NCBI GenBank assembly: GCA_944376795.1
Contig: CALWDW010000012.1
Location: forward strand, 1-64,000
DNA from: an uncultured Christensenellaceae bacterium
GTDB taxonomy: Bacteria; Bacillota; Clostridia; Christensenellales; UMGS416
DNA: 64,000 bases
Direction of reading: 5' to 3'
In this document: one piece after another, positions 1 through 64,000 of the stretch
Position numbering within the stretch: position 1 is the first letter of the stretch
Layout: each line of letters opens with the position of its first letter
Made by a program: the position numbers and the translations under genes
Notes under the pieces: model-generated
Told to the model about the DNA's origin: nothing
What the model saw: only the letters and a program-made list of their open reading frames with translations
Database searches by the model: none

Positions 1-117
1 TACTCCCTTGATGACTTCGCCAAACAGCTCGCTGTCCATAACCGCCGCTCCAACAACTTCCCTATGAGGCCTCTTAACTGGCTCTCTCCTAATGAGTTCG
101 CCGTCCAATATGTTTGA
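1..117 (+). CDS. C-terminal end of a DDE integrase-core transposase (cut by window edge)
   Basis: Frame 1 is open from the first base to a TGA at 115-117 and encodes 38 residues. They contain the pattern HNRRSNN...RPLNWLSPNEF, which resembles the end of rve-type transposases (a region before 'RP...L...TP.EF' that closes the catalytic domain). The codons are AT-richer (aat, ctt, cct) than in the neighbouring genes, which fits a mobile element. The N-terminal part and both IS ends lie outside or cannot be recognised, so the IS family (IS3/IS481-like) is not settled. Confidence 0.6.
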   Translation, partial: YSLDDFAKQLAVHNRRSNNFPMRPLNWLSPNEFAVQYV

Positions 118-675
118 CAAACCTACAGGAGATACTTGACTGGTCGGTGGGGTGGCCCTTGTTTTTGCTTGGGCGATGGAATACAATAATAAGATAACGG
201 GATGGCCTAGGGAGAGAAAAACGTTGCATGCGGTTGTAGGGGAAAACGGACTGGCCTGGGTGGCCATGCCCATAGAACGGGGGATTCCCTGGCCTTATTC
301 CGGCGGAGGCATCTGCGCCTTTGCGTTTCGCTGTTTGCCGCCTATCGGGACAGCAGCCACTCCTAAGGCAGCGGATGGCTGCGCTTCCTCTTCCGTTTGG
401 GTGTCCGGCTTTTGCGGGAAGGGCGCCGGCCTATTCGACGCGGGCCGCCACAAAATGGACAGCCCATCCGTGGATGCTGCTTCCAGCCTTGGACTCTCTC
501 CGACGCTATGCAGCGCTTCGCGTCATGTCCTCGGAGAGGGACAATGCCCGATGGGAATGCGAGGGCTGCCTGCTGTCGCGGTGATATTGCAATGGGTAAT
601 GGTACGTTCCTGGGTGCGCCTATGGGTAAGGACGGGCGGCCCAGGCACTTGTTTTCAACGGAAACGGAGGAAAAC
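118..675. other. Gene-poor stretch between the transposase tail and a flavin reductase
   Basis: No convincing gene is seen. Open frames on both strands (for example 363-722 on the minus strand) overlap each other, are Arg/Pro-rich and lack ribosome-binding sites. The first few tens of bases probably include the right end of the insertion sequence, but no matching inverted repeat is in the window. The rest may be decayed coding sequence. Confidence 0.4.
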
Positions 676-1233
676 ATGAAGACGTTGATTTTGAATGGTT
701 CCCCCAAGGCGCATGGGGACACGGCGGTGCTGGTGGATGCTCTGGCCCGGCGCCTGAAGGGGGAGGTGCGGATCCTAACCCCGCAGAGCGGGATTCATCC
801 CTGCACCGACTGCCGGTACTGCTGGAAGCAGTCCGGCTGTGCTATCCGGGACGCCATGCAGGAGGTGTATCCCTACCTGACGGATTGCGATCACGTGGTG
901 CTGGCCTCCCCGGTGTGGTTCTCCTCCCTCAGCGGCCCGCTGCTGGATATGGCCAGCCGGTTCCAGACCCTCTTTGCCGCGCGGCATTTTCGGGGAGAGC
1001 CGCCTGCACTGCGGGAGAAGAACGGCGTGCTGATTCTGGTGGGCGGCGAACCGGGCACCGAGATCGGTCCGGCCCAGAATGCCCGCACCATCCTGCGCCT
1101 TATGGGGGCGCGCCGTCCCTGTGCGGCGGAGATTTATTCCATGGATACCGATCGAATTCCGGCTGCGGAGGACCTTCAGGCTTTGGCTGCGGTGGAAGCC
1201 GCAGCGCGGCTGCTGAATGGCGAGGAATCCTGA
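676..1233 (+). CDS. Flavodoxin-fold NAD(P)H-dependent FMN reductase family protein
   Basis: A 185-residue protein starting at an ATG preceded by ACGGAGG. The N-terminus LILNGSPKAHGDT is the phosphate-binding loop of the NADPH-dependent FMN reductase/flavodoxin-like family. CTDCRYCWKQSGC (about residues 37-49) is the Cys-rich segment common in the iron-sulfur flavoprotein-like branch, and VLASPVWFSSLSGPL is the second flavin contact. It probably reduces FMN, quinones or another small acceptor in the cytoplasm; the substrate cannot be told. It is followed by an unrelated lipoprotein after 181 bp and seems monocistronic. Confidence 0.8.
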   Translation: MKTLILNGSPKAHGDTAVLVDALARRLKGEVRILTPQSGIHPCTDCRYCWKQSGCAIRDAMQEVYPYLTDCDHVVLASPVWFSSLSGPLLDMASRFQTLFAARHFRGEPPALREKNGVLILVGGEPGTEIGPAQNARTILRLMGARRPCAAEIYSMDTDRIPAAEDLQALAAVEAAARLLNGEES

Positions 1234-1414
1234 CGGGGGACGATGCCGGAAGCGCTGCATTGGCAGACGCCGGGAACGGGCAGACAGTCTGTTGCCGTCC
1301 CGGCCCGCATGCAGGACCAATGCGGTACGGTCTGCCGGAGCTTCCCGGCGGGCTCAAGAATACGCGATGATGCATGCTTCGCATGGCGGGCATGCATGGA
1401 AAAAGGAGGTTCCT

Positions 1415-2086
1415 ATGAAGAGATTGTTGGGAATCCTATTGGCGGCAGGACTGGCGTCCGGAATGGCCGGCTGTGCCGCCCGGCCCGTGACAGCGCCTGC
1501 GGTGACGCCGGAGGCCACGTTTGAGGCAGTGTCGATCATACTCGGCCCGACGGCCACCCCTGCCTTGACCCCGGAGCCGACGGCCACCCTTGCGTTTACG
1601 ATTCCCCTTCCTACCGCCACGGCGCCCATGACGACCATAGCGCCCGTGGACACGCCGACGCCGGCGCCTACCGACACTCCCGTGCCTACAGCCGCCCCGA
1701 CGCCGACGCCGGCGCCGACCCCCACGCCGGAGGTAGACGTTTCTGCAGAGTATGTGGGCAGATGGGCGGATAGCTGGAGCCAGCGGGCGGGGATGTGGAT
1801 CTTCTACAGCGATGGCGTCTACGATGTGGAGATCGACTGGGGGAACAGCGCCACCGAAACCTCCGTGTGGTCCATGCAGGGATACTACGACCCCGCGCAG
1901 CAAGGAATCGTCTACGAGAATGGTCGCTACGGCATTGAGACCTATTATGAGTCCGGCCCGCACTTCGATGTGATATACGAAGACGGTACAGGTCTGCTTT
2001 GGATTCAGGACGGGAAGCTGTATTGGCGGGACGATAAGGAACATGCTGGGGATTCCTGCATTTTTGAGCGGTACGGCGACGCCTAG
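1415..2086 (+). CDS. Secreted lipoprotein with Pro/Thr-rich linker, unknown function
   Basis: 223 residues; the start is fixed by AAAAGGAGG seven bases upstream of the ATG. A type II signal peptide with lipobox MAGC puts the mature N-terminal Cys at about residue 20. Residues about 25-110 are a low-complexity linker of TPTPAPTP-type repeats. The C-terminal ~110 residues form a small globular domain rich in Trp and Tyr (GRWADSW, WIFYSDGVYDVE), resembling small beta-rich lipocalin-like domains found in clostridial lipoproteins. No enzyme motif is seen. It is likely anchored on the outer face of the membrane, with the linker spanning the wall. Confidence 0.75.
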   Translation: MKRLLGILLAAGLASGMAGCAARPVTAPAVTPEATFEAVSIILGPTATPALTPEPTATLAFTIPLPTATAPMTTIAPVDTPTPAPTDTPVPTAAPTPTPAPTPTPEVDVSAEYVGRWADSWSQRAGMWIFYSDGVYDVEIDWGNSATETSVWSMQGYYDPAQQGIVYENGRYGIETYYESGPHFDVIYEDGTGLLWIQDGKLYWRDDKEHAGDSCIFERYGDA

Positions 2087-2102
2087 GACGCTCTTGCGGG
2101 AA

Positions 2103-2140
2103 AAGGGCCCATGTCCTCTTTTGCGGGGACATGGGCCCTT
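2103..2140. terminator. Intergenic hairpin between convergent genes
   Basis: A perfect 14-bp inverted repeat (2103-2116 with 2127-2140, 10-nt loop) lies between the lipoprotein stop and the convergent MFS gene. U-tracts are weak on both sides, but its position and stem strength fit a shared bidirectional terminator. Confidence 0.6.
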
Positions 2141-2152
2141 GGGTATGCGTGC

Positions 2153-3394
2153 TTAGCAGTCCAGGTCATAGATGGGCTTGACCGCCGGCTTATTGCGCAC
2201 GATGAGCAGGAAGATCATGGAAAAGCTGAAGGCGGCAAAGAGCAGGGCCACCACCCGGTAGGGGAGCACCTCTCCCAGCGCTCCAACCAACAGCTGCACG
2301 ACCATCATTCCCAGGCTGACCAGCACCGAAAAAAGGCCGTTGATGCGGGCGCGCATGTTCCGGGGCAGATAATTTTGTACTGCAGCTGTTCGCAGGGTGG
2401 CGGTATTGACTCCCATGAAGCCGCAGAGAAAGCGTAGGATCAGCATCACGGGATAGGGGCAGAAGAGCAGGATGGCGTCGCTGATCTCATACGCCTGGTA
2501 AACCGTCCGGGTCAGGGCATAGCGCCGGCGGGGAGGAATTTTGACTCCATAATGGAGCAGGCCGCCCACCATCCGGCCAATGGTTTCGGCGGTAATGAGG
2601 AGGGAATACATGCCGGTGGTGAGGATGCTGCTGCTCTGAAAGTGGGCCAGCGTCATCAGCTGGGCGCCTTGCCCTGTGGCGTTGGTGGTCATCATGTACA
2701 GGTATATGCTGCGGATGCCCCGCTCCCGGCGGATGTAGCGAAGCCCCTCCGCCAGGTCGTCTCGATAGGTCCGAAGCCGCTGCCTTAGGCAGGCATGACC
2801 CTGGGAAGCGGGCTTGGACAGCGGGCTGCGGATCAAGAGTTCGAAGCTTGCGGCCAGAGCCAACAGGATGCCTTCCCCTAGGATAATCCAGCGGATGCCT
2901 GCCGCCAGGTAAAGGGCCGAAGCCAACGGCGTGATGAGGGCTGTGACCGTGGGATAAATGAGGGAGGAGACGGCGTAGCCCTTTTGGGACATTCCCTGCG
3001 GAATGAGATCGGGGTAGAGAGCCTCGTAAGCCAGGCTGTACACTGCGCCGATGCTGCTGGTCAGGAAGCTAAAGGCCATGTAGGCGAGATAGGAGAAGTC
3101 GTTCCCCAGCAGATAGCCCCAGAAGACGAGGTATGCTGCAGCGTTGGTATAGTCCAGGGTTACGATGATCTTTTTTCGGTCAAGCTGGTCTACCATGGGG
3201 GCCAGCAGGAACGGGAGTACCAGACTGGGAACCATGGAGACCGCCGCAAAGAGGCCGGACAGCCAGGTGGAATCGGTCTGGTCAAAGACCACCAGGCTCA
3301 GAGCCAGGTTCATGGCTGTGCCGCCGATGGCGCTGATCACAGTGCCCAAAGTGATGAGGGTGAAGTTCCGTGTCCAAAGGGCGGGTTTGCGCAT
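2153..3394 (-). CDS. Major facilitator superfamily transporter (MFS)
   Basis: 413 residues from an ATG at 3394 with GGAGG just upstream. The frame stays open further 5', but that part only translates the upstream terminator hairpin. About 12 hydrophobic segments are seen. The loop after TM2 (MVDQLDRKKIIV) matches the MFS motif A region (D-x-x-x-R-K), as in multidrug and macrolide exporter-like MFS proteins. It is expected to be a proton-driven exporter in the inner membrane; the substrate is unknown. It lies downstream of a TPR-type XRE regulator but is separated from it by a strong terminator, so it is probably transcribed separately. Confidence 0.8.
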   Translation of the reverse strand: MRKPALWTRNFTLITLGTVISAIGGTAMNLALSLVVFDQTDSTWLSGLFAAVSMVPSLVLPFLLAPMVDQLDRKKIIVTLDYTNAAAYLVFWGYLLGNDFSYLAYMAFSFLTSSIGAVYSLAYEALYPDLIPQGMSQKGYAVSSLIYPTVTALITPLASALYLAAGIRWIILGEGILLALAASFELLIRSPLSKPASQGHACLRQRLRTYRDDLAEGLRYIRRERGIRSIYLYMMTTNATGQGAQLMTLAHFQSSSILTTGMYSLLITAETIGRMVGGLLHYGVKIPPRRRYALTRTVYQAYEISDAILLFCPYPVMLILRFLCGFMGVNTATLRTAAVQNYLPRNMRARINGLFSVLVSLGMMVVQLLVGALGEVLPYRVVALLFAAFSFSMIFLLIVRNKPAVKPIYDLDC

Positions 3395-3442
3395 TTCTGC
3401 CTCCTTCCAGGCGCCCGCCGTACGCAGCTTACGCCTGAGAAA

Positions 3443-3471
3443 AGGATAGCAGAGGATGTAAATAAAAGAAA
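3443..3471 (-). promoter_or_regulatory. Candidate extended -10 promoter for the MFS gene
   Basis: On the minus strand a TGC-TATCCT extended -10 (3443-3451) lies 17 bp below a weak TTTCTT -35 (3466-3471). It sits between the upstream terminator and the MFS start, and the -35 overlaps the terminator U-tract. Confidence 0.35.
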
Positions 3472-3508
3472 CCCCCATGATTTGAGAAATAATTCTCAAA
3501 TCATGGGG
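3466..3508 (-). terminator. Strong rho-independent terminator after the XRE/TPR gene
   Basis: A perfect 16-bp stem (3473-3488 with 3493-3508) and 4-nt loop ATAA is followed on the minus strand by a T-rich tract (TTTCTTTTATTT). It ends the uroD-like/ogt/XRE operon before the MFS gene. Confidence 0.85.
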
Positions 3509-3533
3509 CCTTAAATAAGAATAACGCCAAGAT

Positions 3534-4724
3534 TTAGGAAATCTCCTGGGTGACGGCAAGGGCCTCCTTATAGCGGCGCTGGTGGGTAAGCAGCTGGATC
3601 AGGGCGATCCCGTAGAAGCGCTTGAAGCCAAAGTGATAGACTTCGCCGGAGAGCCGATAGACCCGGTGCAGCAGGGCATCGTAAGCAGGGTCGTCCCCAA
3701 AGTCCGCCCGCATCCGCAGCTGGGCCAGATCCAGCATGTCCGACAGAAGGGGCGGATCCTCCGGCGAACATTGGGCGCGGGCGGCGTCCAGGTGCCGGCG
3801 GGCATGCTCGATGTCGCCCAGATCGATGTATGCCAGACAGAGCTTATGGTGGGTGAGGGCGTCGTCGTCTCCCTCTTCCAAAGCCTTTAGCAGGTGAGGG
3901 AGCGCCTCGGCGGCCTGGCCGTTTTCCAAGAGGGTGGCGCCGGTATTGTAGGATACGGCACGTCTGAGGGCGGCAGCCTGCCGGTATCCCTGTGCCAGTG
4001 CCAGGACCCGGTTGTATTCCCGGAACATTTCTTCGAGACACCCTTGATTGGCGTAAGCGGTGCCGGCAAGCAGGGCGCTTTGGCTCATGACAAAGACATT
4101 CCCTTCCTCTGCGCCCAAACGGTAGGCTTCGGCCGCCCCCTCCAGGCAGGCGGCGTAGCGTCCCAGTTCGTACAGGCATTGGGTCAATTCCAACGCGGTC
4201 AGGCCCCGGGGATACAGCCGCTGGGCCTGTTTTAGGAGCTCCAGGCGGCGCTGGCGGTCATGGGTGCTGGCAGCGGCGCCCAGATGGTACCAAGGAAGCC
4301 GGGCGAGAGGCATTTCGGAGAGGCCGGATGCCAGGGAGGCTAGAAGCTCTTCCGCATCCGGGTCGTTTCCCGATTGGAGCAGAGCCAAGGCGGTTTCCTC
4401 ATACAAGGGACTGGTTAAGAGCCTCAGCCGATGGACTTGGAGCCAGGCCAGCGCCTCCTCCGCCTCGGGATGCAGGCCAAATTCCAGAGATGAAAAGTAG
4501 GCGTCCAGGTGTCCTTGGGCTTGTTTCAAGAAGCCAGGGTCGGTCTCCAGGCGCAGTCCCAAGGCGGCAAAGAGCCCCTGCAGGATGTCCTCTCCGGGCT
4601 CCACCTGTCCCTGCTCAATTTTGCTCAGATAGGATGGGGTGCAGATGCCCCGGCACAGGCCCTCTTGGGAAAGGTTTTGACGGAGCCGTTCCTGCCGGAG
4701 CAGACGGCCATAGTGCATGGACAT
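3534..4724 (-). CDS. XRE-family regulator with TPR-like sensor domain (RRNPP type)
   Basis: 396 residues. An N-terminal helix-turn-helix (residues ~5-60; RLLRQERLRQNLSQEGLC and SYLSKIEQG are the classic XRE helices) is followed by ~320 residues of helical, Ala/Leu/Tyr-rich repeats typical of TPR domains in peptide-responsive or Rgg/PlcR-like regulators. The start lies 3 bp past the ogt stop, so translation is probably coupled. The gene closes an operon with a uroD-like protein and ogt. The ligand is unknown; the divergently functioning MFS gene next door is a possible target. Confidence 0.8.
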   Translation of the reverse strand: MSMHYGRLLRQERLRQNLSQEGLCRGICTPSYLSKIEQGQVEPGEDILQGLFAALGLRLETDPGFLKQAQGHLDAYFSSLEFGLHPEAEEALAWLQVHRLRLLTSPLYEETALALLQSGNDPDAEELLASLASGLSEMPLARLPWYHLGAAASTHDRQRRLELLKQAQRLYPRGLTALELTQCLYELGRYAACLEGAAEAYRLGAEEGNVFVMSQSALLAGTAYANQGCLEEMFREYNRVLALAQGYRQAAALRRAVSYNTGATLLENGQAAEALPHLLKALEEGDDDALTHHKLCLAYIDLGDIEHARRHLDAARAQCSPEDPPLLSDMLDLAQLRMRADFGDDPAYDALLHRVYRLSGEVYHFGFKRFYGIALIQLLTHQRRYKEALAVTQEIS

Positions 4725-4727
4725 GGC

Positions 4728-5279
4728 TTACCTCCCGGATGCAAAAGGATTCCCCGGGACGAGAGGGAGGGCTCCCTCCCGCTCCAGCAGGAAGGCTTTG
4801 GCGGCCAGGCCTCCGGCATAGCCGGTAAGGCGGCCGCCCGTCCCCACAACCCGGTGACAGGGAATGAGGATGGAGATGGGATTGCGGGCGATGGCTCCGC
4901 CCGCCGCCCGGCAGGCCATGCGTTCCCGTCCCATTCGGCGGGCGGCTTCCCGGGCGACGGCGGCATAGGTGGTTACCGTGCCGTAGGGGATCTCCCGCAG
5001 GATCTCCCACACGGTTTGCTGAAACGGGGTGCCCCCCGGGGCCAGAGGCAGGGCGGCAGGATCGGGCCGTTCCCCGGCGAAGTACCGGTCCAGCCAGATC
5101 CGGGCCATGGGGAAGATCCCTTCGCCTTCACCGGGCTCCGCGTCCGCCGGCAGCGTCCGGCCAAAGTATTGCTGTTTCGGGAGCCAGAGCCCGGTGAGGC
5201 AGTCTGGCGTTCCCGCCAGGGTTAAAAGCCCCACGGGGGAGAGATAGTGGGCGGTGAAGACCTTGCTGCCGTCAGCCAT
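4728..5279 (-). CDS. ogt: Methylated-DNA--protein-cysteine S-methyltransferase
   Basis: 183 residues. It transfers the alkyl group from O6-methylguanine to its own Cys (suicide repair). The C-terminal DNA-binding/acceptor domain is complete: PFQQTVWEILREIPYGTVTTY is the HTH entry, ARNPISILIPCHRVVG carries the acceptor Cys in PCHRV, and LTGYAGGLAAKAFLLERE is the family end. The N-terminal ribonuclease-H-like domain is also present. It overlaps the end of the upstream uroD-like gene by 8 bp and sits 3 bp before the regulator gene, so it is part of a tight operon. Confidence 0.93.
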   Translation of the reverse strand: MADGSKVFTAHYLSPVGLLTLAGTPDCLTGLWLPKQQYFGRTLPADAEPGEGEGIFPMARIWLDRYFAGERPDPAALPLAPGGTPFQQTVWEILREIPYGTVTTYAAVAREAARRMGRERMACRAAGGAIARNPISILIPCHRVVGTGGRLTGYAGGLAAKAFLLEREGALPLVPGNPFASGR

Positions 5280-6513
5280 AGTAACGATCCAGCACTTGGG
5301 ACACGGTGCGGGACCAGACCATCAGGTTCTCCGGCCGGAAGCCTACGGTGCTGATGTCCTTGAGCACGAACTCCACCGGGCAGCCGTACTTCAGGCAGGC
5401 CTTGACCATGTCTTCGGTTTCCTGGGCGATAACCTGGGGATCGGCCACGGTAGCCACCAGGGCGGGGTTGGGCTTGCGGGCGGCCACATAGTCGCGGCCG
5501 ATCTGCTCGCAGCAGCATTCGATGCCGGCCCAGGGGCTGACGCCAATCTTCCGCAGGTTGGGGATGCGTTTGAGCAGGGGGATCTTGTTGTCCAGGGCCT
5601 CGCAGCAGCCGTAGTAGGTATAGGCAAACTTCTCCATCAGCGGCATAGAGTAAGACAGGTCGAACTCCCAGAGCATTTTGGGAGAGACCGAGGTAAACAT
5701 CTGGGCCATGGAGCGGAACCAAAGATCCTTCCGCTTATGGGGCGGCGGCTGCTGGGGGTCTCGGGGACAGCCGGTGATGTAGGAGGGGGTGCAGTGCAGG
5801 GAGGGTACCGTGGCGTCCAGGAGCCCCAGATCCTCATACTGCTGGTAGAGGGTCTCGCCTTCCTGGGTGAACTTGGCGATGACCTGGTGCATGAATTCGG
5901 GACGCTCCAGCATATCGGTGAAGCAGTTCTCCACACCATGGAGGCGGGGGATTCTGTCCCAGGGTGCGTAGTATACTCCTACCCCCTGCAGCCGCGCAGG
6001 GAGAGCGTCCCCCAGGATCTCCTGGATTCGGGCCAGGTTCTCCACGTCCTCCTCCGGGTGGGCGGTGATCACCGGCATGTGCATCCGCTCCAGGGCTTCC
6101 TCGTCGGGGATAACGTCGTGGTATTCGTGGGAGACGATGTTGTTTTCGGCATTGGACGCGATTTGCCGCTCGTCGGTGGACAGCCCATTCCCCGTGGAGG
6201 TGAAGGACTTGGCCACCGGATAGAAGGGCTCCATCAGGGCATCGCAGGCAAAGTGCTTCCGGCGGAAGAGCGCCCGGCGGAAGAATGTCTCCATCCGCTG
6301 GGCTTCCGGATCCTGGGTGCGGAGAGTGAGTTCGTCGTCTACGTTCATCTCGTGCCAGGGGATCTCATCCATCAGCACAGGGGGGCGGACAATCTTCAGG
6401 TCGTTGGTGTCCCGCATACGGCGGATGGCGTCCTGCTGTCGCGCGTCGGTGGCAATCTCCCCGTAGCGCTTGGCCAGCTCCCGCAGGAGGGCTTTTTCTT
6501 CCATCGTAATCAT
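5272..6513 (-). CDS. Uroporphyrinogen decarboxylase-like (URO-D fold) protein
   Basis: 413 residues, starting after AGGTACC-type spacing at an ATG. It resembles the large clostridial group of URO-D-fold proteins related to corrinoid methyltransferases. Segments such as YYGCCEALDNKIPLLKRI and KIGVSPWAG (around residues 300-330) and GCPVEFVLKD near the end are typical of that group. It is probably not a haem enzyme, since no other haem gene is nearby. A methyl-transfer or demethylation role on an unknown substrate is possible but inferred. It is the first gene of the operon with ogt and the XRE regulator. Confidence 0.6.
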   Translation of the reverse strand: MITMEEKALLRELAKRYGEIATDARQQDAIRRMRDTNDLKIVRPPVLMDEIPWHEMNVDDELTLRTQDPEAQRMETFFRRALFRRKHFACDALMEPFYPVAKSFTSTGNGLSTDERQIASNAENNIVSHEYHDVIPDEEALERMHMPVITAHPEEDVENLARIQEILGDALPARLQGVGVYYAPWDRIPRLHGVENCFTDMLERPEFMHQVIAKFTQEGETLYQQYEDLGLLDATVPSLHCTPSYITGCPRDPQQPPPHKRKDLWFRSMAQMFTSVSPKMLWEFDLSYSMPLMEKFAYTYYGCCEALDNKIPLLKRIPNLRKIGVSPWAGIECCCEQIGRDYVAARKPNPALVATVADPQVIAQETEDMVKACLKYGCPVEFVLKDISTVGFRPENLMVWSRTVSQVLDRYYG

Positions 6514-6554
6514 ATTTGGTACCTCGCATTGTCATAGACATGGGATGTATACTC

Positions 6555-6583
6555 ATCATAGCACAACTTGGGGATTCCGCAAA
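6555..6583 (-). promoter_or_regulatory. Sigma-A-like promoter of the uroD-like/ogt/XRE operon
   Basis: On the minus strand, TTTGCG (6578-6583), a 17-bp spacer, and TATGAT (6555-6560) preceded by TGC, giving an extended -10. It lies about 40 bp upstream of the first gene. Confidence 0.55.
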
Positions 6584-6717
6584 GCCTGTTATCCGGTGCG
6601 GCGCAGTTTATTTGCCAAGGAATGCTGGAGGACGTGAAAGCGTGATTGACATGCAGGGAATGCAGAAAGAGCGCCCGGGGCCTGCAACTCCGATCGGGAA
6701 CCAGAACGAGTCGGGAG

Positions 6718-7848
6718 CTATCGGCCGTCGGAACGGCCAGCCGCGTACCGGGCCAGGATCACATCCCCCAGAGTCTTGGCGCTCTCCCGGGGAGCGAAGC
6801 GCCTCTGGCAGTCGCGGATGGCTTCTCCCCGGCCGGGACAGTCCAGAATCAGCCGTACCGATTCGTCAATGCGGCGGACATCCACGCAGCGCATGGCCAT
6901 GCCCATATTGGTGAGAAAGTCCTGGTTCTGGGTCTCAATGCCGGGGATGGGGTCAATGAGAAGCATGGGACGGTTCTTGGCCAGGGCTTCGGAGGTGGAC
7001 AGCCCTCCCGGCTTGGTGATCACCCAGTCGGCGGCGTCCATGAGCCGGTCGATGTTGTCCACAAACCCCAGGCTATGCACCTTAGGACTGCCCAGGGCGT
7101 CGATGCGCTGCCGGAGCCGGGGATTGCGCCCGCAAACCGCCAGGAGCTGGAGCGAATCGGGCATGGCGGCGATGGCCGCCACCGCTTCGTAGAGAGGATT
7201 GAGCCCCATGCTCCCCGCCATGATCAGGAGCGTGGGCTTTTCGGCCAGGCCCAGGGCCGCGCGGGCCTCCCGGGGATCGCCGGCCCGGGCAAAGCGGGGA
7301 TGGACGGGAATGCCCAGGGGCAGAAGGGTTTCCTTGGGGATGCCGCGCTTGACGGCCTGGTATTCCAGATAGGGGGAAGCCAGTACGAGAAAATCCATCC
7401 CGCAGATCTCCCAGTAGGGATGAATGGTGAAGTCGGTGACGATGCCATAGGAGGTTACGGAGGGAGGAAGCAGCCCTTTTTCCCGCATGATGCGCACCAC
7501 GTGGGCGCCGTAGACATGGCTGCAGACCACCGCATCGGGGACGAAGGAACGCACCGTGCGGATCAGCCGCTTGGCCAGCACCCAGTTGGCGTTGGAGAAG
7601 AACTGGTCTGCGGCTTTCATGGCGGTGGTTTTTTCCCCCAGACGGTAGAGGCGGCTCCAGGCCCTGGGCGCGTACTGGGTCATGCGGGTATAGGTACGGT
7701 CGGTGATGCGGCTGAGCCGGGGGTTGATGCACTCCAGGGCGTCCAGCATCCGGCACTGCACTCCCAGGGGTTCCAAGTAAGCCATGAGGGCTTTACAGGC
7801 CATATTGTGTCCCTGGCCCGAGGTGAAGGAAAGAAAAAGAATCCGCAT
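6718..7848 (-). CDS. MGDG synthase/UgtP-like GT28 glycosyltransferase
   Basis: 376 residues, start set by CCAGGAGG seven bases before the ATG at 7848. N-terminal LFLSFTSGQGHNMACKAL is the MGDG-synthase-type acceptor loop (G-x-GH). The C-terminal half has the GT-B nucleotide-sugar site: LIMAGSMGLNPL, then VHSLGFVDNIDRLMDAADWVITKPGGLSTSEAL, the family signature with the conserved KPGG. It probably transfers glucose or galactose from the UDP-sugar to diacylglycerol at the membrane to make a glycolipid or lipoteichoic-acid anchor. The longer upstream frame lacks a ribosome-binding site. It is divergent from the ADP-ribosylglycohydrolase gene. Confidence 0.82.
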   Translation of the reverse strand: MRILFLSFTSGQGHNMACKALMAYLEPLGVQCRMLDALECINPRLSRITDRTYTRMTQYAPRAWSRLYRLGEKTTAMKAADQFFSNANWVLAKRLIRTVRSFVPDAVVCSHVYGAHVVRIMREKGLLPPSVTSYGIVTDFTIHPYWEICGMDFLVLASPYLEYQAVKRGIPKETLLPLGIPVHPRFARAGDPREARAALGLAEKPTLLIMAGSMGLNPLYEAVAAIAAMPDSLQLLAVCGRNPRLRQRIDALGSPKVHSLGFVDNIDRLMDAADWVITKPGGLSTSEALAKNRPMLLIDPIPGIETQNQDFLTNMGMAMRCVDVRRIDESVRLILDCPGRGEAIRDCQRRFAPRESAKTLGDVILARYAAGRSDGR

Positions 7849-8016
7849 GTGCAATGCCTCCTGGCTGTGGATTTTCTCTGGCCGGCGGCATGGAGGGGAA
7901 GGCATGTCGCCTTTTTCGCGGAACCGGAAATGGTCATTCGCCGCCATGGTCAGAGGGGATAATCTATTTTATCATACAGCTAAGCAAACGGGAAATATAG
8001 TAAGGAGGATGAACAA

Positions 8017-9396
8017 ATGGCGGGCTGGGAAACTTTGCGCGGATTGGTGCGGGAGGAATTGCGCCAGCGCCAGGAGGAGGGCTATGACCTTACCGGCATG
8101 GAGGCGGCCTTTGCCGCGCTGGAGCATGCCGGGGATGCGGCGCTGAACGCCCTGTATGATGCCATTCTGCATCGGCCCAAGCGGCCGGACTTTCCCTACG
8201 TGGAGCCCAATGGTTTGGAGGAGATCCGGCGGGAGAGCAGCGGCTGGGACATTGCGCCCCGGACGCTGGGGGATGCGGAGCTGTTGGACAAGCTTCATGG
8301 GGCCTGGGTAGGACGGGCGGCGGGCTGCGCCTTGGGCAAGCCCGTGGAGACCGGTTATTACATGGAGGGAACGGAGGACGCCGAAGGCTGGCGGAATGTG
8401 AAGGCCTGGTTCCAGGGGGCGGACGCCTATCCCATCCGGGGCTATACCCCCGAGCATTCCCGGGCGGAGGCCCAGGGCCTGGATCTAGCCCGGTACTGTG
8501 TCCGCAGCATGCGGGAGCACATCGCCTACATGGAGTCTGACGATGATATCCGCTACAGTGTGCTGGGACTGCTGATGATGGAGCGCCATGGCGCGGCGTG
8601 GGACAGCTGGGACGTGGGACGGCTCTGGCACGAGAAGCTCTCTTATGGCCAGGTCTGCACCGCCGAGACCCAGGCCTATCTTAACTTTGCCCAGGTGAAG
8701 TCCCATATGCATGGGGAGAAGCCGGAAGACTTCCGGGAGAAGCTGGACTGGGTGCGTACCTATCGTAACCCATACCGGGAGTGGATCGGCGCCCAGATCC
8801 GTGTGGACGCCTACGGCTACTGCGCCGCCGGGGATCCGGCGCTGGCCGCCCGCCTGGCCTGGGAGGACGCCTCCTTCTCCCACGTAAAGAACGGCATTTA
8901 CGGGGCGATGTTCTGCGCGGCCATGATTGCCGCCGCCTTTACCGCCGGGGATGTGGAGGAGATCTTGGAAGCCGGACTTGCCCAGGTTCCTACCCGCAGT
9001 CGGCTGTATGAGGACATACGTTTTGCTGCCGGCCTGGCGCGCCGGGAGAAGGACCCCGAGGCACTGCTCCAGGGCCTGTGGGACCGCTTCCGCGGCATGA
9101 GCGGCGTCCATACCAACAACAATGCCGCCCTCTGCGCCGCCGCGCTGCTCCACGGCGCCGGCGATTACGAGAAGGCCATCACCACCGCCGTGCTGGGCGG
9201 CTGGGATACCGACTGCAACGGCGCCACCGTAGGTTCCGTTATGGGGGCCTTCCTGGGCCGCGGAGGGATTCCCGAGACCTGGGCCGCGCCGCTGCATGAT
9301 ACCATCTACGCGGATGTGCCGGGCTTTGACCCGGCCGCCATGACCGACTGCGCCCGCCGGTGCCTGGCGGTGCGCCGGACCTTGGAAAAGGCATAA
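8017..9396 (+). CDS. ADP-ribosylglycohydrolase family protein (DraG-like)
   Basis: 459 residues with TAAGGAGG before the ATG. The DraG-like core begins near residue 95 (LHGAWVGRAAGCALGKPVE). ESDDDIRYSVLGL supplies one metal-binding Asp cluster, and GGWDTDCNGATVGSVMGAFLG near residue 400 supplies the second (DTDxxG). The ~90-residue N-terminal extension is not part of the core fold. Members remove ADP-ribose from proteins or small molecules, or hydrolyse related N-glycosides. Only 11 bp separate it from a cytosolic GH18 gene, suggesting a shared glycan or nucleoside substrate rather than nitrogenase control; no nif gene is present. Confidence 0.85.
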   Translation: MAGWETLRGLVREELRQRQEEGYDLTGMEAAFAALEHAGDAALNALYDAILHRPKRPDFPYVEPNGLEEIRRESSGWDIAPRTLGDAELLDKLHGAWVGRAAGCALGKPVETGYYMEGTEDAEGWRNVKAWFQGADAYPIRGYTPEHSRAEAQGLDLARYCVRSMREHIAYMESDDDIRYSVLGLLMMERHGAAWDSWDVGRLWHEKLSYGQVCTAETQAYLNFAQVKSHMHGEKPEDFREKLDWVRTYRNPYREWIGAQIRVDAYGYCAAGDPALAARLAWEDASFSHVKNGIYGAMFCAAMIAAAFTAGDVEEILEAGLAQVPTRSRLYEDIRFAAGLARREKDPEALLQGLWDRFRGMSGVHTNNNAALCAAALLHGAGDYEKAITTAVLGGWDTDCNGATVGSVMGAFLGRGGIPETWAAPLHDTIYADVPGFDPAAMTDCARRCLAVRRTLEKA

Positions 9397-9407
9397 GGAG
9401 GAAAAGT

Positions 9408-10445
9408 ATGTCTAGGAAACCCATTGTATTCGCCGCATACTGCGTGCCTCGGGGGCTGGCCGACGTGACGCCTGCCCAGGCGCGCCGCCTGACCCACTTG
9501 AACCTGGCCTTTGGCGTGGTCAAGGACAATAAGATCGATGCCAGCGCTATCCGCGCCAACCGTTACTACCTGGAGGAGATCCGCCGCAACAATCCGGATT
9601 TGGTGATTCTCCTTTCCACAGGCGGAGGCGGCGCCGGCGGCCATGGGGAGGCTACCACCGCCGAGAACCTGCCCGGCTTTGTGGAGTCCACCATGGACGT
9701 GGTGCGGGAGTTCCAACTGGACGGCATTGACTGCGACTGGGAATTCCCCTGTAACACCGGGCATATGGAGGAAAAGGAACAGCACGTCCAGTTGATGCGG
9801 GCCTATCGCAAGGCCCTGGACGCCTATGAAAAGGAGCGGGGCGGGCGGAAGACCTGGCTGACCATCGCGGCGGCGGCCTGGGATCTCTACCTGCGCAATA
9901 CCGACGTGGCGGCAGTGGCCGAGGTGCTGGACTTCATCAACCTAATGACCTATGACATCCGGGACGCCGCCTGGGCGGAGAATTACACCGGCCACCACAG
10001 CAACCTGTACAGTCCCAAGGGCTGCTTCTATCCGGACTGCATCGACCTGTGCGTGGAGAAGTACCACGCCCTGGGGATTCCCTACGACAAGCTGGTGATC
10101 GGCGCGGCCTTTTACTCCCACCGGTGGGACGGCGTGCCCGACGTCAACCACGGGATGAACCAGAAGATGACCACCCCCTGCGTCTACGGCCCGGGGTATA
10201 CGGCCATCCACCTCATTTACGAGCGGAGCCAGGAGTATGTCAAGTATTGGGATGAGGACGCCAAGGCGCCCTGGCTCTTCAACGGGCGGAGCTTTATCAC
10301 CTATGACGATCCCATGTCCATGGGTTACAAGGCTGCCTATGTCCGGGAGAAGGGCGTCCGGGGGATCATGTACTGGGAGCACTCCAGCGACAAGACGGGG
10401 CTGCTCTTTGATGCCCTCTACGAGGGATTGTTTATGAAAAAGTAG
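9408..10445 (+). CDS. Cytosolic glycoside hydrolase family 18 (chitinase-like)
   Basis: 345 residues, start after AAGGAGGAAAAGT. The GH18 catalytic motif DGIDCDWE lies at residues 105-112 with E112 as the acid. LSTGGGG is the preceding conserved strand, and FINLMTYDI plus GIMYWEHSSD are the later barrel strands. There is no signal peptide or carbohydrate-binding module, so it should act inside the cell on imported N-acetylglucosamine-containing oligosaccharides (chitinase or endo-beta-N-acetylglucosaminidase type). It lies 11 bp behind the DraG-like gene, probably in one operon. Confidence 0.88.
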   Translation: MSRKPIVFAAYCVPRGLADVTPAQARRLTHLNLAFGVVKDNKIDASAIRANRYYLEEIRRNNPDLVILLSTGGGGAGGHGEATTAENLPGFVESTMDVVREFQLDGIDCDWEFPCNTGHMEEKEQHVQLMRAYRKALDAYEKERGGRKTWLTIAAAAWDLYLRNTDVAAVAEVLDFINLMTYDIRDAAWAENYTGHHSNLYSPKGCFYPDCIDLCVEKYHALGIPYDKLVIGAAFYSHRWDGVPDVNHGMNQKMTTPCVYGPGYTAIHLIYERSQEYVKYWDEDAKAPWLFNGRSFITYDDPMSMGYKAAYVREKGVRGIMYWEHSSDKTGLLFDALYEGLFMKK

Positions 10446-10940
10446 GCGTGGGAGCCAAAGTGCAGGGACGACGCTTCTCAAACATGCAAGCATGTTTTCG
10501 AGGAGATGCAGCCCGCCGTGGGCACTTGCCCCAAGTTCGCGCACTTGCGGTCTGAGAAGTCAAAACTTTTCAGACACATGCCCCCGGAATCTTTGAATTT
10601 ACCATTCATTCGCCGTCTGCGGGCGGCAAAACTCTGCCGAGGGCTTTTGTACATGCAGGAAGATGGACGTTCCTTGCATGTCAGACCGATTTTTCGACAG
10701 GCTGATGGGAGCGCTGCAGGTTTTATTCTGCAGCGCTCCATATTTCTCGGCTGGCATTCCGCCATGAAATGGGGGAACGGCGGCATCTTTTTTCGGTTGT
10801 GCCCTGGATTGGTTTTCAGCAGCTCTTTTTCCTAAAGATTTCGCGGGGTGCAGGGCGCCTTTTTCAAAAGATGGCCCGCTTCCTAAGGGAAACGTGCCCC
10901 AAATTCGAAGAGGCGTATGGCGTGCTGCGGAAGGGAGGGA
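10446..10940. other. ~500-bp intergenic region with several inverted repeats
   Basis: No gene with a ribosome-binding site is seen on either strand. Three hairpins occur in order: an 8-bp perfect repeat with 2-nt loop (10480-10497, followed by a T), an 11-12 bp imperfect repeat (10651-10661 with 10670-10681), and a 12-bp perfect one (10708-10739). They could be terminators of the GH18 operon or a small structured RNA. Confidence 0.4.
10708..10739. terminator. Terminator-like hairpin
   Basis: A perfect 12-bp stem (10708-10719 with 10728-10739) and 8-nt loop is followed on the plus strand by ATATTTCT. It lies 260 bp beyond the GH18 stop and upstream of the convergent membrane-protein gene, so it probably serves as a terminator. 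Confidence 0.5.
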
Positions 10941-11549
10941 CTAGGATGCGGCACGGGCGTTTTCGGCGCGGTAGAGCCAGATATAGAGTACATAGAGGAA
11001 GACGCTGGCCGCGCTGGTATAGAACACCTCCAAAAGGCCCGTAATGCCGCCGGCCAGAAAGATTCCCGCGGCCGTTCCGACCCATGCCGTAAGCAGGATC
11101 AGCGCCTTGCGGTGCACGGCCGGCGCCTTCTCCCGCAGAGAGAACACAAACACATACAGCGCGGCTATGGAAAGCAGGCAGGCCGACATGGCCAGCACAT
11201 TATGCAGCTGGGCCAGGGGCAGGGACCGTTCGGGGGAGAAGGGCGCGGCCACCCCCAGCATGAGGCAGAGGCTGGAGGCGAAGAGCAGTCCACGTCCCCA
11301 AGGACGCTGGTAGCCTGTCAAGGAAAACAGATGCGCCAGGAAAAAGAAAAAGTAGAGCGCGGTGGCCGCGCCCCAGCAGGCCAGCCCCGGCCAAAGCCCC
11401 AGCGTGCCGCTGATACGGGACATATTGCTGCGCAGCAGGTCGCCGCGGGCGGCATAGTACAGGGTGCCCAAAGGGATCATTCCCAGGGCCAGCAGACCGT
11501 ACCCCCAAAGGGCGCGGGCCGGCCGGCCCGCGCGGGGCGTGGCAGACAA
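10941..11549 (-). CDS. Integral membrane protein, unknown function
   Basis: 202 residues with about six hydrophobic segments (LWGYGLLALGMIPLGTLYY, WPGLACWGAATALYFFFF, and later ones) and a short charged C-terminus. No catalytic motif can be picked out; it could belong to the DUF998-like membrane proteins, but this is uncertain. It starts 4 bp after the stop of the upstream thioesterase gene on the same strand, so the two are probably co-transcribed. Confidence 0.6.
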   Translation of the reverse strand: MSATPRAGRPARALWGYGLLALGMIPLGTLYYAARGDLLRSNMSRISGTLGLWPGLACWGAATALYFFFFLAHLFSLTGYQRPWGRGLLFASSLCLMLGVAAPFSPERSLPLAQLHNVLAMSACLLSIAALYVFVFSLREKAPAVHRKALILLTAWVGTAAGIFLAGGITGLLEVFYTSAASVFLYVLYIWLYRAENARAAS

Positions 11550-11553
11550 GGGA

Positions 11554-11991
11554 TCATTCCTCCTTTTTGACTTCTTTCTCCAGAGCCTGGGAGAAGGCGG
11601 CGTACAGCGCCGGATGAACCCGGCGCAGGTTGACGGGAACGAGCCGGGTATCGGTGATGGCGTGGACGGTTTCGCCCAGGGCTACCAGCCGGCCGGCGCA
11701 GGTCATTTCGTAGGACAGCGTCAGCCGCGCACCGCGAAAGGCAGCCATGCGCACGGCGATGTCCAAGGTATCGTCGTAGGTTACGGGGGACTTGTACTGG
11801 CAGGAGAGCTGGCTGAGGGGCAGCATGATGCCCTCGGCCTCTGCCTGCGCGTAAGAAAAACCCATGGCTCGCATGTATTCTGTCCGGGCTTCTTCCATAT
11901 ATACGGCGTACATGCTGTGGTGGGCGATGCCCATGCGGTCGGTTTCGGCATAGCGAATGCGAATGCTATGGATAAAGGGTACGGTTCCCAT
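11554..11991 (-). CDS. Acyl-CoA thioesterase, YbgC/FadM 4HBT family
   Basis: 145 residues. The hot-dog-fold signature RYAETDRMGIAHHSMYAVYMEEARTE has the conserved Asp (TDRMG...H) of YbgC-type 4-hydroxybenzoyl-CoA thioesterases. It hydrolyses acyl-CoA thioesters in the cytosol; chain length is unknown. Two ATGs are adjacent; the one at 11991 has AGGAGG five bases upstream, whereas the other leaves only two. It precedes the membrane protein gene by 4 bp. Confidence 0.87.
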   Translation of the reverse strand: MGTVPFIHSIRIRYAETDRMGIAHHSMYAVYMEEARTEYMRAMGFSYAQAEAEGIMLPLSQLSCQYKSPVTYDDTLDIAVRMAAFRGARLTLSYEMTCAGRLVALGETVHAITDTRLVPVNLRRVHPALYAAFSQALEKEVKKEE

Positions 11992-12038
11992 CATGGCCTC
12001 CTGGAAATTTTTTTTGAGTATATCACGCTGGGCCCGGC

Positions 12039-12067
12039 TTTGCAATCGGATGCGGCTGTGCTATAGT
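12039..12067 (+). promoter_or_regulatory. Promoter of the PHP-domain gene
   Basis: TTTGCA (12039-12044), 17 bp, TATAGT (12062-12067) with TGC directly before it (extended -10). It lies 33 bp upstream of the ATG. Confidence 0.55.
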
Positions 12068-12099
12068 GGGAGAGAATGCCACGGAAGGAGGCAGATGAA

Positions 12100-12972
12100 A
12101 TGGAGCTTTTTGATAAGCCGCTTTGGCTGAAGGGCAATCTGCATACCCACACCACGGTCAGCGACGGCCGCTGCACCCCCGAGGAGGTCATCGCCCTTTA
12201 CAAGGGAAAAGGTTATGATTTTCTGGCCATTACCGACCACCGGCGGAGCGTGGCCCGGGAAGACCCGGATATGACGCTGCTCACCGGGGTGGAGTATGAC
12301 TATGAGCTTCCCAGCGAAGTGATCCATATCGTAGGGGTGGGCTTGGAGCGGGCCTCATCCCCGGAGGAAGACCGCGCCGCGCTGTCCAGTCCCCAAGCGG
12401 GGTTGGAGGTCATTGCCGCCCTCAAGGGCCGGGCGATCCTGGCGCATCCTGCCTGGTCGCTGAATGGACCGGATACCATTGCCTCCCTGGTGGGCATTGC
12501 CGCGGCGGAAGTGTACAATACTGTGTCCAATCCGCCCTGGAACGGGGAGCGGGGGGACTCCTCCGGGATTCTGGACGTGGCGGCGGCCCGAGGCTTCCCC
12601 GTGCCGCTGGTGGCCAGCGATGACGCCCATCACTATGACGGCGACGCCTGCCAGTCCTGGATTTGGCTCAATGCGGCGGATGCCAGCCGGGAGAGCATCC
12701 TGGAGGCGCTGGACGCCGGACGCTTTTACGCCAGCCGGGGCCCGCGCTTTACCCGGATCGCCTGGGACGGGGGTACCCTGCGGGTGGAGTGCACGCCGGT
12801 GGAGCGGATTGTCTTCTACAGCGACCTGCCCTGGGTGGACGGCCGCGTCCAGACCGGAGCGGGACTGACTACCGCCGCGTACCGCGCCCGCCTTGAGGAA
12901 CATTTCCTGCGCTGCCAGATTACCGACCGGGCAGGCAACAGCGCTTGGATGAGTCCCTTGGACTTGCGGTAG
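12100..12972 (+). CDS. PHP-domain metal-dependent phosphoesterase
   Basis: 290 residues; start after GGAAGGAGG. The PHP motif I LHTHTTVSDG (residues ~15) supplies two metal-binding His and an Asp. FLAITDH gives the next His, AILAHPAW a third motif and VASDDAHH the last. This TrpH/YciV-like arrangement points to a phosphoesterase or 5'-3' exonuclease-like hydrolase that binds metals; the substrate is unknown. It is preceded by its own promoter and followed by a separately promoted GH30 gene. Confidence 0.85.
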   Translation: MELFDKPLWLKGNLHTHTTVSDGRCTPEEVIALYKGKGYDFLAITDHRRSVAREDPDMTLLTGVEYDYELPSEVIHIVGVGLERASSPEEDRAALSSPQAGLEVIAALKGRAILAHPAWSLNGPDTIASLVGIAAAEVYNTVSNPPWNGERGDSSGILDVAAARGFPVPLVASDDAHHYDGDACQSWIWLNAADASRESILEALDAGRFYASRGPRFTRIAWDGGTLRVECTPVERIVFYSDLPWVDGRVQTGAGLTTAAYRARLEEHFLRCQITDRAGNSAWMSPLDLR

Positions 12973-13017
12973 ACGGATTTTCCGAAAGCCTTTGCCGCAT
13001 TTTGGAAGGAATCCTAC

Positions 13018-13047
13018 TTGGATTGGGGAAGAAACATGTGCTATACT
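13018..13047 (+). promoter_or_regulatory. Promoter of the GH30 gene
   Basis: TTGGAT (13018-13023), 18 bp, TATACT (13042-13047) preceded by TGC. The motif TGTGCTATA is also found at the PHP and uroD-like promoters. Confidence 0.6.
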
Positions 13048-13100
13048 GGTGCTAACCATAAAAATCTATAGTGCCGGCTTGCACGGCAAGGAGAATGAGC

Positions 13101-14588
13101 ATGCGTACACTGACCTACGACAAGAGGATCCGTTATCAGCGTATGGACAACTTTGGCGCGTCGGCCTGCTGGTGGCTGGATCCGGCCTATGAGCGGGCAA
13201 CCCCGGAGGACATGGCCCAGGTGGCGGCCTATCTCTTCGACCGGGAGAAGGGCGCGGGCCTGAGCTGCATCCGCTTCAACCTGGGCGGCGGTTCCACGGT
13301 CTATGATAAGCCGGGGAATTTCATTGCCAACTGGATGATGCGCTCGGGCTGCTTCAAGATGACCGAGGACGGGGATTACAACTGGGACGAACACGCCGGA
13401 CAGCAGTACCTCCTGCGGGAGGCCAAGCGCATGGGCGTGGAGCGGGCCATTGCCTTTGTGAACAGCCCCCCTGCCTGGATGACTCGCAACGGGCACTGCC
13501 GCTCGGACGGGGACGACACCTCCACCACCAACCTGGCGCCCGGACGGGAGGCAGACTTTGCCAAGTTCCTGGTGGATGTGCTGGCCCATTTCCAGGAGAT
13601 TGGACTACCTTTTGACTATATCAGCCCCATCAACGAGCCGGCCGTCACCTGGAACGATCCCAAGCAGGAAGGCTGCCGCTACAGCAACGAGGACATGGTT
13701 CCCGTAATCCTGGCTCTGGCCAAGGCCCTGCAGGATTCTCCGGTTACGGCGAAAATCCTGGTGGCAGAGTGCAACACGCTGGTGCACATGATCGACGAGG
13801 ACCTGGCTGCGCCTCTGTACGAGGAGTACTGGCGGAAGGGCCGCATGGTCAACGACCGGGATACCGATAAGCCCGGTTACCAGTACGGCGCCAAGTACAA
13901 CGAGGTGATCCGCGACCTGCTCTCCCGCCAGGAGATCCGCCAGGCCATCGCGCCCATCGCTGCAGGCCACAGCTACGGCACCGATACCCCCGGACGCATT
14001 AAGAAGACCCGGGATGCCCTCATGGCTACCATGGGCCGTCATCCCGGCCTGGAGTACTGGATGACCGAGCTGTGCGTGCTGGGCCCCTACGGCCCCAAGC
14101 GCGACCTGACCATGGCGGCGGGCGAATATGTGGCCAAGGCCATCCATGGCGACCTGGTCTATGGCAATGCCTCTGCCTGGCAGTGGTGGCTGGCCCTTTC
14201 CGGCGGCGACTATAAGGACGCCCTGGTCTACCTGGATATGGATGAGGAGAACTACACCCCCGGCGTCCATCCCACCAAGATCCTGTGGGCCATGGGCCAC
14301 TATGCCCGGTTCCTGCGGCCCGGCGCCCAGCGGGTGGAGATGACCGGCGGCGACGTGGAGGAGGGCCTGCTGGCCAGCGGATGGCTCAGCGCCGAGGGCA
14401 AGCCTGTGGCGGTGCTGCTGAATACCTCGGACGAGGATCAGACGGTGAAGCTGGAGGGCATGCCGGCGGGAGCGTATACCCTGTGGCGTACCGACGATAC
14501 GGTAAGCCTGGCCTCCCAGGGCACGGTAACCCTGGAGGAGGGGCTTGTGATTCCGGCTCACAGCTTTACCACCTTGGTTGGCTGCTAG
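13101..14588 (+). CDS. Cytosolic glycoside hydrolase family 30 (endo-beta-1,6-galactanase-like)
   Basis: 495 residues. AAGGAG sits seven bases before the ATG at 13101; an in-frame ATG six bases upstream lies too close to it. The family pattern is clear: SCIRFNLGGG, then AFVNSPPAWMTRNGHC, then ISPINEP with acid/base E179 and YWMTELC with nucleophile E323, followed by AWQWWLAL and a small C-terminal beta domain. It is closest in look to GH30 beta-1,6-galactanases, although glucosylceramidases belong to the same family. There is no signal peptide, so cytosolic action on imported oligosaccharides or glycosides is inferred. Confidence 0.87.
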   Translation: MRTLTYDKRIRYQRMDNFGASACWWLDPAYERATPEDMAQVAAYLFDREKGAGLSCIRFNLGGGSTVYDKPGNFIANWMMRSGCFKMTEDGDYNWDEHAGQQYLLREAKRMGVERAIAFVNSPPAWMTRNGHCRSDGDDTSTTNLAPGREADFAKFLVDVLAHFQEIGLPFDYISPINEPAVTWNDPKQEGCRYSNEDMVPVILALAKALQDSPVTAKILVAECNTLVHMIDEDLAAPLYEEYWRKGRMVNDRDTDKPGYQYGAKYNEVIRDLLSRQEIRQAIAPIAAGHSYGTDTPGRIKKTRDALMATMGRHPGLEYWMTELCVLGPYGPKRDLTMAAGEYVAKAIHGDLVYGNASAWQWWLALSGGDYKDALVYLDMDEENYTPGVHPTKILWAMGHYARFLRPGAQRVEMTGGDVEEGLLASGWLSAEGKPVAVLLNTSDEDQTVKLEGMPAGAYTLWRTDDTVSLASQGTVTLEEGLVIPAHSFTTLVGC

Positions 14589-14629
14589 AGCCTGCGCTGC
14601 CTGCGTTTGGCGGTTGATGTGAAATGCAA

Positions 14630-14659
14630 AAGCCCGGCGGACCGCAGTCCGCCGGGCTT
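14630..14659 (+). terminator. Terminator after the GH30 gene
   Basis: A perfect 12-bp GC-rich stem (14630-14641 with 14648-14659), 6-nt loop, 41 bp after the stop codon. The downstream tract is only mildly T-rich. Confidence 0.65.
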
Positions 14660-14803
14660 GTATCATACCGAAGAAATCCCACGCAAAAGGTTTTTCCTCT
14701 GCCTTTGTAACAGGGGAGAGGCTTGGGAGCAGACCTCCGCAGAGACAGGGCCTGATGGGACGGACCCAATAGGATGCCTTCCTTTTTCCGGAGGTTTCTT
14801 GAC

Positions 14804-14836
14804 AAACAAAAAAACCGGCGGATTGCAAACCGCCGG
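14804..14836 (-). terminator. Terminator of the Cys-rich small protein gene
   Basis: On the minus strand a 7-bp GC stem (14830-14836 with 14815-14821) is followed by a T-rich run (TTTTTTTGTTTGTC). It sits 40 bp after the stop of the gene ending at 14877. Confidence 0.8.
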
Positions 14837-14876
14837 GCCTGGATTTTATTTGCAGCAGGCGTGTCCTCCAAGGGCA

Positions 14877-15155
14877 CTAAATCTTCCTCTTGGCAGGGTG
14901 ACTGCAGCTGATGCCGTCATAGTGGCGGCAGATGTGGCACTGGCACTCCAGACGGTCCTCATAAAAGGCGCAGTTGTGGTATCCGTCGTGCTCGGGCATC
15001 CCCGCGCAGTAGCGGCAGGTAAAGTGCTCGCAGCTATAGATGGAAGGAGTGTAGAGCCTCCCTTCGTGGGTGTACTGGGGCCCCTCGCCAAAGAACATGT
15101 GCAGCAGCTCCTGCCTCTCGTCCAGCTCCTCGATGGAAGACGAAGTTTTTGCCAT
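14877..15155 (-). CDS. Small Cys-rich protein, unknown function
   Basis: 92 residues, with AAGGAGG seven bases before the chosen ATG. The N-terminal third is acidic and helical (SSSIEELDERQELLHMFFGEGP). The C-terminal ~50 residues carry eight Cys and several His (CEHFTCRYC, HNCAFYED, LECQCHICRHYDG, CSH), an arrangement fitting one or two zinc or iron-sulfur sites. No known family is recognised. It has its own promoter and terminator, so it is an independent unit behind lgt. Confidence 0.75.
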   Translation of the reverse strand: MAKTSSSIEELDERQELLHMFFGEGPQYTHEGRLYTPSIYSCEHFTCRYCAGMPEHDGYHNCAFYEDRLECQCHICRHYDGISCSHPAKRKI

Positions 15156-15188
15156 GCCCATCCCTCCTTGCATCCTTTGTCGATTTCT

Positions 15189-15217
15189 ATCATATACCTG
15201 CTTAGGCCTGGGGGCAA
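15189..15217 (-). promoter_or_regulatory. Promoter of the Cys-rich small protein gene
   Basis: On the minus strand, TTGCCC (15212-15217), 17-bp spacer, TATGAT (15189-15194), about 35 bp before the start codon and just after the lgt stop. Confidence 0.6.
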
Positions 15218-15221
15218 GGGG

Positions 15222-16022
15222 TTATTGATTCTTTTTGGGGGCCCAATCTGCAAAATTTAGCTTTTTTCGCAGAAATCCGCTTTCGCCGCGGCAGAGCAGG
15301 GCGATTCCCAGCGGGATCAGCGCCAGGCTGATCCACTGGGAGGTGGACAAACCCAGCCAGACGCCCCGATCGGCGTCGTAGCGCAGCATTTCCAGGAAGA
15401 ACCGGGCCATGGCGTAGATCGTAACATACAGGCCCAAGGTCCGCTGGGGATGGCTGTGTCGGCGCGTGAAGAGGACCAGTGCGGCGAAGAGCAGCAGCAG
15501 CGCCGCAGCTTCGGCCAGCTGCACCGGGAAAAGGGGGATGTCGTTGGGGGCGATGAAGGAGTTCCGCAGGGTAATGCCCCAGGGGGGCGGGCAGGGGCAG
15601 CCATAGCAGCAGCCGGCCATGAAGCAGCCCACCCTTCCTATGGCGTGGCCCAGGGGAAGAACCACCACCACCGGTTCCACCAGGGCCAGGGTATCCAGGT
15701 GGAACTGGCGGCAATAGAGGACGGCGCCTCCTACCGCACCCAGCAGGCCGCCGTAAAAGACCCAACCGCCGGACAGCAGGCCGGCCCATTGCTCCCCGGT
15801 GTAGTCGGGAAGCTGGGGCAGGACGGTGAACAGGTAAAGGAGCTTGGAGCCCACCGCGGCAGCCACCAGGGCATAGACCGCCATGAATAGAGCATCTTGC
15901 GTACTCTGCCCCAGCCTGCGGCAGACGGGAATCAGCGCCAGTGCCGCCAGGGCCACACCCAGGCAGATCATCAGACCATAGGTACCCAGGGTGATGGGCC
16001 CCAAATGAATCAGCGGATACAT
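15222..16022 (-). CDS. lgt: Prolipoprotein diacylglyceryl transferase
   Basis: 266 residues, seven membrane segments. It transfers diacylglycerol from phosphatidylglycerol to the lipobox Cys of prolipoproteins. The signature GHAIGRVGCFMAGCCYG matches the Lgt motif in the Firmicutes variant with Cys-rich CFxAGCCYG; the YGLMICLG N-terminal helix and late GLSTSQWISL helix also fit. The start is the ATG at 16022 with AGGTGA upstream; a longer frame would read through the upstream terminator. Substrates in this window include the lipoproteins at 1415 and 37422. Confidence 0.93.
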   Translation of the reverse strand: MYPLIHLGPITLGTYGLMICLGVALAALALIPVCRRLGQSTQDALFMAVYALVAAAVGSKLLYLFTVLPQLPDYTGEQWAGLLSGGWVFYGGLLGAVGGAVLYCRQFHLDTLALVEPVVVVLPLGHAIGRVGCFMAGCCYGCPCPPPWGITLRNSFIAPNDIPLFPVQLAEAAALLLLFAALVLFTRRHSHPQRTLGLYVTIYAMARFFLEMLRYDADRGVWLGLSTSQWISLALIPLGIALLCRGESGFLRKKLNFADWAPKKNQ

Positions 16023-16035
16023 GGAATCACCTACA

Positions 16036-16059
16036 AAAAGGGCGGCCCAGAGGGCCGCC
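16036..16059 (-). terminator. Terminator between the DUF4190 gene and lgt
   Basis: A 7-bp all-GC stem (16041-16047 with 16053-16059) is followed on the minus strand by CTTTTTG. Confidence 0.65.
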
Positions 16060-16120
16060 GGAATAAAGGGGGGAGAGAGTCCGGGCAAAGCGCAGAAGCT
16101 TAAATGTGCCGGAACGACTC

Positions 16121-16393
16121 CTAGGACACTGCCGGAAGGGAAGCGGCAAGCATACCCACACAGGCCACGCAGGCGATGAACCCGATGGCACAGACCGCGA
16201 TGGCGATGATGGACAGGACAATGCCCGCAGTGGCCATGCCGCTGGGAGCGGCCTTCTTAGCGTTGATGCCCAGGATCAAACCGATGATGCCCAGGACGAT
16301 GCCCAGGAGCGCGCCGTAGCCGAAGAATACACAAACGACCGAGATGATACCGAGAACCAGTGATGCCGTAGCAAGGTTTTTGCTATTATTCAT
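16121..16393 (-). CDS. DUF4190-type small membrane protein
   Basis: 90 residues. The pattern NLATASLVLGIISVVCVFF...LLGIVLGIIGLILGINAKK and a second hydrophobic hairpin after MATAGIVLSIIAI is the DUF4190 layout of two or three membrane spans. The ATG at 16393 has GGAGG 11 bases upstream; an upstream in-frame TTG would place the ribosome-binding site within the gene. The function of this family is unknown. It is driven by a perfect consensus promoter and ended by its own terminator. Confidence 0.85.
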   Translation of the reverse strand: MNNSKNLATASLVLGIISVVCVFFGYGALLGIVLGIIGLILGINAKKAAPSGMATAGIVLSIIAIAVCAIGFIACVACVGMLAASLPAVS

Positions 16394-16439
16394 GGGATAT
16401 TGAGCCTCCTCCAAAATGATTGTTCTGCGCTATAAACTA

Positions 16440-16468
16440 ATTATAAGGAAAGAGAGATAACTTGTCAA
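16440..16468 (-). promoter_or_regulatory. Perfect sigma-A consensus promoter of the DUF4190 gene
   Basis: On the minus strand, TTGACA (16463-16468), exactly 17 bp, TATAAT (16440-16445). Both hexamers match consensus fully, the best promoter in the window. Confidence 0.85.
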
Positions 16469-16592
16469 TCCCCGCCGCAGGCAAATTGCCCATTATGTGC
16501 ATGGCGCTTGTCAGTTTTGGCTATCCCGGCCGGGACGGCAAGGGGCTATAATGCAAGGGAACGGGGTACATCCCCGACAAGGAGGTAGTGCG

Positions 16593-17831
16593 ATGAAGAC
16601 CGAACGTTTCCCCTTGGGATTTTGGAACTATGTGGCCGCCGACCAACAGCATCCCGCCGATGTCCAGGATTGGGCGGACTGTGGCATCACCCTGACCATG
16701 AGCGCCGAGTATGTGGACGGGCGCAGCGATAAGGCCAATTTCCTGGCTACCTTGGACGCGTGCCAGGAAAAGGGAATCCGAATTATCGTCTGCGACAGCC
16801 GCGGACGCTGGCCCGGGGCCTCTACAGACGAAGCGGGCTTCCGCGCCCGCTTTGCCCAGGCGTTGGAGGACTTTGGCGGGCACCCGGCAGTTTTTGGTTT
16901 CCACGTAGGGGATGAGCCCCACGACCCGCTGGGACTGGCCGACGCCAAGGCAGCCTGCCGCATCGAGAAGGAGATGGCTCCCCATCTTACCCCCTTCCTC
17001 AATCATCTGCCTTTCTTTCCCCACATCGTGGACCGGCTCTGCCCCGGGCGCACCTATGACGCCTTCCTGGCGGAGTTTGCCCAGGAGGCACGGCTGGATA
17101 TGTTCAGCTACGACTGCTACGCCCAGATGAATGAAGGGGATGCCGGGGTGGAGCAGTATTTTGCTAACCTTTACACCTTTGGCAAGGCGGCACACCAGGC
17201 GGGGATCCCCCTGTGGAATACCGTGCTCAGTGTGGGGCACTTTAAGTACCGCTGCCCCAGCGAGGACGACCTGCGCTGGCAGCTCTTTACCAGCCTGGCC
17301 TGCGGCTGCAGGGCCATTATGTGGTTCTTTTTCTATATGCGGGAGCCTCACGTGAATTACCGTATTGCCCCCATTGATGAGCACGGAGAGAGGACCGCCA
17401 CCTACACCAGCATGAGCCGTATCCACCGCACCTTCCTGAAACGGGAGGCCGAGGCCATGAACGGTCTGACCCTGGATCGGGTCTTCCATGTGAACCGGGC
17501 TTATGGCGGCTTCCCCCTCTTTGTGGAGTACACCGATCCTCTGGTGGCCTACGTCCGCACCAGCGATCATACGCCTGCCATTTACTCGGTGTACCATGAC
17601 GAGGCAGGGCGGACGTATTTTTCGGTGGTGAATAACTCCGTGAAGGAATCCCTGCACGTGGACACGCTGGTGCGCGGAGAACCTCGCATCTTCCGGGTTG
17701 ACTTCGGCCCCCGGGAGACCGAGCTTACCGATGTCCAGTGGGGAGACGCCGCCTTTGGCCGGGAGGAGGGCGGGAGCCGGATCTCCACCTGGCTGGCCCC
17801 GGGACAGATGGAGCTCTACCGGGTGGAGTAG
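16593..17831 (+). CDS. Glycoside-hydrolase-like TIM-barrel protein, unknown specificity
   Basis: 412 residues; start after AAGGAGG. It reads as a (beta/alpha)8 barrel with LGFWNY, IIVCDSRG, VFGFHVGDEPHDPLG (a strand-4-type GDEP acid/base candidate near residue 110), DMFSYDCYAQM and IMWFFFYMREP, then a C-terminal beta domain (YSVYHDEAGRTYFSVVNNS). The overall shape recalls GH42-like or other clan A hydrolases, but the family is not certain. No signal peptide is present. Confidence 0.6.
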   Translation: MKTERFPLGFWNYVAADQQHPADVQDWADCGITLTMSAEYVDGRSDKANFLATLDACQEKGIRIIVCDSRGRWPGASTDEAGFRARFAQALEDFGGHPAVFGFHVGDEPHDPLGLADAKAACRIEKEMAPHLTPFLNHLPFFPHIVDRLCPGRTYDAFLAEFAQEARLDMFSYDCYAQMNEGDAGVEQYFANLYTFGKAAHQAGIPLWNTVLSVGHFKYRCPSEDDLRWQLFTSLACGCRAIMWFFFYMREPHVNYRIAPIDEHGERTATYTSMSRIHRTFLKREAEAMNGLTLDRVFHVNRAYGGFPLFVEYTDPLVAYVRTSDHTPAIYSVYHDEAGRTYFSVVNNSVKESLHVDTLVRGEPRIFRVDFGPRETELTDVQWGDAAFGREEGGSRISTWLAPGQMELYRVE

Positions 17832-17923
17832 CCCGCCGGGCCGGAGAAACGTCCGGCATGCCCTTCCCCTGCGAGAGCCGGGACGCGGCTCCGCTTCCAA
17901 CCGTATAGCTATTCTTCATAAGA

Positions 17924-17954
17924 CCAGGGCGGGGCCATAGAGGCCCCGCCCTGG
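17924..17954. terminator. Bidirectional terminator between convergent genes
   Basis: A perfect 13-bp GC-rich stem (17924-17936 with 17942-17954), 5-nt loop, lies between the TIM-barrel gene and the convergent CAP gene. Confidence 0.7.
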
Positions 17955-18044
17955 CTTGTTGTTGCCGCCGTTTGCGAGAGGCTGACGCGTTTTTATAAGC
18001 GTTGGCCTTAGAAACTCCAGGGGGCTGGACCCCTCCGGCGCTCC

Positions 18045-18671
18045 TTATGCCAGGCGGGCAAACCATTCGGTGATGGTATAGGCGCCTTGGGAGCTATCAT
18101 AGACAATGCCAAGCCCCACATGGGTATAATTTGCGCCCAGAATGTTAGCCCTGTGTCCTTCAGAAGCCATGAGAGCTGCATGGGCCTTTTCCAGTGTGGC
18201 ATACCGGGCAATATTTTCTCCAGCGCCTAGGGTGCGGATGCCTGAGGCGGCAAGACGGGCCTGAAAGCTTCCGTACGTGGGAGAGGTGTGGGAGAAAAAG
18301 CCGTTGGCCTGCATATCCAGGCTGTGAGAGAGCGCGGCCGCTGACAGAGAGGAATCCAGGGTCAATGCAGATAGCCCGTTTTTTGCGCGATCCGTATTGA
18401 TGAGCTGCAGAAGAGTCTGAACGTCGCCCGAGACGGGCCGGGCTTCCTCCGTAGGCGCGGGGGTGACGGCAGCCGTAGGCGCGGGGGGGATGTTTATCAA
18501 GCCATGGCAGGACAGAATCTCGCAAAGCTCCTCCCAGATAGCGGCGCACAGCGACTGCGGGCAAGACGGGGCGAAGCGTTCCGTATCCGCTGAACAGGCG
18601 GCCGAAGCCGGTCCGGCCAGTAACGCGGTGACGCTGATCGCGCATAGTGTGGAGAGGAGAACCTTTTTCAT
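18045..18671 (-). CDS. Secreted CAP/SCP-domain protein (YkwD-like)
   Basis: 208 residues. A signal peptide (MKKVLLSTL...GPASA) is followed by a Cys-rich stretch (CSADTERFAPSCPQSLC), a Pro/Thr/Ala linker, and a ~130-residue CAP domain starting LLQLINTDRAKNGLSALTLD. Conserved CAP features are HSLDMQANGFFSHTSP, GENIARY, SEGHRANILGANYTHVGLG and the final beta strands. In spore formers such proteins are often extracellular or spore-coat associated; the activity is unknown. The four Cys near the mature N-terminus are unusual for the family. Confidence 0.87.
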   Translation of the reverse strand: MKKVLLSTLCAISVTALLAGPASAACSADTERFAPSCPQSLCAAIWEELCEILSCHGLINIPPAPTAAVTPAPTEEARPVSGDVQTLLQLINTDRAKNGLSALTLDSSLSAAALSHSLDMQANGFFSHTSPTYGSFQARLAASGIRTLGAGENIARYATLEKAHAALMASEGHRANILGANYTHVGLGIVYDSSQGAYTITEWFARLA

Positions 18672-18859
18672 GGATGCCTCGCTTTCTTGCAGATAGAAGT
18701 TGCATACTCCCTGTCGATTGTGCATAATAGTTTTCGTGCTCGGAACCCGTTCTGAGACAGAAATTGGGCGGCATGGATACTTGCACCAGGGTTGTTGCGA
18801 ATGTAATACAAACGTAACAATAATGCAATAAAATTGTCAGTTTTTTCCCATGGAAAGAA

Positions 18860-18888
18860 TTGCCTTTGCACGGGGCTGGGTGTATGAT
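18860..18888 (+). promoter_or_regulatory. Candidate promoter of the zinc-ribbon gene
   Basis: TTGCCT (18860-18865), 17 bp, TATGAT (18883-18888), 49 bp before the start codon, in the 266-bp divergent region shared with the CAP gene. Confidence 0.45.
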
Positions 18889-18937
18889 AATATCTCAATG
18901 GTAGACTCGAAATAGAATGATGGATGAGGTGGATTGC

Positions 18938-19306
18938 ATGGCGTTGGTAAAGTGCCCTCGTTGTGAGCTCAACTATATGAAAGAGGGCGAGAAGTATTGC
19001 ACCGTGTGCGCGCGGGAAATGCGCGGGGTGGATGACAGCCATGAGCATGTGGAGATCTGCCTGGTCTGCGGCGAGCGTCCCGCCCAGCCCGGCAGCGAGC
19101 TGTGCTCCCAGTGCCTGCGGGAGCACAAGCGAATCGGCGAGGAGGACGAAACCTTTTCCGACGAGACGCCCGAGGAGATCCTGGACGATACCGAGGATCT
19201 GGACGACATGGAAATCGAGCTGACGCCGCCCGATGACGCGCCGGAGAGCGAGCTGGAGGATATGGAGAGGGAATTTGGCGACGACGAAGAAGACGAGGAC
19301 GAGTAG
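18938..19306 (+). CDS. Zinc-ribbon protein with acidic tail
   Basis: 122 residues. Two CxxC pairs near the start (VKCPRCELNY, YCTVCARE) and two more (CLVCGERP, LCSQCLRE) suggest two treble-clef or zinc-ribbon sites. The last ~60 residues are almost all Asp/Glu. The start at 18938 has GAGGTGG six bases upstream. The function is unknown; the acidic tail suggests a protein-protein or RNA-mimic interaction. A metallophosphoesterase gene follows 45 bp later on the same strand and is probably co-transcribed. Confidence 0.75.
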   Translation: MALVKCPRCELNYMKEGEKYCTVCAREMRGVDDSHEHVEICLVCGERPAQPGSELCSQCLREHKRIGEEDETFSDETPEEILDDTEDLDDMEIELTPPDDAPESELEDMEREFGDDEEDEDE

Positions 19307-19351
19307 GGCCGCGCGGGGGCGCCGGCGGCTCTCTAACCGCCAGGAGGACCG

Positions 19352-20077
19352 ATGAAGATTTTTGCCATATCGGATCTGCATCTGTCTAAGGCATGTCCCA
19401 AGCCTATGAATATCTTTGGGCCTCATTGGGAAGGACATTGGGAGCGGGTGCAGGAGCGCTGGAAGGCCAAGGTGGGCGAAGAGGATGTGGTGCTTATCGG
19501 CGGGGATATTTCTTGGGCCATGAGCTTGGAGGACGCCCGGGCCGATCTGGCGGAGATTGGCGCTCTTCCTGGAAAGAAGGTGCTTCTGCGGGGAAACCAT
19601 GATTACTGGTGGGGTTCGCTCTCCCGGGTGCGGGAAGCGGCGGGGCCCGGCTTTTTTGTGCTGCAGAATGACAGCCTTCGGTGCGGGAAGGCGGTCATTG
19701 CCGGAACCCGGGGCTGGAGCTGTGCGGCGTCGGCTTCCACCGCCCAGGATGAGAAGATCCTTCGCCGGGAAGCCCAGCGCCTGGAGCTATCTTTGGCCCA
19801 CGCCGCCAGGCAGCGGCAGGAAGGGGACAGGCTGCTGGTGATGATGCACTACCCTCCCTTTAATGACAAGCAGGAGCCTTCGGTATTGACCGAGATCCTG
19901 GAGTCGGCCGGCGTGGATCAGGTTAGCTATGGGCATCTTCATGGGCCCCATCTGGCGTTCGCCTTTGAAGGGGAGCTCCGGGGCGTGCGTTACCGCATGG
20001 TGTCCTGCGACTACCTGCGCTGTGATCCGGCTATGCTGGCCCGGGAAACCGAGGACGGCGCCATGGAAATTTTATAG
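19352..20077 (+). CDS. Calcineurin-like metallophosphoesterase
   Basis: 241 residues with the complete motif set of the family: ISDLHLS (motif I), GGDISW (II), GNHDYWW (III), MMHYPPF (IV) and YGHLHGPH (V), all in order. It binds two metal ions and cleaves a phosphoester. The GDISWAM...GNHDYWWGS pattern is shared with YkuE-type or uncharacterised clostridial phosphoesterases; the substrate is unknown. It is preceded by the zinc-ribbon gene and ended by two tandem terminators. Confidence 0.9.
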   Translation: MKIFAISDLHLSKACPKPMNIFGPHWEGHWERVQERWKAKVGEEDVVLIGGDISWAMSLEDARADLAEIGALPGKKVLLRGNHDYWWGSLSRVREAAGPGFFVLQNDSLRCGKAVIAGTRGWSCAASASTAQDEKILRREAQRLELSLAHAARQRQEGDRLLVMMHYPPFNDKQEPSVLTEILESAGVDQVSYGHLHGPHLAFAFEGELRGVRYRMVSCDYLRCDPAMLARETEDGAMEIL

Positions 20078-20078
20078 A

Positions 20079-20100
20079 GGGCTGGGACAAGCCCTTTTTT
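20079..20100 (+). terminator. Terminator 1 after the metallophosphoesterase gene
   Basis: 5-bp stem GGGCT/AGCCC with 6-nt loop directly followed by six T (20095-20100), starting 2 bp past the stop codon. Confidence 0.75.
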
Positions 20101-20106
20101 GCAATA

Positions 20107-20138
20107 GGCGGACTCCCGCAAGGGGGGAGCGCCCTTTT
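20107..20138 (+). terminator. Terminator 2 (tandem)
   Basis: Interrupted GC stem (GGCG...CGCC outside, CTCCC/GGGAG inside) followed by five T; it backs up the first terminator. Confidence 0.6.
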
Positions 20139-20175
20139 TGCTTGCGATGGCATGGCGGAGAATGGAGGACGGAAA

Positions 20176-21396
20176 ATGGATAAGGTCTTCACGGTGAAGA
20201 GGGGAAGAATCGTGGACGCCGAGGGAGCGCCTGCGCGTCTGCATGGCGTGAATGTGGTGAATAAGGATCCCCGTGCCGGGTATTTGTATTTCTTGTCCCA
20301 GGAGGACTGGGACGCTTTGGCGCGGATTGGGGTGAACTGTGTCCGCCTGGGCATCTTTTGGGATGGACTGGAGCCGAGCCCCAGAAGATTTGCGTCCCGG
20401 TACCTGGATCAGGTGGAGCGGCAGGTGGATGCATTTGCCAACCACGGGATTGCGGTTATTTTGGATATGCATCAGGACCTTTACGCACGCCGGTATGCCG
20501 ACGGCGCCCCGGACTGGGCGGTTCTCAACGACGGGATGCCGCACAGGGCGCTGCCGGGGATGTGGAGCAGCGCTTATCTGATAAGCCCGGCGGTACAGCA
20601 TGCCATCGACAGCTTTTGGTCCAATGCGATGTTGCCGGACGGATGGAGGCTGCAGGAGCATTTCCAGGAGGCCTGGCGCCGGGTGGCCGCCCGGTTTGGC
20701 GACCATCCCTATGTGGTGGGTTATGACCTCTACAACGAGCCCATTCCCGGCAGCGGGGCGGGCGCCACGGCCGCCCGTCTGCAGGATGCCGTGCAGGACT
20801 GCCTGTCGCGGGAAGCGGGACGTCCCGTCAAAAAGGCGGAACTCTGGGATCTCTATACCCAACCAAGCCATCTGGAGAAATGGCTGCGGGAACTTCCGCT
20901 CAAGACGTATATCGATGTGATCGATACCGTCGCGCCGTATGGCGAGGTGTTTGACCGCACGGTGCTGCAGCCCTTTTACAATAGGGTGGCGGCGGCCATT
21001 CGAGTGGAGGATTCCAGTACCATGCTGTTTTTCTGCAACAGCTACTTTGGCAATCTGGGGGTCCCTTCGGCGCTGGAAGCTTTGGGAGGCCGGTATCCCG
21101 ATCCTTGCCAGGTGTATGCGCCCCATGGCTATGACTTGGTGGTGGACACGGACGTTCAGGCATATTCCCAGGAACGGGTGAATTTCATCTTCTGCCGGCA
21201 CGCCAAAGCGGCGCGGCGTATGGGCGTCCCGATGGTGGTGGGGGAATGGGGCGCGTTTTACGGCGACACCGCCGCACGGGACAGGGTGCGGGCAACCCTG
21301 CTTACGCTGGAGGCGCTGGAAGCAGGGGATATGTATTGGTGCTATGTCCCCGGGGAGACCCGCCAGACCCCTTGCTTCTCCCAGCTGGCCCTGTAA
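20176..21396 (+). CDS. Endoglycoceramidase-like glycoside hydrolase family 5, no signal peptide
   Basis: 406 residues, start after GGAGGACGGAAA. The layout follows endoglycoceramidases: LHGVNVVNK, IGVNCVRLGIFWDGLEP, VILDMHQDLYARRYADGAPDWA, a W...Y...V..AIDSFWSN segment, GYDLYNEPIPG with acid/base E188 and VVGEWGAFYG with nucleophile E357. Endoglycoceramidases cut the glycan from the ceramide of glycosphingolipids, and related GH5 enzymes act on simpler glycolipids. Known ones are secreted, whereas this one has no signal peptide, so either the substrate is imported or specificity differs. Confidence 0.82.
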   Translation: MDKVFTVKRGRIVDAEGAPARLHGVNVVNKDPRAGYLYFLSQEDWDALARIGVNCVRLGIFWDGLEPSPRRFASRYLDQVERQVDAFANHGIAVILDMHQDLYARRYADGAPDWAVLNDGMPHRALPGMWSSAYLISPAVQHAIDSFWSNAMLPDGWRLQEHFQEAWRRVAARFGDHPYVVGYDLYNEPIPGSGAGATAARLQDAVQDCLSREAGRPVKKAELWDLYTQPSHLEKWLRELPLKTYIDVIDTVAPYGEVFDRTVLQPFYNRVAAAIRVEDSSTMLFFCNSYFGNLGVPSALEALGGRYPDPCQVYAPHGYDLVVDTDVQAYSQERVNFIFCRHAKAARRMGVPMVVGEWGAFYGDTAARDRVRATLLTLEALEAGDMYWCYVPGETRQTPCFSQLAL

Positions 21397-21434
21397 TGCC
21401 TGCCGCCCTCCCTGTAGAATCCTTGCCAGAACTG

Positions 21435-21461
21435 GCCGTCCCGCGCGGGACGGCTTTTTTT
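21435..21461 (+). terminator. Terminator after the GH5 gene
   Basis: 8-bp stem GCCGTCCC/GGGACGGC, 4-nt loop GCGC, followed by seven T. It isolates the GH5 gene from the dcw promoter downstream. Confidence 0.9.
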
Positions 21462-21510
21462 ATTGGGCAAACCTGCGGGAGGGAATTTTCATTTGTAAAT
21501 TCCTTGCATC

Positions 21511-21517
21511 AAAGTGG
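21511..21517 (+). promoter_or_regulatory. Upstream MraZ-box-like repeat
   Basis: AAAGTGG within ATCAAAGTGG; the same 10-mer recurs exactly 70 bp downstream (21578-21587). It lies 20 bp above the -35 of the dcw promoter. Confidence 0.5.
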
Positions 21518-21536
21518 ATTTATCGGGGTAAAGGGG

Positions 21537-21565
21537 TTTACATCCCTGTTTTAACCCGATATAAT
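21537..21565 (+). promoter_or_regulatory. Sigma-A promoter of the dcw cluster
   Basis: TTTACA (21537-21542), 17 bp, TATAAT (21560-21565). It is 66 bp upstream of mraZ and flanked by AAAGTGG repeats. Confidence 0.85.
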
Positions 21566-21580
21566 AAGTGTGTATCCATC

Positions 21581-21607
21581 AAAGTGGGGCAAAGTGGTGG
21601 AAGTTGG
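21581..21607 (+). promoter_or_regulatory. MraZ operator: three AAAGTGG-type repeats with 10-bp period
   Basis: AAAGTGG at 21581, AAAGTGG at 21591 and a degenerate AAGTTGG at 21601, each 10 bp apart, lie between the -10 and the mraZ ribosome-binding site. MraZ is known to bind short direct repeats with a 10-bp period upstream of its own gene, so this is probably the autoregulatory site. Confidence 0.8.
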
Positions 21608-21630
21608 AGGAATACGGAAGGAGGGATTGC

Positions 21631-22083
21631 ATGGCGATCAAGGGCTTCATGGGCCGCTATGAGCATACATTGGATGCCAAGGGCCGCCTGTTTATCCCGG
21701 CCAAGTTCCGTGCGGGACTGGGGGAGACCTTCATAATCTGTCCTTCCTTCCATCAGAACTGCCTCTGGGCGTTTTCGGAGGAGACCTTTAATGAGATCAT
21801 TGATAAGCTGGCCGGCGTCTCCCTGATGGATGAGGACAGCACGATGATTGAATCTTTCCTGTTCCAAAATGCCAACGATGTGACGCTGGACAGCCAGGGA
21901 CGGGTCAATATCTCCCCGGAGCACCGGCAGTGCGCTTCCCTGCAGAAGGATGTTGTGATTGCCGGCACCCGGAATCGCGTGGAGATCTGGGACAAGGAGC
22001 TCTACCTGGCCCGCAAGCCCGTGATGGACGAGCGGTTCCGTGCCGCCATGGAGCGCGCGGCGGCAAAGGGCGTGGTGATCTGA
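21631..22083 (+). CDS. mraZ: Division/cell-wall cluster transcriptional regulator MraZ
   Basis: 150 residues, start after GGAAGGAGG. Two AbrB-like MraZ repeats are seen: GRYEHTLDAKGRLFIPAKFR (N-terminal) and NANDVTLDSQGRVNISPEHR (C-terminal), each with the D-x-x-GR-x-x-IP/S signature. MraZ forms a ring that binds direct repeats and represses the dcw operon; such repeats lie directly upstream. Its stop overlaps the rsmH start by one base (TGATG), so translation is coupled. Confidence 0.96.
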   Translation: MAIKGFMGRYEHTLDAKGRLFIPAKFRAGLGETFIICPSFHQNCLWAFSEETFNEIIDKLAGVSLMDEDSTMIESFLFQNANDVTLDSQGRVNISPEHRQCASLQKDVVIAGTRNRVEIWDKELYLARKPVMDERFRAAMERAAAKGVVI

Positions 22084-23069
22084 TGGCGCGGCCCTTTGCG
22101 CACACCTCCATTATGCTGGAGGCCTGCCTGGAGCATCTGGCGCCCCAGGAGGGAATGACCTTCCTGGACGGCACCCTGGGCGGCGGAGGCCATGCCGAAG
22201 CGGTCTTGGAGCGCTTGGGGGCGTCCGGCCGCCTGTACGGGATCGACCGGGATCCGGAGGCCCTGGAGGCGGCGTCCCGCCGTCTGTCTCGGTTTGGAGC
22301 GTCCTTTGTGCCGGTGCACGGCAACTACAAGGATGCCGCTGCCCTGCTGGCACAGCACGGCGTGGAGGCGCTGGATGGCGCGCTGCTGGACCTGGGGGTG
22401 TCTTCCTACCAGCTGGACGAGCCCTCCCGGGGATTTTCCTACAATGCGGATGCCCCGCTGGACATGCGGATGGATCCTTCCGCCCCGTATTCGGCTTATG
22501 ATGTGGTCAATACCCTGTCCCGTGAGCGGCTGACGGAAATCCTGCGCCGCTACGGGGAGGAAAAGTGGGCGCCGCGTATTGCCCAATTTATCGTAAAGCG
22601 CCGGGAGATTTCGCCCATTGCCACCACCGGGGATCTGGTGGAGGTGATTCTGGCGGCCATTCCTGCCGGGGCCCGACGGGGAGGCCCCCATCCCGCCAAG
22701 CGCACTTTCCAGGCCATTCGCATTGAGGTCAACGGCGAACTGGAGGGGCTGGGGGACGCCGTTACATCGCTGATCGGGCTGCTCAGGCCCGGGGGGCGGC
22801 TGGCGGTGATCACGTTTCACTCTCTGGAGGACCGGGCGGTGAAGGAGGCCATGGCCGCGGCCGAGAACCCGTGCGTCTGTCCACCCAGCGCGCCGTACTG
22901 TATCTGCGGGCGGATTTCCCAGGGGAAGCGAATCCCCCATAAACCCTTGGTTCCATCTGCGGCGGAGATCGAGGCCAATCCCCGATCCCGCAGCGCGAAG
23001 CTACGTATATTTGTCAAGGCCGATGCGGAAGGCCGAGTTCTGATAGACAGGGAGCGTGAATACACATGA
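22083..23069 (+). CDS. rsmH: 16S rRNA (cytosine1402-N4)-methyltransferase
   Basis: 328 residues. HTSIMLEACLEHL, then the SAM-binding FLDGTLGGGGHAEAVLE, GIDRDPEAL, LLDLGVSSYQLDEPSRGFSY and RTFQAIRIEVNGEL, ending with FHSLEDRAVKE, give the complete RsmH/MraW order. It methylates N4 of C1402 of 16S rRNA in the ribosomal P site. It overlaps mraZ by 1 bp and ftsL by 4 bp (ATGA). Confidence 0.96.
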   Translation: MARPFAHTSIMLEACLEHLAPQEGMTFLDGTLGGGGHAEAVLERLGASGRLYGIDRDPEALEAASRRLSRFGASFVPVHGNYKDAAALLAQHGVEALDGALLDLGVSSYQLDEPSRGFSYNADAPLDMRMDPSAPYSAYDVVNTLSRERLTEILRRYGEEKWAPRIAQFIVKRREISPIATTGDLVEVILAAIPAGARRGGPHPAKRTFQAIRIEVNGELEGLGDAVTSLIGLLRPGGRLAVITFHSLEDRAVKEAMAAAENPCVCPPSAPYCICGRISQGKRIPHKPLVPSAAEIEANPRSRSAKLRIFVKADAEGRVLIDREREYT

Positions 23070-23455
23070 ACATGCCAGCTTACGACTATGCCAGGCCCTA
23101 TGCTGCCGGCAGTGTCGCGCGTGCGCCCCAAGCAGGGAAGGCTTCCCGGCCCGGATTTGCGCGCTTTGCCTCCCGTCTAGCCCTTGTGGTGGTGGTGATT
23201 GCTGTCCTGGGCTTTATCGTCTTTGCCCAGTCCATGGTGACGGCACTGCAGGTGGATATTCGCGTGCTGAAGAGCGACATTGAGCTGGAGCAGAGCCAGC
23301 AGAGCCGTATCACGGAGAAAATCCATACCCAAAACAATATCAACCGCATCATGACCGAGGCGGAGGCGCTGGGGATGGGGTATCCCGACGCCGACTCCAT
23401 TCTCTATGTTGTGCCTCAGGTTGAAGGGGAGGATGTTATGCTGGCGGACCGCTGA
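23066..23455 (+). CDS. ftsL: FtsL-like cell division protein
   Basis: 129 residues, sharing ATGA with the rsmH stop. A cytoplasmic basic N-terminus (~35 residues) is followed by one membrane segment (LALVVVVIAVLGFIVFAQS) and an extracytoplasmic heptad-like coiled coil (MVTALQVDIRVLKSDIELEQSQQSRITEKI), the FtsL/DivIC plan. FtsL proteins diverge strongly in sequence, so position between rsmH and ftsI is the main evidence. It should bring FtsQ/DivIB and the FtsW-FtsI pair together at the septum. Confidence 0.85.
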   Translation: MNMPAYDYARPYAAGSVARAPQAGKASRPGFARFASRLALVVVVIAVLGFIVFAQSMVTALQVDIRVLKSDIELEQSQQSRITEKIHTQNNINRIMTEAEALGMGYPDADSILYVVPQVEGEDVMLADR

Positions 23456-23495
23456 GTTCCCGCTCATGTTTGCGGGCGAATAAGGAGGATAAACC

Positions 23496-25691
23496 GTGGC
23501 AAAGACGGGTATCATCAATCGTTCCCGCGTAGTGGCGTTATTTTGCATATTTGCTATTTTAGGGGTCATCGTCCTAGGTCGAATGGCCTTTTTGATGTTG
23601 TTTTGGGCCGATGAGAATTTGGCAAAGGCTTCCAACCAATGGGTGCGGGAAACCTCTGTCTCGGCCCAGCGTGGCAATATTACCGATCGGAACGGGGAAA
23701 TTGTGGCGGGTTCGGCCAGCTGCGACATGGTGGTTATTTTTCCTGCCACCCTTTATGAGTACGGCGATCCGGACTTTGTTATGGAACAGCTTGCCCAGAT
23801 CTTGGAGATGGACATTAAGGACGTCCGCAAAAAGATTGAGGCCAACAAGGACCGAGGGCAGATTGATTTCCAGCGGCAGATATCCAGTGAGCAGAGCGCG
23901 GCCATCAATGAGCTCCTGGCCAACAGCTCCGATGAGGACCATCCCGACTACCGCAAAATGCGCGGGGTGAAGCTGGTGGAGGACACCAAGCGTTACTACC
24001 CGATGGGCGACTTTATGACCCAGGTGTTGGGCTTTACCAATATTGACGGCGACGGCCTGGAGGGCGTGGAGGCACGGTACAATAAGTACCTGACCGGGAC
24101 GGACGGCTATGTCAAGTACGAAAAGGACGGGAAGGGACTGGAGCTTTCCGGGGACCTGAATGTGGAGGAGTATATCGCGCCCAAGGATGGCTACAATGTA
24201 GTCCTGACGCTGGACGCGGTCATCCAGGGCTTTGTGGAGAAGGCCGCCGAGCAGTGCCTGATCGAGCAGAAGGCAGCATCGGTGCGGTGCATCGTCATGG
24301 ATCCCAATACGGCAGAGATTTTGGCTATGGCCAATCTTCCTGACTACGACAACAACGATCCTCCGCGCAATGACACCGCTCTGCTGAACCAGCTCACTCG
24401 CAATGGCTGTATTGCCGACTCTTATGAGCCGGGGTCTACCTTCAAGATTTTGACCACCGCCGCCGCCTTGGAGACGGGAAACGCAACGCTGAACTCCACC
24501 TACTACTGTCCGGGCTACCGCATTGTGGATGGACAGAAGATTCGGTGCTGGAGCTATCGGCCTCACGGTTCCCAGACGCTGACCCAGGCGGTGGAGCACT
24601 CCTGCAACCCGGCCTTTATGGATATGGCGCTGTCCATGGGTACGGAGCTCTTCTACGATAAGCTCTACGAGTTGGGCTTGGGGACTACCACGGATATCGG
24701 GCTCTATGGGGAGGCCAGTGGTATCATTACCGCCAGCAAGTATGTGCGGGACGTGGATTTAGCGCGGATTGGCTTTGGGCAGTCCATTGCCGTGACTCCC
24801 ATTCAGCTGATTACGGCGGTTTCGGCAGTCATAAACGGAGGCAGTTTAATGCAGCCTTATGTGGTGAAGGAGATTACCAATGCCCAAGGCCAGGCGATCC
24901 AGCAATACCAGCCCACTGTGGTGAGGGAGAACGTGATTTCCGAGGATACCAGCCGCGTTATGCGACAGATCCTGCAGTCGGTGGTGGACAATGGCAGCGG
25001 CCGCAACGGTGCGGTGGAAGGCTATGCTGTTGGTGGAAAAACCGGCACCGCCCAGAAGTATGGAGAGGACGGCACCATAGAGAGCGGCAAGTACATTAGT
25101 TCCTTTTGCGGCTTTGCCCCAGCGGATGATCCGCAGGTGGTGGTGCTTTTCATTGTGGATGAGCCGGGAGGATCGTCTGAATACGGCTCCATTGTGGCGG
25201 CGCCTTACGTTTCCCAGATCTTGGAGGACACGCTCCAGTATCTGGGTGTGCCCCAGAGCGTCAGCGTCCAGGAGGATACCCGGGAGGTGCCTTATGTGAC
25301 GGGCATGGCGCCGGAGTTGGCTATTGCACAGCTGGAGGCCGCAGGCTTTACCGCTGTGGTGGAGGGCGTAGGGGACAGCGTAGTGGATCAGCTTCCTGCC
25401 GGTGGGGAGACCGCCGTTCAGGGTTCTACCGTCGTCCTCGGCCTGGAGAACGTGGGAGACGCCCTCTATGATAACCAGGTTCTAGTGCCTGATTTGGCGG
25501 GCAAAACGGCCAGTGAAGCCAAGAAAGCCCTGGAGGAGCTGGGACTTAAGATGCGGATCCGGGGCAACGGAAGCATCGTCCAATCCCAGAGCCCAGTAGC
25601 CGGAAGCCAGCTCTATGTGGGAGATACGGTGACGGTGGAGTTTAGCGCAGAAATGAATCCTGCCCAGACGCCCGAACCGGAGGAATCCTAA
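23496..25691 (+). CDS. ftsI: Class B penicillin-binding protein with two PASTA domains (FtsI/PBP2B/SpoVD type)
   Basis: 731 residues, start GTG after AAGGAGG. There is one N-terminal membrane anchor (~residues 10-35), a dimerisation domain from SAQRGNITDRNG, and the transpeptidase domain with the three active-site motifs: S314 in STFK, S369 in SCN and K515 in KTG. Two PASTA domains follow (about 597-650 and 662-718; VPDLAGKTASEAKKALEELG). It cross-links septal peptidoglycan and is a beta-lactam target. Two PASTA domains resemble vegetative PBP2B; SpoVD of Bacillus has one, so a vegetative role is favoured. Confidence 0.93.
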   Translation: MAKTGIINRSRVVALFCIFAILGVIVLGRMAFLMLFWADENLAKASNQWVRETSVSAQRGNITDRNGEIVAGSASCDMVVIFPATLYEYGDPDFVMEQLAQILEMDIKDVRKKIEANKDRGQIDFQRQISSEQSAAINELLANSSDEDHPDYRKMRGVKLVEDTKRYYPMGDFMTQVLGFTNIDGDGLEGVEARYNKYLTGTDGYVKYEKDGKGLELSGDLNVEEYIAPKDGYNVVLTLDAVIQGFVEKAAEQCLIEQKAASVRCIVMDPNTAEILAMANLPDYDNNDPPRNDTALLNQLTRNGCIADSYEPGSTFKILTTAAALETGNATLNSTYYCPGYRIVDGQKIRCWSYRPHGSQTLTQAVEHSCNPAFMDMALSMGTELFYDKLYELGLGTTTDIGLYGEASGIITASKYVRDVDLARIGFGQSIAVTPIQLITAVSAVINGGSLMQPYVVKEITNAQGQAIQQYQPTVVRENVISEDTSRVMRQILQSVVDNGSGRNGAVEGYAVGGKTGTAQKYGEDGTIESGKYISSFCGFAPADDPQVVVLFIVDEPGGSSEYGSIVAAPYVSQILEDTLQYLGVPQSVSVQEDTREVPYVTGMAPELAIAQLEAAGFTAVVEGVGDSVVDQLPAGGETAVQGSTVVLGLENVGDALYDNQVLVPDLAGKTASEAKKALEELGLKMRIRGNGSIVQSQSPVAGSQLYVGDTVTVEFSAEMNPAQTPEPEES

Positions 25692-25791
25692 TCTTGTGCG
25701 CCTAGGGGAGAGGGATCCCTGTTTCGACAAAATCGGATGCCGGAAGGCCTGATGATCCTAAATAGGGCGGAATTGCCCGGAGGAACGAACA

Positions 25792-27240
25792 ATGCAATTG
25801 ATGGAAATCCTGAACAGCATACCCGGCGGCGTCTGCCAGGGCGACGCAGGGACCATAATTACCGGCATATGCCTGGACTCTCGAAAGGCGGCGCCGGGCA
25901 GCCTCTATGTTTGCATTCCAGGTACGAAGGTGGACGGGCACAGCTTTGCCGCCCAGGCTGTGGAGGCGGGTGCGACCGCCCTGGTCGTGGAGCGCTTTTT
26001 GCCTGAGATCACCTGCCCCCAGATCAAGGTGGAGGATGCGCGCCTGGCGCTGGCCCAAGCCTGCTCGGCCTTTTGGGGGCATCCGGATCGGGACATGACG
26101 CTGGTGGCGGTGACCGGCACCAATGGGAAAACCACAACGACCCATCTAATCAAGCACATTTTGGAGACACAAGGCCATAAGGTGGGAATGCTGGGAACGG
26201 TAGCCAACTATATCGGGCAGGAGGAGCTGCCCCAGCATCTGACCACCCCGGATCCGCCCGAGCTGTATCAGCTTCTGGCAAGAATGCGGGACGCAGACTG
26301 CGACACCGTGGTGCTGGAAGCATCGGCCCATGCCTTGGCCTTGCGGAAGCTGGAGGGCCTCCATTTTGCCGTGGGGATCTTTACCAACCTCACCCAGGAC
26401 CATTTGGATGATTTCCACACGATGGAGAACTATGCTGCCGCCAAGGCGCTGCTCTTTGAGGACAGCCGCTGCGCCGCAGCCCTGCTCTGCGGGGACGATC
26501 CGGCATGGAGGCAGATGGCAGCCGGCCGACAAGGGGTGACCTTGACCTACGGCCATGGGGAGGGGATGCATTACCGGGCTACAGACTGCCAGGTGGGCCT
26601 GGAAGGGATTTCCTATGTGCTTCATGCCATGGGCAGCCAGATGCCCGTATCCCTGGGCCTGGGCGGCGCCTTCAACGTGAATAACTCCTTGGCGGCGGCA
26701 GGGGCCTGCCTGCAGCTGGGGATCTCTCTGCGCGGGGTTGCGGAGGGACTTTCCACGGTACACACCGTTCCCGGGCGCATCCAAAAGGTGGACATTGCCG
26801 CGCCCTATACCGTGGTGGTGGACTATGCCCACTCTCCCGACGGCATCCGCTCCATACTTCAGACGCTGCGCCCTGTGACCCGGGGCCGGCTGATCATCGT
26901 CTTTGGCTGCGGAGGAAACCGGGATACCACCAAGCGGCCCATTATGGGGGAGATTGCCGCCCGGCTGGCTGATTTTGTGGTCATTACCTCGGACAATCCG
27001 CGCTTTGAGGAGCCCGAGGCAATTATGGATATGATCGAGCCGGGGGTCCAAACCCACGATACGCCCTATATACGTATGGCCGACCGGCGGGAGGCAATTG
27101 CCTACGCCATGGAGCATGCGCAGGAGGGGGACGTGATTCTGGTAGCCGGGAAGGGGCACGAGGATTACCAAGAGGTGCGCGGCGTCCGGCACAGCTTTGA
27201 TGACTGCCAGGTGGTGCGGGAATTGGCCGCCCAACCTTAG
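25792..27240 (+). CDS. murE: UDP-MurNAc-L-Ala-D-Glu:meso-diaminopimelate ligase
   Basis: 482 residues, start after CCGGAGGAACG. The Mur-ligase ATP loop GTNGKTTTTHLI, the UDP-binding N-domain (DSRKAAPGSLYVCIPG), FTNLTQDHLDDFHTMENY with a carbamylated-Lys region, VVVDYAHSPDGI and FGCGGNRDTTKRP are all present. SDNPRFEEP contains the DNPR motif that selects meso-diaminopimelate over lysine, so the peptidoglycan is of A2pm type. The usual next gene, murF, is absent; mraY follows 30 bp later. Confidence 0.95.
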   Translation: MQLMEILNSIPGGVCQGDAGTIITGICLDSRKAAPGSLYVCIPGTKVDGHSFAAQAVEAGATALVVERFLPEITCPQIKVEDARLALAQACSAFWGHPDRDMTLVAVTGTNGKTTTTHLIKHILETQGHKVGMLGTVANYIGQEELPQHLTTPDPPELYQLLARMRDADCDTVVLEASAHALALRKLEGLHFAVGIFTNLTQDHLDDFHTMENYAAAKALLFEDSRCAAALLCGDDPAWRQMAAGRQGVTLTYGHGEGMHYRATDCQVGLEGISYVLHAMGSQMPVSLGLGGAFNVNNSLAAAGACLQLGISLRGVAEGLSTVHTVPGRIQKVDIAAPYTVVVDYAHSPDGIRSILQTLRPVTRGRLIIVFGCGGNRDTTKRPIMGEIAARLADFVVITSDNPRFEEPEAIMDMIEPGVQTHDTPYIRMADRREAIAYAMEHAQEGDVILVAGKGHEDYQEVRGVRHSFDDCQVVRELAAQP

Positions 27241-27270
27241 GATCACCCTATACGAAGGAGAAAGAACGCG

Positions 27271-28236
27271 ATGTATCAATGGATTGCGGCCATTGTGGTG
27301 GCCTTCCTCATCTGCATGGTGGTGGGCCCCTTGGCCATTCCCCTCCTGCAGAAGCTGAAATTCGGTCAGGTTATCCGGTCGGAGGGTCCCCAGTGGCATA
27401 TGAAGAAGACCGGAACGCCCACCATGGGAGGAATTATCATCCTCGTGGGCGCCATGCTGTCCTGCCTGATTTTTACCGGGTATGCTTCGCCGGAGATGGC
27501 GGGCGCCTGGCTGGCCATTGGCGGCTTTGGGCTGATCGGACTGCTGGATGACTTTATCAAGGTGGTGCTCAAGCGGAATCTGGGCCTGAAAGCATGGCAG
27601 AAGGCGGGCCTGCAGCTGATCGTATCGGTGGCGCTGTCTCTGTACATTATCCAGCATGTCGGGACCAGCATCCGCATACCTTTTACCACGCTGGAGTGGG
27701 ATCTGGGGTGGTGGTACCTGCCGGTTTTGGTTTTTATTATGATTGCGACCACCAACTCGGTCAATTTGACCGACGGCCTGGACGGCCTGGCTGGCGGCGT
27801 GAGCCTAGTGTATTTTGTGTTTTTCACGCTGCTGCTGTTTGCATTCCCGGAGCTGGGATCGGAGCCGCTGCTCATCCTATCCGCTTCCTTAGTGGGGGCG
27901 TGCCTGGGATTCCTGCGGTTCAATGTTTATCCTGCTCGGGTCTTTATGGGGGACTTTGGCTCGCTGCTTTTGGGCGGTGCGGTGGTTTACCTGGCCACTG
28001 CCACCAAGCTGACGCTTTGGCTGCCGGTGATGGGCGGTATGTTCATGCTGTCCACCATTTCGGTGATTCTGCAGGTGGGGTCCTACAAGCTGCGGAAGAA
28101 GCGGATCTTCAAAATGGCGCCGCTGCATCACCACTTCGAACTGATGGGACTGCCGGAGACGCGTATTGTTTCCATGTACATGATCGTCACCACGATCTTG
28201 TGCCTGATCGGGGTGCTGGCGGTGGCCGCGGTGTAG
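27271..28236 (+). CDS. mraY: Phospho-N-acetylmuramoyl-pentapeptide transferase
   Basis: 321 residues, about ten membrane spans, start after GAAGGAGA. It moves phospho-MurNAc-pentapeptide onto undecaprenyl phosphate to form lipid I. The catalytic signatures are LLDDFIKV (Asp pair), TNSVNLTDGLDGLAGG and MAPLHHHFEL (His triad); GTPTMGGII is the N-terminal one. It sits directly between murE and murD in the dcw cluster. Confidence 0.96.
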   Translation: MYQWIAAIVVAFLICMVVGPLAIPLLQKLKFGQVIRSEGPQWHMKKTGTPTMGGIIILVGAMLSCLIFTGYASPEMAGAWLAIGGFGLIGLLDDFIKVVLKRNLGLKAWQKAGLQLIVSVALSLYIIQHVGTSIRIPFTTLEWDLGWWYLPVLVFIMIATTNSVNLTDGLDGLAGGVSLVYFVFFTLLLFAFPELGSEPLLILSASLVGACLGFLRFNVYPARVFMGDFGSLLLGGAVVYLATATKLTLWLPVMGGMFMLSTISVILQVGSYKLRKKRIFKMAPLHHHFELMGLPETRIVSMYMIVTTILCLIGVLAVAAV

Positions 28237-28288
28237 CGAGGGCCTGCTAACGGAAATGGACGCAATGAGGGTATCGGGGGGAACGGAT

Positions 28289-29656
28289 ATGAATTGGACA
28301 GGGAAAAACATCTTGGTGGTGGGCATGGCCCGCAGCGGCGTTGCGGCAGCCCGCCTGCTCACCGCGCTGGGCGCCCAGGTCACAATCAATGACAGCAAGC
28401 CGGCGTCGGAGCTGGGAGAGGCGCTGGAGCCTTTGGCCGGAATCTCGGTCCGGAGGGCCTTGGGCTGTCCGGCCGAGCAGGTGGCCCGGGATGCGGAGAT
28501 GATTGTCCTAAGCCCCGGAGTGCCCATGAGCCTGCCCTTTGTTGCCGAGGCGCGTAGCCGGGGAATCCCGGTATGGGCTGAACTGGAGGTGGGATATCGG
28601 GAGACGGCCTGCCCCATTGCCGCCATTACCGGCACCAATGGGAAGTCGACCACCACCGTCCTATTGGGTGAGATCCTGAAGGATGCCGGATACTCTACGT
28701 ACGTCGATGGCAATATCGGCCGCCCCATCACCGAAGACGCTGCCTCGACCACGCCGGAGGACCGCATGGTGCTGGAGGTCAGCTCCTACCAGCTGGAGGG
28801 CATCGACAAATTCCGCCCGGCCGTATCCGCTATACTGAACCTGACCGAGGACCATTTGGCCCGGCACAAGACCATGGAAGGCTATCTGGACGTCAAGGCC
28901 CGGATCTTTATGAACCAGCGGGGCGAGGATGTGTGCGTGCTCAATGCCGATGACCCGCGGGTCTACGGGCTCTGGGAGCGCGTGCCATGCCGGCGCTGGG
29001 CGTTCAGCCGGCGCCGCGTGGTGGAGGACGGCGCCTGCCTGCAGGAGGGCCGGCTGGTCCTCATGCGGGAGGGAAAGGCCCGGGATCTGCTGGCGGCGGA
29101 GGAACTGGGTATTCCCGGCGCACACAATCTAGAGAATGCCTTGGCGGCTGCGGCTATGGCCATGGCAATGGGGGTGGCAGCGGCGGACATAGCCCGGACG
29201 CTGCGGCGCTTCCGCGGCATTGAGCACCGCATTGAAACTGTGGCCACGGTGCGGGGTGTGACCTTCATCAACGATTCCAAGGCTACCAATGTGGATTCGG
29301 CGCTGGTGGCCCTGCGCACCATGAAGGCGCCCACGGTGCTGATTGCCGGCGGCTCCTATAAGGTCACCGACTACGCACCTCTGGTGAAAGCGCTGGACGG
29401 CGTGGTGACGGACTTGGTGCTCACAGGGGATACGGCCCAAGAGATTGCCGATACCTGCGACCGGCTGGGATTTACTGCCTACCACCGGGCGGAAACCTTT
29501 GAAGAGGCGGTGTGTATGGCCTATGCCCTGGCGCCCCAGGGCGGCAATGTGTTGCTGTCGCCGGCCTGCGCCAGCTTTGATCACTTTAATGACTTTGAGC
29601 ACCGGGGCCGCGTTTTCAAGGAGATTGTGGCGCGGCTGCAAAGGGAAGCGCAATGA
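28289..29656 (+). CDS. murD: UDP-N-acetylmuramoyl-L-alanine--D-glutamate ligase
   Basis: 455 residues. The N-terminal Rossmann-like domain (ILVVGMARSGVAAARLL), ATP loop ITGTNGKSTTTVL, LEVSSYQLEGIDKF, ILNLTEDHLARHKTMEGY, the RFRGIEHRIE C-terminal motif and FINDSKATNVDSA follow the MurD order. The ATG at 28289 is preferred over an in-frame ATG 33 bp upstream because GGGGGGAAC lies just before it. The stop overlaps the ftsW start (ATGA). Confidence 0.95.
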   Translation: MNWTGKNILVVGMARSGVAAARLLTALGAQVTINDSKPASELGEALEPLAGISVRRALGCPAEQVARDAEMIVLSPGVPMSLPFVAEARSRGIPVWAELEVGYRETACPIAAITGTNGKSTTTVLLGEILKDAGYSTYVDGNIGRPITEDAASTTPEDRMVLEVSSYQLEGIDKFRPAVSAILNLTEDHLARHKTMEGYLDVKARIFMNQRGEDVCVLNADDPRVYGLWERVPCRRWAFSRRRVVEDGACLQEGRLVLMREGKARDLLAAEELGIPGAHNLENALAAAAMAMAMGVAAADIARTLRRFRGIEHRIETVATVRGVTFINDSKATNVDSALVALRTMKAPTVLIAGGSYKVTDYAPLVKALDGVVTDLVLTGDTAQEIADTCDRLGFTAYHRAETFEEAVCMAYALAPQGGNVLLSPACASFDHFNDFEHRGRVFKEIVARLQREAQ

Positions 29657-30912
29657 AGACGCGGCCGTTTGACTATGTCGTTGCTCTGGTGGTAACGGGA
29701 CTGGTGCTCTTTGGTATCGTCATGGTATTTTCGGCCAGCTACTATGACGCGCAGGTGGCCGGCGGCAGCGGACTCTCCGACGGCATCAAGCAAGCGATCC
29801 TGTCGGCGGTGGGGATGGCGGTTATGACCACTCTGATCTTTTTCCGCTATACGACCTTCAACAAGTGGCGGATTACACTGTCCTTTCCCATTGCGCCGCC
29901 CTATCGCACGGAGAACCGCTGGCGGCTGGCGTGGCGGAGCTGGCCTGTCAATGCCAACATGTCCCATGGCAGGTCACGCACGGGTGGCTTCCGGCTGTAT
30001 TATTCCGTTCCCATACTGCCTGCGCTCATCCTGCTGGTGTCCTATGGGCTGCTGGTCTACCTGTTTTTTGCAGGCGAGGAGACCTATGGTGCGACCCGGT
30101 GGCTCACCATTGGTGGAATCAGCATCCAGCCTTCGGAGATTGCCCGCTTTGGCATGCTGCTCTTTATTGCCGACGACCTGGCAGCCAACCATAAGCAGAT
30201 CAAGCGCTGCGAAAGCTTCCTGGCATTGATCAAGGTGATTATGCCCAGCTTCCTGGTAGCGGGGCTGACCACGGGGCTGATCCTTAGCGGTAAGAGCATG
30301 TCCATGGGGATGACCGCGCTGTTCCTCTTCTTTATGATGCTGATTGCCGCAGGGGTCAAGGGGCGTCACCTAGGCATCATGGTGCTTCTGGGGCTGGTGC
30401 TGGCCACTGGACTGATCCTTATGGAACCCTTCCGTGTGGCCCGCATGGCCATATTCCGGGACCCTTGGCAGGATCCCCAGGATACCGGCTACCAGCTGAT
30501 CCAGTCCCTGTATGCCCTGGCCAACGGCGGCCTTTTCGGCGCGGGGCCGGGAGGAAGCCGCCAGAAGTTTGCCTACCTAACGTTTGGCGATTCGGACTTC
30601 ATTCTCTCCATCATTGGGGAGGAATACGGCTTTATCGGCATCACGCTTCTGATTGCGGTTTTCGGCGTGCTGGTTTTCCGTGGCTACCGGGTGGCGAACT
30701 TGGCGCAGGACAGCTATGGCGCTTTCCTGGCTACGGGCATTACCTCCATCGTGTGGATTCAGTTGATCATCAACGCCTTGGTGGTGACCTCTTCCATGCC
30801 GCCCACTGGGCTGCCGCTGCCCTTTATTAGTGCGGGCGGATCCTCGCTGGTAATTTTCTTGGCCCAGATGGGAGTGCTGCTCAATATCTCCCGCCATACC
30901 CGGCAGATATGA
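29653..30912 (+). CDS. ftsW: SEDS-family peptidoglycan glycosyltransferase FtsW/SpoVE, with insertion
   Basis: 419 residues, about ten membrane spans. The SEDS landmarks are the N-terminal VMVFSAS, TRWLTIGGISIQPSEIARFG, FGAGPGGSRQKFAYL, DFILSIIGEEYGFIG and TGLPLPFISAGGSSL. It polymerises lipid II into septal or spore glycan strands with its class B PBP. Two features differ from textbook FtsW: a ~45-residue hydrophilic insertion (about residues 73-117, with a Trp/Arg-rich block) and YLTFGDSDF where YLPE..xDF is usual. murG, which often follows ftsW, is absent. Confidence 0.9.
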   Translation: MKTRPFDYVVALVVTGLVLFGIVMVFSASYYDAQVAGGSGLSDGIKQAILSAVGMAVMTTLIFFRYTTFNKWRITLSFPIAPPYRTENRWRLAWRSWPVNANMSHGRSRTGGFRLYYSVPILPALILLVSYGLLVYLFFAGEETYGATRWLTIGGISIQPSEIARFGMLLFIADDLAANHKQIKRCESFLALIKVIMPSFLVAGLTTGLILSGKSMSMGMTALFLFFMMLIAAGVKGRHLGIMVLLGLVLATGLILMEPFRVARMAIFRDPWQDPQDTGYQLIQSLYALANGGLFGAGPGGSRQKFAYLTFGDSDFILSIIGEEYGFIGITLLIAVFGVLVFRGYRVANLAQDSYGAFLATGITSIVWIQLIINALVVTSSMPPTGLPLPFISAGGSSLVIFLAQMGVLLNISRHTRQI

Positions 30913-30960
30913 CGGCGCATAGCTTGCAGACGGCCAGGCTTGGCCGAATTTGTCGGGTTT

Positions 30961-30991
30961 TTGCACTGGGAAGCCCTCTCGCGCATACAAT
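30961..30991 (+). promoter_or_regulatory. Weak candidate promoter before murA
   Basis: TTGCAC (30961-30966), 19-bp spacer, TACAAT (30986-30991) in the 108-bp gap between ftsW and murA. The spacer is longer than ideal. Confidence 0.3.
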
Positions 30992-31020
30992 GCAGTATGA
31001 TGAATGTGCGGAGGTACTCC

Positions 31021-32277
31021 ATGTCTGATCACTTTGTCATCCGTGGCGGCCGTAAGCTGGACGGAACCCTGCGGGTTCCGGGGGCCAAGAATGCCGTGCT
31101 GCCCCTGCTGGCGGCTTGTCTGCTCAGCGAGGACGAGGTGGTGCTCCAGGACTGCCCCAGACTCACCGATGTGGAGAATATGATCCGCATCCTGCGGGGG
31201 ATGGGCGTTAAGATCCGGATGGAAGGCAGCACCCTATTGGCCGATCCCAGCGGCGCCCAGGATTCCGCGCTGCCCGCAGGGGTCAGCGGCGAGCTGCGCT
31301 CCTCCATTTTTTTGCTGGGCAGTATACTTTCACGGTTTGGTAGAGCGGATTGCCCCTATCCTGGAGGATGCGATATTGGCCTGCGCCCCATTGACCTACA
31401 CCTGAAGGGCCTGCGTGCCATGGGCGTACGTATTGAAGAGGCAGGCGGGCGGATTCTCTGCCATCCCAGCCGCCTTGTGGGGGCGGATATCGTGCTGGAC
31501 TATCCCAGCGTCGGGGCTACGGAGAATATTATGATGGCAGCCGCCCGGGCCGAAGGCACCACCGTTATCATGAATGCCGCCCAGGAGCCTGAGATTGCCG
31601 ACCTAGGAGACATGATCAACGCCATGGGCGGACGGGTCAACGGGGCAGGGGAATCGGTGGTGACAATCCAGGGTGTGCGTAAGCTTCATGGGGTTACCCA
31701 TCGGATGATCCCGGACCGTATTGTTGCCGGAACCTACCTGATGGCCGCGGCCATCACCGGGGGGGATGTGCTCCTAACCCAGGCGTGTCCCTTGCATTTG
31801 TCGCCAGTTTTGCATAAACTGGAGAGCATGGGCTGCCGCGTCCAGGTGCGGGGCAGCCAGGTCCGCCTGCAGGGCGCGCAGCCCCTGATGGGGGCGTCGC
31901 GGATCGACACGCTGCCCTATCCCGGGTTTCCTACCGACTTGCAGGCGCAGATCTTCGCGCTGGCTACGGTGGCCAGGGGCAGCACCATGATCGTGGAAAA
32001 TGTATTCGAGAATCGCTTCCGCCATGCGCCGGAATTGGTGCGCATGGGGGCGCGGGTGGAAATTGCCGGACGGGTTGCTACCATCCGTGGGGTTGACCGC
32101 CTTCACGGCGCGACGGTTTCCGCAACCGACCTGCGGGCGGGCGCTGCGCTGGTCCTGGCCGGGCTGAACGCAGAGGGGAGTACCCGCGTGGAGAATATCG
32201 CCCATATTGATCGGGGTTACGAGGCCATGGAGCGGGATCTTACCGCACTGGGCGCCGACATACAACGGGAAAACTGA
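31021..32277 (+). CDS. murA: UDP-N-acetylglucosamine 1-carboxyvinyltransferase
   Basis: 418 residues, start after GCGGAGG. It adds enolpyruvate from PEP to UDP-GlcNAc, the first committed peptidoglycan step. VPGAKNAVLPLLAA is the N-terminal substrate motif. The active-site Cys is C117 in YPGGCDIGLRPIDLH, the target of fosfomycin, so a drug-sensitive catalytic loop is retained. YPGFPTDLQAQ and FENRFRHAPEL are the other conserved blocks. Its place between ftsW and ftsQ is common in Clostridia. Confidence 0.95.
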   Translation: MSDHFVIRGGRKLDGTLRVPGAKNAVLPLLAACLLSEDEVVLQDCPRLTDVENMIRILRGMGVKIRMEGSTLLADPSGAQDSALPAGVSGELRSSIFLLGSILSRFGRADCPYPGGCDIGLRPIDLHLKGLRAMGVRIEEAGGRILCHPSRLVGADIVLDYPSVGATENIMMAAARAEGTTVIMNAAQEPEIADLGDMINAMGGRVNGAGESVVTIQGVRKLHGVTHRMIPDRIVAGTYLMAAAITGGDVLLTQACPLHLSPVLHKLESMGCRVQVRGSQVRLQGAQPLMGASRIDTLPYPGFPTDLQAQIFALATVARGSTMIVENVFENRFRHAPELVRMGARVEIAGRVATIRGVDRLHGATVSATDLRAGAALVLAGLNAEGSTRVENIAHIDRGYEAMERDLTALGADIQREN

Positions 32278-32285
32278 GGTATACT

Positions 32286-33431
32286 GTGAAAAACACCAGC
32301 AAAGACCGTGACAATATCTTAGATATCAACCAGTTCAGGCGGAGAATGGACGGACGCAGCCGGGACCGCGCCGCAGGGCGCCGTGCCGGCCGTACTGCGC
32401 CATCGCCGGCGCGCGCCCCGGGCCGCCGGACCGCGCCGCCCAGGCATGACCCTTCCCAGCCGCAGACGTCCTATGGCCGGGAAGACGGCCTCTGGGAGGA
32501 GGGAACCCGCCGGCGTCGGCTGCCGTCTCAACGGCAGGGCCAGGGCGCCGATGGCGGGGCCTCCGGAGAGAAGCGCCGTTGGGGGATTATTGGTATGGTG
32601 CTGCTGGTGGTGCTTTTGACGGCGGCAGGGATCTATTTGACGCTGAGCGGTACGCTCTTTTCCATCCAGGAGGTGGAGTTTGCCGGGGTTGTGACCCTGG
32701 ACCAGGAGGAACTGCTGGAATTGACCGGGATCCGTATGGGGGACAACCTTCTCGCGCTGGATACGGCCCAGGTGGCGGAGCGGCTGTCGGCGAATCCGCT
32801 GCTGGACGTGGTGCAGGTGTCCCGGCGATATCCCCAGACGGTATACATTGAGATCCAGGAGCGGCAGCCATGGGCCGTGATCCTTTCCATGGGAAATTAC
32901 GTGGTGCTGAATGAGGACATGCTGGTAATCGACGTGAGCATGGAGCCTCCGGGAGGCCAGTATCCCATCATTGACGGGGTGCTTCCCACCTCCTATGAAA
33001 CGGGCATTCCGCTGGAGCTGGACGATGCAGCCCAGCAGAGCGCCCTGACAACGCTGCTTTCCGCGCTGTACAGCCAGGGCGCGGCGGCCTATATTGACAC
33101 CATTGACCTGTCCAACAGCCAGAACATCACCATGCGGGCGGAGGACGGCATCACCATTGTGGTGGGCAACACCGATATGGCGGAGAACAAGGCAATGTGG
33201 ATTGCCGAAATGCTTCCACGCCTGGAAGAGCAGGGCTATACGTCCGGAACCCTGCGGGTGGGCACGGGAAAGGATTTCAGTTTCATTCCCGATAGCACGC
33301 CTACTACGCCGGCACCGAACAGTGCCACGACTGTGCCAGATGCAGCCACGCCCACGCCGGCTGCGTCGGCTGTCCCGAGCCCTTCCCCGCAGCCGGAAGG
33401 GGAAGAAGCAACGGCTACGCCTACCAATTAA
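32286..33431 (+). CDS. ftsQ: FtsQ/DivIB cell division protein with POTRA domain
   Basis: 381 residues from a GTG start with GAGG upstream. A long basic, Arg/Pro-rich cytoplasmic region (~95 residues) precedes one membrane segment (WGIIGMVLLVVLLTAAGIYL). A POTRA domain (FSIQEVEFAGVVTLDQEELLELTGI) and the beta domain with VSRRYPQTVYIEIQERQPWAVI follow. The C-terminal ~50 residues are an extracellular Thr/Pro/Ala tail (TPTTPAPNS...). DivIB binds FtsL and DivIC at the septum. Confidence 0.88.
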   Translation: MKNTSKDRDNILDINQFRRRMDGRSRDRAAGRRAGRTAPSPARAPGRRTAPPRHDPSQPQTSYGREDGLWEEGTRRRRLPSQRQGQGADGGASGEKRRWGIIGMVLLVVLLTAAGIYLTLSGTLFSIQEVEFAGVVTLDQEELLELTGIRMGDNLLALDTAQVAERLSANPLLDVVQVSRRYPQTVYIEIQERQPWAVILSMGNYVVLNEDMLVIDVSMEPPGGQYPIIDGVLPTSYETGIPLELDDAAQQSALTTLLSALYSQGAAAYIDTIDLSNSQNITMRAEDGITIVVGNTDMAENKAMWIAEMLPRLEEQGYTSGTLRVGTGKDFSFIPDSTPTTPAPNSATTVPDAATPTPAASAVPSPSPQPEGEEATATPTN

Positions 33432-33526
33432 CCGTTACACACAGGGCCGTATGGCAGCCTGCGGAGGAAATGACAGGATTTGCCACGCTTTTCCTGGGAT
33501 TTTGGGCCCGGGATGCAAAAAAAGTA

Positions 33527-33555
33527 TTCCTATTCCACAGAATTTCTGGTATGAT
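33527..33555 (+). promoter_or_regulatory. Candidate extended -10 promoter before ftsA
   Basis: TTCCTA (33527-33532), 17 bp, TATGAT (33550-33555) preceded by TGG. It lies 66 bp upstream of the ftsA start and could give ftsAZ extra transcription. Confidence 0.45.
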
Positions 33556-33620
33556 AAAAAAGCTGGGATATCCAGCGGTGTACCGGTTTACCTATGCAGC
33601 AAAGGGAGGTGAGGGTCTGT

Positions 33621-34814
33621 TTGAGGAAGAATACCACCATAGCCGCCATGGACTTTGGAACCTCCAAGATTGCCTGCGTGATAGGCTCCATGCAGGAGGG
33701 CGCGCCGCATCCCACTGGACTGGGTATGGCCGCATACGCCGGATTCCGGGACAGCCACTGGCTGGATGAGGACGCCATGCCGGACCGGGTGCTGGAGGCC
33801 GTAGAGGCCGCCCAGACCCAGGCGGGCATCCGCTGTAAGCAGTTCTATGTGGGAATTCCCGGAGAGTTTACCCGTGTTTACTTCCGCAGGTCGGAGCTGA
33901 CGCCTTCGGGAACGGACGGCACCGTGACCCAGGAGGACCTGGACAAGCTCCGCGCCATGGCCACCGATTTTGCCGCGCTGGACGAGCACCGTGTGGTGCG
34001 CATCCGACCGGTTGCGTGGCGCTTAGACGGAAGACTGCTTTCTGCGCCTCCCTTGGGGGAGAAGGGCAATACGCTGGCGGGCTTTGTCAGTATCGTGACC
34101 GCCGATGAAAGCTTTATCCGTTCTGTTGAGGCGCTGATGGCCTGCGTAGAGCTGGAAGTGGTGGGGTTTGTCCCCTCCATTGTGGCGCTGGGAGCGCTGG
34201 CCGCGCCCGCCGACGGGATGACCTCCGGCAAGGAGGAGGAACGGACGTCCGTTGTCATTGACTGCGGCCATTTCAGCACGGATATCATTGTCTCCCAATA
34301 CGGGCAGGTGGTGGACCACAAGAATATCGCCGAAGGCGGGTTCCACCTTACGCAGGATCTAGCCCAGGTCATGCGCCTATCGGAGACGGAGGCCGAGGCG
34401 GCCAAGAAACGCTGCGCGGTCGGCATTCAGCCTTCGGGCAACGGCCTCCTGAACCTGATCTCCGGGGAGACGTCCATCACCATCGATGCTCGGCTGGCGC
34501 AGGAGGTTCTGGAGGCCCGCATCGATGATATTGCCGCCCGGGTGAAGAAGGAGCTGGAGCGGTTCCACGTGCTGCTGGGAGACAGTATTTACGTGGTGCT
34601 GGCGGGCTCCGGACTGGGCCAGGTTCGCGGCGCGAAGGAGTACATCAGCCAAAAGCTGGGCACTACCGTGCGCAATATTTCCCAGAGCGTTTCCCAGGTG
34701 TCTTCGCCGTCCATGGTAACGGCGGTGGCCATCCTGCGGCTGGCGCTGGCCGGCCGGCAGGGCGGGACGCCCAAGGGCCTGCAAGGTTTTTTGCGCGGTA
34801 TTTTCAAAAGATAG
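33621..34814 (+). CDS. ftsA: Actin-like cell division protein FtsA
   Basis: 397 residues, start taken as TTG with GGAGGTGA eight bases upstream; an in-frame ATG at 33594 would put that site inside the gene. The actin-fold phosphate loop is AAMDFGTSKIACVIG, and TSVVIDCGHFSTDIIVSQYGQ and VLAGSGLGQVRGAKEYI are the second phosphate and adenosine motifs. The 1C-type subdomain is present. The last residues (GLQGFLRGIFKR) form an amphipathic membrane-binding helix as in FtsA. It anchors FtsZ to the membrane. The sequence is more diverged than the other dcw genes. Confidence 0.88.
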   Translation: MRKNTTIAAMDFGTSKIACVIGSMQEGAPHPTGLGMAAYAGFRDSHWLDEDAMPDRVLEAVEAAQTQAGIRCKQFYVGIPGEFTRVYFRRSELTPSGTDGTVTQEDLDKLRAMATDFAALDEHRVVRIRPVAWRLDGRLLSAPPLGEKGNTLAGFVSIVTADESFIRSVEALMACVELEVVGFVPSIVALGALAAPADGMTSGKEEERTSVVIDCGHFSTDIIVSQYGQVVDHKNIAEGGFHLTQDLAQVMRLSETEAEAAKKRCAVGIQPSGNGLLNLISGETSITIDARLAQEVLEARIDDIAARVKKELERFHVLLGDSIYVVLAGSGLGQVRGAKEYISQKLGTTVRNISQSVSQVSSPSMVTAVAILRLALAGRQGGTPKGLQGFLRGIFKR

Positions 34815-34857
34815 ATGGCAAACAATATAGCAAACATAAGTGTAAGGGGGAACCGTC

Positions 34858-36069
<1,212 letters not shown>

Positions 36070-36088
36070 AGCGCACGGAAAGGAATAA

Positions 36089-36132
36089 GGACCGCCATGG
36101 CTTACCTTGTAAGCCGTGACGGTCCTTTTTTT
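36089..36132 (+). terminator. Strong terminator behind ftsZ
   Basis: Stem GGACCG.../...CGGTCC with an inner 8-bp GGCTTA-type arm, followed by seven T (36126-36132). It ends the dcw operon before the convergent nagZ-like gene. Confidence 0.9.
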
Positions 36133-36171
36133 GTGGGCTTTTGGCAGGAACCGGCGATGCACGGGGAAGCG

Positions 36172-37422
36172 CTACCCCAGTTTCATCCGCAGGACCCGTA
36201 CAACGCTCTCCAGCAGCCGTTCCCGGGTCAGGCGTCCCTCCTCCAAGGCCTGGTATAGGGCGGTGAATACCGCCTTCTGGTTGTCCATTCCCTTGCCGAT
36301 CAGGACGAGGTCGCCTCCGGCCTCCAGGAAGCGCACCGCGCCCTCTCCCACGGACATCTGGCTGGTGAGCCCCTGCATGCGCATGTCATCGGAGACCACC
36401 ACGCCATCAAACCCCATATCCTCCCGCAGCAGCCCCGTGATGATGGCGGGGGAGACCGATGCGATGTTTTCCCCGTCCAGCGCGGGGAAGGAAAGATGCC
36501 CCACCAGCATGGCGTCTACGCCGACCTCGATGGCGGACTGGAAGGGGATGAGGGCGTAACGCTCCAGTTCTTCCCGCGATTCTTGGATGACGGGAAGGGC
36601 TTCATGGGAGTCGGTGGCGGTATTGCCGTGACCGGGGAAGTGCTTGCCCACGGCGGCGCAGCCTCCGTCATGCAGGCCGCGTATGGCTTCGGCGGCGAGG
36701 CGGGAGACCGACGAAGGGTCGCTGCCAAACATGCGGCTCCCCAAAAAGGTGGCGTCGGGATCGGGCGCAATGTCCAGCACCGGGGCAAAGTCCAGCGTAA
36801 CGCCGGCGTCAGCCAAAGAGCGGCCAATGCGGGCAAACTGATCGTAGGCTGTCTGGGGATCGTCCAATTCCCCCAGCTCCTGGGCGGAGAGCAGGCGAGG
36901 CGACCAGGAAAAACGCCGCACCGTGCCGCCTTCTACGTCCAGGCCGATGCCCATCGGAATGCTTTCCTGCGGGCGCAGGGATTGCAGAAGTTCGGTGAGC
37001 GCAGCGCAGTCGTCAAAGCCCTGGATATTCCAGCCAAAGAGCATGATATTACCTACCTGGTATTGGGCAATGAATTCCTGGTAAGCCTGGGTGATACGGC
37101 GGGGATCCGTTACGCCGTCCGCTTCGGGGCACAGCACGCCGATCATGACCAGCTGCCCGATGAGCTCCCGGTCGGTAAGCTCCTCGGCCAAGGCGCGGAT
37201 GGGATCGGGCGTAGGCGTAGGGACAGGGGTGGGCTCGAGGGTGGCGGTTGGCGTTTCGGCTGCCGTGGGGCGGGGTGTGGGACTGGGGGAAGGCACGGAA
37301 GCCGCAGGGACAGATGGGCTGGCCGTAAGGCGGGTGGGTTCGGGTTCCCCAGCCGGGCGTCCCGGGACGCACCCGCCCAGAAGGACGCACAGGCCCATAA
37401 GCAAGGCATAGAGTCGGCGCAT
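36172..37422 (-). CDS. nagZ: Lipoprotein beta-N-acetylhexosaminidase-like GH3 (NagZ type)
   Basis: 416 residues, start after GGGAGG. The signal peptide ends in lipobox LLGGC (Cys ~18), followed by a ~55-residue Ser/Pro/Thr linker. The GH3 barrel has IGLDVEGGTVRRF, VLDIAPDPDATFLGSR, the NagZ signature KHFPGHGNTATDSHEALP (with the catalytic His on the mobile loop) and the nucleophile strand VVSDDM. It should release GlcNAc from muropeptides outside the cell, unlike the cytosolic E. coli NagZ. It is convergent with ftsZ. Confidence 0.9.
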   Translation of the reverse strand: MRRLYALLMGLCVLLGGCVPGRPAGEPEPTRLTASPSVPAASVPSPSPTPRPTAAETPTATLEPTPVPTPTPDPIRALAEELTDRELIGQLVMIGVLCPEADGVTDPRRITQAYQEFIAQYQVGNIMLFGWNIQGFDDCAALTELLQSLRPQESIPMGIGLDVEGGTVRRFSWSPRLLSAQELGELDDPQTAYDQFARIGRSLADAGVTLDFAPVLDIAPDPDATFLGSRMFGSDPSSVSRLAAEAIRGLHDGGCAAVGKHFPGHGNTATDSHEALPVIQESREELERYALIPFQSAIEVGVDAMLVGHLSFPALDGENIASVSPAIITGLLREDMGFDGVVVSDDMRMQGLTSQMSVGEGAVRFLEAGGDLVLIGKGMDNQKAVFTALYQALEEGRLTRERLLESVVRVLRMKLG

Positions 37423-37452
37423 GACAAACCTCCCGTGTTGGATTCTATATCC

Positions 37453-37461
37453 AGTATAGCA
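37453..37461 (-). promoter_or_regulatory. Extended -10 promoter element of the nagZ-like gene
   Basis: On the minus strand TGCTATACT (37453-37461), 31 bp before the start codon; the -35 (TTTTCG-like) is weak. Confidence 0.45.
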
Positions 37462-37485
37462 GAAAAATGGGTGTCCGAAAAGAAA

Positions 37486-37514
37486 AATGCCCCGCGCGCG
37501 GCGGGACGGGCATT
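37486..37514 (-). terminator. Terminator of the ribbon-helix-helix gene
   Basis: AATGCCC/GGGCATT stem with a GC-rich loop, followed on the minus strand by TTTTCTTTT. It touches the stop codon of the gene upstream. Confidence 0.65.
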
Positions 37515-37705
37515 CAGCGGTGGAATCCGGGATTGTTGCCTGTGGAGTTTTCCAGGGATTCCTGCTTTTCTATGGCATCGAGGTAGTCGCTCATCACCTT
37601 AATAATCAGGTTGGATAAGCTGCGGTGGTCTTTTTCGGCCTGGCTGGCAAGCCTCTCCTTGAACTGGCTGGTGACGCGGAGGCCGATTTGTAATTCGGTC
37701 TTCAT
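37514..37705 (-). CDS. Small ribbon-helix-helix-like protein
   Basis: 63 residues with GGAGG about 12 bases before the ATG. TELQIGLRVTSQFKERLASQAEKDHRSLSNLIIKVMSDYL has the layout of an Arc/CopG-type fold: one short beta strand (LQIGLRV) followed by two helices. Such proteins bind DNA as dimers, often for autoregulation or as antitoxins, but no partner toxin gene adjoins. It lies just upstream of the spoIIGA region and is transcribed away from it. Confidence 0.75.
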   Translation of the reverse strand: MKTELQIGLRVTSQFKERLASQAEKDHRSLSNLIIKVMSDYLDAIEKQESLENSTGNNPGFHR

Positions 37706-37769
37706 GGTTCGTGTTACCTCCCTGCTCATAGTATAGCGCAGGATGGGTGCTTTGGGGTGTACAACTTTA

Positions 37770-37865
37770 TTCAACATTGCTTGCGCCTGGGGCTGCGTTG
37801 GGCCATGCTTTGCCAGGGGAGGGCCGCCGGTTCAACAAAATTTGTGCATAGGTCCATGGTATGCT
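37770..37865 (+). promoter_or_regulatory. spoIIGA upstream region with two Spo0A-box-like sites and a -10
   Basis: TTCAACA occurs at 37770-37776 and 37831-37837. TTCAACAAA differs by one base from the inverted 0A box TTCGACAAA. A TATGCT -10 candidate (37860-37865) lies 22-23 bp past the second box; in Bacillus the spoIIG promoter has an unusually long spacer overlapped by 0A boxes. This is suggestive only. Confidence 0.4.
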
Positions 37866-37900
37866 GAACCTACGCCGCCGGTGCGGCAGGGAGGGACGGC

Positions 37901-38992
37901 ATGCGGGTTTATTGGGAGGAGGTTTTCCTTATCAACCTGGTGATGGACGCCGTGATCCTGGCCTGGACGGGACGGCTGTGGGCCCGGCGCCTGCGGATTC
38001 CGAGAGCTTTGGCCTCTGCCGCGCTGGGCGCCCTATGGGCGGTGCTGGGCCTGGTCTGGCCCTGGCTCTCCGGCCTGGGAGGCCAGCTGCTGCTGCCCTG
38101 CCTCATGGTGCGGGCTGCGTGGCCCTGGCGCGGGACAAAGGGGTATCTGGGCATGCTTGCGGCGTTCTGGGGCCTGACATGGGTCGGGGGCGGCGCGGTC
38201 ATGGCTTACGGGTGTGCGCGGGAGACTTTGGCGGGAACCAACCTATGGCTGCTGAATGCTGGCGCCGTTCTGGCGGTATTGGCTTTAGGCGGCTGGGCCT
38301 TGGTCCCCCGGAGGAAGCGCGTCCTGGCCGACTGCCGCCGGCGCCTGACTTGGCAGGGGATTCCACTGATAGGGCTTGTGGATACCGGCAATATGGCGGT
38401 GGAGCCTTGTAGCGGGCTGCCCGTGCTGGTGTTGTCTGCTGCCTGGGCCAAAGGGAATCCTGGGCTGCTGGCTGGAAAGACGGGGGAAATGCGATGGATC
38501 CCCATGGCCACCGTTGGAGGAGAAGGGCTGCTGCCGGGTTACCCGGCACGGGGATGGCGCTGGGAAGACGGTACGCCCTTAGAAGATGCCTATGTGGCGG
38601 TGGGCCCGGAGGCCTTGGCCGGTGGGGTGGATGTTTTGATACCCGGTATGTTGGAAAGGAGCGGGGAAGATGGTTCGGGATTGGTTTGTGCAGTGGGAGA
38701 AGCTGGTGGCGCGGCTGTGGGGCCGGTGCGGCGATGCAGGGATCTACTACATCGGCGGCAGCGACGTGCTGCCGGCGCCCTTGGAGCCCCAGGAGGAACG
38801 GGAGGCGCTGGAGGGATTGGCGCGGGGGGATATGGCCCAGCGGGACCGGCTGATCGAGCACAACCTGCGTCTGGTGGTGTATATCGCACGCAAGTTCGAC
38901 AATACCGGCGTGGGACTGGAGGATCTCATTTCTATCGGGGCCATCGGGCTGATCAAGGCCGTGAATACCTTCGACCTGTCCAAAAAGATTAA
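37901..38992 (+). CDS. spoIIGA: SpoIIGA-like membrane aspartic protease (pro-sigma-E processing); 3' end unclear
   Basis: Up to 363 residues in the open frame, start after AGGGAGGG. Five membrane spans (residues ~1-140; [15 protein letters not shown] is the typical start) are followed by the protease domain with DTG (D161 in [12 protein letters not shown]), [16 protein letters not shown], and the closing VDVLIPGML at about residues 243-251. Family proteins end soon after this point, but here no stop appears for another ~105 codons, which run out of frame through sigE and read as a Gly/Ala/Arg-rich tail. Either the tail is real or the stop was lost. It cleaves pro-sigma-E at the sporulation septum. 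Confidence 0.85.
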
Positions 38993-39392
38993 GCTGGCTA
39001 CTTATGCCTCCCGCTGCATCGAAAACGAGATCCTGATGTATTTGCGGCGCAGCGTGAAGCTCAAGAGCGAGGTCTCCTTTGACGAACCCCTCAATGTGGA
39101 CTGGGACGGCAACGAGCTTTTGCTGTCCGATATACTGGGTACCGACAGCGACCTGGTTTACCAGGCCATCGAGGATGAGGTGGAGAGGGAACTTCTCCAA
39201 CGGGCCATGGGGGAGCTGGGTGAGCGGGAACGTGCGATTATGACCATGCGCTTTGGCCTGGGGGGCGCCCACGAGCTGACCCAAAAGGAGGTGGCCGATG
39301 TGCTGGGGATCTCTCAGTCCTACATTTCCCGACTGGAAAAGCGGGTGATCCTGCGGCTGCGCAAGGAACTGACGCGCGTCCAGGCCAATTGA
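38670..39392 (+). CDS. sigE: RNA polymerase sporulation sigma factor sigma-E (pro form)
   Basis: 240 residues. The N-terminal ~27 residues form an amphipathic pro-segment ([18 protein letters not shown]) ending at the SpoIIGA cleavage region [13 protein letters not shown]. Sigma-70 regions follow: [20 protein letters not shown] and IEDLISIG-like 2.1-2.2, [17 protein letters not shown] (2.4), and the region 4 [23 protein letters not shown] to [18 protein letters not shown]. An AAAGGAG site lies inside spoIIGA just upstream. It drives mother-cell early genes after SpoIIGA activation. Confidence 0.97.
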
Positions 39393-39420
39393 AATACAAT
39401 CTCGGTTCTACTGGAGTGAA

Positions 39421-39480
39421 GGAGCCGGCTGCGCAAGGGTTTTTAGCTGGCTCCGCGCCGGAGAAACCGCCGTGCGGTTT
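39421..39480 (+). terminator. Two hairpins between sigE and sigG
   Basis: A 10-bp stem with one mismatch (39421-39430 with 39445-39454) and a 7-bp perfect stem AAACCGC/GCGGTTT (39464-39470 with 39474-39480). Both could limit read-through from sigE to sigG; T-tracts are short. Confidence 0.4.
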
Positions 39481-39548
39481 TGTAAGGAAAATTCTTCCGG
39501 GTAATTTTTCTTTTGGTTTGCCGGTACTTCCTCCGTGAAGCGTCAGGC

Positions 39549-39578
39549 GGTATAAAAATCTTCTGGCGGGCCAAGCTA
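39549..39578 (+). promoter_or_regulatory. Candidate sigma-F/sigma-G-type promoter of sigG
   Basis: GGTATA (39549-39554), 17 bp, CAAGCTA (39572-39578). Forespore promoters in Bacillus have a gyATA-like -35 and, for sigma-G, a CAtnnTA -10, which this pair resembles; sigG is known to be transcribed by sigma-F and then itself. Confidence 0.5.
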
Positions 39579-39607
39579 CCCCTAGAGATGAAAGGGGAGA
39601 TGTGCCC

Positions 39608-40381
39608 GTGCAGATGAACAAGGTGCAGATCTGCGGCGTGGATACCAGCCGGCTTCCCGTGCTGACCCACAAGCAGATGATGGCGCTCTTTGATAGGATC
39701 CACCAGGGAGATGCGGCGGCTCGGGAGGAGTTTATCCAGGGCAACCTGCGCCTGGTGCTCAGCGTAATCCAGCGTTTTGCCGGCCGGGGAGAGAATATGG
39801 ATGATCTCTTCCAGGTGGGCTGTATCGGCCTGATGAAGGCCATTGATAATTTTGATGTGGGCAAGGAGGTTCGCTTCTCCACCTATGCCGTTCCCATGAT
39901 CATCGGCGAAGTCCGGCGCTATCTGCGGGATAACAATCCTATCCGGGTCAGCCGCTCCCTGCGGGACCTGGCCTACCGGGCGCTGCAGGCCCGGGACGCT
40001 TGGGTGGATGCCCATGGGGCCGAGCCTACCCTGGGCCAGATCGCCCAGCAGCTGGGGATCAAGCGGGAGGAAGTGGTCTTTGCCATGGAAGCAATCCAGG
40101 ATCCGGTTTCTCTCTTTGAACCCATTTACCAGGAGTCGGGGGACGCCCTCTGCGTCATGGACCAGGTCAAGGACGAGTCCAGCAACGACGAACGATGGCT
40201 GGATAATATCGCCCTGCGGGAGGCCATGGCCCACCTCACCGACCGGGAGAAGCACATCCTGATGATGCGCTTTTTCCGGGGACGCACCCAGATGGAGGTG
40301 GCCAGCGAAATCGGCATCTCCCAGGCCCAGGTGAGCCGGCTGGAGAAGGGCGCTATGGAGCGCATCCGGCGGCAGCTCTGA
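39608..40381 (+). CDS. sigG: RNA polymerase sporulation sigma factor sigma-G
   Basis: 257 residues. NKVQICGVDTSRLPVLT is the SigG-specific N-terminus. FIQGNLRLVLSVIQRF, DDLFQVGCIGLMKAIDNFD, FSTYAVPMIIGEVRRYLRDN and ISQAQVSRLEKGAMERI are the sigma regions. GTG codons at 39602 and 39608 and an ATG at 39614 are possible; 39608 leaves eight bases to AAAGGGGAG, whereas 39602 leaves only two. It directs late forespore gene expression. It has its own candidate promoter and lies 215 bp behind sigE, the usual clostridial order. Confidence 0.97.
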   Translation: MQMNKVQICGVDTSRLPVLTHKQMMALFDRIHQGDAAAREEFIQGNLRLVLSVIQRFAGRGENMDDLFQVGCIGLMKAIDNFDVGKEVRFSTYAVPMIIGEVRRYLRDNNPIRVSRSLRDLAYRALQARDAWVDAHGAEPTLGQIAQQLGIKREEVVFAMEAIQDPVSLFEPIYQESGDALCVMDQVKDESSNDERWLDNIALREAMAHLTDREKHILMMRFFRGRTQMEVASEIGISQAQVSRLEKGAMERIRRQL

Positions 40382-40472
40382 TTTTTGTGCAATGCCCCTT
40401 TACAATTCCCGTGCGCCCTGCTAAAGTAAAGGCAGTGTGTACGGGATTTTGGAATAAAGGAGCTATGCAGAC

Positions 40473-41837
40473 ATGGAAAAGAGCCGCATATTCTACGTGA
40501 ACGACCTGGAAGGGAATGACCACAACGAAGGCACCGCCCCCGAACGGGCATGGAAATCCCTGGCCAAGGTAAACGCCCAGCAGTTCCGCCCGGGAGACCG
40601 GATCCGCTTCCGCCGCGGCGGCGTATGGACCGGTATGCTGCAGCCCCGGGGCGACGGGGACCTGGAGGCGCCGGTGGTGCTGGAGGGCTATGGCCAGGGG
40701 GATAAGCCTTGGATTCAAGGAAACGGCCGTCTGGCTGCGATTTTCCTTCAGGGCGTGAGCTTCTACCGCGTGGAGGGCTTTAAGCTCACCAATCATGCCG
40801 ATGAGCGAGCGATTCGCCACGGCGTGTGCATTATGGGTAAGCCGGAGGGCATCACCCAGGGTATCACGGTGACCGGCTGCGAGATCTGCGACGTTACCGG
40901 AGAGAACCGCCGGTCCATGGGGCCCTACCGGGCAATGTATTGGAATGGAGGCGTCTACGTCTCCTTCCCAGGCCGTACTAGTACCCAAGACCATCTCCAT
41001 GACATTGTCATCGCGGAGAACGATATCCACGATGTGCTGACCAGCGGCATTCGGGTCAACCAGCAGGAGGATTCTATCAACGATATTCATCACACCCATG
41101 TGGTGATTCGGAGGAACCGCATCCAGCGGACGGGCAGCGATGGCATCATTGTGGCCAACTGCATCTCGCCGCTCATCGACGGTAATACCTGCTATGACGC
41201 GGGGGCGTTGGGCAACCTGGAAGAGACCCGTCTGGTGGCGGGCATTTGGGTGTGCGCTACCCGCGACGCCCTGATCCAGCACAACGAGGTGGCCCGGACC
41301 CGGCTGTTTGAGGCCGACGGCACGGCCTTTGACACCGACTGGGGTACGGCGGGAGATACCATATTCCAGTATAACTATACCCACGACAATGAGGGCGGCT
41401 TCTGGCTGGACTGCATAGGGCTGAACCGCAACCGGGAATGCGGCCGGACCATTATGCGCTACAACATTGTCCTGGATGAGCATCGCTGCATCACCCAGGA
41501 CGACTATGGGCTTCCCTCCGAATTCTATGGCAACTACTTTGGCGGGCAGGGCGCGGTGCCCGACCTCTGCTGCCTCCAGGACGGCCGCAGCCACTCCTTC
41601 CAGGAGAACGTATTTGACTATCCCCAGGGCCCTGAAGAGGGTTGGAAGCAGTCCCACTACCAGGGCAACTGGTACGGCACGCTGGAGGAACTGCCGGAGG
41701 ATCCCCAGGCCCGCCGGGGACTGCCCTTTGCCATGCCGCCGCGGGAGGGCGCGGCGCCCGAGGGAATGGCCTGGTGCCGGAGGGTTTGGAGCCAGCTGGC
41801 AGGCTTGGTCAAGGCCCGGGGCGCGGATCAGGACTAA
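40473..41837 (+). CDS. Right-handed parallel beta-helix protein
   Basis: 454 residues, start at an ATG preceded by AAAGGAGC. YVNDLEGNDHNEGTAPERAWKSLAKV is the N-cap frequently seen in beta-helix polysaccharide-active proteins (NDxxG...P...LA). Repeats such as GITVTGCEICDVTG, DIVIAENDIHDVLTSGIRV and VVIRRNRIQRTGSDGIIV show the ~22-residue rungs of a pectate-lyase-like helix. No catalytic Lys/Arg can be assigned, so lyase, hydrolase and binding roles remain open. No signal peptide is visible. Confidence 0.78.
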   Translation: MEKSRIFYVNDLEGNDHNEGTAPERAWKSLAKVNAQQFRPGDRIRFRRGGVWTGMLQPRGDGDLEAPVVLEGYGQGDKPWIQGNGRLAAIFLQGVSFYRVEGFKLTNHADERAIRHGVCIMGKPEGITQGITVTGCEICDVTGENRRSMGPYRAMYWNGGVYVSFPGRTSTQDHLHDIVIAENDIHDVLTSGIRVNQQEDSINDIHHTHVVIRRNRIQRTGSDGIIVANCISPLIDGNTCYDAGALGNLEETRLVAGIWVCATRDALIQHNEVARTRLFEADGTAFDTDWGTAGDTIFQYNYTHDNEGGFWLDCIGLNRNRECGRTIMRYNIVLDEHRCITQDDYGLPSEFYGNYFGGQGAVPDLCCLQDGRSHSFQENVFDYPQGPEEGWKQSHYQGNWYGTLEELPEDPQARRGLPFAMPPREGAAPEGMAWCRRVWSQLAGLVKARGADQD

Positions 41838-41885
41838 GCGCTGCCCCGGGGACGGGGAATGAACTTGCAGCGTAATGCAAAAAAT

Positions 41886-41917
41886 GGCCAGGAATTCCGA
41901 AAGTGGAATTCCTGGCC
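41886..41917. terminator. Bidirectional terminator between the beta-helix gene and lrgB
   Basis: A perfect 13-bp stem GGCCAGGAATTCC (41886-41898 with 41905-41917), 6-nt loop; on the minus strand it is followed by ATTTTTTG. Confidence 0.85.
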
Positions 41918-41956
41918 GTATGTGTTTTGCAGAAACCATCGGCAGGCAAGCCCGGG

Positions 41957-42634
41957 CTACAGAAACATGGAAAGAATCACCGTAATCAGGCCGGCAATGC
42001 CAATGGACAGCCCGCTCATCGCGCCTTCGATCTCGCCCATCTGGATGGCGCGGCTGGTACCCAGGGCGTGGCTGCTGGTGCCAATGGCCACCCCCAGGGA
42101 GACGGGATCCTGGATGCGCAGCAGCTTGGCCAGGGAGGGGGCAAATACCGCGCCCAGGATGCCGGTAAAGACCACCATGGCAACTGTCAGGGGGATGATG
42201 CCTCCGCCCTGCCGGGAGATCTCCATGGCGATGGGGGTGGTTACCGACTTGGGGATCAGGGAAGCCGTCAGCGCCTGATCCAGGCCGAAGAGCCGGCACA
42301 GCAGCAGGACGCTCCCTATGGAGACAGCCGATCCCACCAGGGCGCCGGCTGTGATGGGGAGCCAATGGCGCCGGAGCATGGCGATTTGGTTGTAAATGGA
42401 CAGGGCCAAAGACGCGGTGGCTGGACCCAGGAAGAGGGAGATGACATCGCCGCCTTCTTGATAGAGGTTCAAAGGAATGCCCGTGAGCTTTAGGAAGGCC
42501 ACCGCCAATGCAATGGCGATCAGCAGGGGATTGACCAAGGGGGATGGAAATCGCCGGGAGAGCCAGGTTCCCGCCGCGAAGCAAAGGATACTCAGTACGA
42601 TGCCCCACAGAGGACCGGTGAAAAGCTCGCTCAT
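41957..42634 (-). CDS. lrgB: LrgB/CidB-like membrane protein
   Basis: 225 residues with multiple membrane spans. LNLYQEGGDVISLFLGPATASLALSIY, SLIPKSVTTPIAMEIS and GVAIGTSSHALGTSRAI are the LrgB signatures (the last contains the GTSSHxxGT pattern). Together with LrgA it is linked to control of murein hydrolase activity, and related proteins export glycolate or pyruvate. The longer upstream frame translates lrgA out of frame and is ignored. The start shares ATGA with the lrgA stop. Confidence 0.92.
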   Translation of the reverse strand: MSELFTGPLWGIVLSILCFAAGTWLSRRFPSPLVNPLLIAIALAVAFLKLTGIPLNLYQEGGDVISLFLGPATASLALSIYNQIAMLRRHWLPITAGALVGSAVSIGSVLLLCRLFGLDQALTASLIPKSVTTPIAMEISRQGGGIIPLTVAMVVFTGILGAVFAPSLAKLLRIQDPVSLGVAIGTSSHALGTSRAIQMGEIEGAMSGLSIGIAGLITVILSMFL

Positions 42635-42990
42635 TTGCGCCGCCTTTCCTGCCAGGCCATGACGGCCCGTACGGTGTAGGCCGCGGCGGCAAAGGTGAGG
42701 AAGGTGGTAATCACCGCGATGATGGCCAGAGCCGCCAGGTTCTGGGCCAGAAGCTCCCAGTTTTCCAGGATGCCCACCCCCGCCGGGATGAAGAAAAAAG
42801 CCATATTGCCCGTGAGAAACTCTGCAGTCTGCTGGATCTGCGGGACCTTCACGATCCGCCCCAGCAGGAGGAGGAAAAGCAGGATCATGCTGATTACGCT
42901 GCCGGGAAAGGGAATGGGCAAAAGGGAGGCGATGACCTGGCCGAGAAAACTGACCGCCAAGATCACCGCCAATTGGGCGAGTATGCGCAT
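42631..42990 (-). CDS. lrgA: LrgA/CidA-like holin-type membrane protein
   Basis: 119 residues, four membrane spans. LGQVIASLLPIPFPGSVISMILLFLLLL and FFFIPAGVGILENWELL are the CidA/LrgA family signature segments. CidA/LrgA proteins oligomerise in the membrane and affect autolysis or small-acid transport. The gene overlaps lrgB by 4 bp, so the pair forms an operon; a hemolysin III gene follows upstream on the same strand 33 bp away. Confidence 0.92.
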   Translation of the reverse strand: MRILAQLAVILAVSFLGQVIASLLPIPFPGSVISMILLFLLLLGRIVKVPQIQQTAEFLTGNMAFFFIPAGVGILENWELLAQNLAALAIIAVITTFLTFAAAAYTVRAVMAWQERRRK

Positions 42991-43023
42991 GGTTTGCAGG
43001 CCGCCTTTCGTAGGAAATGTCCC

Positions 43024-43848
43024 TTACCGGGGGAAGACATGGAGCAGGATGGAGAAAAAGTGGAGGATGCTCCCGGCCATCACAAAGATGTGCCAGACGG
43101 AGTGCATGTACCGCACCTTTTTGAGGGCAAAGAAGACGATGCCCACCGTGTAGCAGATCCCTCCCAGGAAGAGCAGCAGTACGCCCTGGGGATCCAGTCC
43201 CGCCAGCAGGGGCCGGATGACCACCACGATGGCCCAGCCCATCACCACGTAGCAGATAGCCGAAAAGACCCGGAAACGTTTGAGACTGATGGCCTTGAGG
43301 GTGATGCCCAGGATGGCGGCAGCCCATATCCCGCCGAAAATGACCCAGCCCAGCACGCCGCCCAAGGAGATCAGCGCGTAAGGGGTATAGGTTCCAGCGA
43401 TGAGCAAGAAAATAGAGCAGTGATCGAAGACCCGAAAGACTGCCTTGGCCCCCGGATGGCTCAGGGCGTGGTAGAGGGTGCTCATGACGTAGAGAAGGAT
43501 CAGGGTAATCCCATAGACGCACCCGCTGAAGATAAAGAGGGGATCGGAGGTGCGGGCGGTAGTGACCGCCAGGATCACCAGCGCCGCGATGGAGAGCAGA
43601 GCGCCGACGCCGTGGGAAATGGAGTTAAACAGCTCCTCCCCCAGGGTATACATGGGGCGGACCGGCGCCACCGGAGCCTGGGGGGACTCGCCTGCCCGCC
43701 GCCGGGCCGCGTACTCCTTCTTGGCCAGCTTGTACTGGCGGCGCTCCAACTTGTATTGGGCCTTGGCCTGCCGGTAGGAGGCTTTGGCCTCATAAATGGC
43801 CTGCTTTTTGGCAATTTTCGCGGTGTAGAGCTCCTCTTTCCGGGGCAT
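43024..43848 (-). CDS. Hemolysin III / PAQR-family membrane protein with charged N-terminal extension
   Basis: 274 residues, AGGAGG upstream of the ATG. The PAQR core starts around residue 66 (YTLGEELFNSISHGVGALLSIAAL) with seven spans. The putative metal-site residues are present: STLYHALSH, FDHCSIFLLIAGTYTP and the C-terminal HSVWHIFVMAGSILHF. The first 65 residues are extra: an Ala/Lys/Tyr/Gln-rich, probably helical coil (AKKQAIYEAKASYRQAKAQ) not typical of the family. The role is unknown; homologues are called hemolysin III without firm proof of haemolysis. Confidence 0.88.
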   Translation of the reverse strand: MPRKEELYTAKIAKKQAIYEAKASYRQAKAQYKLERRQYKLAKKEYAARRRAGESPQAPVAPVRPMYTLGEELFNSISHGVGALLSIAALVILAVTTARTSDPLFIFSGCVYGITLILLYVMSTLYHALSHPGAKAVFRVFDHCSIFLLIAGTYTPYALISLGGVLGWVIFGGIWAAAILGITLKAISLKRFRVFSAICYVVMGWAIVVVIRPLLAGLDPQGVLLLFLGGICYTVGIVFFALKKVRYMHSVWHIFVMAGSILHFFSILLHVFPR

Positions 43849-43865
43849 GGCGGTCCTCCTTTGGC

Positions 43866-44672
43866 TTAGTTTTCGGGGTGGGCGGCGCACTGGGCTTGGA
43901 AGGCCGCCGGAGGCGCCTCATCAGCGCGGGCATCCCGCCAGAGCCCCGCCGCGGTGAAGTAGGTGCTCTGGTACGACTCGTCACAGCCCATAACGTGGAG
44001 GCTGTTTCCCTCGTTTTGAGTGGCCAGCACCAGGATCTGCCCGGGAAGCACCTCGTTCAGGTACTGGATGGTGAGATCCTGCAGCACATGCTCCCGGTGC
44101 CAGGAAATGGAGTACAGATCGCTGATCCAACTGGCGTAGCGGGTGTTGTTCACGTGCTGGTTGATGTCAATATCGGTATACAGCGGCATAACCGAGCGGG
44201 TATGGGTGATGTGCTCGGGAGAGTAGATCTTCTCCGGCGGCGTGGTGGGCGCCGGGCGGTCGCTGGTGACGGGATACACGATGGGAAAGTGCCGGGGATT
44301 GAGCAGCTCCCGCTTGACTGTGTCGAAGAGAAGCCACTGGGCGTGAATGGCGCCGATGGGCTCTCCGTCCTGGCCGGTGAAGGATAGGTAGCGAGGAAAG
44401 AAGAGCTTCTCCCGCGCCCCGGGCCAGGTGGCGATGGAGATCCGTTCTCCCAGCGTGGGCCAGCGGCTCATGGACAGATGGGTGCGGCTCAGGATCCAGG
44501 CCACGTGCTGCGCAGAGAGCGCGGCCTCCGAATAGCCCAGCATGGCGCTGTGCTCGGAGCTGATCTCCTGGGCGGCGGTCAGGAGGGCGTCCAGCCGCCA
44601 ACGGCCTTGGCAGTCCACGTCGCAAGCCCGCAGGGTATAGGGCCTCTCCAGAATGGCTTCTACGGTTTGCAT
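43866..44672 (-). CDS. Acyl-ACP thioesterase (FatA/B family)
   Basis: 268 residues, AGGAGG six bases before the ATG at 44672. Two hot-dog domains are seen: the N-terminal one with YTLRACDVDCQGRWRLDALLTAAQEISSEH and WILSRTHLSMSRWPTLGERI, and the C-terminal one with the active-site pattern DIDINQHVNNTRYASWI (Asn-His) typical of bacterial acyl-ACP thioesterases. It releases fatty acids from ACP in the cytosol. It is 17 bp from the hemolysin III gene and probably co-transcribed with it and lrgAB. Confidence 0.88.
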   Translation of the reverse strand: MQTVEAILERPYTLRACDVDCQGRWRLDALLTAAQEISSEHSAMLGYSEAALSAQHVAWILSRTHLSMSRWPTLGERISIATWPGAREKLFFPRYLSFTGQDGEPIGAIHAQWLLFDTVKRELLNPRHFPIVYPVTSDRPAPTTPPEKIYSPEHITHTRSVMPLYTDIDINQHVNNTRYASWISDLYSISWHREHVLQDLTIQYLNEVLPGQILVLATQNEGNSLHVMGCDESYQSTYFTAAGLWRDARADEAPPAAFQAQCAAHPEN

Positions 44673-44792
44673 ACATTGCCTCCTTGCCAAAACGTATCCT
44701 CACGGGGGGTTCCTGGAGGGAATCCGCCTGTTAGCATTATAAACTTTTCCCCGCCGTTATGCAACCGGGACGTGCGGGGCGGCCTTTCCGGG

Positions 44793-45581
44793 CTACCACT
44801 CGGCGACCAGGGGCCGGGGATTCCGCCACCACAGCTCGTTGTCCTCGACGTAGCGGCTGCCCACCAGGGCGTAGTCCTCCGGCGGCTGGTAGCGCAGCGC
44901 CGCCAGAATGGCGGAGACAAAGCGTTCTTTGGCCTCCTCCGACAGGGTGCGCAGGAGGTCCTCGGCCTTTTCCAGGATCCCCTCCGGCGCGCCCGGTGTG
45001 CGGCGGATGGCGGCGAACAGCCCCTTGGGGCAGGGGAAGAGCACCTCGTTTTCCTCCAGGATCATCCGCAGGCCAAAGAGCACCATTTCGTTGGCGGCCT
45101 TGGACTTGAGGAAGAAGTCCTCACCTGCCACCTCCCAGAAGTAGCTGGTATTGAGGGTAAACGCCGCGTAAAAGGAGAGCAGCTTATCGTCCTTCTCCTG
45201 CCGCTGGAATACGGGGATTTTTTCCACGAGTCCGGGGATTTCCGGGTCATGGCTGAAGAGGCAGCGTGCCCCCAGGAAGGCATTGCGGGCAGGTTCGCTG
45301 CCCTTTTCGGCTACGTCCCGGAGGAAGGCTTTGTCGTAATACTTTACGTCAAAGTACCCTTCCGGATAGGTGCAGTAGCCGGTAATGCATTCGGTGGTGC
45401 GGCGTTCCCGAACCAATTGGGCGTACATGGCGTCGGTGACGATGACCATGGCGTCCAGGTCCGAATCGGGCCGCTCACAGCCCTTAGCCACCGAACCGCC
45501 AAAGATGAGGGCGATGACAAAGGCTTTCTCCGCGAAGTAGGCCTGCATGCGCTCCAGAGAGTCAATGTGGTGTTGATGCAT
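44793..45581 (-). CDS. Nucleotidyltransferase-domain protein
   Basis: 262 residues, AGGAGG before the ATG at 45581; the longer open frame begins in the promoter of the divergent gene. ALIFGGSVAKGCERPDSDLDAMVIV has the Pol-beta-type GGS...DxD motif of nucleotidyltransferases. The C-terminal ~150 residues are mostly helical (ALRYQPPEDYALVGSRYVEDNELWW) and unassigned. It might modify a small molecule such as an aminoglycoside-like compound, or a protein; no evidence decides. It is divergent from a GT4 gene. Confidence 0.82.
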   Translation of the reverse strand: MHQHHIDSLERMQAYFAEKAFVIALIFGGSVAKGCERPDSDLDAMVIVTDAMYAQLVRERRTTECITGYCTYPEGYFDVKYYDKAFLRDVAEKGSEPARNAFLGARCLFSHDPEIPGLVEKIPVFQRQEKDDKLLSFYAAFTLNTSYFWEVAGEDFFLKSKAANEMVLFGLRMILEENEVLFPCPKGLFAAIRRTPGAPEGILEKAEDLLRTLSEEAKERFVSAILAALRYQPPEDYALVGSRYVEDNELWWRNPRPLVAEW

Positions 45582-45629
45582 GTTTTGCCTCCTTTGGGGC
45601 TGCTGCCAGGGGGGACAGCGGTCCCGCTC

Positions 45630-45658
45630 TTGTATTTTGTTCAAGGATGCGGTATAAT
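45630..45658 (+). promoter_or_regulatory. Promoter of the GT4 gene
   Basis: TTGTAT (45630-45635), 17 bp, TATAAT (45653-45658), about 40 bp before the start. Confidence 0.7.
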
Positions 45659-45698
45659 TTATGGGACGAACAAAATGCCTCACTGCGAGGTGGCTGTG

Positions 45699-46862
45699 AT
45701 GATTGGTCAGTTTAATGACAGCTATTTTCCCAGCATTGACGGTGTGGTGACCTGCGTATATAACTATACGCGGTATCTGAATCAGGACCATACCCCTTGC
45801 ACCCTCTATGTGCCGGGGTTTCCCCGTCAACCCAATACGGAGCCCTTTCCCGTCGTGCAGTTCCGGTCGGTAGGACTTCCCATGTATGGGAACTTTCGCC
45901 TGGGTATGCCCTACTGGGACAGAGCCTATCGGAAGCAGGTGGATGCCACGTCCTTCCGCCTGGTGCACTGCCACTCTCCCTTCATGGCGGCGGGGGAGGC
46001 TTTCCGCATTCGCAGGAGACAGAATGTACCGGTGGTGGGCACCTTCCACACGAAGTTCTATGACGACTTCTTAACCTATACCCACAGCCACGCCCTTGCC
46101 CGCTGGGGAACCCGCTATGTGATCGACCGGTTTAACCAGATGGACAGTGTCTGGACGGTGAACGAGGCCACGGTGGAAACCCTGCGCCAGTACGGCTATA
46201 AGAAGGACATTATCGTGGTGCATAATGGCACCGAGTTCACGATGCCGGAGGATATCCCTGCTGCCCGTGCCCGGGCGGAGGCGGCCTGCGGGATTCGCCC
46301 GGATTCGGTGATGTTTCTCTTTGTGGGGCAGCACATCCTGCAGAAGCGGATTATGATGATCGCCCAGGCCATGGAGCTGCTGCGGCCCCGGTATGGCGGC
46401 TGCAAGCTGTTCATGGTGGGGGACGGCGCGGCCCGTAAGGATCTGGAGAAATGGATCCAGGCCCATGGCCTGGAGGATACCGTGATCCTGATGGGGCGGA
46501 TCCAGGACCGGGAGATTCTTTCTTCCCTCTATCTGCGGGCCAACGCCTTTGTCTTTCCCTCGGTGTATGACAATGCGCCGGTGGTGGTGCGGGAAGCCTG
46601 TGCCATGGGCTGTCCTCCCATTGTGGCGGCAGGCTCCAATGCCGCCCAGGGCGTGGAGGATGGGGTTAATGGCTTCCTATGCGGCGGGGATGCGGCCAGC
46701 CTGGCTGCGCAAATGGAGCGCATCATCCAAGATCCCGCCGGCGCGGCCCGTGTAGGGGAAAGGGCCCGCCAGACCCTGGCGGTAACCTGGGAAAGCGTCG
46801 TGGATGCGGTGTATGAGCATTATCAGCGTATTATCTTTGACTACCAGCGTCGGTATGGCTGA
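45699..46862 (+). CDS. GT4-family glycosyltransferase (lipid glucosyltransferase-like)
   Basis: 387 residues; the ATG at 45699 is preceded by CGAGGTGG. GT-B features: N-terminal IGQFNDSYFPSIDGVVTCVYNYTRYL, VHCHSPFMAAGEAFRIRRRQNVPVVGTFHTKFYDDF, and the C-terminal nucleotide-sugar site with LFVGQHILQKRIMMIAQAM, FVFPSVYDNAPVVVREACAMGCPPI. The HTKFYDD and SxIDGV pattern resembles alpha-glucosyltransferases acting on diacylglycerol or lipoteichoic acid. It is followed by a terminator and convergent to the MprF-like gene. Confidence 0.85.
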   Translation: MIGQFNDSYFPSIDGVVTCVYNYTRYLNQDHTPCTLYVPGFPRQPNTEPFPVVQFRSVGLPMYGNFRLGMPYWDRAYRKQVDATSFRLVHCHSPFMAAGEAFRIRRRQNVPVVGTFHTKFYDDFLTYTHSHALARWGTRYVIDRFNQMDSVWTVNEATVETLRQYGYKKDIIVVHNGTEFTMPEDIPAARARAEAACGIRPDSVMFLFVGQHILQKRIMMIAQAMELLRPRYGGCKLFMVGDGAARKDLEKWIQAHGLEDTVILMGRIQDREILSSLYLRANAFVFPSVYDNAPVVVREACAMGCPPIVAAGSNAAQGVEDGVNGFLCGGDAASLAAQMERIIQDPAGAARVGERARQTLAVTWESVVDAVYEHYQRIIFDYQRRYG

Positions 46863-46886
46863 TCGCAGGCAGAGACGCTTCATAGG

Positions 46887-46930
46887 GCGGGGAACGGGCC
46901 GTATACCAAGCCTGTTCCCCGCTTTATTTA
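46887..46930 (+). terminator. Terminator after the GT4 gene
   Basis: A 13-bp stem with one G-T pair (46887-46899 with 46910-46922) followed by TTTATTTA. Confidence 0.85.
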
Positions 46931-46986
46931 GGTAGGGCAAGACCACGGGCTGCAGGAAAAAGGGGCTGGCGGCCCGCGGCGAGGCG

Positions 46987-48117
46987 CTAGGGATCCTCCC
47001 GGGAGCGCTCCTGTTTGGACTGGAGTTTTCCCTGTAGGTTTTGCACCAGCTTGGGACGTTTTCCCAGGTTATGGAATTCGTCCCAGATCACCACCAGGCA
47101 TCCCACAAAGAGCACGAGGTAGTAGGTTAGGAAACGCCAAAGCAGCATCACGATGAAGATCATATCCTTGGGGATCATATCCTGGAAGTAGAGGTAAAAG
47201 CCTCCCTCCGACGCGCCGGAAGCCCCCGGGGTGGGGAAAAAGGAAACTGCCAAGAAATGGAAGGCCTGCATGGTCATCATGCTCAGCCAACTGCTCTTGG
47301 TAAAGCCCATGGCCCGGTACACCAGGTAGGAGGCGGAGTATAGGCAGACAAGATTGAGTACCGAGATCCAAAACGAGCCAAAGCAGCGGAGCTTATGCTG
47401 CTTGATATAGACCACGGCCTCTCGGTACTCGTCGATGGTCTTGCCAAAGCTGGCCTCGGCTTTCTCCGGGTGCCGGAGGATGCGGAGCTTGGCCAGAAAC
47501 CCTATGATCCGGTGGCCGATACGCAGCACCAGGCGCTGGTTGATCATGGCGAAACTGATGAGCAGTACGGCGCAGAAATTGATCGCCGCCCCCGCCGTGG
47601 TGATCCAGAATACTTCCCGGAAGTTTTCGTAGAAGTAAGCGCCCCGGACGATCATGGCAACAATGTAGAAGAAGCACATGGACAGCTCATAAACGGCAAA
47701 CTTCATGCACACAATACAGGTGCCGGTGCCGACGGGAATGCCGTTGCGGCGCATGTACACCACCTGGAAGGGCTGCCCACCGGAGGAAAAGGGCGTCAGC
47801 GCCCCGTAGTAAAGCCCGATGATACCCACCTTCAGCGACTGCCAGAATCCGATTTTATGGGGATACATGTAGCTGGTGATATCGTGGAGAAGCAGGCCGT
47901 CGGTCAGCCAGAAGAGCAGGGCGCTGCCAATGGCCATGCCCAGCCAGAAGGGATTGAGGGTCTGCAGCACGTCCAGTGTGTCCTTCAGGTTGGGATCCAC
48001 CAGGCCAATGACCGCGATGACGGCAATGGAGAGCAGAATATAGAGAAGACGGAATAGCGTCTTTCGGCGTTCCTTGCGAATGGCGAGAACCTCCCTTCCA
48101 GGCTTTGAGACGAGCAT
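46987..48117 (-). CDS. MprF-flippase/YbhN-like membrane protein
   Basis: 376 residues with about eight membrane spans. GIIGLYYGALTPFSSGGQPFQVVYMRRNGIP and PTPGASGASEGGFYLYF are the signature loops of the lysylphosphatidylglycerol synthase transmembrane (YbhN/AglD) family. Without a catalytic synthase domain, it probably moves a lipid or glycolipid across the membrane. The start is uncertain: the ATG at 48117 has no ribosome-binding site, while AAGGGAGG lies eight bases before an ATT at 48081. The longest frame (to 48150) has none either. Confidence 0.82.
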   Translation of the reverse strand: MLVSKPGREVLAIRKERRKTLFRLLYILLSIAVIAVIGLVDPNLKDTLDVLQTLNPFWLGMAIGSALLFWLTDGLLLHDITSYMYPHKIGFWQSLKVGIIGLYYGALTPFSSGGQPFQVVYMRRNGIPVGTGTCIVCMKFAVYELSMCFFYIVAMIVRGAYFYENFREVFWITTAGAAINFCAVLLISFAMINQRLVLRIGHRIIGFLAKLRILRHPEKAEASFGKTIDEYREAVVYIKQHKLRCFGSFWISVLNLVCLYSASYLVYRAMGFTKSSWLSMMTMQAFHFLAVSFFPTPGASGASEGGFYLYFQDMIPKDMIFIVMLLWRFLTYYLVLFVGCLVVIWDEFHNLGKRPKLVQNLQGKLQSKQERSREDP

Positions 48118-48267
48118 ATAGGAAACACGGGCCGGGGCGCATGACCACACACGCCGGCGACCGTAAGATGACGGAGCATGGGCATATTATAAGACGCAGA
48201 CAGAACGAATCCGGTTCCGGGCTTTCGACACGGAGGCCTTCCCGATCATATGCGTCCTAGATACTTT

Positions 48268-48296
48268 ATCATACCATATTCGCGTTTTGCCTGCAA
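48268..48296 (-). promoter_or_regulatory. Promoter of the MprF-like gene
   Basis: On the minus strand, TTGCAG (48291-48296), 17 bp, TATGAT (48268-48273) preceded by TGG. All candidate starts of the gene lie downstream of it. Confidence 0.6.
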
Positions 48297-48340
48297 CGCA
48301 ATTTGCGCCGTAATGGCCGTTTTTACGCCGCAGAAGAAGA

Positions 48341-48380
48341 GGACGGAGGGCGTCCCGCGTTACGGGAACGCCCTCCGTCC
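48341..48380 (-). terminator. Terminator behind the DUF2089/small membrane protein operon
   Basis: A 17-bp stem with one bulged base (48341-48357 with 48363-48380) lies 18 bp past the stop of the 56-residue gene. T-richness after it on the minus strand is weak. Confidence 0.7.
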
Positions 48381-48397
48381 TGGCGCGGCGGGAAGGG

Positions 48398-48568
48398 CTA
48401 GGAGTCCAGATCCTGTATTTTCATCTTTTCCAATTCGCTGTTGCGCTTTTTCCGGCGGGCCATGGCGCGGAAGAGCAGAACGGCGCCCACCACCAGGGCG
48501 GCAATGCCCAGCAGAATGGGTAGCAGGATCACCAGCAGAGACAGCAGAATGGAAGGACTAGCAGCCAT
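48398..48568 (-). CDS. 56-residue single-span membrane protein
   Basis: 56 residues from an ATG at 48568 with AGGAGG nine bases upstream, inside the end of the DUF2089 gene (11-bp overlap). One long membrane segment (SILLSLLVILLPILLGIAALVVGAVLLF) is followed by a basic, charged tail (RAMARRKKRNSELEKMKIQD). The 11-bp overlap, strong ribosome-binding site and terminator make it a real gene. A role with the DUF2089 regulator is inferred from this arrangement. Confidence 0.8.
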   Translation of the reverse strand: MAASPSILLSLLVILLPILLGIAALVVGAVLLFRAMARRKKRNSELEKMKIQDLDS

Positions 48569-48866
48569 GGGAAGATTCCTCCTTTTGTTGAGATCGATAG
48601 CTTTGGATGAGTAGCCGGGCGGTGTCCAAATCCAGCTTCTCGTTGAGAGCCAGCTGCTTGATTAGCGCTACGTGGGAATCCTGCGCGGCGTCCTCCAGCA
48701 GCTGTATTTTCTGGATGAGACGGTCCAGCCGCAGGCGCACGGTAGGGTAGCTGACGCCGTAGAGCTTGGCCATTTCTTTGAGTGAACCGGAAGCCAGAAC
48801 AAATTTCCGGATAAAGCCCAGCTCCTCCGCATCCAGCGCAGCAACCCAGTCGGGATAGAGGTTCAT
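48558..48866 (-). CDS. DUF2089-family HTH-like protein
   Basis: 102 residues, AAGGAG six bases before the ATG. PDWVAALDAEELGFIRKFVLASGSLKEMAKLYGVSYPTVRLRLDRLIQKI is the DUF2089 core: a HTH-like segment (LKEMAKLYGVSYPTVRLRLDRL). The C-terminal half is a helix with acidic and Gln-rich residues. Likely a transcription factor or sigma-like DNA-binding protein. It starts an operon with the small membrane protein and is divergent from xpaC, so it may control that operon. Confidence 0.85.
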   Translation of the reverse strand: MNLYPDWVAALDAEELGFIRKFVLASGSLKEMAKLYGVSYPTVRLRLDRLIQKIQLLEDAAQDSHVALIKQLALNEKLDLDTARLLIQSYRSQQKEESSHGC

Positions 48867-48920
48867 GGGAACTCCTTTCGTTTTACTCAAAAGAAGATAT
48901 CCTTTGACTTTCACATTATT

Positions 48921-48949
48921 ATATTATCATTGAATATTATTGAAGTCAA
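48921..48949 (-). promoter_or_regulatory. Promoter of the DUF2089 operon
   Basis: On the minus strand, TTGACT (48944-48949), 17-bp AT-rich spacer, TAATAT (48921-48926). Confidence 0.7.
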
Positions 48950-49042
48950 CAGAAAAACATAAGACTTTGCCCACAGAAAATGCGGGTTTGGGACACGCAA
49001 ATGCATAATATGGAGAATATGGGGGGCACGGGCGACGCAATG

Positions 49043-49051
49043 TGGTATAAT
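49043..49051 (+). promoter_or_regulatory. Extended -10 promoter of the xpaC operon
   Basis: TGGTATAAT (49043-49051), about 70 bp before the xpaC start; no clear -35. It lies back to back with the DUF2089 promoter, about 100 bp away. Confidence 0.55.
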
Positions 49052-49119
49052 AGAGCCGTAGCTTTCCTTGACGGCGGTGTGCATGCAACGTACAATGGAA
49101 GCAGAAAGGAGACAGAACC

Positions 49120-49794
49120 ATGGCGCATCCATCCGGAGAGGAAGTCCGGCGCAGGAAGATGCCCTCTGTTGTTCCCATTTATGCGCTGGGCGGGGCGTGG
49201 GCGGTTTATGCGGTCATTTTCCCCCTCTACCGCTGGTGGCATTTTTTGGCGGCCCTGCTGGTCAGCCTGGCGGCCTATGGAATCGCAAGGCATTTCTTCC
49301 CCGGGAAAGTGGTGGAGGTGCGGGAGCCCGCCCCGAAACCCGACACGGGAAATCCGGATGCCGATCAGATTCTGCTTCAGGGACGGGAGGCCTTGGAGCA
49401 GCTCCGAGAACTGGACGCCGCCATTGCGGATGCCGAAATCTCCGCCCAGATTGTCCGCATGAGCGAGATTGCCCGGAAAATCTTCGCCTGCGTCGAGGAA
49501 GATCCCCAGAAAGCGCCGCAGATACGACGCTTTATGAACTATTATCTGCCTACGACCCTGAAGCTCCTGCGCGCCTACGTCCGGATGGACGCCCAGGGGG
49601 TGGAGGGAGAGAATATTACCTCCACCATGGAGGGCGTGCGGGGAATCTTGGGCGCCATTACGGATGCCTTTGCCAAGCAGCTGGATAATCTGATGCAGGG
49701 CGTGGCGCTGGATATCTCCACCGACATCGTGGTGCTGGAGGGCATGCTGGCCCAGGAGGGCCTTGCCGGCGACGACTTTGACAGCAAGCAATAG
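49120..49794 (+). CDS. xpaC: XpaC-like (5-bromo-4-chloroindolyl phosphate hydrolysis) protein
   Basis: 224 residues, AAAGGAGA before the ATG. Two adjacent membrane spans (VVPIYALGGAWAVYAVIFPLYRWWHFLAALLVSLAAYGIARHFF) are followed by a long helical cytosolic domain (LQGREALEQLRELDAAI, MSEIARKIFACVEEDP, MNYYLPTTLKLLRAY), the XpaC layout. The family name comes from a screening phenotype; the function is unknown. Usually it pairs with telA, which follows 12 bp later. Confidence 0.85.
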   Translation: MAHPSGEEVRRRKMPSVVPIYALGGAWAVYAVIFPLYRWWHFLAALLVSLAAYGIARHFFPGKVVEVREPAPKPDTGNPDADQILLQGREALEQLRELDAAIADAEISAQIVRMSEIARKIFACVEEDPQKAPQIRRFMNYYLPTTLKLLRAYVRMDAQGVEGENITSTMEGVRGILGAITDAFAKQLDNLMQGVALDISTDIVVLEGMLAQEGLAGDDFDSKQ

Positions 49795-49805
49795 GAGGAA
49801 CGACG

Positions 49806-50963
49806 ATGAACGACAACGAGCAACTTCGGGCGGATCTGCAGCAGACCCCCGTCCCCACTTTGACCCTGGAGCCGGATGCCGCGGAACCCGTTCCCGCGAG
49901 GCAGGCACCCGCCCCCGAACCCGTGCAGCTGGATGAAAGCATGCTCAGCGAAGCGGAGCGCCAAATGGTGCAGGACTTCGCGGATAAAATTGACGTGACC
50001 AACGCTGCGATGATCCTACAGTATGGCGCGGCGGCCCAGAAGAAGATCGCCGGTTTCTCCGAAACGGCACTGGATTCGGTGCGCACCAAGGATCTGGGCG
50101 AGGTAGGGGAAATGCTGGCCGGCCTGGTAGTGGAACTGAAGGATTTTGAGGTCGAGGAGGAGGACAAGGGAGGGATCTTTGGCTTCTTCCGCCGTACAGG
50201 AAGCCGCATCTCCGCGCTCAAGGCCCGCTACGACAAGGCGGAGGTCAATGTGGACAAGATCAGCCAGGCGCTGGAGGACCATCAGGTGCAGCTTCTGAAG
50301 GATATTGCGATGCTGGACAAGATGTATGAGCTGAACCTGACCTATTTCAAGGAACTGTCCATGTACATCTTGGCGGGGAAGAAGAAGCTGGAGTCCGTCC
50401 GGGCAAAGGAGCTAAAGGAGGCTGCCGAGAAGGCCCGCCGCACCGGCCTTCCGGAGGACGCCCAGGCTGCCAACGACCTGGCGGCGCTCTGCGACCGCTT
50501 CGAGAAGAAGATCCACGACCTGGAGCTGACCCGGGTGGTGTCCATCCAGATGGCCCCCCAGATCCGGCTGATCCAGGGCAACGACTCGCTGATGACCGAG
50601 AAAATCCAGTCCACACTGGTCAATACCATTCCCCTGTGGAAGAGTCAGATGCTGCTGGCGCTGGGGGCGGCCCACTCCCAGCAGGCTATGGAGGCCCAGC
50701 GGCAGGTTACCGACATGACCAATGCGCTCCTGCGCAAGAACGCCGAGACCCTCCGCCAGGGCAGCGTCGCCGCCGCCAAGGAGTCGGAGCGGGGCATTGT
50801 GGATATGGAGACCCTCAAATACACCAACCAGGAATTGATTGCCACCCTGGACGAGGTGATCCGCATCCAGGCCGAGGGCCGGCAGAAGCGCCGGGAGGCC
50901 GAGGCGGAGCTGGGGCGCATCGAGGGCGAGCTGAAGCAGAAGCTGCTGGATATCCGGGGCTAG
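49806..50963 (+). CDS. telA: TelA-like toxic-anion-resistance family protein
   Basis: 385 residues, start after AGGAGGAACG. An acidic Pro-rich N-terminus (~50 residues) leads to the helical TelA domain with GGIFGFFRRTGSRISALKARYDKAEVNVDKISQALEDHQ, then MDKMYELNLTYFKELSMYILAGKKKLE and long coiled coils (LALGAAHSQQAMEAQRQVTDMTNALLRKNAETLRQ). TelA homologues are tied to tellurite and lantibiotic resistance and envelope stress; the biochemistry is not settled. It lies between xpaC and a lemA-like gene with 12-bp gaps. Confidence 0.9.
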   Translation: MNDNEQLRADLQQTPVPTLTLEPDAAEPVPARQAPAPEPVQLDESMLSEAERQMVQDFADKIDVTNAAMILQYGAAAQKKIAGFSETALDSVRTKDLGEVGEMLAGLVVELKDFEVEEEDKGGIFGFFRRTGSRISALKARYDKAEVNVDKISQALEDHQVQLLKDIAMLDKMYELNLTYFKELSMYILAGKKKLESVRAKELKEAAEKARRTGLPEDAQAANDLAALCDRFEKKIHDLELTRVVSIQMAPQIRLIQGNDSLMTEKIQSTLVNTIPLWKSQMLLALGAAHSQQAMEAQRQVTDMTNALLRKNAETLRQGSVAAAKESERGIVDMETLKYTNQELIATLDEVIRIQAEGRQKRREAEAELGRIEGELKQKLLDIRG

Positions 50964-50975
50964 CGAGGGAAACCC

Positions 50976-51521
50976 ATGCGAGGATGGAAAAATCCTGCCC
51001 TGGCCTGGACTGTGGCCCTGGTGATTATGGTGGGAAGCACCCTTTTCTCCGCTCACCATGCCTTGAGCGCCTGGTCAGCCCAGGTGGCCTCCGTCTACCA
51101 GAACGGCGTGGAGGGAGACGGACTGGGAATCGCCGGGGATTTGGCGGCCCGGCTGGAGGATTCGTATAACCTGGTGGTGGTGGCCCGCCGCTATCTGCCG
51201 GAAGAGGGCGCCATTGCGGATGTGCTCTATGCCCGGGAGGCGCTGTCGTCGGCCCAGGGACCGGCAGCCCAGTCCCTGGCGAATGATGCCCTGACGGAGG
51301 CGGTGACCGCCCTGTACCAGGCGCTGGAGGCCGAACCGCTTACCGACAAGGATGAGACATATCGCCGCGGGCTTTATGCCGATCTCAGTGCCCGGAACCA
51401 AACCATTCGCAACGATGGATACAATGCCCTGGCGCAGGAATTCAATGCTGTGTTGGAAGAGTTCCCTGCAGGGCTGCTGGCCGGGCTGACGGGGATCGCC
51501 CCGGCGGAGTACTTCCAATGA
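50976..51521 (+). CDS. LemA-like membrane-anchored helical protein
   Basis: 181 residues, 12 bp after telA. One N-terminal membrane span (AWTVALVIMVGSTLFSAHHALSAW) and an extracytoplasmic or cytosolic helical domain (AARLEDSYNLVVVARRYLP, AVTALYQALEAEP, DGYNALAQEFNAVLEEFPAGLLAGLTGIAPAEYF). The end NxxVxxFPxxL-AxxxxxxPxxYF is typical of LemA proteins, though the domain is shortened and diverged. Its placement before a TPM protein mirrors known lemA-TPM pairs. Confidence 0.7.
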   Translation: MRGWKNPALAWTVALVIMVGSTLFSAHHALSAWSAQVASVYQNGVEGDGLGIAGDLAARLEDSYNLVVVARRYLPEEGAIADVLYAREALSSAQGPAAQSLANDALTEAVTALYQALEAEPLTDKDETYRRGLYADLSARNQTIRNDGYNALAQEFNAVLEEFPAGLLAGLTGIAPAEYFQ

Positions 51522-51550
51522 AGGAATGACAGGATGGAAGGGGACGGGTT

Positions 51551-52540
51551 ATGAGAAGGAAAGTAAGACGATGGGGGGCGCTGGCGGCGGGGTTTCTCCT
51601 GCTGGCCGTCATGGCCGCCGCGCCGTGGGCCTTGGCGGCGGTGCAGACGCCGGAGCCCACGGAAGAGTTTTACGTAGCCGACTATGCCGGCGTGCTGACG
51701 GACGATACCTGTCAGGAGATCGTTGCCAAGAATGACAGCCTGTATGCCCAGTGCGGGGCCCAGGTGGTGGTGGTGACGGTAGACTTTCTGGATGGAGCTG
51801 ATATAGCCTCCTATGCCTATGCGCTCTTCAACGACTGGGGCATTGGGTCGGCGGAGGAAAACAACGGCGTGCTGATTCTGCTGGCCATTGGCGAGGAGAA
51901 TTACTACATGCTCCAGGGCAAGGGCCTGGAGGAGGAGCTTTCCGCCTCGGTGCTCCAGGGGATCCTGGATGAAAAGATGGAGCCTGACTTCGCTAAGGGA
52001 AACTATGACGCCGCGGTGCTGAAGACGTTTGGGACCGTTTTGGACCGCCTGGAGGACTTCTATGGGATCCGAGTCGAGGCCGATGGAGCGATGCAGCTGC
52101 CGGCGGAGCCGGAGGTGCAGCCCTCTGCGCCGTCTTCCCAGAGCCCAGGCTTTTTTGCGAGATTCTTCGGGGGCATTTTGTCCCTGGGAAAGGGTGTTTT
52201 GATGATAATTGGCATTGTCCTGCTGGTGATCATCTTGGCGGTGGCCGGAAGCTTTGGGCGGGTGCGCCGGCGCCGGTACTATGCTCCGCCGCCGCCCCGG
52301 CCCTTCTGGGGCGGCTTCCGTCCGCATATTCATAGGGCGCCGCCGCCACCACGTCCGCCCCGTCCGCCGCGATTTTCCGGCATGGGCGGTTTTGGCGGCG
52401 GCCCGCGCGGGCATGGCGGTGGCGCTTTTCGGGGCTTTGGCGGTGGCCGTTCAGGCGGCGGCGGTGTTTCCCGGGGCTTTGGCGGCGGCCGTTCAGGCGG
52501 CGGCGGTGCTTCCCGGGGCGGCGGCGCAGGACGCCGGTAG
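51551..52540 (+). CDS. TPM-domain membrane protein (YgcG-like) with Gly-rich tail
   Basis: 329 residues. Signal peptide (LAAGFLLLAVMAAAPWALA), then the TPM/Psb32-like domain (residues ~40-160: FYVADYAGVLTDDTCQEIV, CGAQVVVVTVDFLDG, GIGSAEENNGVLILLAIGEENYYMLQGKGLEEELS), a membrane span (VLMIIGIVLLVIILAVAGSF) and an Arg/Pro/Gly/Phe-rich C-terminus ending in a 14-residue repeat (FGGGRSGGGGVSRG). TPM proteins in photosynthetic organisms act in photosystem II repair and as acid phosphatases; the bacterial role is unknown. It closes the operon. Confidence 0.88.
   Translation: MRRKVRRWGALAAGFLLLAVMAAAPWALAAVQTPEPTEEFYVADYAGVLTDDTCQEIVAKNDSLYAQCGAQVVVVTVDFLDGADIASYAYALFNDWGIGSAEENNGVLILLAIGEENYYMLQGKGLEEELSASVLQGILDEKMEPDFAKGNYDAAVLKTFGTVLDRLEDFYGIRVEADGAMQLPAEPEVQPSAPSSQSPGFFARFFGGILSLGKGVLMIIGIVLLVIILAVAGSFGRVRRRRYYAPPPPRPFWGGFRPHIHRAPPPPRPPRPPRFSGMGGFGGGPRGHGGGAFRGFGGGRSGGGGVSRGFGGGRSGGGGASRGGGAGRR
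52431..52514 (+). repeat. 42-bp tandem repeat in the TPM gene
   Basis: Two copies of a 42-bp unit (period from 52431 to 52473) encode GFGGGRSGGGG[V/A]SR. It keeps the frame, so copy number could vary without breaking the gene. Confidence 0.75.
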
Positions 52541-52562
52541 AGAATACTAAGCACAAGAGAGC

Positions 52563-52594
52563 GCCCGGGCTGGGGAACTTTCCCCATCCCGGGC
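52563..52594 (+). terminator. Hairpin after the TPM gene
   Basis: GCCCGGG/CCCGGGC outer stem with inner TGGGGA/TCCCCA, 23 bp after the stop. No T-tract follows, so termination is uncertain. Confidence 0.45.
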
Positions 52595-52761
52595 CGTCTC
52601 AAATCATAAGCAATCCAGCGGCGCGGCCGCAGGCGGAGTTCCTCTGCTGCGGTGCGCAGGCTGGTTTTTTTGGCCACGAAAAAGCCTTCCGCCGTTCCGG
52701 AAGGAGGATGCCAATTGGATACATGGACTGGATATACTGCCGGAAAGAAGGAGGACGGCCG

Positions 52762-53523
52762 ATGCGGAACAAAAGACGATGGTACGATTGGATAGCTGCA
52801 GGGCTTGGACTGTGCGTCTTCCTATGGGGGGCGGCAGTTTGGTTTGCGTCTAATACCCACCTGGGACACATCATGATGACCAGCTTGGGGGTACTGCTGC
52901 TGGGTTGGGGCCTAGCGGGGCCGTGGGTGCGCCGGAAGATCCCGCGATTCCTTCGAATGGCCCTTTACGTCCTGCTGGCCCTGGGCCTGGGACTATGCGG
53001 GATGCTCTTTGCCTACGGCGCTTCCGATACCGTAGACTATACCGAGGACGCGGTGATCGTCCTGGGTGCGGGGCTGCGGGGAGAGGATGTGACCCTCATT
53101 CTGGCCCGTCGCCTGGACGCTGCCATGGACTACGCGGAGCGGAATCCGTCTGCGTATATCGTCGTCTCCGGAGGGCAGGGGCCCGACGAGGTGATTCCTG
53201 AGTCTTTGGCCATGTACCGCTACCTGGTGGACCATGGGATGGATCCCCAGCGCATTTTGGTGGAGGACCGCTCCACCAGCACCCGGGAAAACTTCCGCTA
53301 CAGCAAGGAGCTGCTGGACAGCATCCTGCCGGCAGGCTACCGGGTGACCTATGTGACCACCGACTTCCACAGCTACCGCGCGGGAGCTATTGCCGCAGAG
53401 GAAGGCCTGACGGCCCGGCGGCTCAGTTCCCGCACCGATTGGTATCTGGCCCCTTCCAATGTGCTGCGGGAGGCGGTGGCGGTGCTGAAGCTCTGGACCT
53501 GGGACGCCTGGTTCCCGTCTTAG
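52762..53523 (+). CDS. DUF218 (YdcF/SanA-like) membrane protein
   Basis: 253 residues, AAGGAGG seven bases before the ATG at 52762. Three or four N-terminal membrane spans are followed by the DUF218 domain: AVIVLGAGLRGEDVTLILARRLDAAMDYAERNPSAYIVVSGGQGPDE, VEDRSTSTRENFRYSKELL and VTYVTTDFHSYRA. The GAG...SGGQG...E..ST.ENF pattern is the family signature. SanA-like members affect envelope permeability; the exact reaction is unknown. Confidence 0.9.
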   Translation: MRNKRRWYDWIAAGLGLCVFLWGAAVWFASNTHLGHIMMTSLGVLLLGWGLAGPWVRRKIPRFLRMALYVLLALGLGLCGMLFAYGASDTVDYTEDAVIVLGAGLRGEDVTLILARRLDAAMDYAERNPSAYIVVSGGQGPDEVIPESLAMYRYLVDHGMDPQRILVEDRSTSTRENFRYSKELLDSILPAGYRVTYVTTDFHSYRAGAIAAEEGLTARRLSSRTDWYLAPSNVLREAVAVLKLWTWDAWFPS

Positions 53524-53547
53524 CCCGGAAAAGCGGGGCGATGCCGC

Positions 53548-53847
53548 CTACGGTTCGATACGGCGGGCTTCCAGACGCAGACGGACTACTCCGTCCGGGC
53601 AGACAAAGGTCATGGCCTGGGGGGCGTCTCCCCCGAGATTGCGCAGGTCCCCGCCGCTGCGGACGGCCTCCATCAGGGGAAAGGCCTTGCATAGGCTTTT
53701 GGAACAGAACCCTTCGGGGCAGCCGTAGCGGCAGACATAGGTGTCCCCGGGCTGGTGGCCGTTGCGGCACGCGCGGGGATCGTTGTGGGCGCCAACCTGG
53801 AGCACCCGCAGTGTGAATTCCCATTCTTCTGGATACCAGTTTTGCAT
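53548..53847 (-). CDS. TIGR04076-type Cys-containing protein
   Basis: 99 residues, GGAGGTACGC before the ATG at 53847. The first ~30 residues (EFTLRVLQVGAHNDPRACRNGHQPGDTYVCRYGCPEGFC) carry a spaced Cys set, and the end has LRNLGGDAPQAMTFVCPDGVVRLRLEARRI. This matches the small TIGR04076 family of clostridial proteins with C-terminal C-P-D-G. The function is unknown, possibly metal binding. It is convergent with the DUF218 gene. Confidence 0.75.
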   Translation of the reverse strand: MQNWYPEEWEFTLRVLQVGAHNDPRACRNGHQPGDTYVCRYGCPEGFCSKSLCKAFPLMEAVRSGGDLRNLGGDAPQAMTFVCPDGVVRLRLEARRIEP

Positions 53848-53970
53848 GCGTACCTCCAAAACTTTGGATCTGTCGGGGAGACGGGCAGGGCGGAAGGAAA
53901 AAGAAAGCAGGCGGGCATTGCCCTTTCCGCCCGGGGGAACCCTATGGAAAACCATGCTTCCGGGGCCGGC

Positions 53971-53997
53971 GCGGGAACCGCAGGGTTCCCGCTTTTT
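53971..53997 (+). terminator. Orphan terminator-like hairpin
   Basis: A 9-bp stem GCGGGAACC/GGTTCCCGC, 4-nt loop, followed by TTTTT on the plus strand. The nearest plus-strand gene ends 450 bp upstream and a minus-strand gene intervenes, so what it terminates is unclear. Confidence 0.5.
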
Positions 53998-54018
53998 GCG
54001 TCTTTCCTGCGGACCATC

Positions 54019-54750
54019 CTATTCCTCCGATACAGGCGTAACCCGGATGGCGCCCAATACCTCTCCTACCGAGGCGTGAATGACCAGCTGGGCGGCGTGG
54101 TCCTTGGGGGTGGCGTCCCGGTTTATGAGCACCAGGTTTTTACCGCGGAAGTATTCCAGCATGCCGGCCGCCGGATAGACGGTAAGGCTGGTTCCCGCAA
54201 CAATGAGGGTATCTGCGGCGGCAATGGCCTCCACCGCCCCTTGGACGGTGGCTTCGTCCAGCGCCTCTCCATAGAGCACTACGTCGGGCTTGATGATCCC
54301 GCCGCAGGTGCAGCGGGGAATCCCCTGGCTTTCGGCAAGGAAAGAGGCAGGGTAAGAGGCGCCGCATCGCATGCAATGGTTCCGGTGGATCGAGCCGTGG
54401 AGCTCGTAGACGGTGCGGCTGCCAGCCTTTTGGTGCAGGCCGTCAATGTTCTGGGTGACAACGGCCTGGAGTCGGCCGGCCTTTTCCAGTTCGGCCAGCT
54501 TGCGGTGGGCGGCGTTGGGCTGGGCGGAAAGGGGCAGCATCTTCTCCCGGTAGAAGCGGTAGAATTCTTCGGTGTGCCGCAGGAAAAAGCCGTGGCTGAG
54601 GATTTCTTCCGGAGGATAGGCATACTTCTGCCGGTAGAGTCCGTCCGTTCCCCGAAAATCGGGGATGCCGCTTTCGGTCGATACACCTGCGCCGCCAAAG
54701 AATACGATCCGGCGGCTGGCGTCCAGCAAAATTTGCAATGGGGAATGCAT
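54019..54750 (-). CDS. cobB: NAD-dependent protein deacetylase (sirtuin)
   Basis: 243 residues. [23 protein letters not shown] is the NAD loop, [12 protein letters not shown] has the catalytic-site Gln-Asn-Ile-Asp, YELHGS carries the catalytic His, and [13 protein letters not shown] with [17 protein letters not shown] gives the zinc-binding Cys pairs. [12 protein letters not shown] and [10 protein letters not shown] close the Rossmann fold. It removes acyl groups from lysines, using NAD. It lies next to, but not clearly with, the PII/DUF1538 genes. Confidence 0.93.
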
Positions 54751-54790
54751 GGGGTATCTCCTTATGGGGCCGGTTTACGATTCCGGCGCC

Positions 54791-55495
54791 TTATTTTTCC
54801 GGGATCTCCATCTGCTGCAGGCCCATGATGTCATCCACCTGCAGGGAGAAGAGGATCCCCCGGCATTCGGTGGTGAGGCCGGCGGCCTTGCTGATGGCGC
54901 GCATGATGCACTGCTTGTCCTTCCGGGGCGTGAGGATGGCGACCACTTCCTTCTCGGGCTGGATGGTGAAGCCCAAGAAATTCTCCGCGTCCTCATAGCC
55001 CACACGCCGGGCGTGCAGGACGGTACCGCCTCCCGCGCCGGCTTCCCTGGCGGCGTCCATCACCGTATTGGTATGGCCGTGGTTGACAATGACCAGGATC
55101 AGATCGTATTGCACCTTGGATTCCACTTGTTTCACTTCGCTTTCCTCGTGATATTCGGGTTTGCAGAGCACCTGGGGCACCTGGGAGGAGACCCCGGATA
55201 GGGGGAGGGTAAAGAGGATGCCGTTCCCGGGACGGTTGAGACGGAACTTCTCATCGGCCTTGTGCATGAGGGCAGGGACGCGGCTTGCGGGGACCATGGT
55301 GAGCACCACATCCTTCTCGGTCTCGCTGAGGCCAAAGTAGTCCAGGATCCGGGAGTTGGCCGTACCCAGGCCCAGGCAGAGGAAGTCAAAGTGCAGGTGC
55401 GCGGAGCGGTAGAGATCCACGGCCTTCACGCCCTTTCCTCGGTCCACGATGGTGACCAGAAGTTTGATTCGATCAGTCGCCGGTATCTTTTCCAT
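54791..55495 (-). CDS. Tandem PII-like regulatory protein
   Basis: 234 residues that split into two PII-like (GlnB-type ferredoxin-like) halves. The second half (from about residue 130: YDLILVIVNHGHTNTVMDAAREAGAGGGTVLHARRVG...EKEVVAILTPRKDKQCIMRAISKAAG) has the PII core order with the AREAGAGGGT segment and the EK.V..I...K signature. The first half (IKLLVTIVDRGKGVKAVDLYRSAHLHFDFLCLGLGTANSRILDYFGL) is more diverged. PII proteins sense nucleotides and 2-oxoglutarate and gate membrane transporters. Its start overlaps the DUF1538 gene by 23 bp, so it probably regulates that membrane protein. Confidence 0.85.
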   Translation of the reverse strand: MEKIPATDRIKLLVTIVDRGKGVKAVDLYRSAHLHFDFLCLGLGTANSRILDYFGLSETEKDVVLTMVPASRVPALMHKADEKFRLNRPGNGILFTLPLSGVSSQVPQVLCKPEYHEESEVKQVESKVQYDLILVIVNHGHTNTVMDAAREAGAGGGTVLHARRVGYEDAENFLGFTIQPEKEVVAILTPRKDKQCIMRAISKAAGLTTECRGILFSLQVDDIMGLQQMEIPEK

Positions 55496-57020
55496 GGCGC
55501 TGTGCCTCCTCGGTGTAGTCGATGATATCGTCGGTCAGGATGGCTTCCTCCGTCGGCGTGACCTCGGTGACCCGGCGGGTCTTGTACTTGTAGGCGAGCC
55601 CCAGCACTTGGATGGTGATCAAGGGGGTCATAGCCACCATGGCCACCACGCCGAAGGCATCGGTCAGGACGTTGCCACCCAGGCTCTGGCAGGCGCCCAT
55701 GGCGAAGGGAAGCAGGAAGGTGGCGGTCATGGGTCCGCTGGCTACGCCGCCGGAGTCGAAGGCGATGGCCGTAAAGATTTTGGGAACAAAGAAGGTCAGC
55801 CCCAGGGCCAGGGCGTAGCCGGGTACCAGCACCCACATGACTGAGATACCGGTAAGTACCCGGATCATGGAGATACCGATGGATAGGGCCACGCCAATAG
55901 ATAGGCTCAGGGACATGGCCTTGGGTGGGATGGCGCCGCTTGTGACCTCTTCCACCTGCTTGTTCAGCACATGCACCGCCGGCTCGGCGGCGACGATGAA
56001 GTAGCCGATTACCATGCCCAGGGGGATGAGGATCCAGTTATAGGGCAGGCTGGCCAGAGCCTCGCCAATAAAGTGGCCCGCCGGCATGAAGCCCACGTTG
56101 GCCCCGGTGAGAAAGAGCACCAGACCGATAAAGGTATACAGTACGCCCACGCCCATCTTAATCAAGGGGCGCCTGCGCAGGCGAAGGGAAACAACCTGGA
56201 AAATGATAAACATCGCCAGGATGGGGGCCAGGCCGATGGAAACTTCCTTGATATAGGTGGGGAAGCCCTGGGCAAACTGCAGGCTGGCATCCTGGGAGGT
56301 GAAGACGCTGGGAATGGAAAAGGGCGTGTACACGATTTCGGTGGACTGATAGAACATTCCCATGATCAGAACCGCCAGAATGGGCCCGATGGAGCAAAGC
56401 GCCACCATGCCGAAGCTGCTGTCCTCGGCGCTCTCCTTACCTTGGGCGGCCACACCCACGCAGAAGGCCATGAGAAAGGGAACGGTGATGGGGCCGGTGG
56501 TGACGCCGCCGGAGTCAAAGGCTACCGCCAGGAATTCCTTCGGTACGAACAGGGAGAGCAGGAAGACCCCAATATACAGCCCCACCAGCAGCCAGGACAG
56601 AGGCAGACCAAAGCGGGTGCGGAGCACCGAAATCACCAGGAAGAGACCCACACCCACGGCTACGGTGAGTATGATCACCAGATCGGGCACCGCGGGCACC
56701 TGCCTTGCCAGCACCTGCAGGTCGGGTTCCGCCATGGTGATGAATACGCCGATGACGAAGCAGATCATCAACGTAGCGGTAAGCCGGCGGCTTTTGCTCA
56801 TCTGCTCGCCGATGGCGTCGCCCATTGGGAGCATGGCCATATCCGCGCCCAGGGAGAAAAAGCCCATTCCGACAATCAGCAGCACTGCGCCCAGCATAAA
56901 GAGCATCAGCGTCCCGATGGGCATGGGGGACAGGGTGAAGCTCAGCAGCAGTACAATGGCGGTGATGGGGAGCACGGAGGTTAGGGATTCTGCAATCTTC
57001 TCCTTGAGCCTTTTTTTCAT
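55473..57020 (-). CDS. DUF1538 membrane protein with internal duplication
   Basis: 515 residues with 12 or more membrane spans, start after GCGAGGTG at 57020. Two homologous halves are visible: VPKEFLAVAFDSGGVTTGPITVPFLMAFCVG (residues ~175-205) and VPKIFTAIAFDSGGVASGPMTATFLLPFAMG (~420-450), each with AFDSGGVxxGP in a likely re-entrant or substrate site. It looks like a secondary transporter of unknown substrate. The stop overlaps the PII-like gene, whose product may gate it. Confidence 0.87.
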   Translation of the reverse strand: MKKRLKEKIAESLTSVLPITAIVLLLSFTLSPMPIGTLMLFMLGAVLLIVGMGFFSLGADMAMLPMGDAIGEQMSKSRRLTATLMICFVIGVFITMAEPDLQVLARQVPAVPDLVIILTVAVGVGLFLVISVLRTRFGLPLSWLLVGLYIGVFLLSLFVPKEFLAVAFDSGGVTTGPITVPFLMAFCVGVAAQGKESAEDSSFGMVALCSIGPILAVLIMGMFYQSTEIVYTPFSIPSVFTSQDASLQFAQGFPTYIKEVSIGLAPILAMFIIFQVVSLRLRRRPLIKMGVGVLYTFIGLVLFLTGANVGFMPAGHFIGEALASLPYNWILIPLGMVIGYFIVAAEPAVHVLNKQVEEVTSGAIPPKAMSLSLSIGVALSIGISMIRVLTGISVMWVLVPGYALALGLTFFVPKIFTAIAFDSGGVASGPMTATFLLPFAMGACQSLGGNVLTDAFGVVAMVAMTPLITIQVLGLAYKYKTRRVTEVTPTEEAILTDDIIDYTEEAQRHGKDTGD

Positions 57021-57044
57021 ATATGCACCTCGCTTTCGTATCAA

Positions 57045-57483
57045 AGTGACAGGCTGCGATCATTCTGTTAATACTATTACATATTCGCCAGGAAGTATGG
57101 AAACCCTTTTTTCCTGGCGCTAGGAAAGTAAGTGCGCCAAACTGCTGGAGTATAGCGAGGGCCCCTCCGCATGGGGCGGGAGGGGCCATGAGACTGTCAA
57201 GAGCTTCTGGACAAAGGAACCTATGCACAGAAAAGGAAAGCCCATGCGGTGCGGCTGTATCAATCTCCGCGGCGAGATTCCCATCCCCAACGACCTTCAG
57301 AAAGCTTTTTGGGTGCGTTTTCTCTGGAATATGACTTTGCGTCCGTTTAGGGAAAGGCGGAAACTCTTCCCAAGGTTTTCACAGGGCAGGGTTGGGAGAG
57401 GGCGCTTTTTGCAAAGGGAAGACGAAGGCATTGCATTTCCCCGGGATAGGACGATTTTGGCAGGATGAAGGGCCCTTCAAAGA
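57045..57483. other. Intergenic region downstream of the dehydrogenase and upstream of DUF1538
   Basis: No supported gene. A plus-strand frame (57223-57468, 81 codons) has no clear ribosome-binding site and a Arg-rich composition. A GC-rich inverted repeat GGCCCCTCC/GGAGGGGCC (57160-57168 with 57179-57187) lies in the middle and may end a transcript. The promoter of the DUF1538 gene should lie within the first 100 bp, but no clean hexamers were found. Confidence 0.4.
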
Positions 57484-58443
57484 CTAGAGTCCATTGACCA
57501 CGTGGACGGGGCGGCCGGACAAGTAGCCCCGGACGTTTTCCTCGGTAATGGCCATCAGCCGCCGTCGGGCGTCCAGCGTGGCCCAGGCAATGTGCGGCGT
57601 AATAAAGCAGCGGGGGGCGGAAAGCAGGGGATTGTCGGCGGGAGGCGGCTCCTGGGCCAGCACGTCCATGCAGGCGTAGGTCAGCTTTCCCGTGCGCAGG
57701 GCGTCCGCCACCGCCTGGGCATCCAGTAGGCCGCCCCGGGCGGTATTCAGGAGAATGGCGCCGTCCTTCATTTTGGCCAGGGCGGCGGCATCGATCATGC
57801 CGGTGGTTTCGGCGGTCTGGGGGCAGTGCAGGGAGATTACGTCCGACTGGGCGTACAGCGTGTCCAGGGGAACCTGGCGGCAGTCGGGATAGGGGCTTTC
57901 CACCGGCCGGCGGCCGGTATAGAGCACGTGCATGCCCAGGGCTAGGGCGATGCGGGCGGTGGCCCGGCCAATGGAGCCAAAGCCCACGATGCCCAGGTTT
58001 TTTCCCTGCAGCTCCATCAGAGGATGCCGCCAGAAGGAGAAGTCCTGGCTTGCCGTCCAGGCGCCCTCCTGCACCAGATGGGCGTGCTCGCCGATATGGT
58101 GGCAGGCTTCCAGCAGCAGGGCGATGGTAAACTGGGCCACCGCCTCGGTGCTGTAGGCGGGAGCGTTGCAGACATAGATCCCCTTCTCCCGGGCGGCGTC
58201 TGTATCCACGATATTGTATCCAGTGGCCAGGATGACGATGCAGCCCATCTGGGGGCAGGCATCCATGATCTCCCGGGTGATGGGCACCTTGTTGGTGATG
58301 ACAATCTGGGCGCCCTCGACGCGGGACAGCACCTGGTCAGCCGGGGTACGGGGATAGATCTCCGCCTCGCCCAGGGCCTGGAGCCAGTCCCAGGATAGAT
58401 CCCCAGGGTTGAGTACATAGCCGTCCAGAACTACGATTTTCAT
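57484..58443 (-). CDS. D-isomer-specific 2-hydroxyacid dehydrogenase (glycerate dehydrogenase-like)
   Basis: 319 residues. The NAD-binding loop GIVGFGSIGRATARIALALG (GxGxxG) is at about 150. The catalytic triad can be placed: Arg in NTARGGLLD, Glu in LAQEPPP and His in TPHIAWAT. It interconverts 2-hydroxy and 2-keto acids such as glycerate and hydroxypyruvate with NAD(H). It follows the sugar-isomerase-like gene by 12 bp on the same strand, suggesting one pathway for a sugar acid. Confidence 0.92.
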   Translation of the reverse strand: MKIVVLDGYVLNPGDLSWDWLQALGEAEIYPRTPADQVLSRVEGAQIVITNKVPITREIMDACPQMGCIVILATGYNIVDTDAAREKGIYVCNAPAYSTEAVAQFTIALLLEACHHIGEHAHLVQEGAWTASQDFSFWRHPLMELQGKNLGIVGFGSIGRATARIALALGMHVLYTGRRPVESPYPDCRQVPLDTLYAQSDVISLHCPQTAETTGMIDAAALAKMKDGAILLNTARGGLLDAQAVADALRTGKLTYACMDVLAQEPPPADNPLLSAPRCFITPHIAWATLDARRRLMAITEENVRGYLSGRPVHVVNGL

Positions 58444-58455
58444 GGCGCGCTCCTC

Positions 58456-59367
58456 CTATACCTTCCGCCAGGCAGCGTCCAGGAAACGCTTGCATCCGGC
58501 CAGCACCATTTCGGGATCTTCCTCGCCAAAAGGCTTGACCTCAAAGCTGAGGACAGGAGGCTCCTTCTCGTTGAGGTAGCCGATGTCCAGAAGCGCCCGC
58601 AGGAATTCCACCAGCTCGGCCTCGCCGTTGGCGCTGTGGGGGAAGCCGAAGCGGGGATGCTGGTCGCCGTAGGCGGGAAGCCCCGGCTCTACGACAGCGT
58701 TGCCGATGTGGACGTGGGTAATGTACTCCCGCACGGGATAAACCGACTGCTCCACCGTCTCCCGGATCAGCGGGAAGTGGCTGAGGTCAATGACCAGGCC
58801 GAAGTTATCGTGGGTGGCGCGCATATCCTTGGCGAAGCGCAGGGCGGCCTCGGTGGGCCCGATGAGGCTCTTTTTGTCCACGTCGTAGTCGAAGACCTCC
58901 AGCTCGATGCGCAGGCCGCCCCGGGCGGCGGCATAGCTGCAGAGCTCCCGGGTGGTGGCCAGCAGGGCCTGGTAGGCGTCTTCCCAGGCGGCCGGGTCAT
59001 AGGGCCCGCTGAGGAAGGCCAGGCCTGCCGCGCCCAGCTCGATGGCCTCGTCCACCCCTTCCTTGAGGGAGGCCAGGGCGGCTTGGCGGACGGATTCCTC
59101 CAGGCTGTTGGGGTTCAGGCCGGTGGTCAGAAGCCGGGGTTGGGCACCGTAGCACACGGTCATGCCGGCCTGGGAAAACTTGGCGGCCATCCGGCGGCGT
59201 ACCTCCGGATCCCGGATCCAGTTCACTTCGATGGCCGAAAAATAGGGATCGGCAGCCAGACGCGAGAGAATCGCCTCGGTATCGGGGGCGGTCCCGTGGG
59301 TCAGGGTGGGATAGCTCATAAAGGCAATGGTGCCTACGCGGGCGTAGGCGGAAAGCGGTCTTTCCAT
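58456..59367 (-). CDS. Sugar phosphate isomerase/epimerase-like TIM-barrel protein
   Basis: 303 residues. The AP-endonuclease-2-type barrel is suggested by FSAIEVNWIRDPEVRRRM, LELEVFDYDVDKKSLIGP (metal-binding Glu), NFGLVIDLSHFPLIRE, HVHIGNAVV and LSFEVKPFG, each strand ending with a His, Asp or Glu metal ligand. Members isomerise or epimerise keto-sugars. It precedes the hydroxyacid dehydrogenase, and both probably act in one catabolic step. Confidence 0.8.
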   Translation of the reverse strand: MERPLSAYARVGTIAFMSYPTLTHGTAPDTEAILSRLAADPYFSAIEVNWIRDPEVRRRMAAKFSQAGMTVCYGAQPRLLTTGLNPNSLEESVRQAALASLKEGVDEAIELGAAGLAFLSGPYDPAAWEDAYQALLATTRELCSYAAARGGLRIELEVFDYDVDKKSLIGPTEAALRFAKDMRATHDNFGLVIDLSHFPLIRETVEQSVYPVREYITHVHIGNAVVEPGLPAYGDQHPRFGFPHSANGEAELVEFLRALLDIGYLNEKEPPVLSFEVKPFGEEDPEMVLAGCKRFLDAAWRKV

Positions 59368-59447
59368 GACGAACTCCTTTCGCGGATATTTCTATGGCTC
59401 CAGCATACCACGGAGGCGGGGCTTTGGGGATGGACGGAGCTTACGTC

Positions 59448-59780
59448 TTAGAACACAGCCTGTACCAGGACCATGTACAGCACCGTGGAGACGCCGATGC
59501 ACAGCAGGGTATTCCGCTTCCACCGGTAGAGCAGGAAGACGGTCAAGAGGGCTAAGGCCTCGGGGATCCCATAGGGATAGGAGAGCAGCACGGTGTCCCG
59601 GAGGCAGTATACCACCAGCATGCCCATAATGGCCGGAGGCAGCACCCGGCCCAGGTAGCGGATATAGGGGGGCAGCGTCCTTCCCCCGGGAAAGAGCCAG
59701 AAGGGCAGCGCCCGGGTGAGCAGGGTGACCCCGGCCAGCACCAAGAGGGTGGCTCCCGTTTCAAGAGGCGTCAGGGTCAT
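59448..59780 (-). CDS. azlD: Branched-chain amino-acid exporter subunit AzlD
   Basis: 110 residues, three or four membrane spans. VLAGVTLLTRALPFWLFPGGRTLPPYIRYLGRVLPPAIMGMLVVYCLRD is the AzlD signature with TRxxPF. It forms the small subunit of the AzlCD exporter for branched-chain amino acids or analogues. It overlaps azlC by 20 bp. Confidence 0.92.
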   Translation of the reverse strand: MTLTPLETGATLLVLAGVTLLTRALPFWLFPGGRTLPPYIRYLGRVLPPAIMGMLVVYCLRDTVLLSYPYGIPEALALLTVFLLYRWKRNTLLCIGVSTVLYMVLVQAVF

Positions 59781-60522
59781 GGGACGCCTCCTTTCTTTTC
59801 TGCTGCCACCGCAGCGCGGTGAGGGTCAGCAGGATCACCGCCATGGCCGGAAGCAGGAAGGCATCCCGCCCAAAAAGCGGCAGACAGACCAGGGAAACCC
59901 CCACCCCGATCAGCGCGGGCAGGTGGGCATGGATACGATCCTTCCGGGCAGCCGTTCGGGGGGCGGCGCCCTCCCACTGGCCCAGGAAGATTACCGTGAA
60001 CAGGGCGGTCATCACGAATTCGATGCCCTGGGTTTCAAAGGGAATCAGCCAGCTGGCTGCCGAGCCCAGCACCGAACCGGCGATCCAGTACAGGTGATCC
60101 AGCCAGGCCAGGGAGAAGAGGAAGCGATCCTCCCGAAGTCCCGGCGGCACAGGCCCGGCGCAGTAGAGGGAGTACGTCTCATCGGTGAGGGAGAAGATCA
60201 GGTACGGCTTGTACCGTCCCGTCCCCCGGAAGAGTTCCAGCATGGATAGGCCATAGAAGAGGTGGCGGGCATTGACCATCAGGGCCACCAGGGCGGCCTG
60301 GAGGAGGTTGAACTGCCCCAGCAGCTCCACCGCCACGAACTGCAGTGAGCCGGCATAGACCAAGGTGCTGGCCAGGAAGCTGGTCAGCGCCCCGTAGCCC
60401 CGGCTTCCCAGGAGCACCCCAAAGGCGAAGCCCAGGAACAGATAGCCCATGAGGATGGGCAGGGTGCGGGGGAAGGCGGCCCGGAGTTCGGGAGAGGGGA
60501 ATTTGTACTTGCGATGGGTCAT
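59761..60522 (-). CDS. azlC: Branched-chain amino-acid exporter subunit AzlC
   Basis: 253 residues; start at 60522 after AAAGGATCC. AAFPRTLPILMGYLFLGFAFGVLL, FLASTLVYAGSLQFVAVELL, NARHLFYGLSMLELF and FSLTDETYSL are AzlC motifs. The longer upstream frame passes through the GH27 terminator. With AzlD it exports branched-chain amino acids or 4-azaleucine. No Lrp-type regulator adjoins. Confidence 0.93.
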   Translation of the reverse strand: MTHRKYKFPSPELRAAFPRTLPILMGYLFLGFAFGVLLGSRGYGALTSFLASTLVYAGSLQFVAVELLGQFNLLQAALVALMVNARHLFYGLSMLELFRGTGRYKPYLIFSLTDETYSLYCAGPVPPGLREDRFLFSLAWLDHLYWIAGSVLGSAASWLIPFETQGIEFVMTALFTVIFLGQWEGAAPRTAARKDRIHAHLPALIGVGVSLVCLPLFGRDAFLLPAMAVILLTLTALRWQQKRKEASHDPDAS

Positions 60523-60565
60523 GAGGATCCTTTCTTTGTGTGGGATGGGGCGGCAGACACAGAAA

Positions 60566-60609
60566 CGCGCCCCATGTCCCGATGCGCACAGGCCGGGGCG
60601 TGGGGCGCG
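60566..60609 (-). terminator. Terminator after the GH27 gene
   Basis: 9-bp CGCGCCCCA/TGGGGCGCG stem (60566-60574 with 60601-60609), GC-rich loop, followed on the minus strand by TTTCTGTGTCT. Confidence 0.6.
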
Positions 60610-60617
60610 GATGCCGT

Positions 60618-61892
60618 TTATCGGAGCAGCATCACCGCGGCGCCATGGGCGGGTACCACCGTGGCGGCCAGCTCCTGGGCGGTTCCCATGGGCGCGTTCT
60701 TCCACAGGTCGGTGACCGTGCAGGGGCCTTGGATTCCCAGTTCCTCCAGGGAGGTGGCTATGGCCCGGGGCGTATCGTTGAGATTGAAGTGAGCCAGATA
60801 CAGCCCGCCCTCCGGGCAGCGGGCAATCCACGCGCCGCAGTCATCCCGGCGGTACAGGGGCCGGTTCTCCCGGCCGTGTTGGTTGATGGCTAAGAGCGCA
60901 GGGTTGGTGATGAGCGACAGGGAAAAGTCGTCTATGTCGGTGAGCTCGCACCCCAGGATCAGTGGGCTGCGGGCCATGCACCATAGGGACATCATGAAGA
61001 TCTGCTCGTCCCGGGTCAGCTGGGTGAAGCGGGAACTATTGTGGGCCTCGTTGCTGCGCACCGAGAGGTGGGCGATGGGGATCATGTCGGCGTCGGGATA
61101 GTGGCCCTCTCCCATATAGGGGTTCCAGTCGGTGAGAAGCCCATACTGCTGGTAAAGGCTGGGCCAGTGATCCCAGAAGTCGTTGGAGACCCGCCACATG
61201 TTCAGATTGGCCACACAGTGCGCGGCCTGCTCCAGGGGGGTGTTCCCCGGGGAGGAGGAGAAGACAATGGGACGTCCGCAGCCGTCAATGGCGCGGCGGT
61301 AGATCTCTACCTCCTCGGCGTGGTAGACCGGGGCGGACAGGTCGTCGATCTTGAGAAAGTCCACGCCCCAGGAGGCGTACAGGGCCAGCAGCGAGTCGGC
61401 ATAGGCCTGGGCGGCGGGATGCGCGGTGTTGAAGCCGTACATGTCGGTATTCCACTGGCAGACGCTGTTTCCCCGGGCAGCCTGGCGGCAGGTGTAGTCC
61501 GAGCCCCAAATGGGGCAGTCGGCGTAGACCGCCTGGCGCGGGACGCCCCGCATGATGTGAATGGCGAATTTCAGCCCCAGGCTGTGGACGTATTCGGCCA
61601 GGGGCGCAAACCCCTTGCCGCCGGCGGCGCTGGGGAAGCGGTTTTCCGCGGGAAGCAGCCGCCCATAGGCGTCCATGCACAGGGGCGCCAGGTCATGGTA
61701 GGCGGTGCCCGAAGCCGTGGGCTCCGACCACTGGATATCCACCGTTACGTATTGCCAGCCATATTCCTTCAGGTGTTTGGCCATAAAGTCAGCGTTGGCC
61801 CGGATCTCCGCCTCCCGGACGCTGGCGCCGTAACAGTCCCAGCTGTTCCAGCCCATGGGCGGTGTGGGGGCAAAGCGGTCTTTTTTCGCCAT
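60618..61892 (-). CDS. Cytosolic GH27-like alpha-galactosidase
   Basis: 424 residues, AAGGAGG before the ATG at 61892. PPMGWNSWDCYG is the N-terminal GH27 motif; YVTVDIQW, GLKFAIHIMRGVP and FLKIDDLS (nucleophile D183) are barrel strands; RVSNDFWDHW holds the acid/base Asp, and MMSLWCMARSPLILGCELTDID and ALLAINQHG close the barrel before a small beta domain. It releases terminal alpha-galactose (or N-acetylgalactosamine). There is no signal peptide. It lies 64 bp behind an ABC transporter, which could be its importer or an unrelated exporter. Confidence 0.9.
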   Translation of the reverse strand: MAKKDRFAPTPPMGWNSWDCYGASVREAEIRANADFMAKHLKEYGWQYVTVDIQWSEPTASGTAYHDLAPLCMDAYGRLLPAENRFPSAAGGKGFAPLAEYVHSLGLKFAIHIMRGVPRQAVYADCPIWGSDYTCRQAARGNSVCQWNTDMYGFNTAHPAAQAYADSLLALYASWGVDFLKIDDLSAPVYHAEEVEIYRRAIDGCGRPIVFSSSPGNTPLEQAAHCVANLNMWRVSNDFWDHWPSLYQQYGLLTDWNPYMGEGHYPDADMIPIAHLSVRSNEAHNSSRFTQLTRDEQIFMMSLWCMARSPLILGCELTDIDDFSLSLITNPALLAINQHGRENRPLYRRDDCGAWIARCPEGGLYLAHFNLNDTPRAIATSLEELGIQGPCTVTDLWKNAPMGTAQELAATVVPAHGAAVMLLR

Positions 61893-61956
61893 CGGGTTTC
61901 CTCCTTGCAATCCAAACTGTATGCTTGCATTCCACACGGGGTGGGGGATTTCCTGC

Positions 61957-63696
61957 TTAGACGGCCGGCGGTTCTTGGGCCATAGCCTGCAGCCGGGCGT
62001 AGAAACCGCCGCGCGCCATCAGTTCTTGGTGGGTGCCGTGCTCCACGATCCGGCCCTCCTGGAGCACCAGGATCTGGTCGGCCCGGGCGATGGTAGAGAG
62101 CCGGTGGGCGATGGCGACAATGGTGCGCTTGCCGGTGAGGGCTTCCATGGCCCGCTGGATCTCCCGCTCGGTTTCGGTGTCCACCGCGGCGGTGGCTTCG
62201 TCAAATATGATAATCGGGGAGTCCCGAAGGATGGCCCGGGCAATGGCGATGCGTTGCTTCTGCCCGCCGGAAAGCTTGACGCCCCGCTCGCCTACGACGG
62301 TGTCATATCCGGCGGGCATGGACAGGATGCTGTCGTGGATCCGGGCCGCGGTGGCCGCCGCCACCACCTCCTCCATGGTGGCCTCGGGGCGGGCGTAGCG
62401 GATATTTTCCCCAATGGTGCCGTTAAACAGGAAGGTATCCTGCAGCACCGGCGCCACCGCCTGGCGGAGGCTTTTCAGGGTGGCATGGCGGACGTCCTGG
62501 CCGTCGATGCAGACCCGGCCCGTGTCAGGATCATAAAAGCGGGGGATCAGCTCGGTGAGGGTGGTCTTGCCCACGCCGGTGGGGCCCACCAGGGCGATCA
62601 TTTCGCCCGGCGCCGCCGAGAAGCTGATATCCTGCAGCACGGGAACCCCTTCCTCATAGGAGAAGCTGACGTGCTCAAAAGAGATGGCGCCCCGGACACC
62701 GGCCAGGTCCCGGGCGTCGGGCTGATCGGCAATGGAGGGCGGGGTATCCAGCACGGCCACCACCCGTTCGGCGCCGGCATAGGCCTGCTGGGATTCCTCC
62801 AGGAGCCGCGCCAGCCCTGCAATGGGGGTGTAAAATAGGGAGAGATAGAGCATGAAGGCCACAATATCGGCCACCGAAAGCCCGCCGTGATAGGCCAAAA
62901 TGCCGCCGGCTCCTACCACGATCACCGTGCCCGCCGAAGACATGAACTCCACCGCCGGGTGGAAGATGGCGCTGACATGCAGGGCGTGGAGCATGGCTTT
63001 GGTAAATACGTGGGCCTGTTCGGTGACGTGCTGGGCTTCGGTTTCTTCCTTGCCAAAGGACTGGATTTCGTGCATGCCGGAGAAGTTATCCTGGAGCTTG
63101 GCGTTCAGGGAGGCCAGGGATTTCTGCATCACCCGAAAATTGGGCCGTACCTTTTTGGCGAAGTAGCGGCCCGAAAGGAGGATGAAGGGGATGGGGACGC
63201 AGGTCCAGAGCGCCAGCACGGGGTTGATGGTCAGCAGTATGATGAGGACCCCCGCCACCGTTACGGTATTGGTGATCATCTCAGGAATCAGGTGGGCGTA
63301 GAGCAGTTCAAAGGTAGCGGTATCATTCACCACCCGGCTCATCAGGTCGCCGGTCTGGGTGTCGTGGAAATAGTCCATGGAAAGGGTCTGCATGTGGCGG
63401 TAGACGCGGGTGCGCAGGTCTTCCACCAGGTTCCAGGCGGCCCGGTGGGTGAGGTAATTGCTCAGGTAGCGGAAGAGGATGCGCAGCAGGTACAGGCCCA
63501 GCAGCGTCCCAGTTAGCAGCCCTACCTGTGTCATGAATCCTTCGGTAGCTCCCCCTTCCACCAAACCGGTCATGCTGGAGAGGACCTTGGGGGCGGCCAG
63601 GTTAACCAGCGTGAGGGCAAAGGTAGCCAAAATGGCTACCAAGTACTGGGCACGGTAGCGCACCGCTTCCCGTGCAAAGCGCATGATAAATCTCAT
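61957..63696 (-). CDS. ABC transporter, fused membrane and ATP-binding domains
   Basis: 579 residues, AAAGGGAG before the ATG. Six membrane spans with the coupling-helix region fill the N-terminal ~300 residues. The nucleotide-binding domain has Walker A GPTGVGKTT, a Q-loop (VLQDTFLF), the signature VKLSGGQKQR, Walker B IIIFDEATAAVD and the H-loop IAHRLST. Half-transporters of this type act as dimers, exporting lipids, drugs or peptides. No partner half-transporter is adjacent in the window, but the other half may lie beyond the end. Confidence 0.95.
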   Translation of the reverse strand: MRFIMRFAREAVRYRAQYLVAILATFALTLVNLAAPKVLSSMTGLVEGGATEGFMTQVGLLTGTLLGLYLLRILFRYLSNYLTHRAAWNLVEDLRTRVYRHMQTLSMDYFHDTQTGDLMSRVVNDTATFELLYAHLIPEMITNTVTVAGVLIILLTINPVLALWTCVPIPFILLSGRYFAKKVRPNFRVMQKSLASLNAKLQDNFSGMHEIQSFGKEETEAQHVTEQAHVFTKAMLHALHVSAIFHPAVEFMSSAGTVIVVGAGGILAYHGGLSVADIVAFMLYLSLFYTPIAGLARLLEESQQAYAGAERVVAVLDTPPSIADQPDARDLAGVRGAISFEHVSFSYEEGVPVLQDISFSAAPGEMIALVGPTGVGKTTLTELIPRFYDPDTGRVCIDGQDVRHATLKSLRQAVAPVLQDTFLFNGTIGENIRYARPEATMEEVVAAATAARIHDSILSMPAGYDTVVGERGVKLSGGQKQRIAIARAILRDSPIIIFDEATAAVDTETEREIQRAMEALTGKRTIVAIAHRLSTIARADQILVLQEGRIVEHGTHQELMARGGFYARLQAMAQEPPAV

Positions 63697-63732
63697 GGAG
63701 CTCTCCCTTTTGCTTTATATTTTACGGTAAAA

Positions 63733-63761
63733 AGTATATAATAACCTGGAAGCCCCGTCAA
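63733..63761 (-). promoter_or_regulatory. Promoter of the ABC transporter gene
   Basis: On the minus strand, TTGACG (63756-63761), 17 bp, TATACT (63733-63738), 37 bp before the start codon. Confidence 0.75.
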
Positions 63762-64000
63762 GGAGCGAAAATGCGGGAATTGGCCGCCTTCCTTGCAAAA
63801 CCGGGGAATAGGACATATCCGGCCTGGGGCGGCGGCCGCAGAGCGCCGCTTCTGCCGCCCGCCGCGTCCGCCAGAAAAATTTGTGAAAAAATTATTTTTC
63901 TGGAAGGGATTGTGAATCCGGCGGAGAATTATTTAAAAAGGGACAATTTGGATTCCTGTTTTGCAAGATTCGATTTGCGGACTTGCAATCTGTGATCCAG
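63762..64000. other. Intergenic stretch at the window end
   Basis: A plus-strand frame (63771-63995, 74 codons) is open but has no ribosome-binding site and low-complexity composition. The sequence turns AT-rich around 63880-63910. No feature can be supported. Confidence 0.3.

Follow-up and report, generated by a model that had tools for sequence, protein, structure and literature searches.

An endoglycoceramidase-like GH5 protein of a Christensenellaceae bacterium with a helical insert and neither an export signal nor a beta-sandwich domain

A C-terminal beta-sandwich is a feature of endoglycoceramidases (EGCs), the glycoside hydrolases closest to the protein described here. In EGC-II, Glu233 is presumably the acid/base and Glu351 the nucleophile, and we take His135, Asp137, Trp178, Asn232, Tyr306 and Trp382 to form the sugar site, with Lys66 presumably a further sugar contact. 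According to their titles, the solved complexes of EGC-II include one with a lactosyl intermediate and one with a cellobiose-like inhibitor. In GH-A enzymes, the leaving group usually sits just past the strand that bears the acid/base. EGC-type enzymes serve in glycolipid synthesis, and fungi have cytosolic EGC-related proteins. PMC3526467 places the characterised EGC subfamilies GH5_27-29, among them the GH5_28 of EGC-II, exclusively outside the cell.

The window analysed here, a stretch of 64,000 nucleotides from an uncultured Christensenellaceae bacterium, encodes a GH5 protein of 406 residues exactly where an earlier note on this DNA had placed it (20176-21396, plus strand). A GGAGG ribosome-binding site lies just 5' of its ATG, and an alternative upstream ATG at 20152 would add eight residues with no hydrophobic stretch. 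The four motifs that the note had read in the protein (LDMHQD, GAPDWA, DLYNEP and GEWGAFYG) are all found in the ORF, whose AlphaFold2 model has a mean pLDDT of 91.9. The reading favoured below, to which we give a probability of about 0.5, is that of a cytosolic retaining beta-glycosidase of the EGC superfamily that acts on a small imported beta-glycoside. The features of the gene are:

20176..21396, plus strand: GH5 gene, EGC-like, without a signal peptide, intact ORF of 406 aa
20470..20478, plus strand: His99-Gln100-Asp101, the HQD motif, invariant in alignment A1 and aligned to His135-Gln136-Asp137 of EGC-II
20737..20739, plus strand: Glu188, predicted acid/base, equivalent to Glu233 of EGC-II
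20752..20949, plus strand: helical insert after strand 4, residues 193-258, beside the acid/base
21244..21246, plus strand: Glu357, predicted nucleophile, equivalent to Glu351 of EGC-II
21340..21396, plus strand: short C-terminus with no beta-sandwich domain, 18 residues after Trp388

The protein is a member of GH5: Pfam PF00150 matches it well above the cut-off (E = 5.7e-25, 88.8 bits vs 23.5) and both catalytic glutamates, Glu188 and Glu357, are invariant. The sole NCBIfam model listed for it is endoglycoceramidase I (NF051847, E = 4.2e-33), whose equivalog cut-off of 700 bits is missed with 114.6 bits. Among solved proteins, a search with the single sequence retrieved EGC-II (1.6e-32), endogalactosylceramidase (6jyz, 7e-27) and EGC-I (about 2e-21). 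With a 22-row profile the respective values were 2.4e-74, 4.7e-51 and 3.6e-48, followed by a sterylglucosidase (4.3e-25), a GH5_22 xylosidase (4.6e-24) and endoglucanases (8e-21 or weaker). The same three enzymes were the top three Foldseek matches of the model, and VIA-align gave them Z scores of 40.5 (EGC-II), 40.3 (EGC-I) and 37.9 (endogalactosylceramidase), EGC-I and EGC-II superposing with an rmsd of 2.3-2.5 A at Z of about 40; within the best 50 rows, sterylglucosidase A reached 31.8 and the others at most 27.8. Since EGCs rank first in sequence, Foldseek and VIA-align, the family hint of the earlier note was right. No closer clustering with a non-ceramidase GH5 enzyme was seen, the other solved GH5 enzymes listed being farther.

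The protein could alternatively be an ordinary broad-specificity beta-glucosidase or cellodextrinase, in which case its nearness to EGCs would be uninformative on the aglycone. Many subfamilies of GH5 are active on glucans or glucosides, as described in PMC3526467, and all the relatives found for the window protein are distant (identity 41-45% at most). Nevertheless, the profile values of the endoglucanases and the GH5_22 xylosidase are far weaker than those of the EGCs, as are the Z scores of the other enzymes in the best 50 rows (below 28, sterylglucosidase A apart, vs 38-40), and this explanation seems unlikely.

The relatives of the GH5 protein comprise 46 loci from a scan of genome contigs and one in a genome of the same family (G001). 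In a first tree of 41 rows, which used 37 of these 47 loci (ten near-duplicate, broken or cut loci were omitted) and a 50% column-filling rule under which insert columns could be kept, the window protein falls within a 21-row clade (support 100/97). A second tree was rooted with other GH5 proteins: five rows were removed, L074, L075 and four outgroup rows were added, and the column-filling rule was raised to 60%, below which the insert columns fall. The clade was recovered again with 20 rows (100/96), and its sister group was made up of EGC-I and two Mycolicibacter proteins (98/95). Long-branch warnings accompanied both trees; the clade holds in either, while its sister group is less stable. 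By sequence, fold and tree the nearest known relatives of the window protein are EGCs. Within the EGC superfamily, its clade forms a separate branch, apart from EGC-I, EGC-II and endogalactosylceramidase. One flavobacterium aside, the named members of the clade belong to the Bacillota: Clostridia MAGs and three Schleiferilactobacillus species. Their distribution is rare and scattered: a profile search at E <= 1e-40 retrieved 4/396 genomes of the order, 3/391 of the class and 2/398 of the phylum, the window's own genome included each time. A plasmid search gave 13 records with relatives at identities below 40%, which may lie within the clade or outside it. Among the literature matches listed, no title or opening abstract line dealt with this clade or with a cytosolic bacterial EGC.

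The catalytic set is complete. His135, Asp137, Trp178, Asn232 and Glu233 of EGC-II correspond to His99, Asp101, Trp130, Asn187 and Glu188, and His304, Tyr306, Glu351 and Trp382 to His317, Tyr319, Glu357 and Trp388. None of the nine, the two glutamates among them, varies across 23 clade rows and 17 outer rows, and the HQD motif is identical in 43/43 aligned rows; the sugar-site set of EGC-II is thereby present in full. Lys30 was considered as the counterpart of Lys66 of EGC-II and dropped, as the two do not align. Two further residues, Asp320 and Arg334, are invariant in the 23 clade rows and occur elsewhere in 3/20 and 2/20 rows, respectively. By analogy with EGC-II, Glu188 would protonate the leaving group and Glu357 would be the nucleophile, while the conserved His/Asp, Asn, Tyr and Trp would hold a beta-glucosyl or beta-glycobiosyl unit, which the lactosyl and cellobiose-like complexes of EGC-II make the natural expectation for the minus subsites.

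The lack of a signal peptide, claimed by the earlier note, is real and is also a trait of the clade. According to a hydropathy heuristic over 11-residue windows at every candidate start (used in place of SignalP), the N-terminus of the window protein has no hydrophobic segment (maximal Kyte-Doolittle mean 0.6). A hydrophobic N-terminus is absent in 25/27 clade sequences (maximal mean 1.4), the exceptions being L007 (2.5) and L009 (3.0), and present in 18/18 sequences outside the clade (at least 2.1). The check covered 44 of the 47 loci (L040, L044 and L052 were omitted), and six of the 27 clade rows (L019, L023, L025, L026, L027 and L035) lie outside the tree and were assigned, by identity and neighbours, as near relatives of tree rows. 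The note had called a cytosolic glycolipid-processing set unusual; within the clade a missing signal is the rule, and the word holds only in that the clade itself is rare.

The clade also differs from other EGC relatives next to the acid/base. The spacing from Gly192 to Phe259 is 66 residues in the window protein and 59-73 in 23/23 clade rows, while the strand-4 loop has 2-22 residues in 19/20 rows outside the clade. The insert directly follows the strand that bears Glu188 and is helical in the model (from H193-214 to H253-278), with a pLDDT of 86-94 over residues 191-260. The single exception, L029 (gene at L029:6001-7467), is a lipoprotein-like EGC relative from a planctomycete that has a strand-4 insert of 66 residues although it is not a clade member; the insert may thus predate the move to the cytosol. 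At the other end of the chain, the last strand of the model spans residues 384-390 and the beta-sandwich is missing. In 18/23 clade rows, 92-111 residues follow the equivalent of Trp388. Besides the window protein, L007, L008 and L010 are also short (19-21 residues past that Trp), as is L015 (34 residues), which is ended by the end of its contig. The beta-sandwich was probably lost twice in the clade, since the window protein does not group with L007, L008 and L010. No convincing remnant of it was found in 21301-21760, where the best tblastn match (E = 0.046) was short and taken as chance.

These traits bear on whether the protein could be a true endoglycoceramidase (EC 3.2.1.123) that meets glycosphingolipids which reach the cytosol or are released after lysis. 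Among solved enzymes, EGC-II, endogalactosylceramidase and EGC-I come nearest to it, the outgroup-rooted tree puts the clade inside the EGC assembly and eight of the EGC-II residues named above (His135, Asp137, Trp178, Asn232, Glu233, Tyr306, Glu351 and Trp382) are kept. Yet the protein has no export signal and its characterised counterparts are those described as extracellular, the insert lies at the presumed aglycone side, the beta-sandwich is missing and the NCBIfam score is far below the EGC cut-off. One ceramidase family, PF04734, was searched: it has no match in the window's own genome (95% complete), and among eight genomes it gave weak matches in 2/8, with 0/8 above the cut-off; as it matched 0/14 control genomes too, the search had no positive control. 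Because of the compartment, the insert and the lost beta-sandwich, activity on glycosphingolipids appears doubtful from the sequence, and we regard this explanation as distinctly unlikely. The protein is not filed here as an endoglycoceramidase since the extracellular location, the beta-sandwich and the short strand-4 loop of these enzymes are missing and the NCBIfam cut-off is not reached.

The favoured cytosolic beta-glycosidase would probably cut a sugar conjugate other than the substrates of EGCs. The helical insert could reshape or lid the aglycone side, which accommodates ceramide in EGCs, and the substrate would be a small imported beta-glycoside whose aglycone may be aryl, alkyl, glyceryl or similar; its cleavage inside the cell would yield a usable sugar. 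Against this reading, a lipid aglycone is favoured by the glycosphingolipid substrates of all three characterised enzymes that neighbour the clade in the tree and by the place of the EGC-I group as its sister (98/95). A further suggestion is tentative and, on balance, improbable: a cytosolic Bacillota endo-glycolipidase with a helical lid, acting on an imported or home-made non-ceramide lipid glycoside.

The earlier note further supposed that the GH30, GH27 and GH18 enzymes of the window, which likewise lack signal peptides, form with the GH5 protein a cytosolic glycolipid-processing set. These genes, and a glycosyltransferase that bears on lipid glycosides, are:

6718-7947, minus strand: UgtP/MGDG-synthase-like glycosyltransferase
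9360-10445: GH18
13071-14588: GH30
60618-61937, minus strand: GH27

The export signals are indeed missing (hydropathy maxima of 1.5, 0.6 and 0.2 for GH18, GH30 and GH27), which fits the breakdown of imported glycosides and is silent on lipids. The set itself is unsupported, as the relatives of GH27 and GH30 are the wrong ones, the genes are unlinked and PF04734, the single ceramidase family covered, gave no match in a search lacking a positive control. GH18, GH30, GH5 and GH27 lie kilobases apart with other genes between them. The note had pointed out that GH30 includes glucosylceramidases, but for the GH30 protein the glucosylceramidase match (1.3e-4) is the last of 17, its closest solved relatives are 3clw (4.5e-49) and GH30 xylanases, and PF14587 and PF17189 are listed among its Pfam matches while PF02055 is not. 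The GH27 protein is nearest to a GH27 beta-L-arabinopyranosidase (8.9e-147), in a near-tie with a putative alpha-N-acetylgalactosaminidase (3.8e-146), and matches alpha-galactosidase A at only 2e-9 to 1.1e-7. Three other GH30 proteins with PF02055, on other contigs of the genome, count against rejecting a glycolipid pathway; the wider claim of such a pathway in the window is not upheld.

Several other genes were observed along the way. On another contig of the same genome (G000), a further GH5-like match (C3:19764) adjoins a PF02055 GH30 gene (C3:21247-22020). The window also encodes, on the plus strand, an ADP-ribosylglycohydrolase-family protein (PF03747, 8017-9396) just upstream of GH18, a 414-aa ORF (16587-17831) that on inspection by eye resembles a cytosolic TIM-barrel glycosidase but is matched by no Pfam or NCBIfam model at E 0.001, and a right-handed beta-helix protein of 454 aa (PF13229, 40473-41837) with no hydrophobic N-terminus. 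The GH3 protein (36172-37422, minus strand) has a hydrophobic N-terminus (2.6) that ends in LLGGC and is lipoprotein-like.

The glycosyltransferase raises the possibility that the GH5 protein hydrolyses the cell's own beta-glycosyl-diacylglycerols at the cytosolic face of the membrane, a location comparable to that of the cytosolic EGC-related proteins of fungi. The compartment matches and the relatives cleave lipid aglycones. However, the family of this glycosyltransferase, PF06925, is found in only 3 of the 22 genomes carrying the GH5 clade that its search covered, so that turnover of own glycolipids cannot be the general role, and the genes are not linked. This explanation is accordingly placed lower still, as very doubtful.

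The reading as a beta-glycosidase for imported glycosides also has to be set against the surroundings of the gene, in which the following features were annotated:

19352..20077, plus strand: calcineurin-like phosphoesterase, upstream neighbour, outside the GH5 function, marking the likely insertion site
20079..20100, plus strand: terminator-like hairpin with a T run, 3' of the phosphoesterase and 5' of GH5, found by eye
21434..21465, plus strand: terminator-like site after GH5 and before mraZ, a 9-pair stem (21434-21455) followed by a T run

The terminator scan did not list the hairpin at 20079-20100 and gave weak stems at 20113-20136; it yielded three sites vs 2.2 expected from shuffles, a total not above chance, the site at 21434 being its strongest stem. 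No promoter-like site was found by scan in the gap between the phosphoesterase and GH5. The terminator-like sites on both sides suggest a separate single-gene transcription unit, against which the missing promoter-like site counts. In two genomes of the same family (G001 and G006) the phosphoesterase adjoins mraZ with no GH5 between them, so GH5 was most likely inserted in the window, and a gain in this lineage is likelier than a loss elsewhere. Different genes lie upstream of mraZ in G003 and G004, and no mraZ match was obtained in G002 and G007. Both the terminator-like site at 21434 and the adjacency of phosphoesterase and mraZ in G001 and G006 make it unlikely that GH5 belongs to the dcw operon. 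Two sigma-factor genes a few kilobases past ftsZ fit a spore-former. As for the idea of a decaying or mis-called gene with a truncated C-terminal domain, which the missing beta-sandwich might suggest, it is highly improbable in view of the open frame with its ribosome-binding site, the full catalytic set, the confident model (pLDDT 91.9), the terminator-like site soon past the stop, the lack of a convincing beta-sandwich remnant downstream and the three relatives that end at almost the same point.

The window GH5 is flanked by neither a transporter nor a regulator gene, nor by any further sugar gene. Elsewhere in the clade, the homologue in G001, at a site other than that next to mraZ, sits directly behind a GFO/IDH/MocA oxidoreductase gene, one gene away from a divergent AraC-type regulator; an AraC-type regulator adjoins GH5 in L013, and a GH29 fucosidase gene lies directly upstream in L010. 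A sugar-symporter-type gene (PF13347) lies within 2 kb of GH5 in at least four loci (L010, L012, L014 and L028, the last scoring higher as a general MFS), Pfam having been run on the neighbours of part of the loci. With genome sizes and flanks rounded, chance alone would give about 1.0 across the 22 genomes (Poisson P = 0.017 for four or more, 0.076 for three or more); in a post hoc subset of 13 genomes with at most 11 PF13347 copies, three were seen vs 0.19 expected (P = 0.001). Since GH5 is flanked by unrelated genes in many loci of the clade (ABC-F, ClpE, a DHHW protein, Fe-ADH), the link between the clade and sugar import is suggestive only. In the window's own genome, the sole strong PF13347 match carries an in-frame TAG (C18:8505-9818, about 5506-6819 of L070); it adjoins a GH78 rhamnosidase gene (L070 7339-9414) and a further large ORF, GH3-like by eye (L070 9424-11754).

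Pfam and NCBIfam make the proteins of this clade look like cellulases or endoglycoceramidases. A branch in which both the compartment and the aglycone side have changed makes the range of EGC-type cleavage directly testable, and the cultured Schleiferilactobacillus species among its members, S. harbinensis and S. perolens (L012, L013) included, will help such testing.

Comparison with the known enzymes places the window protein as follows. EGC-II of Rhodococcus sp. (GH5_28; 2osw, 2osx) has in common with it the TIM barrel, the Glu pair and the HQD motif, and the equivalents of its Trp178, Tyr306, Asp311 and Trp382 are also present; it differs in having a beta-sandwich and a 6-residue loop in place of the 66-residue insert, and a Pro at the position of Asp320. 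EGC-I of Rhodococcus equi (5ccu, 5j14), which belongs to the sister group of the clade and has Lys30 and Gly59 in common with it, has an 8-residue loop instead of the insert, Phe at the position of Trp130 (Trp178 of EGC-II) and Gln at that of Asp324. The solved chains of EGC-I and EGC-II align beyond the barrel, over a further domain that the window protein does not have. Endogalactosylceramidase (6jyz) agrees in catalytic set and in fold (Z = 37.9) and differs in a 2-residue loop and in having Ser and Asn at the positions of Asp320 and Asp324. The fungal sterylglucosidases (8exd, 7lpo/7lpp) are GH5 enzymes that act on a glycolipid, one of the molecules being named 'Cytoplasmic protein'; their sequences (4.3e-25 and 5.3e-22) are clearly more distant, their fold scores lower (Z = 31.8 and 26.4) and their chains much longer. 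If the window protein were the endo-glycolipidase suggested above, it would be a bacterial counterpart, in location, of the fungal EGC-related and sterylglucosidase enzymes.
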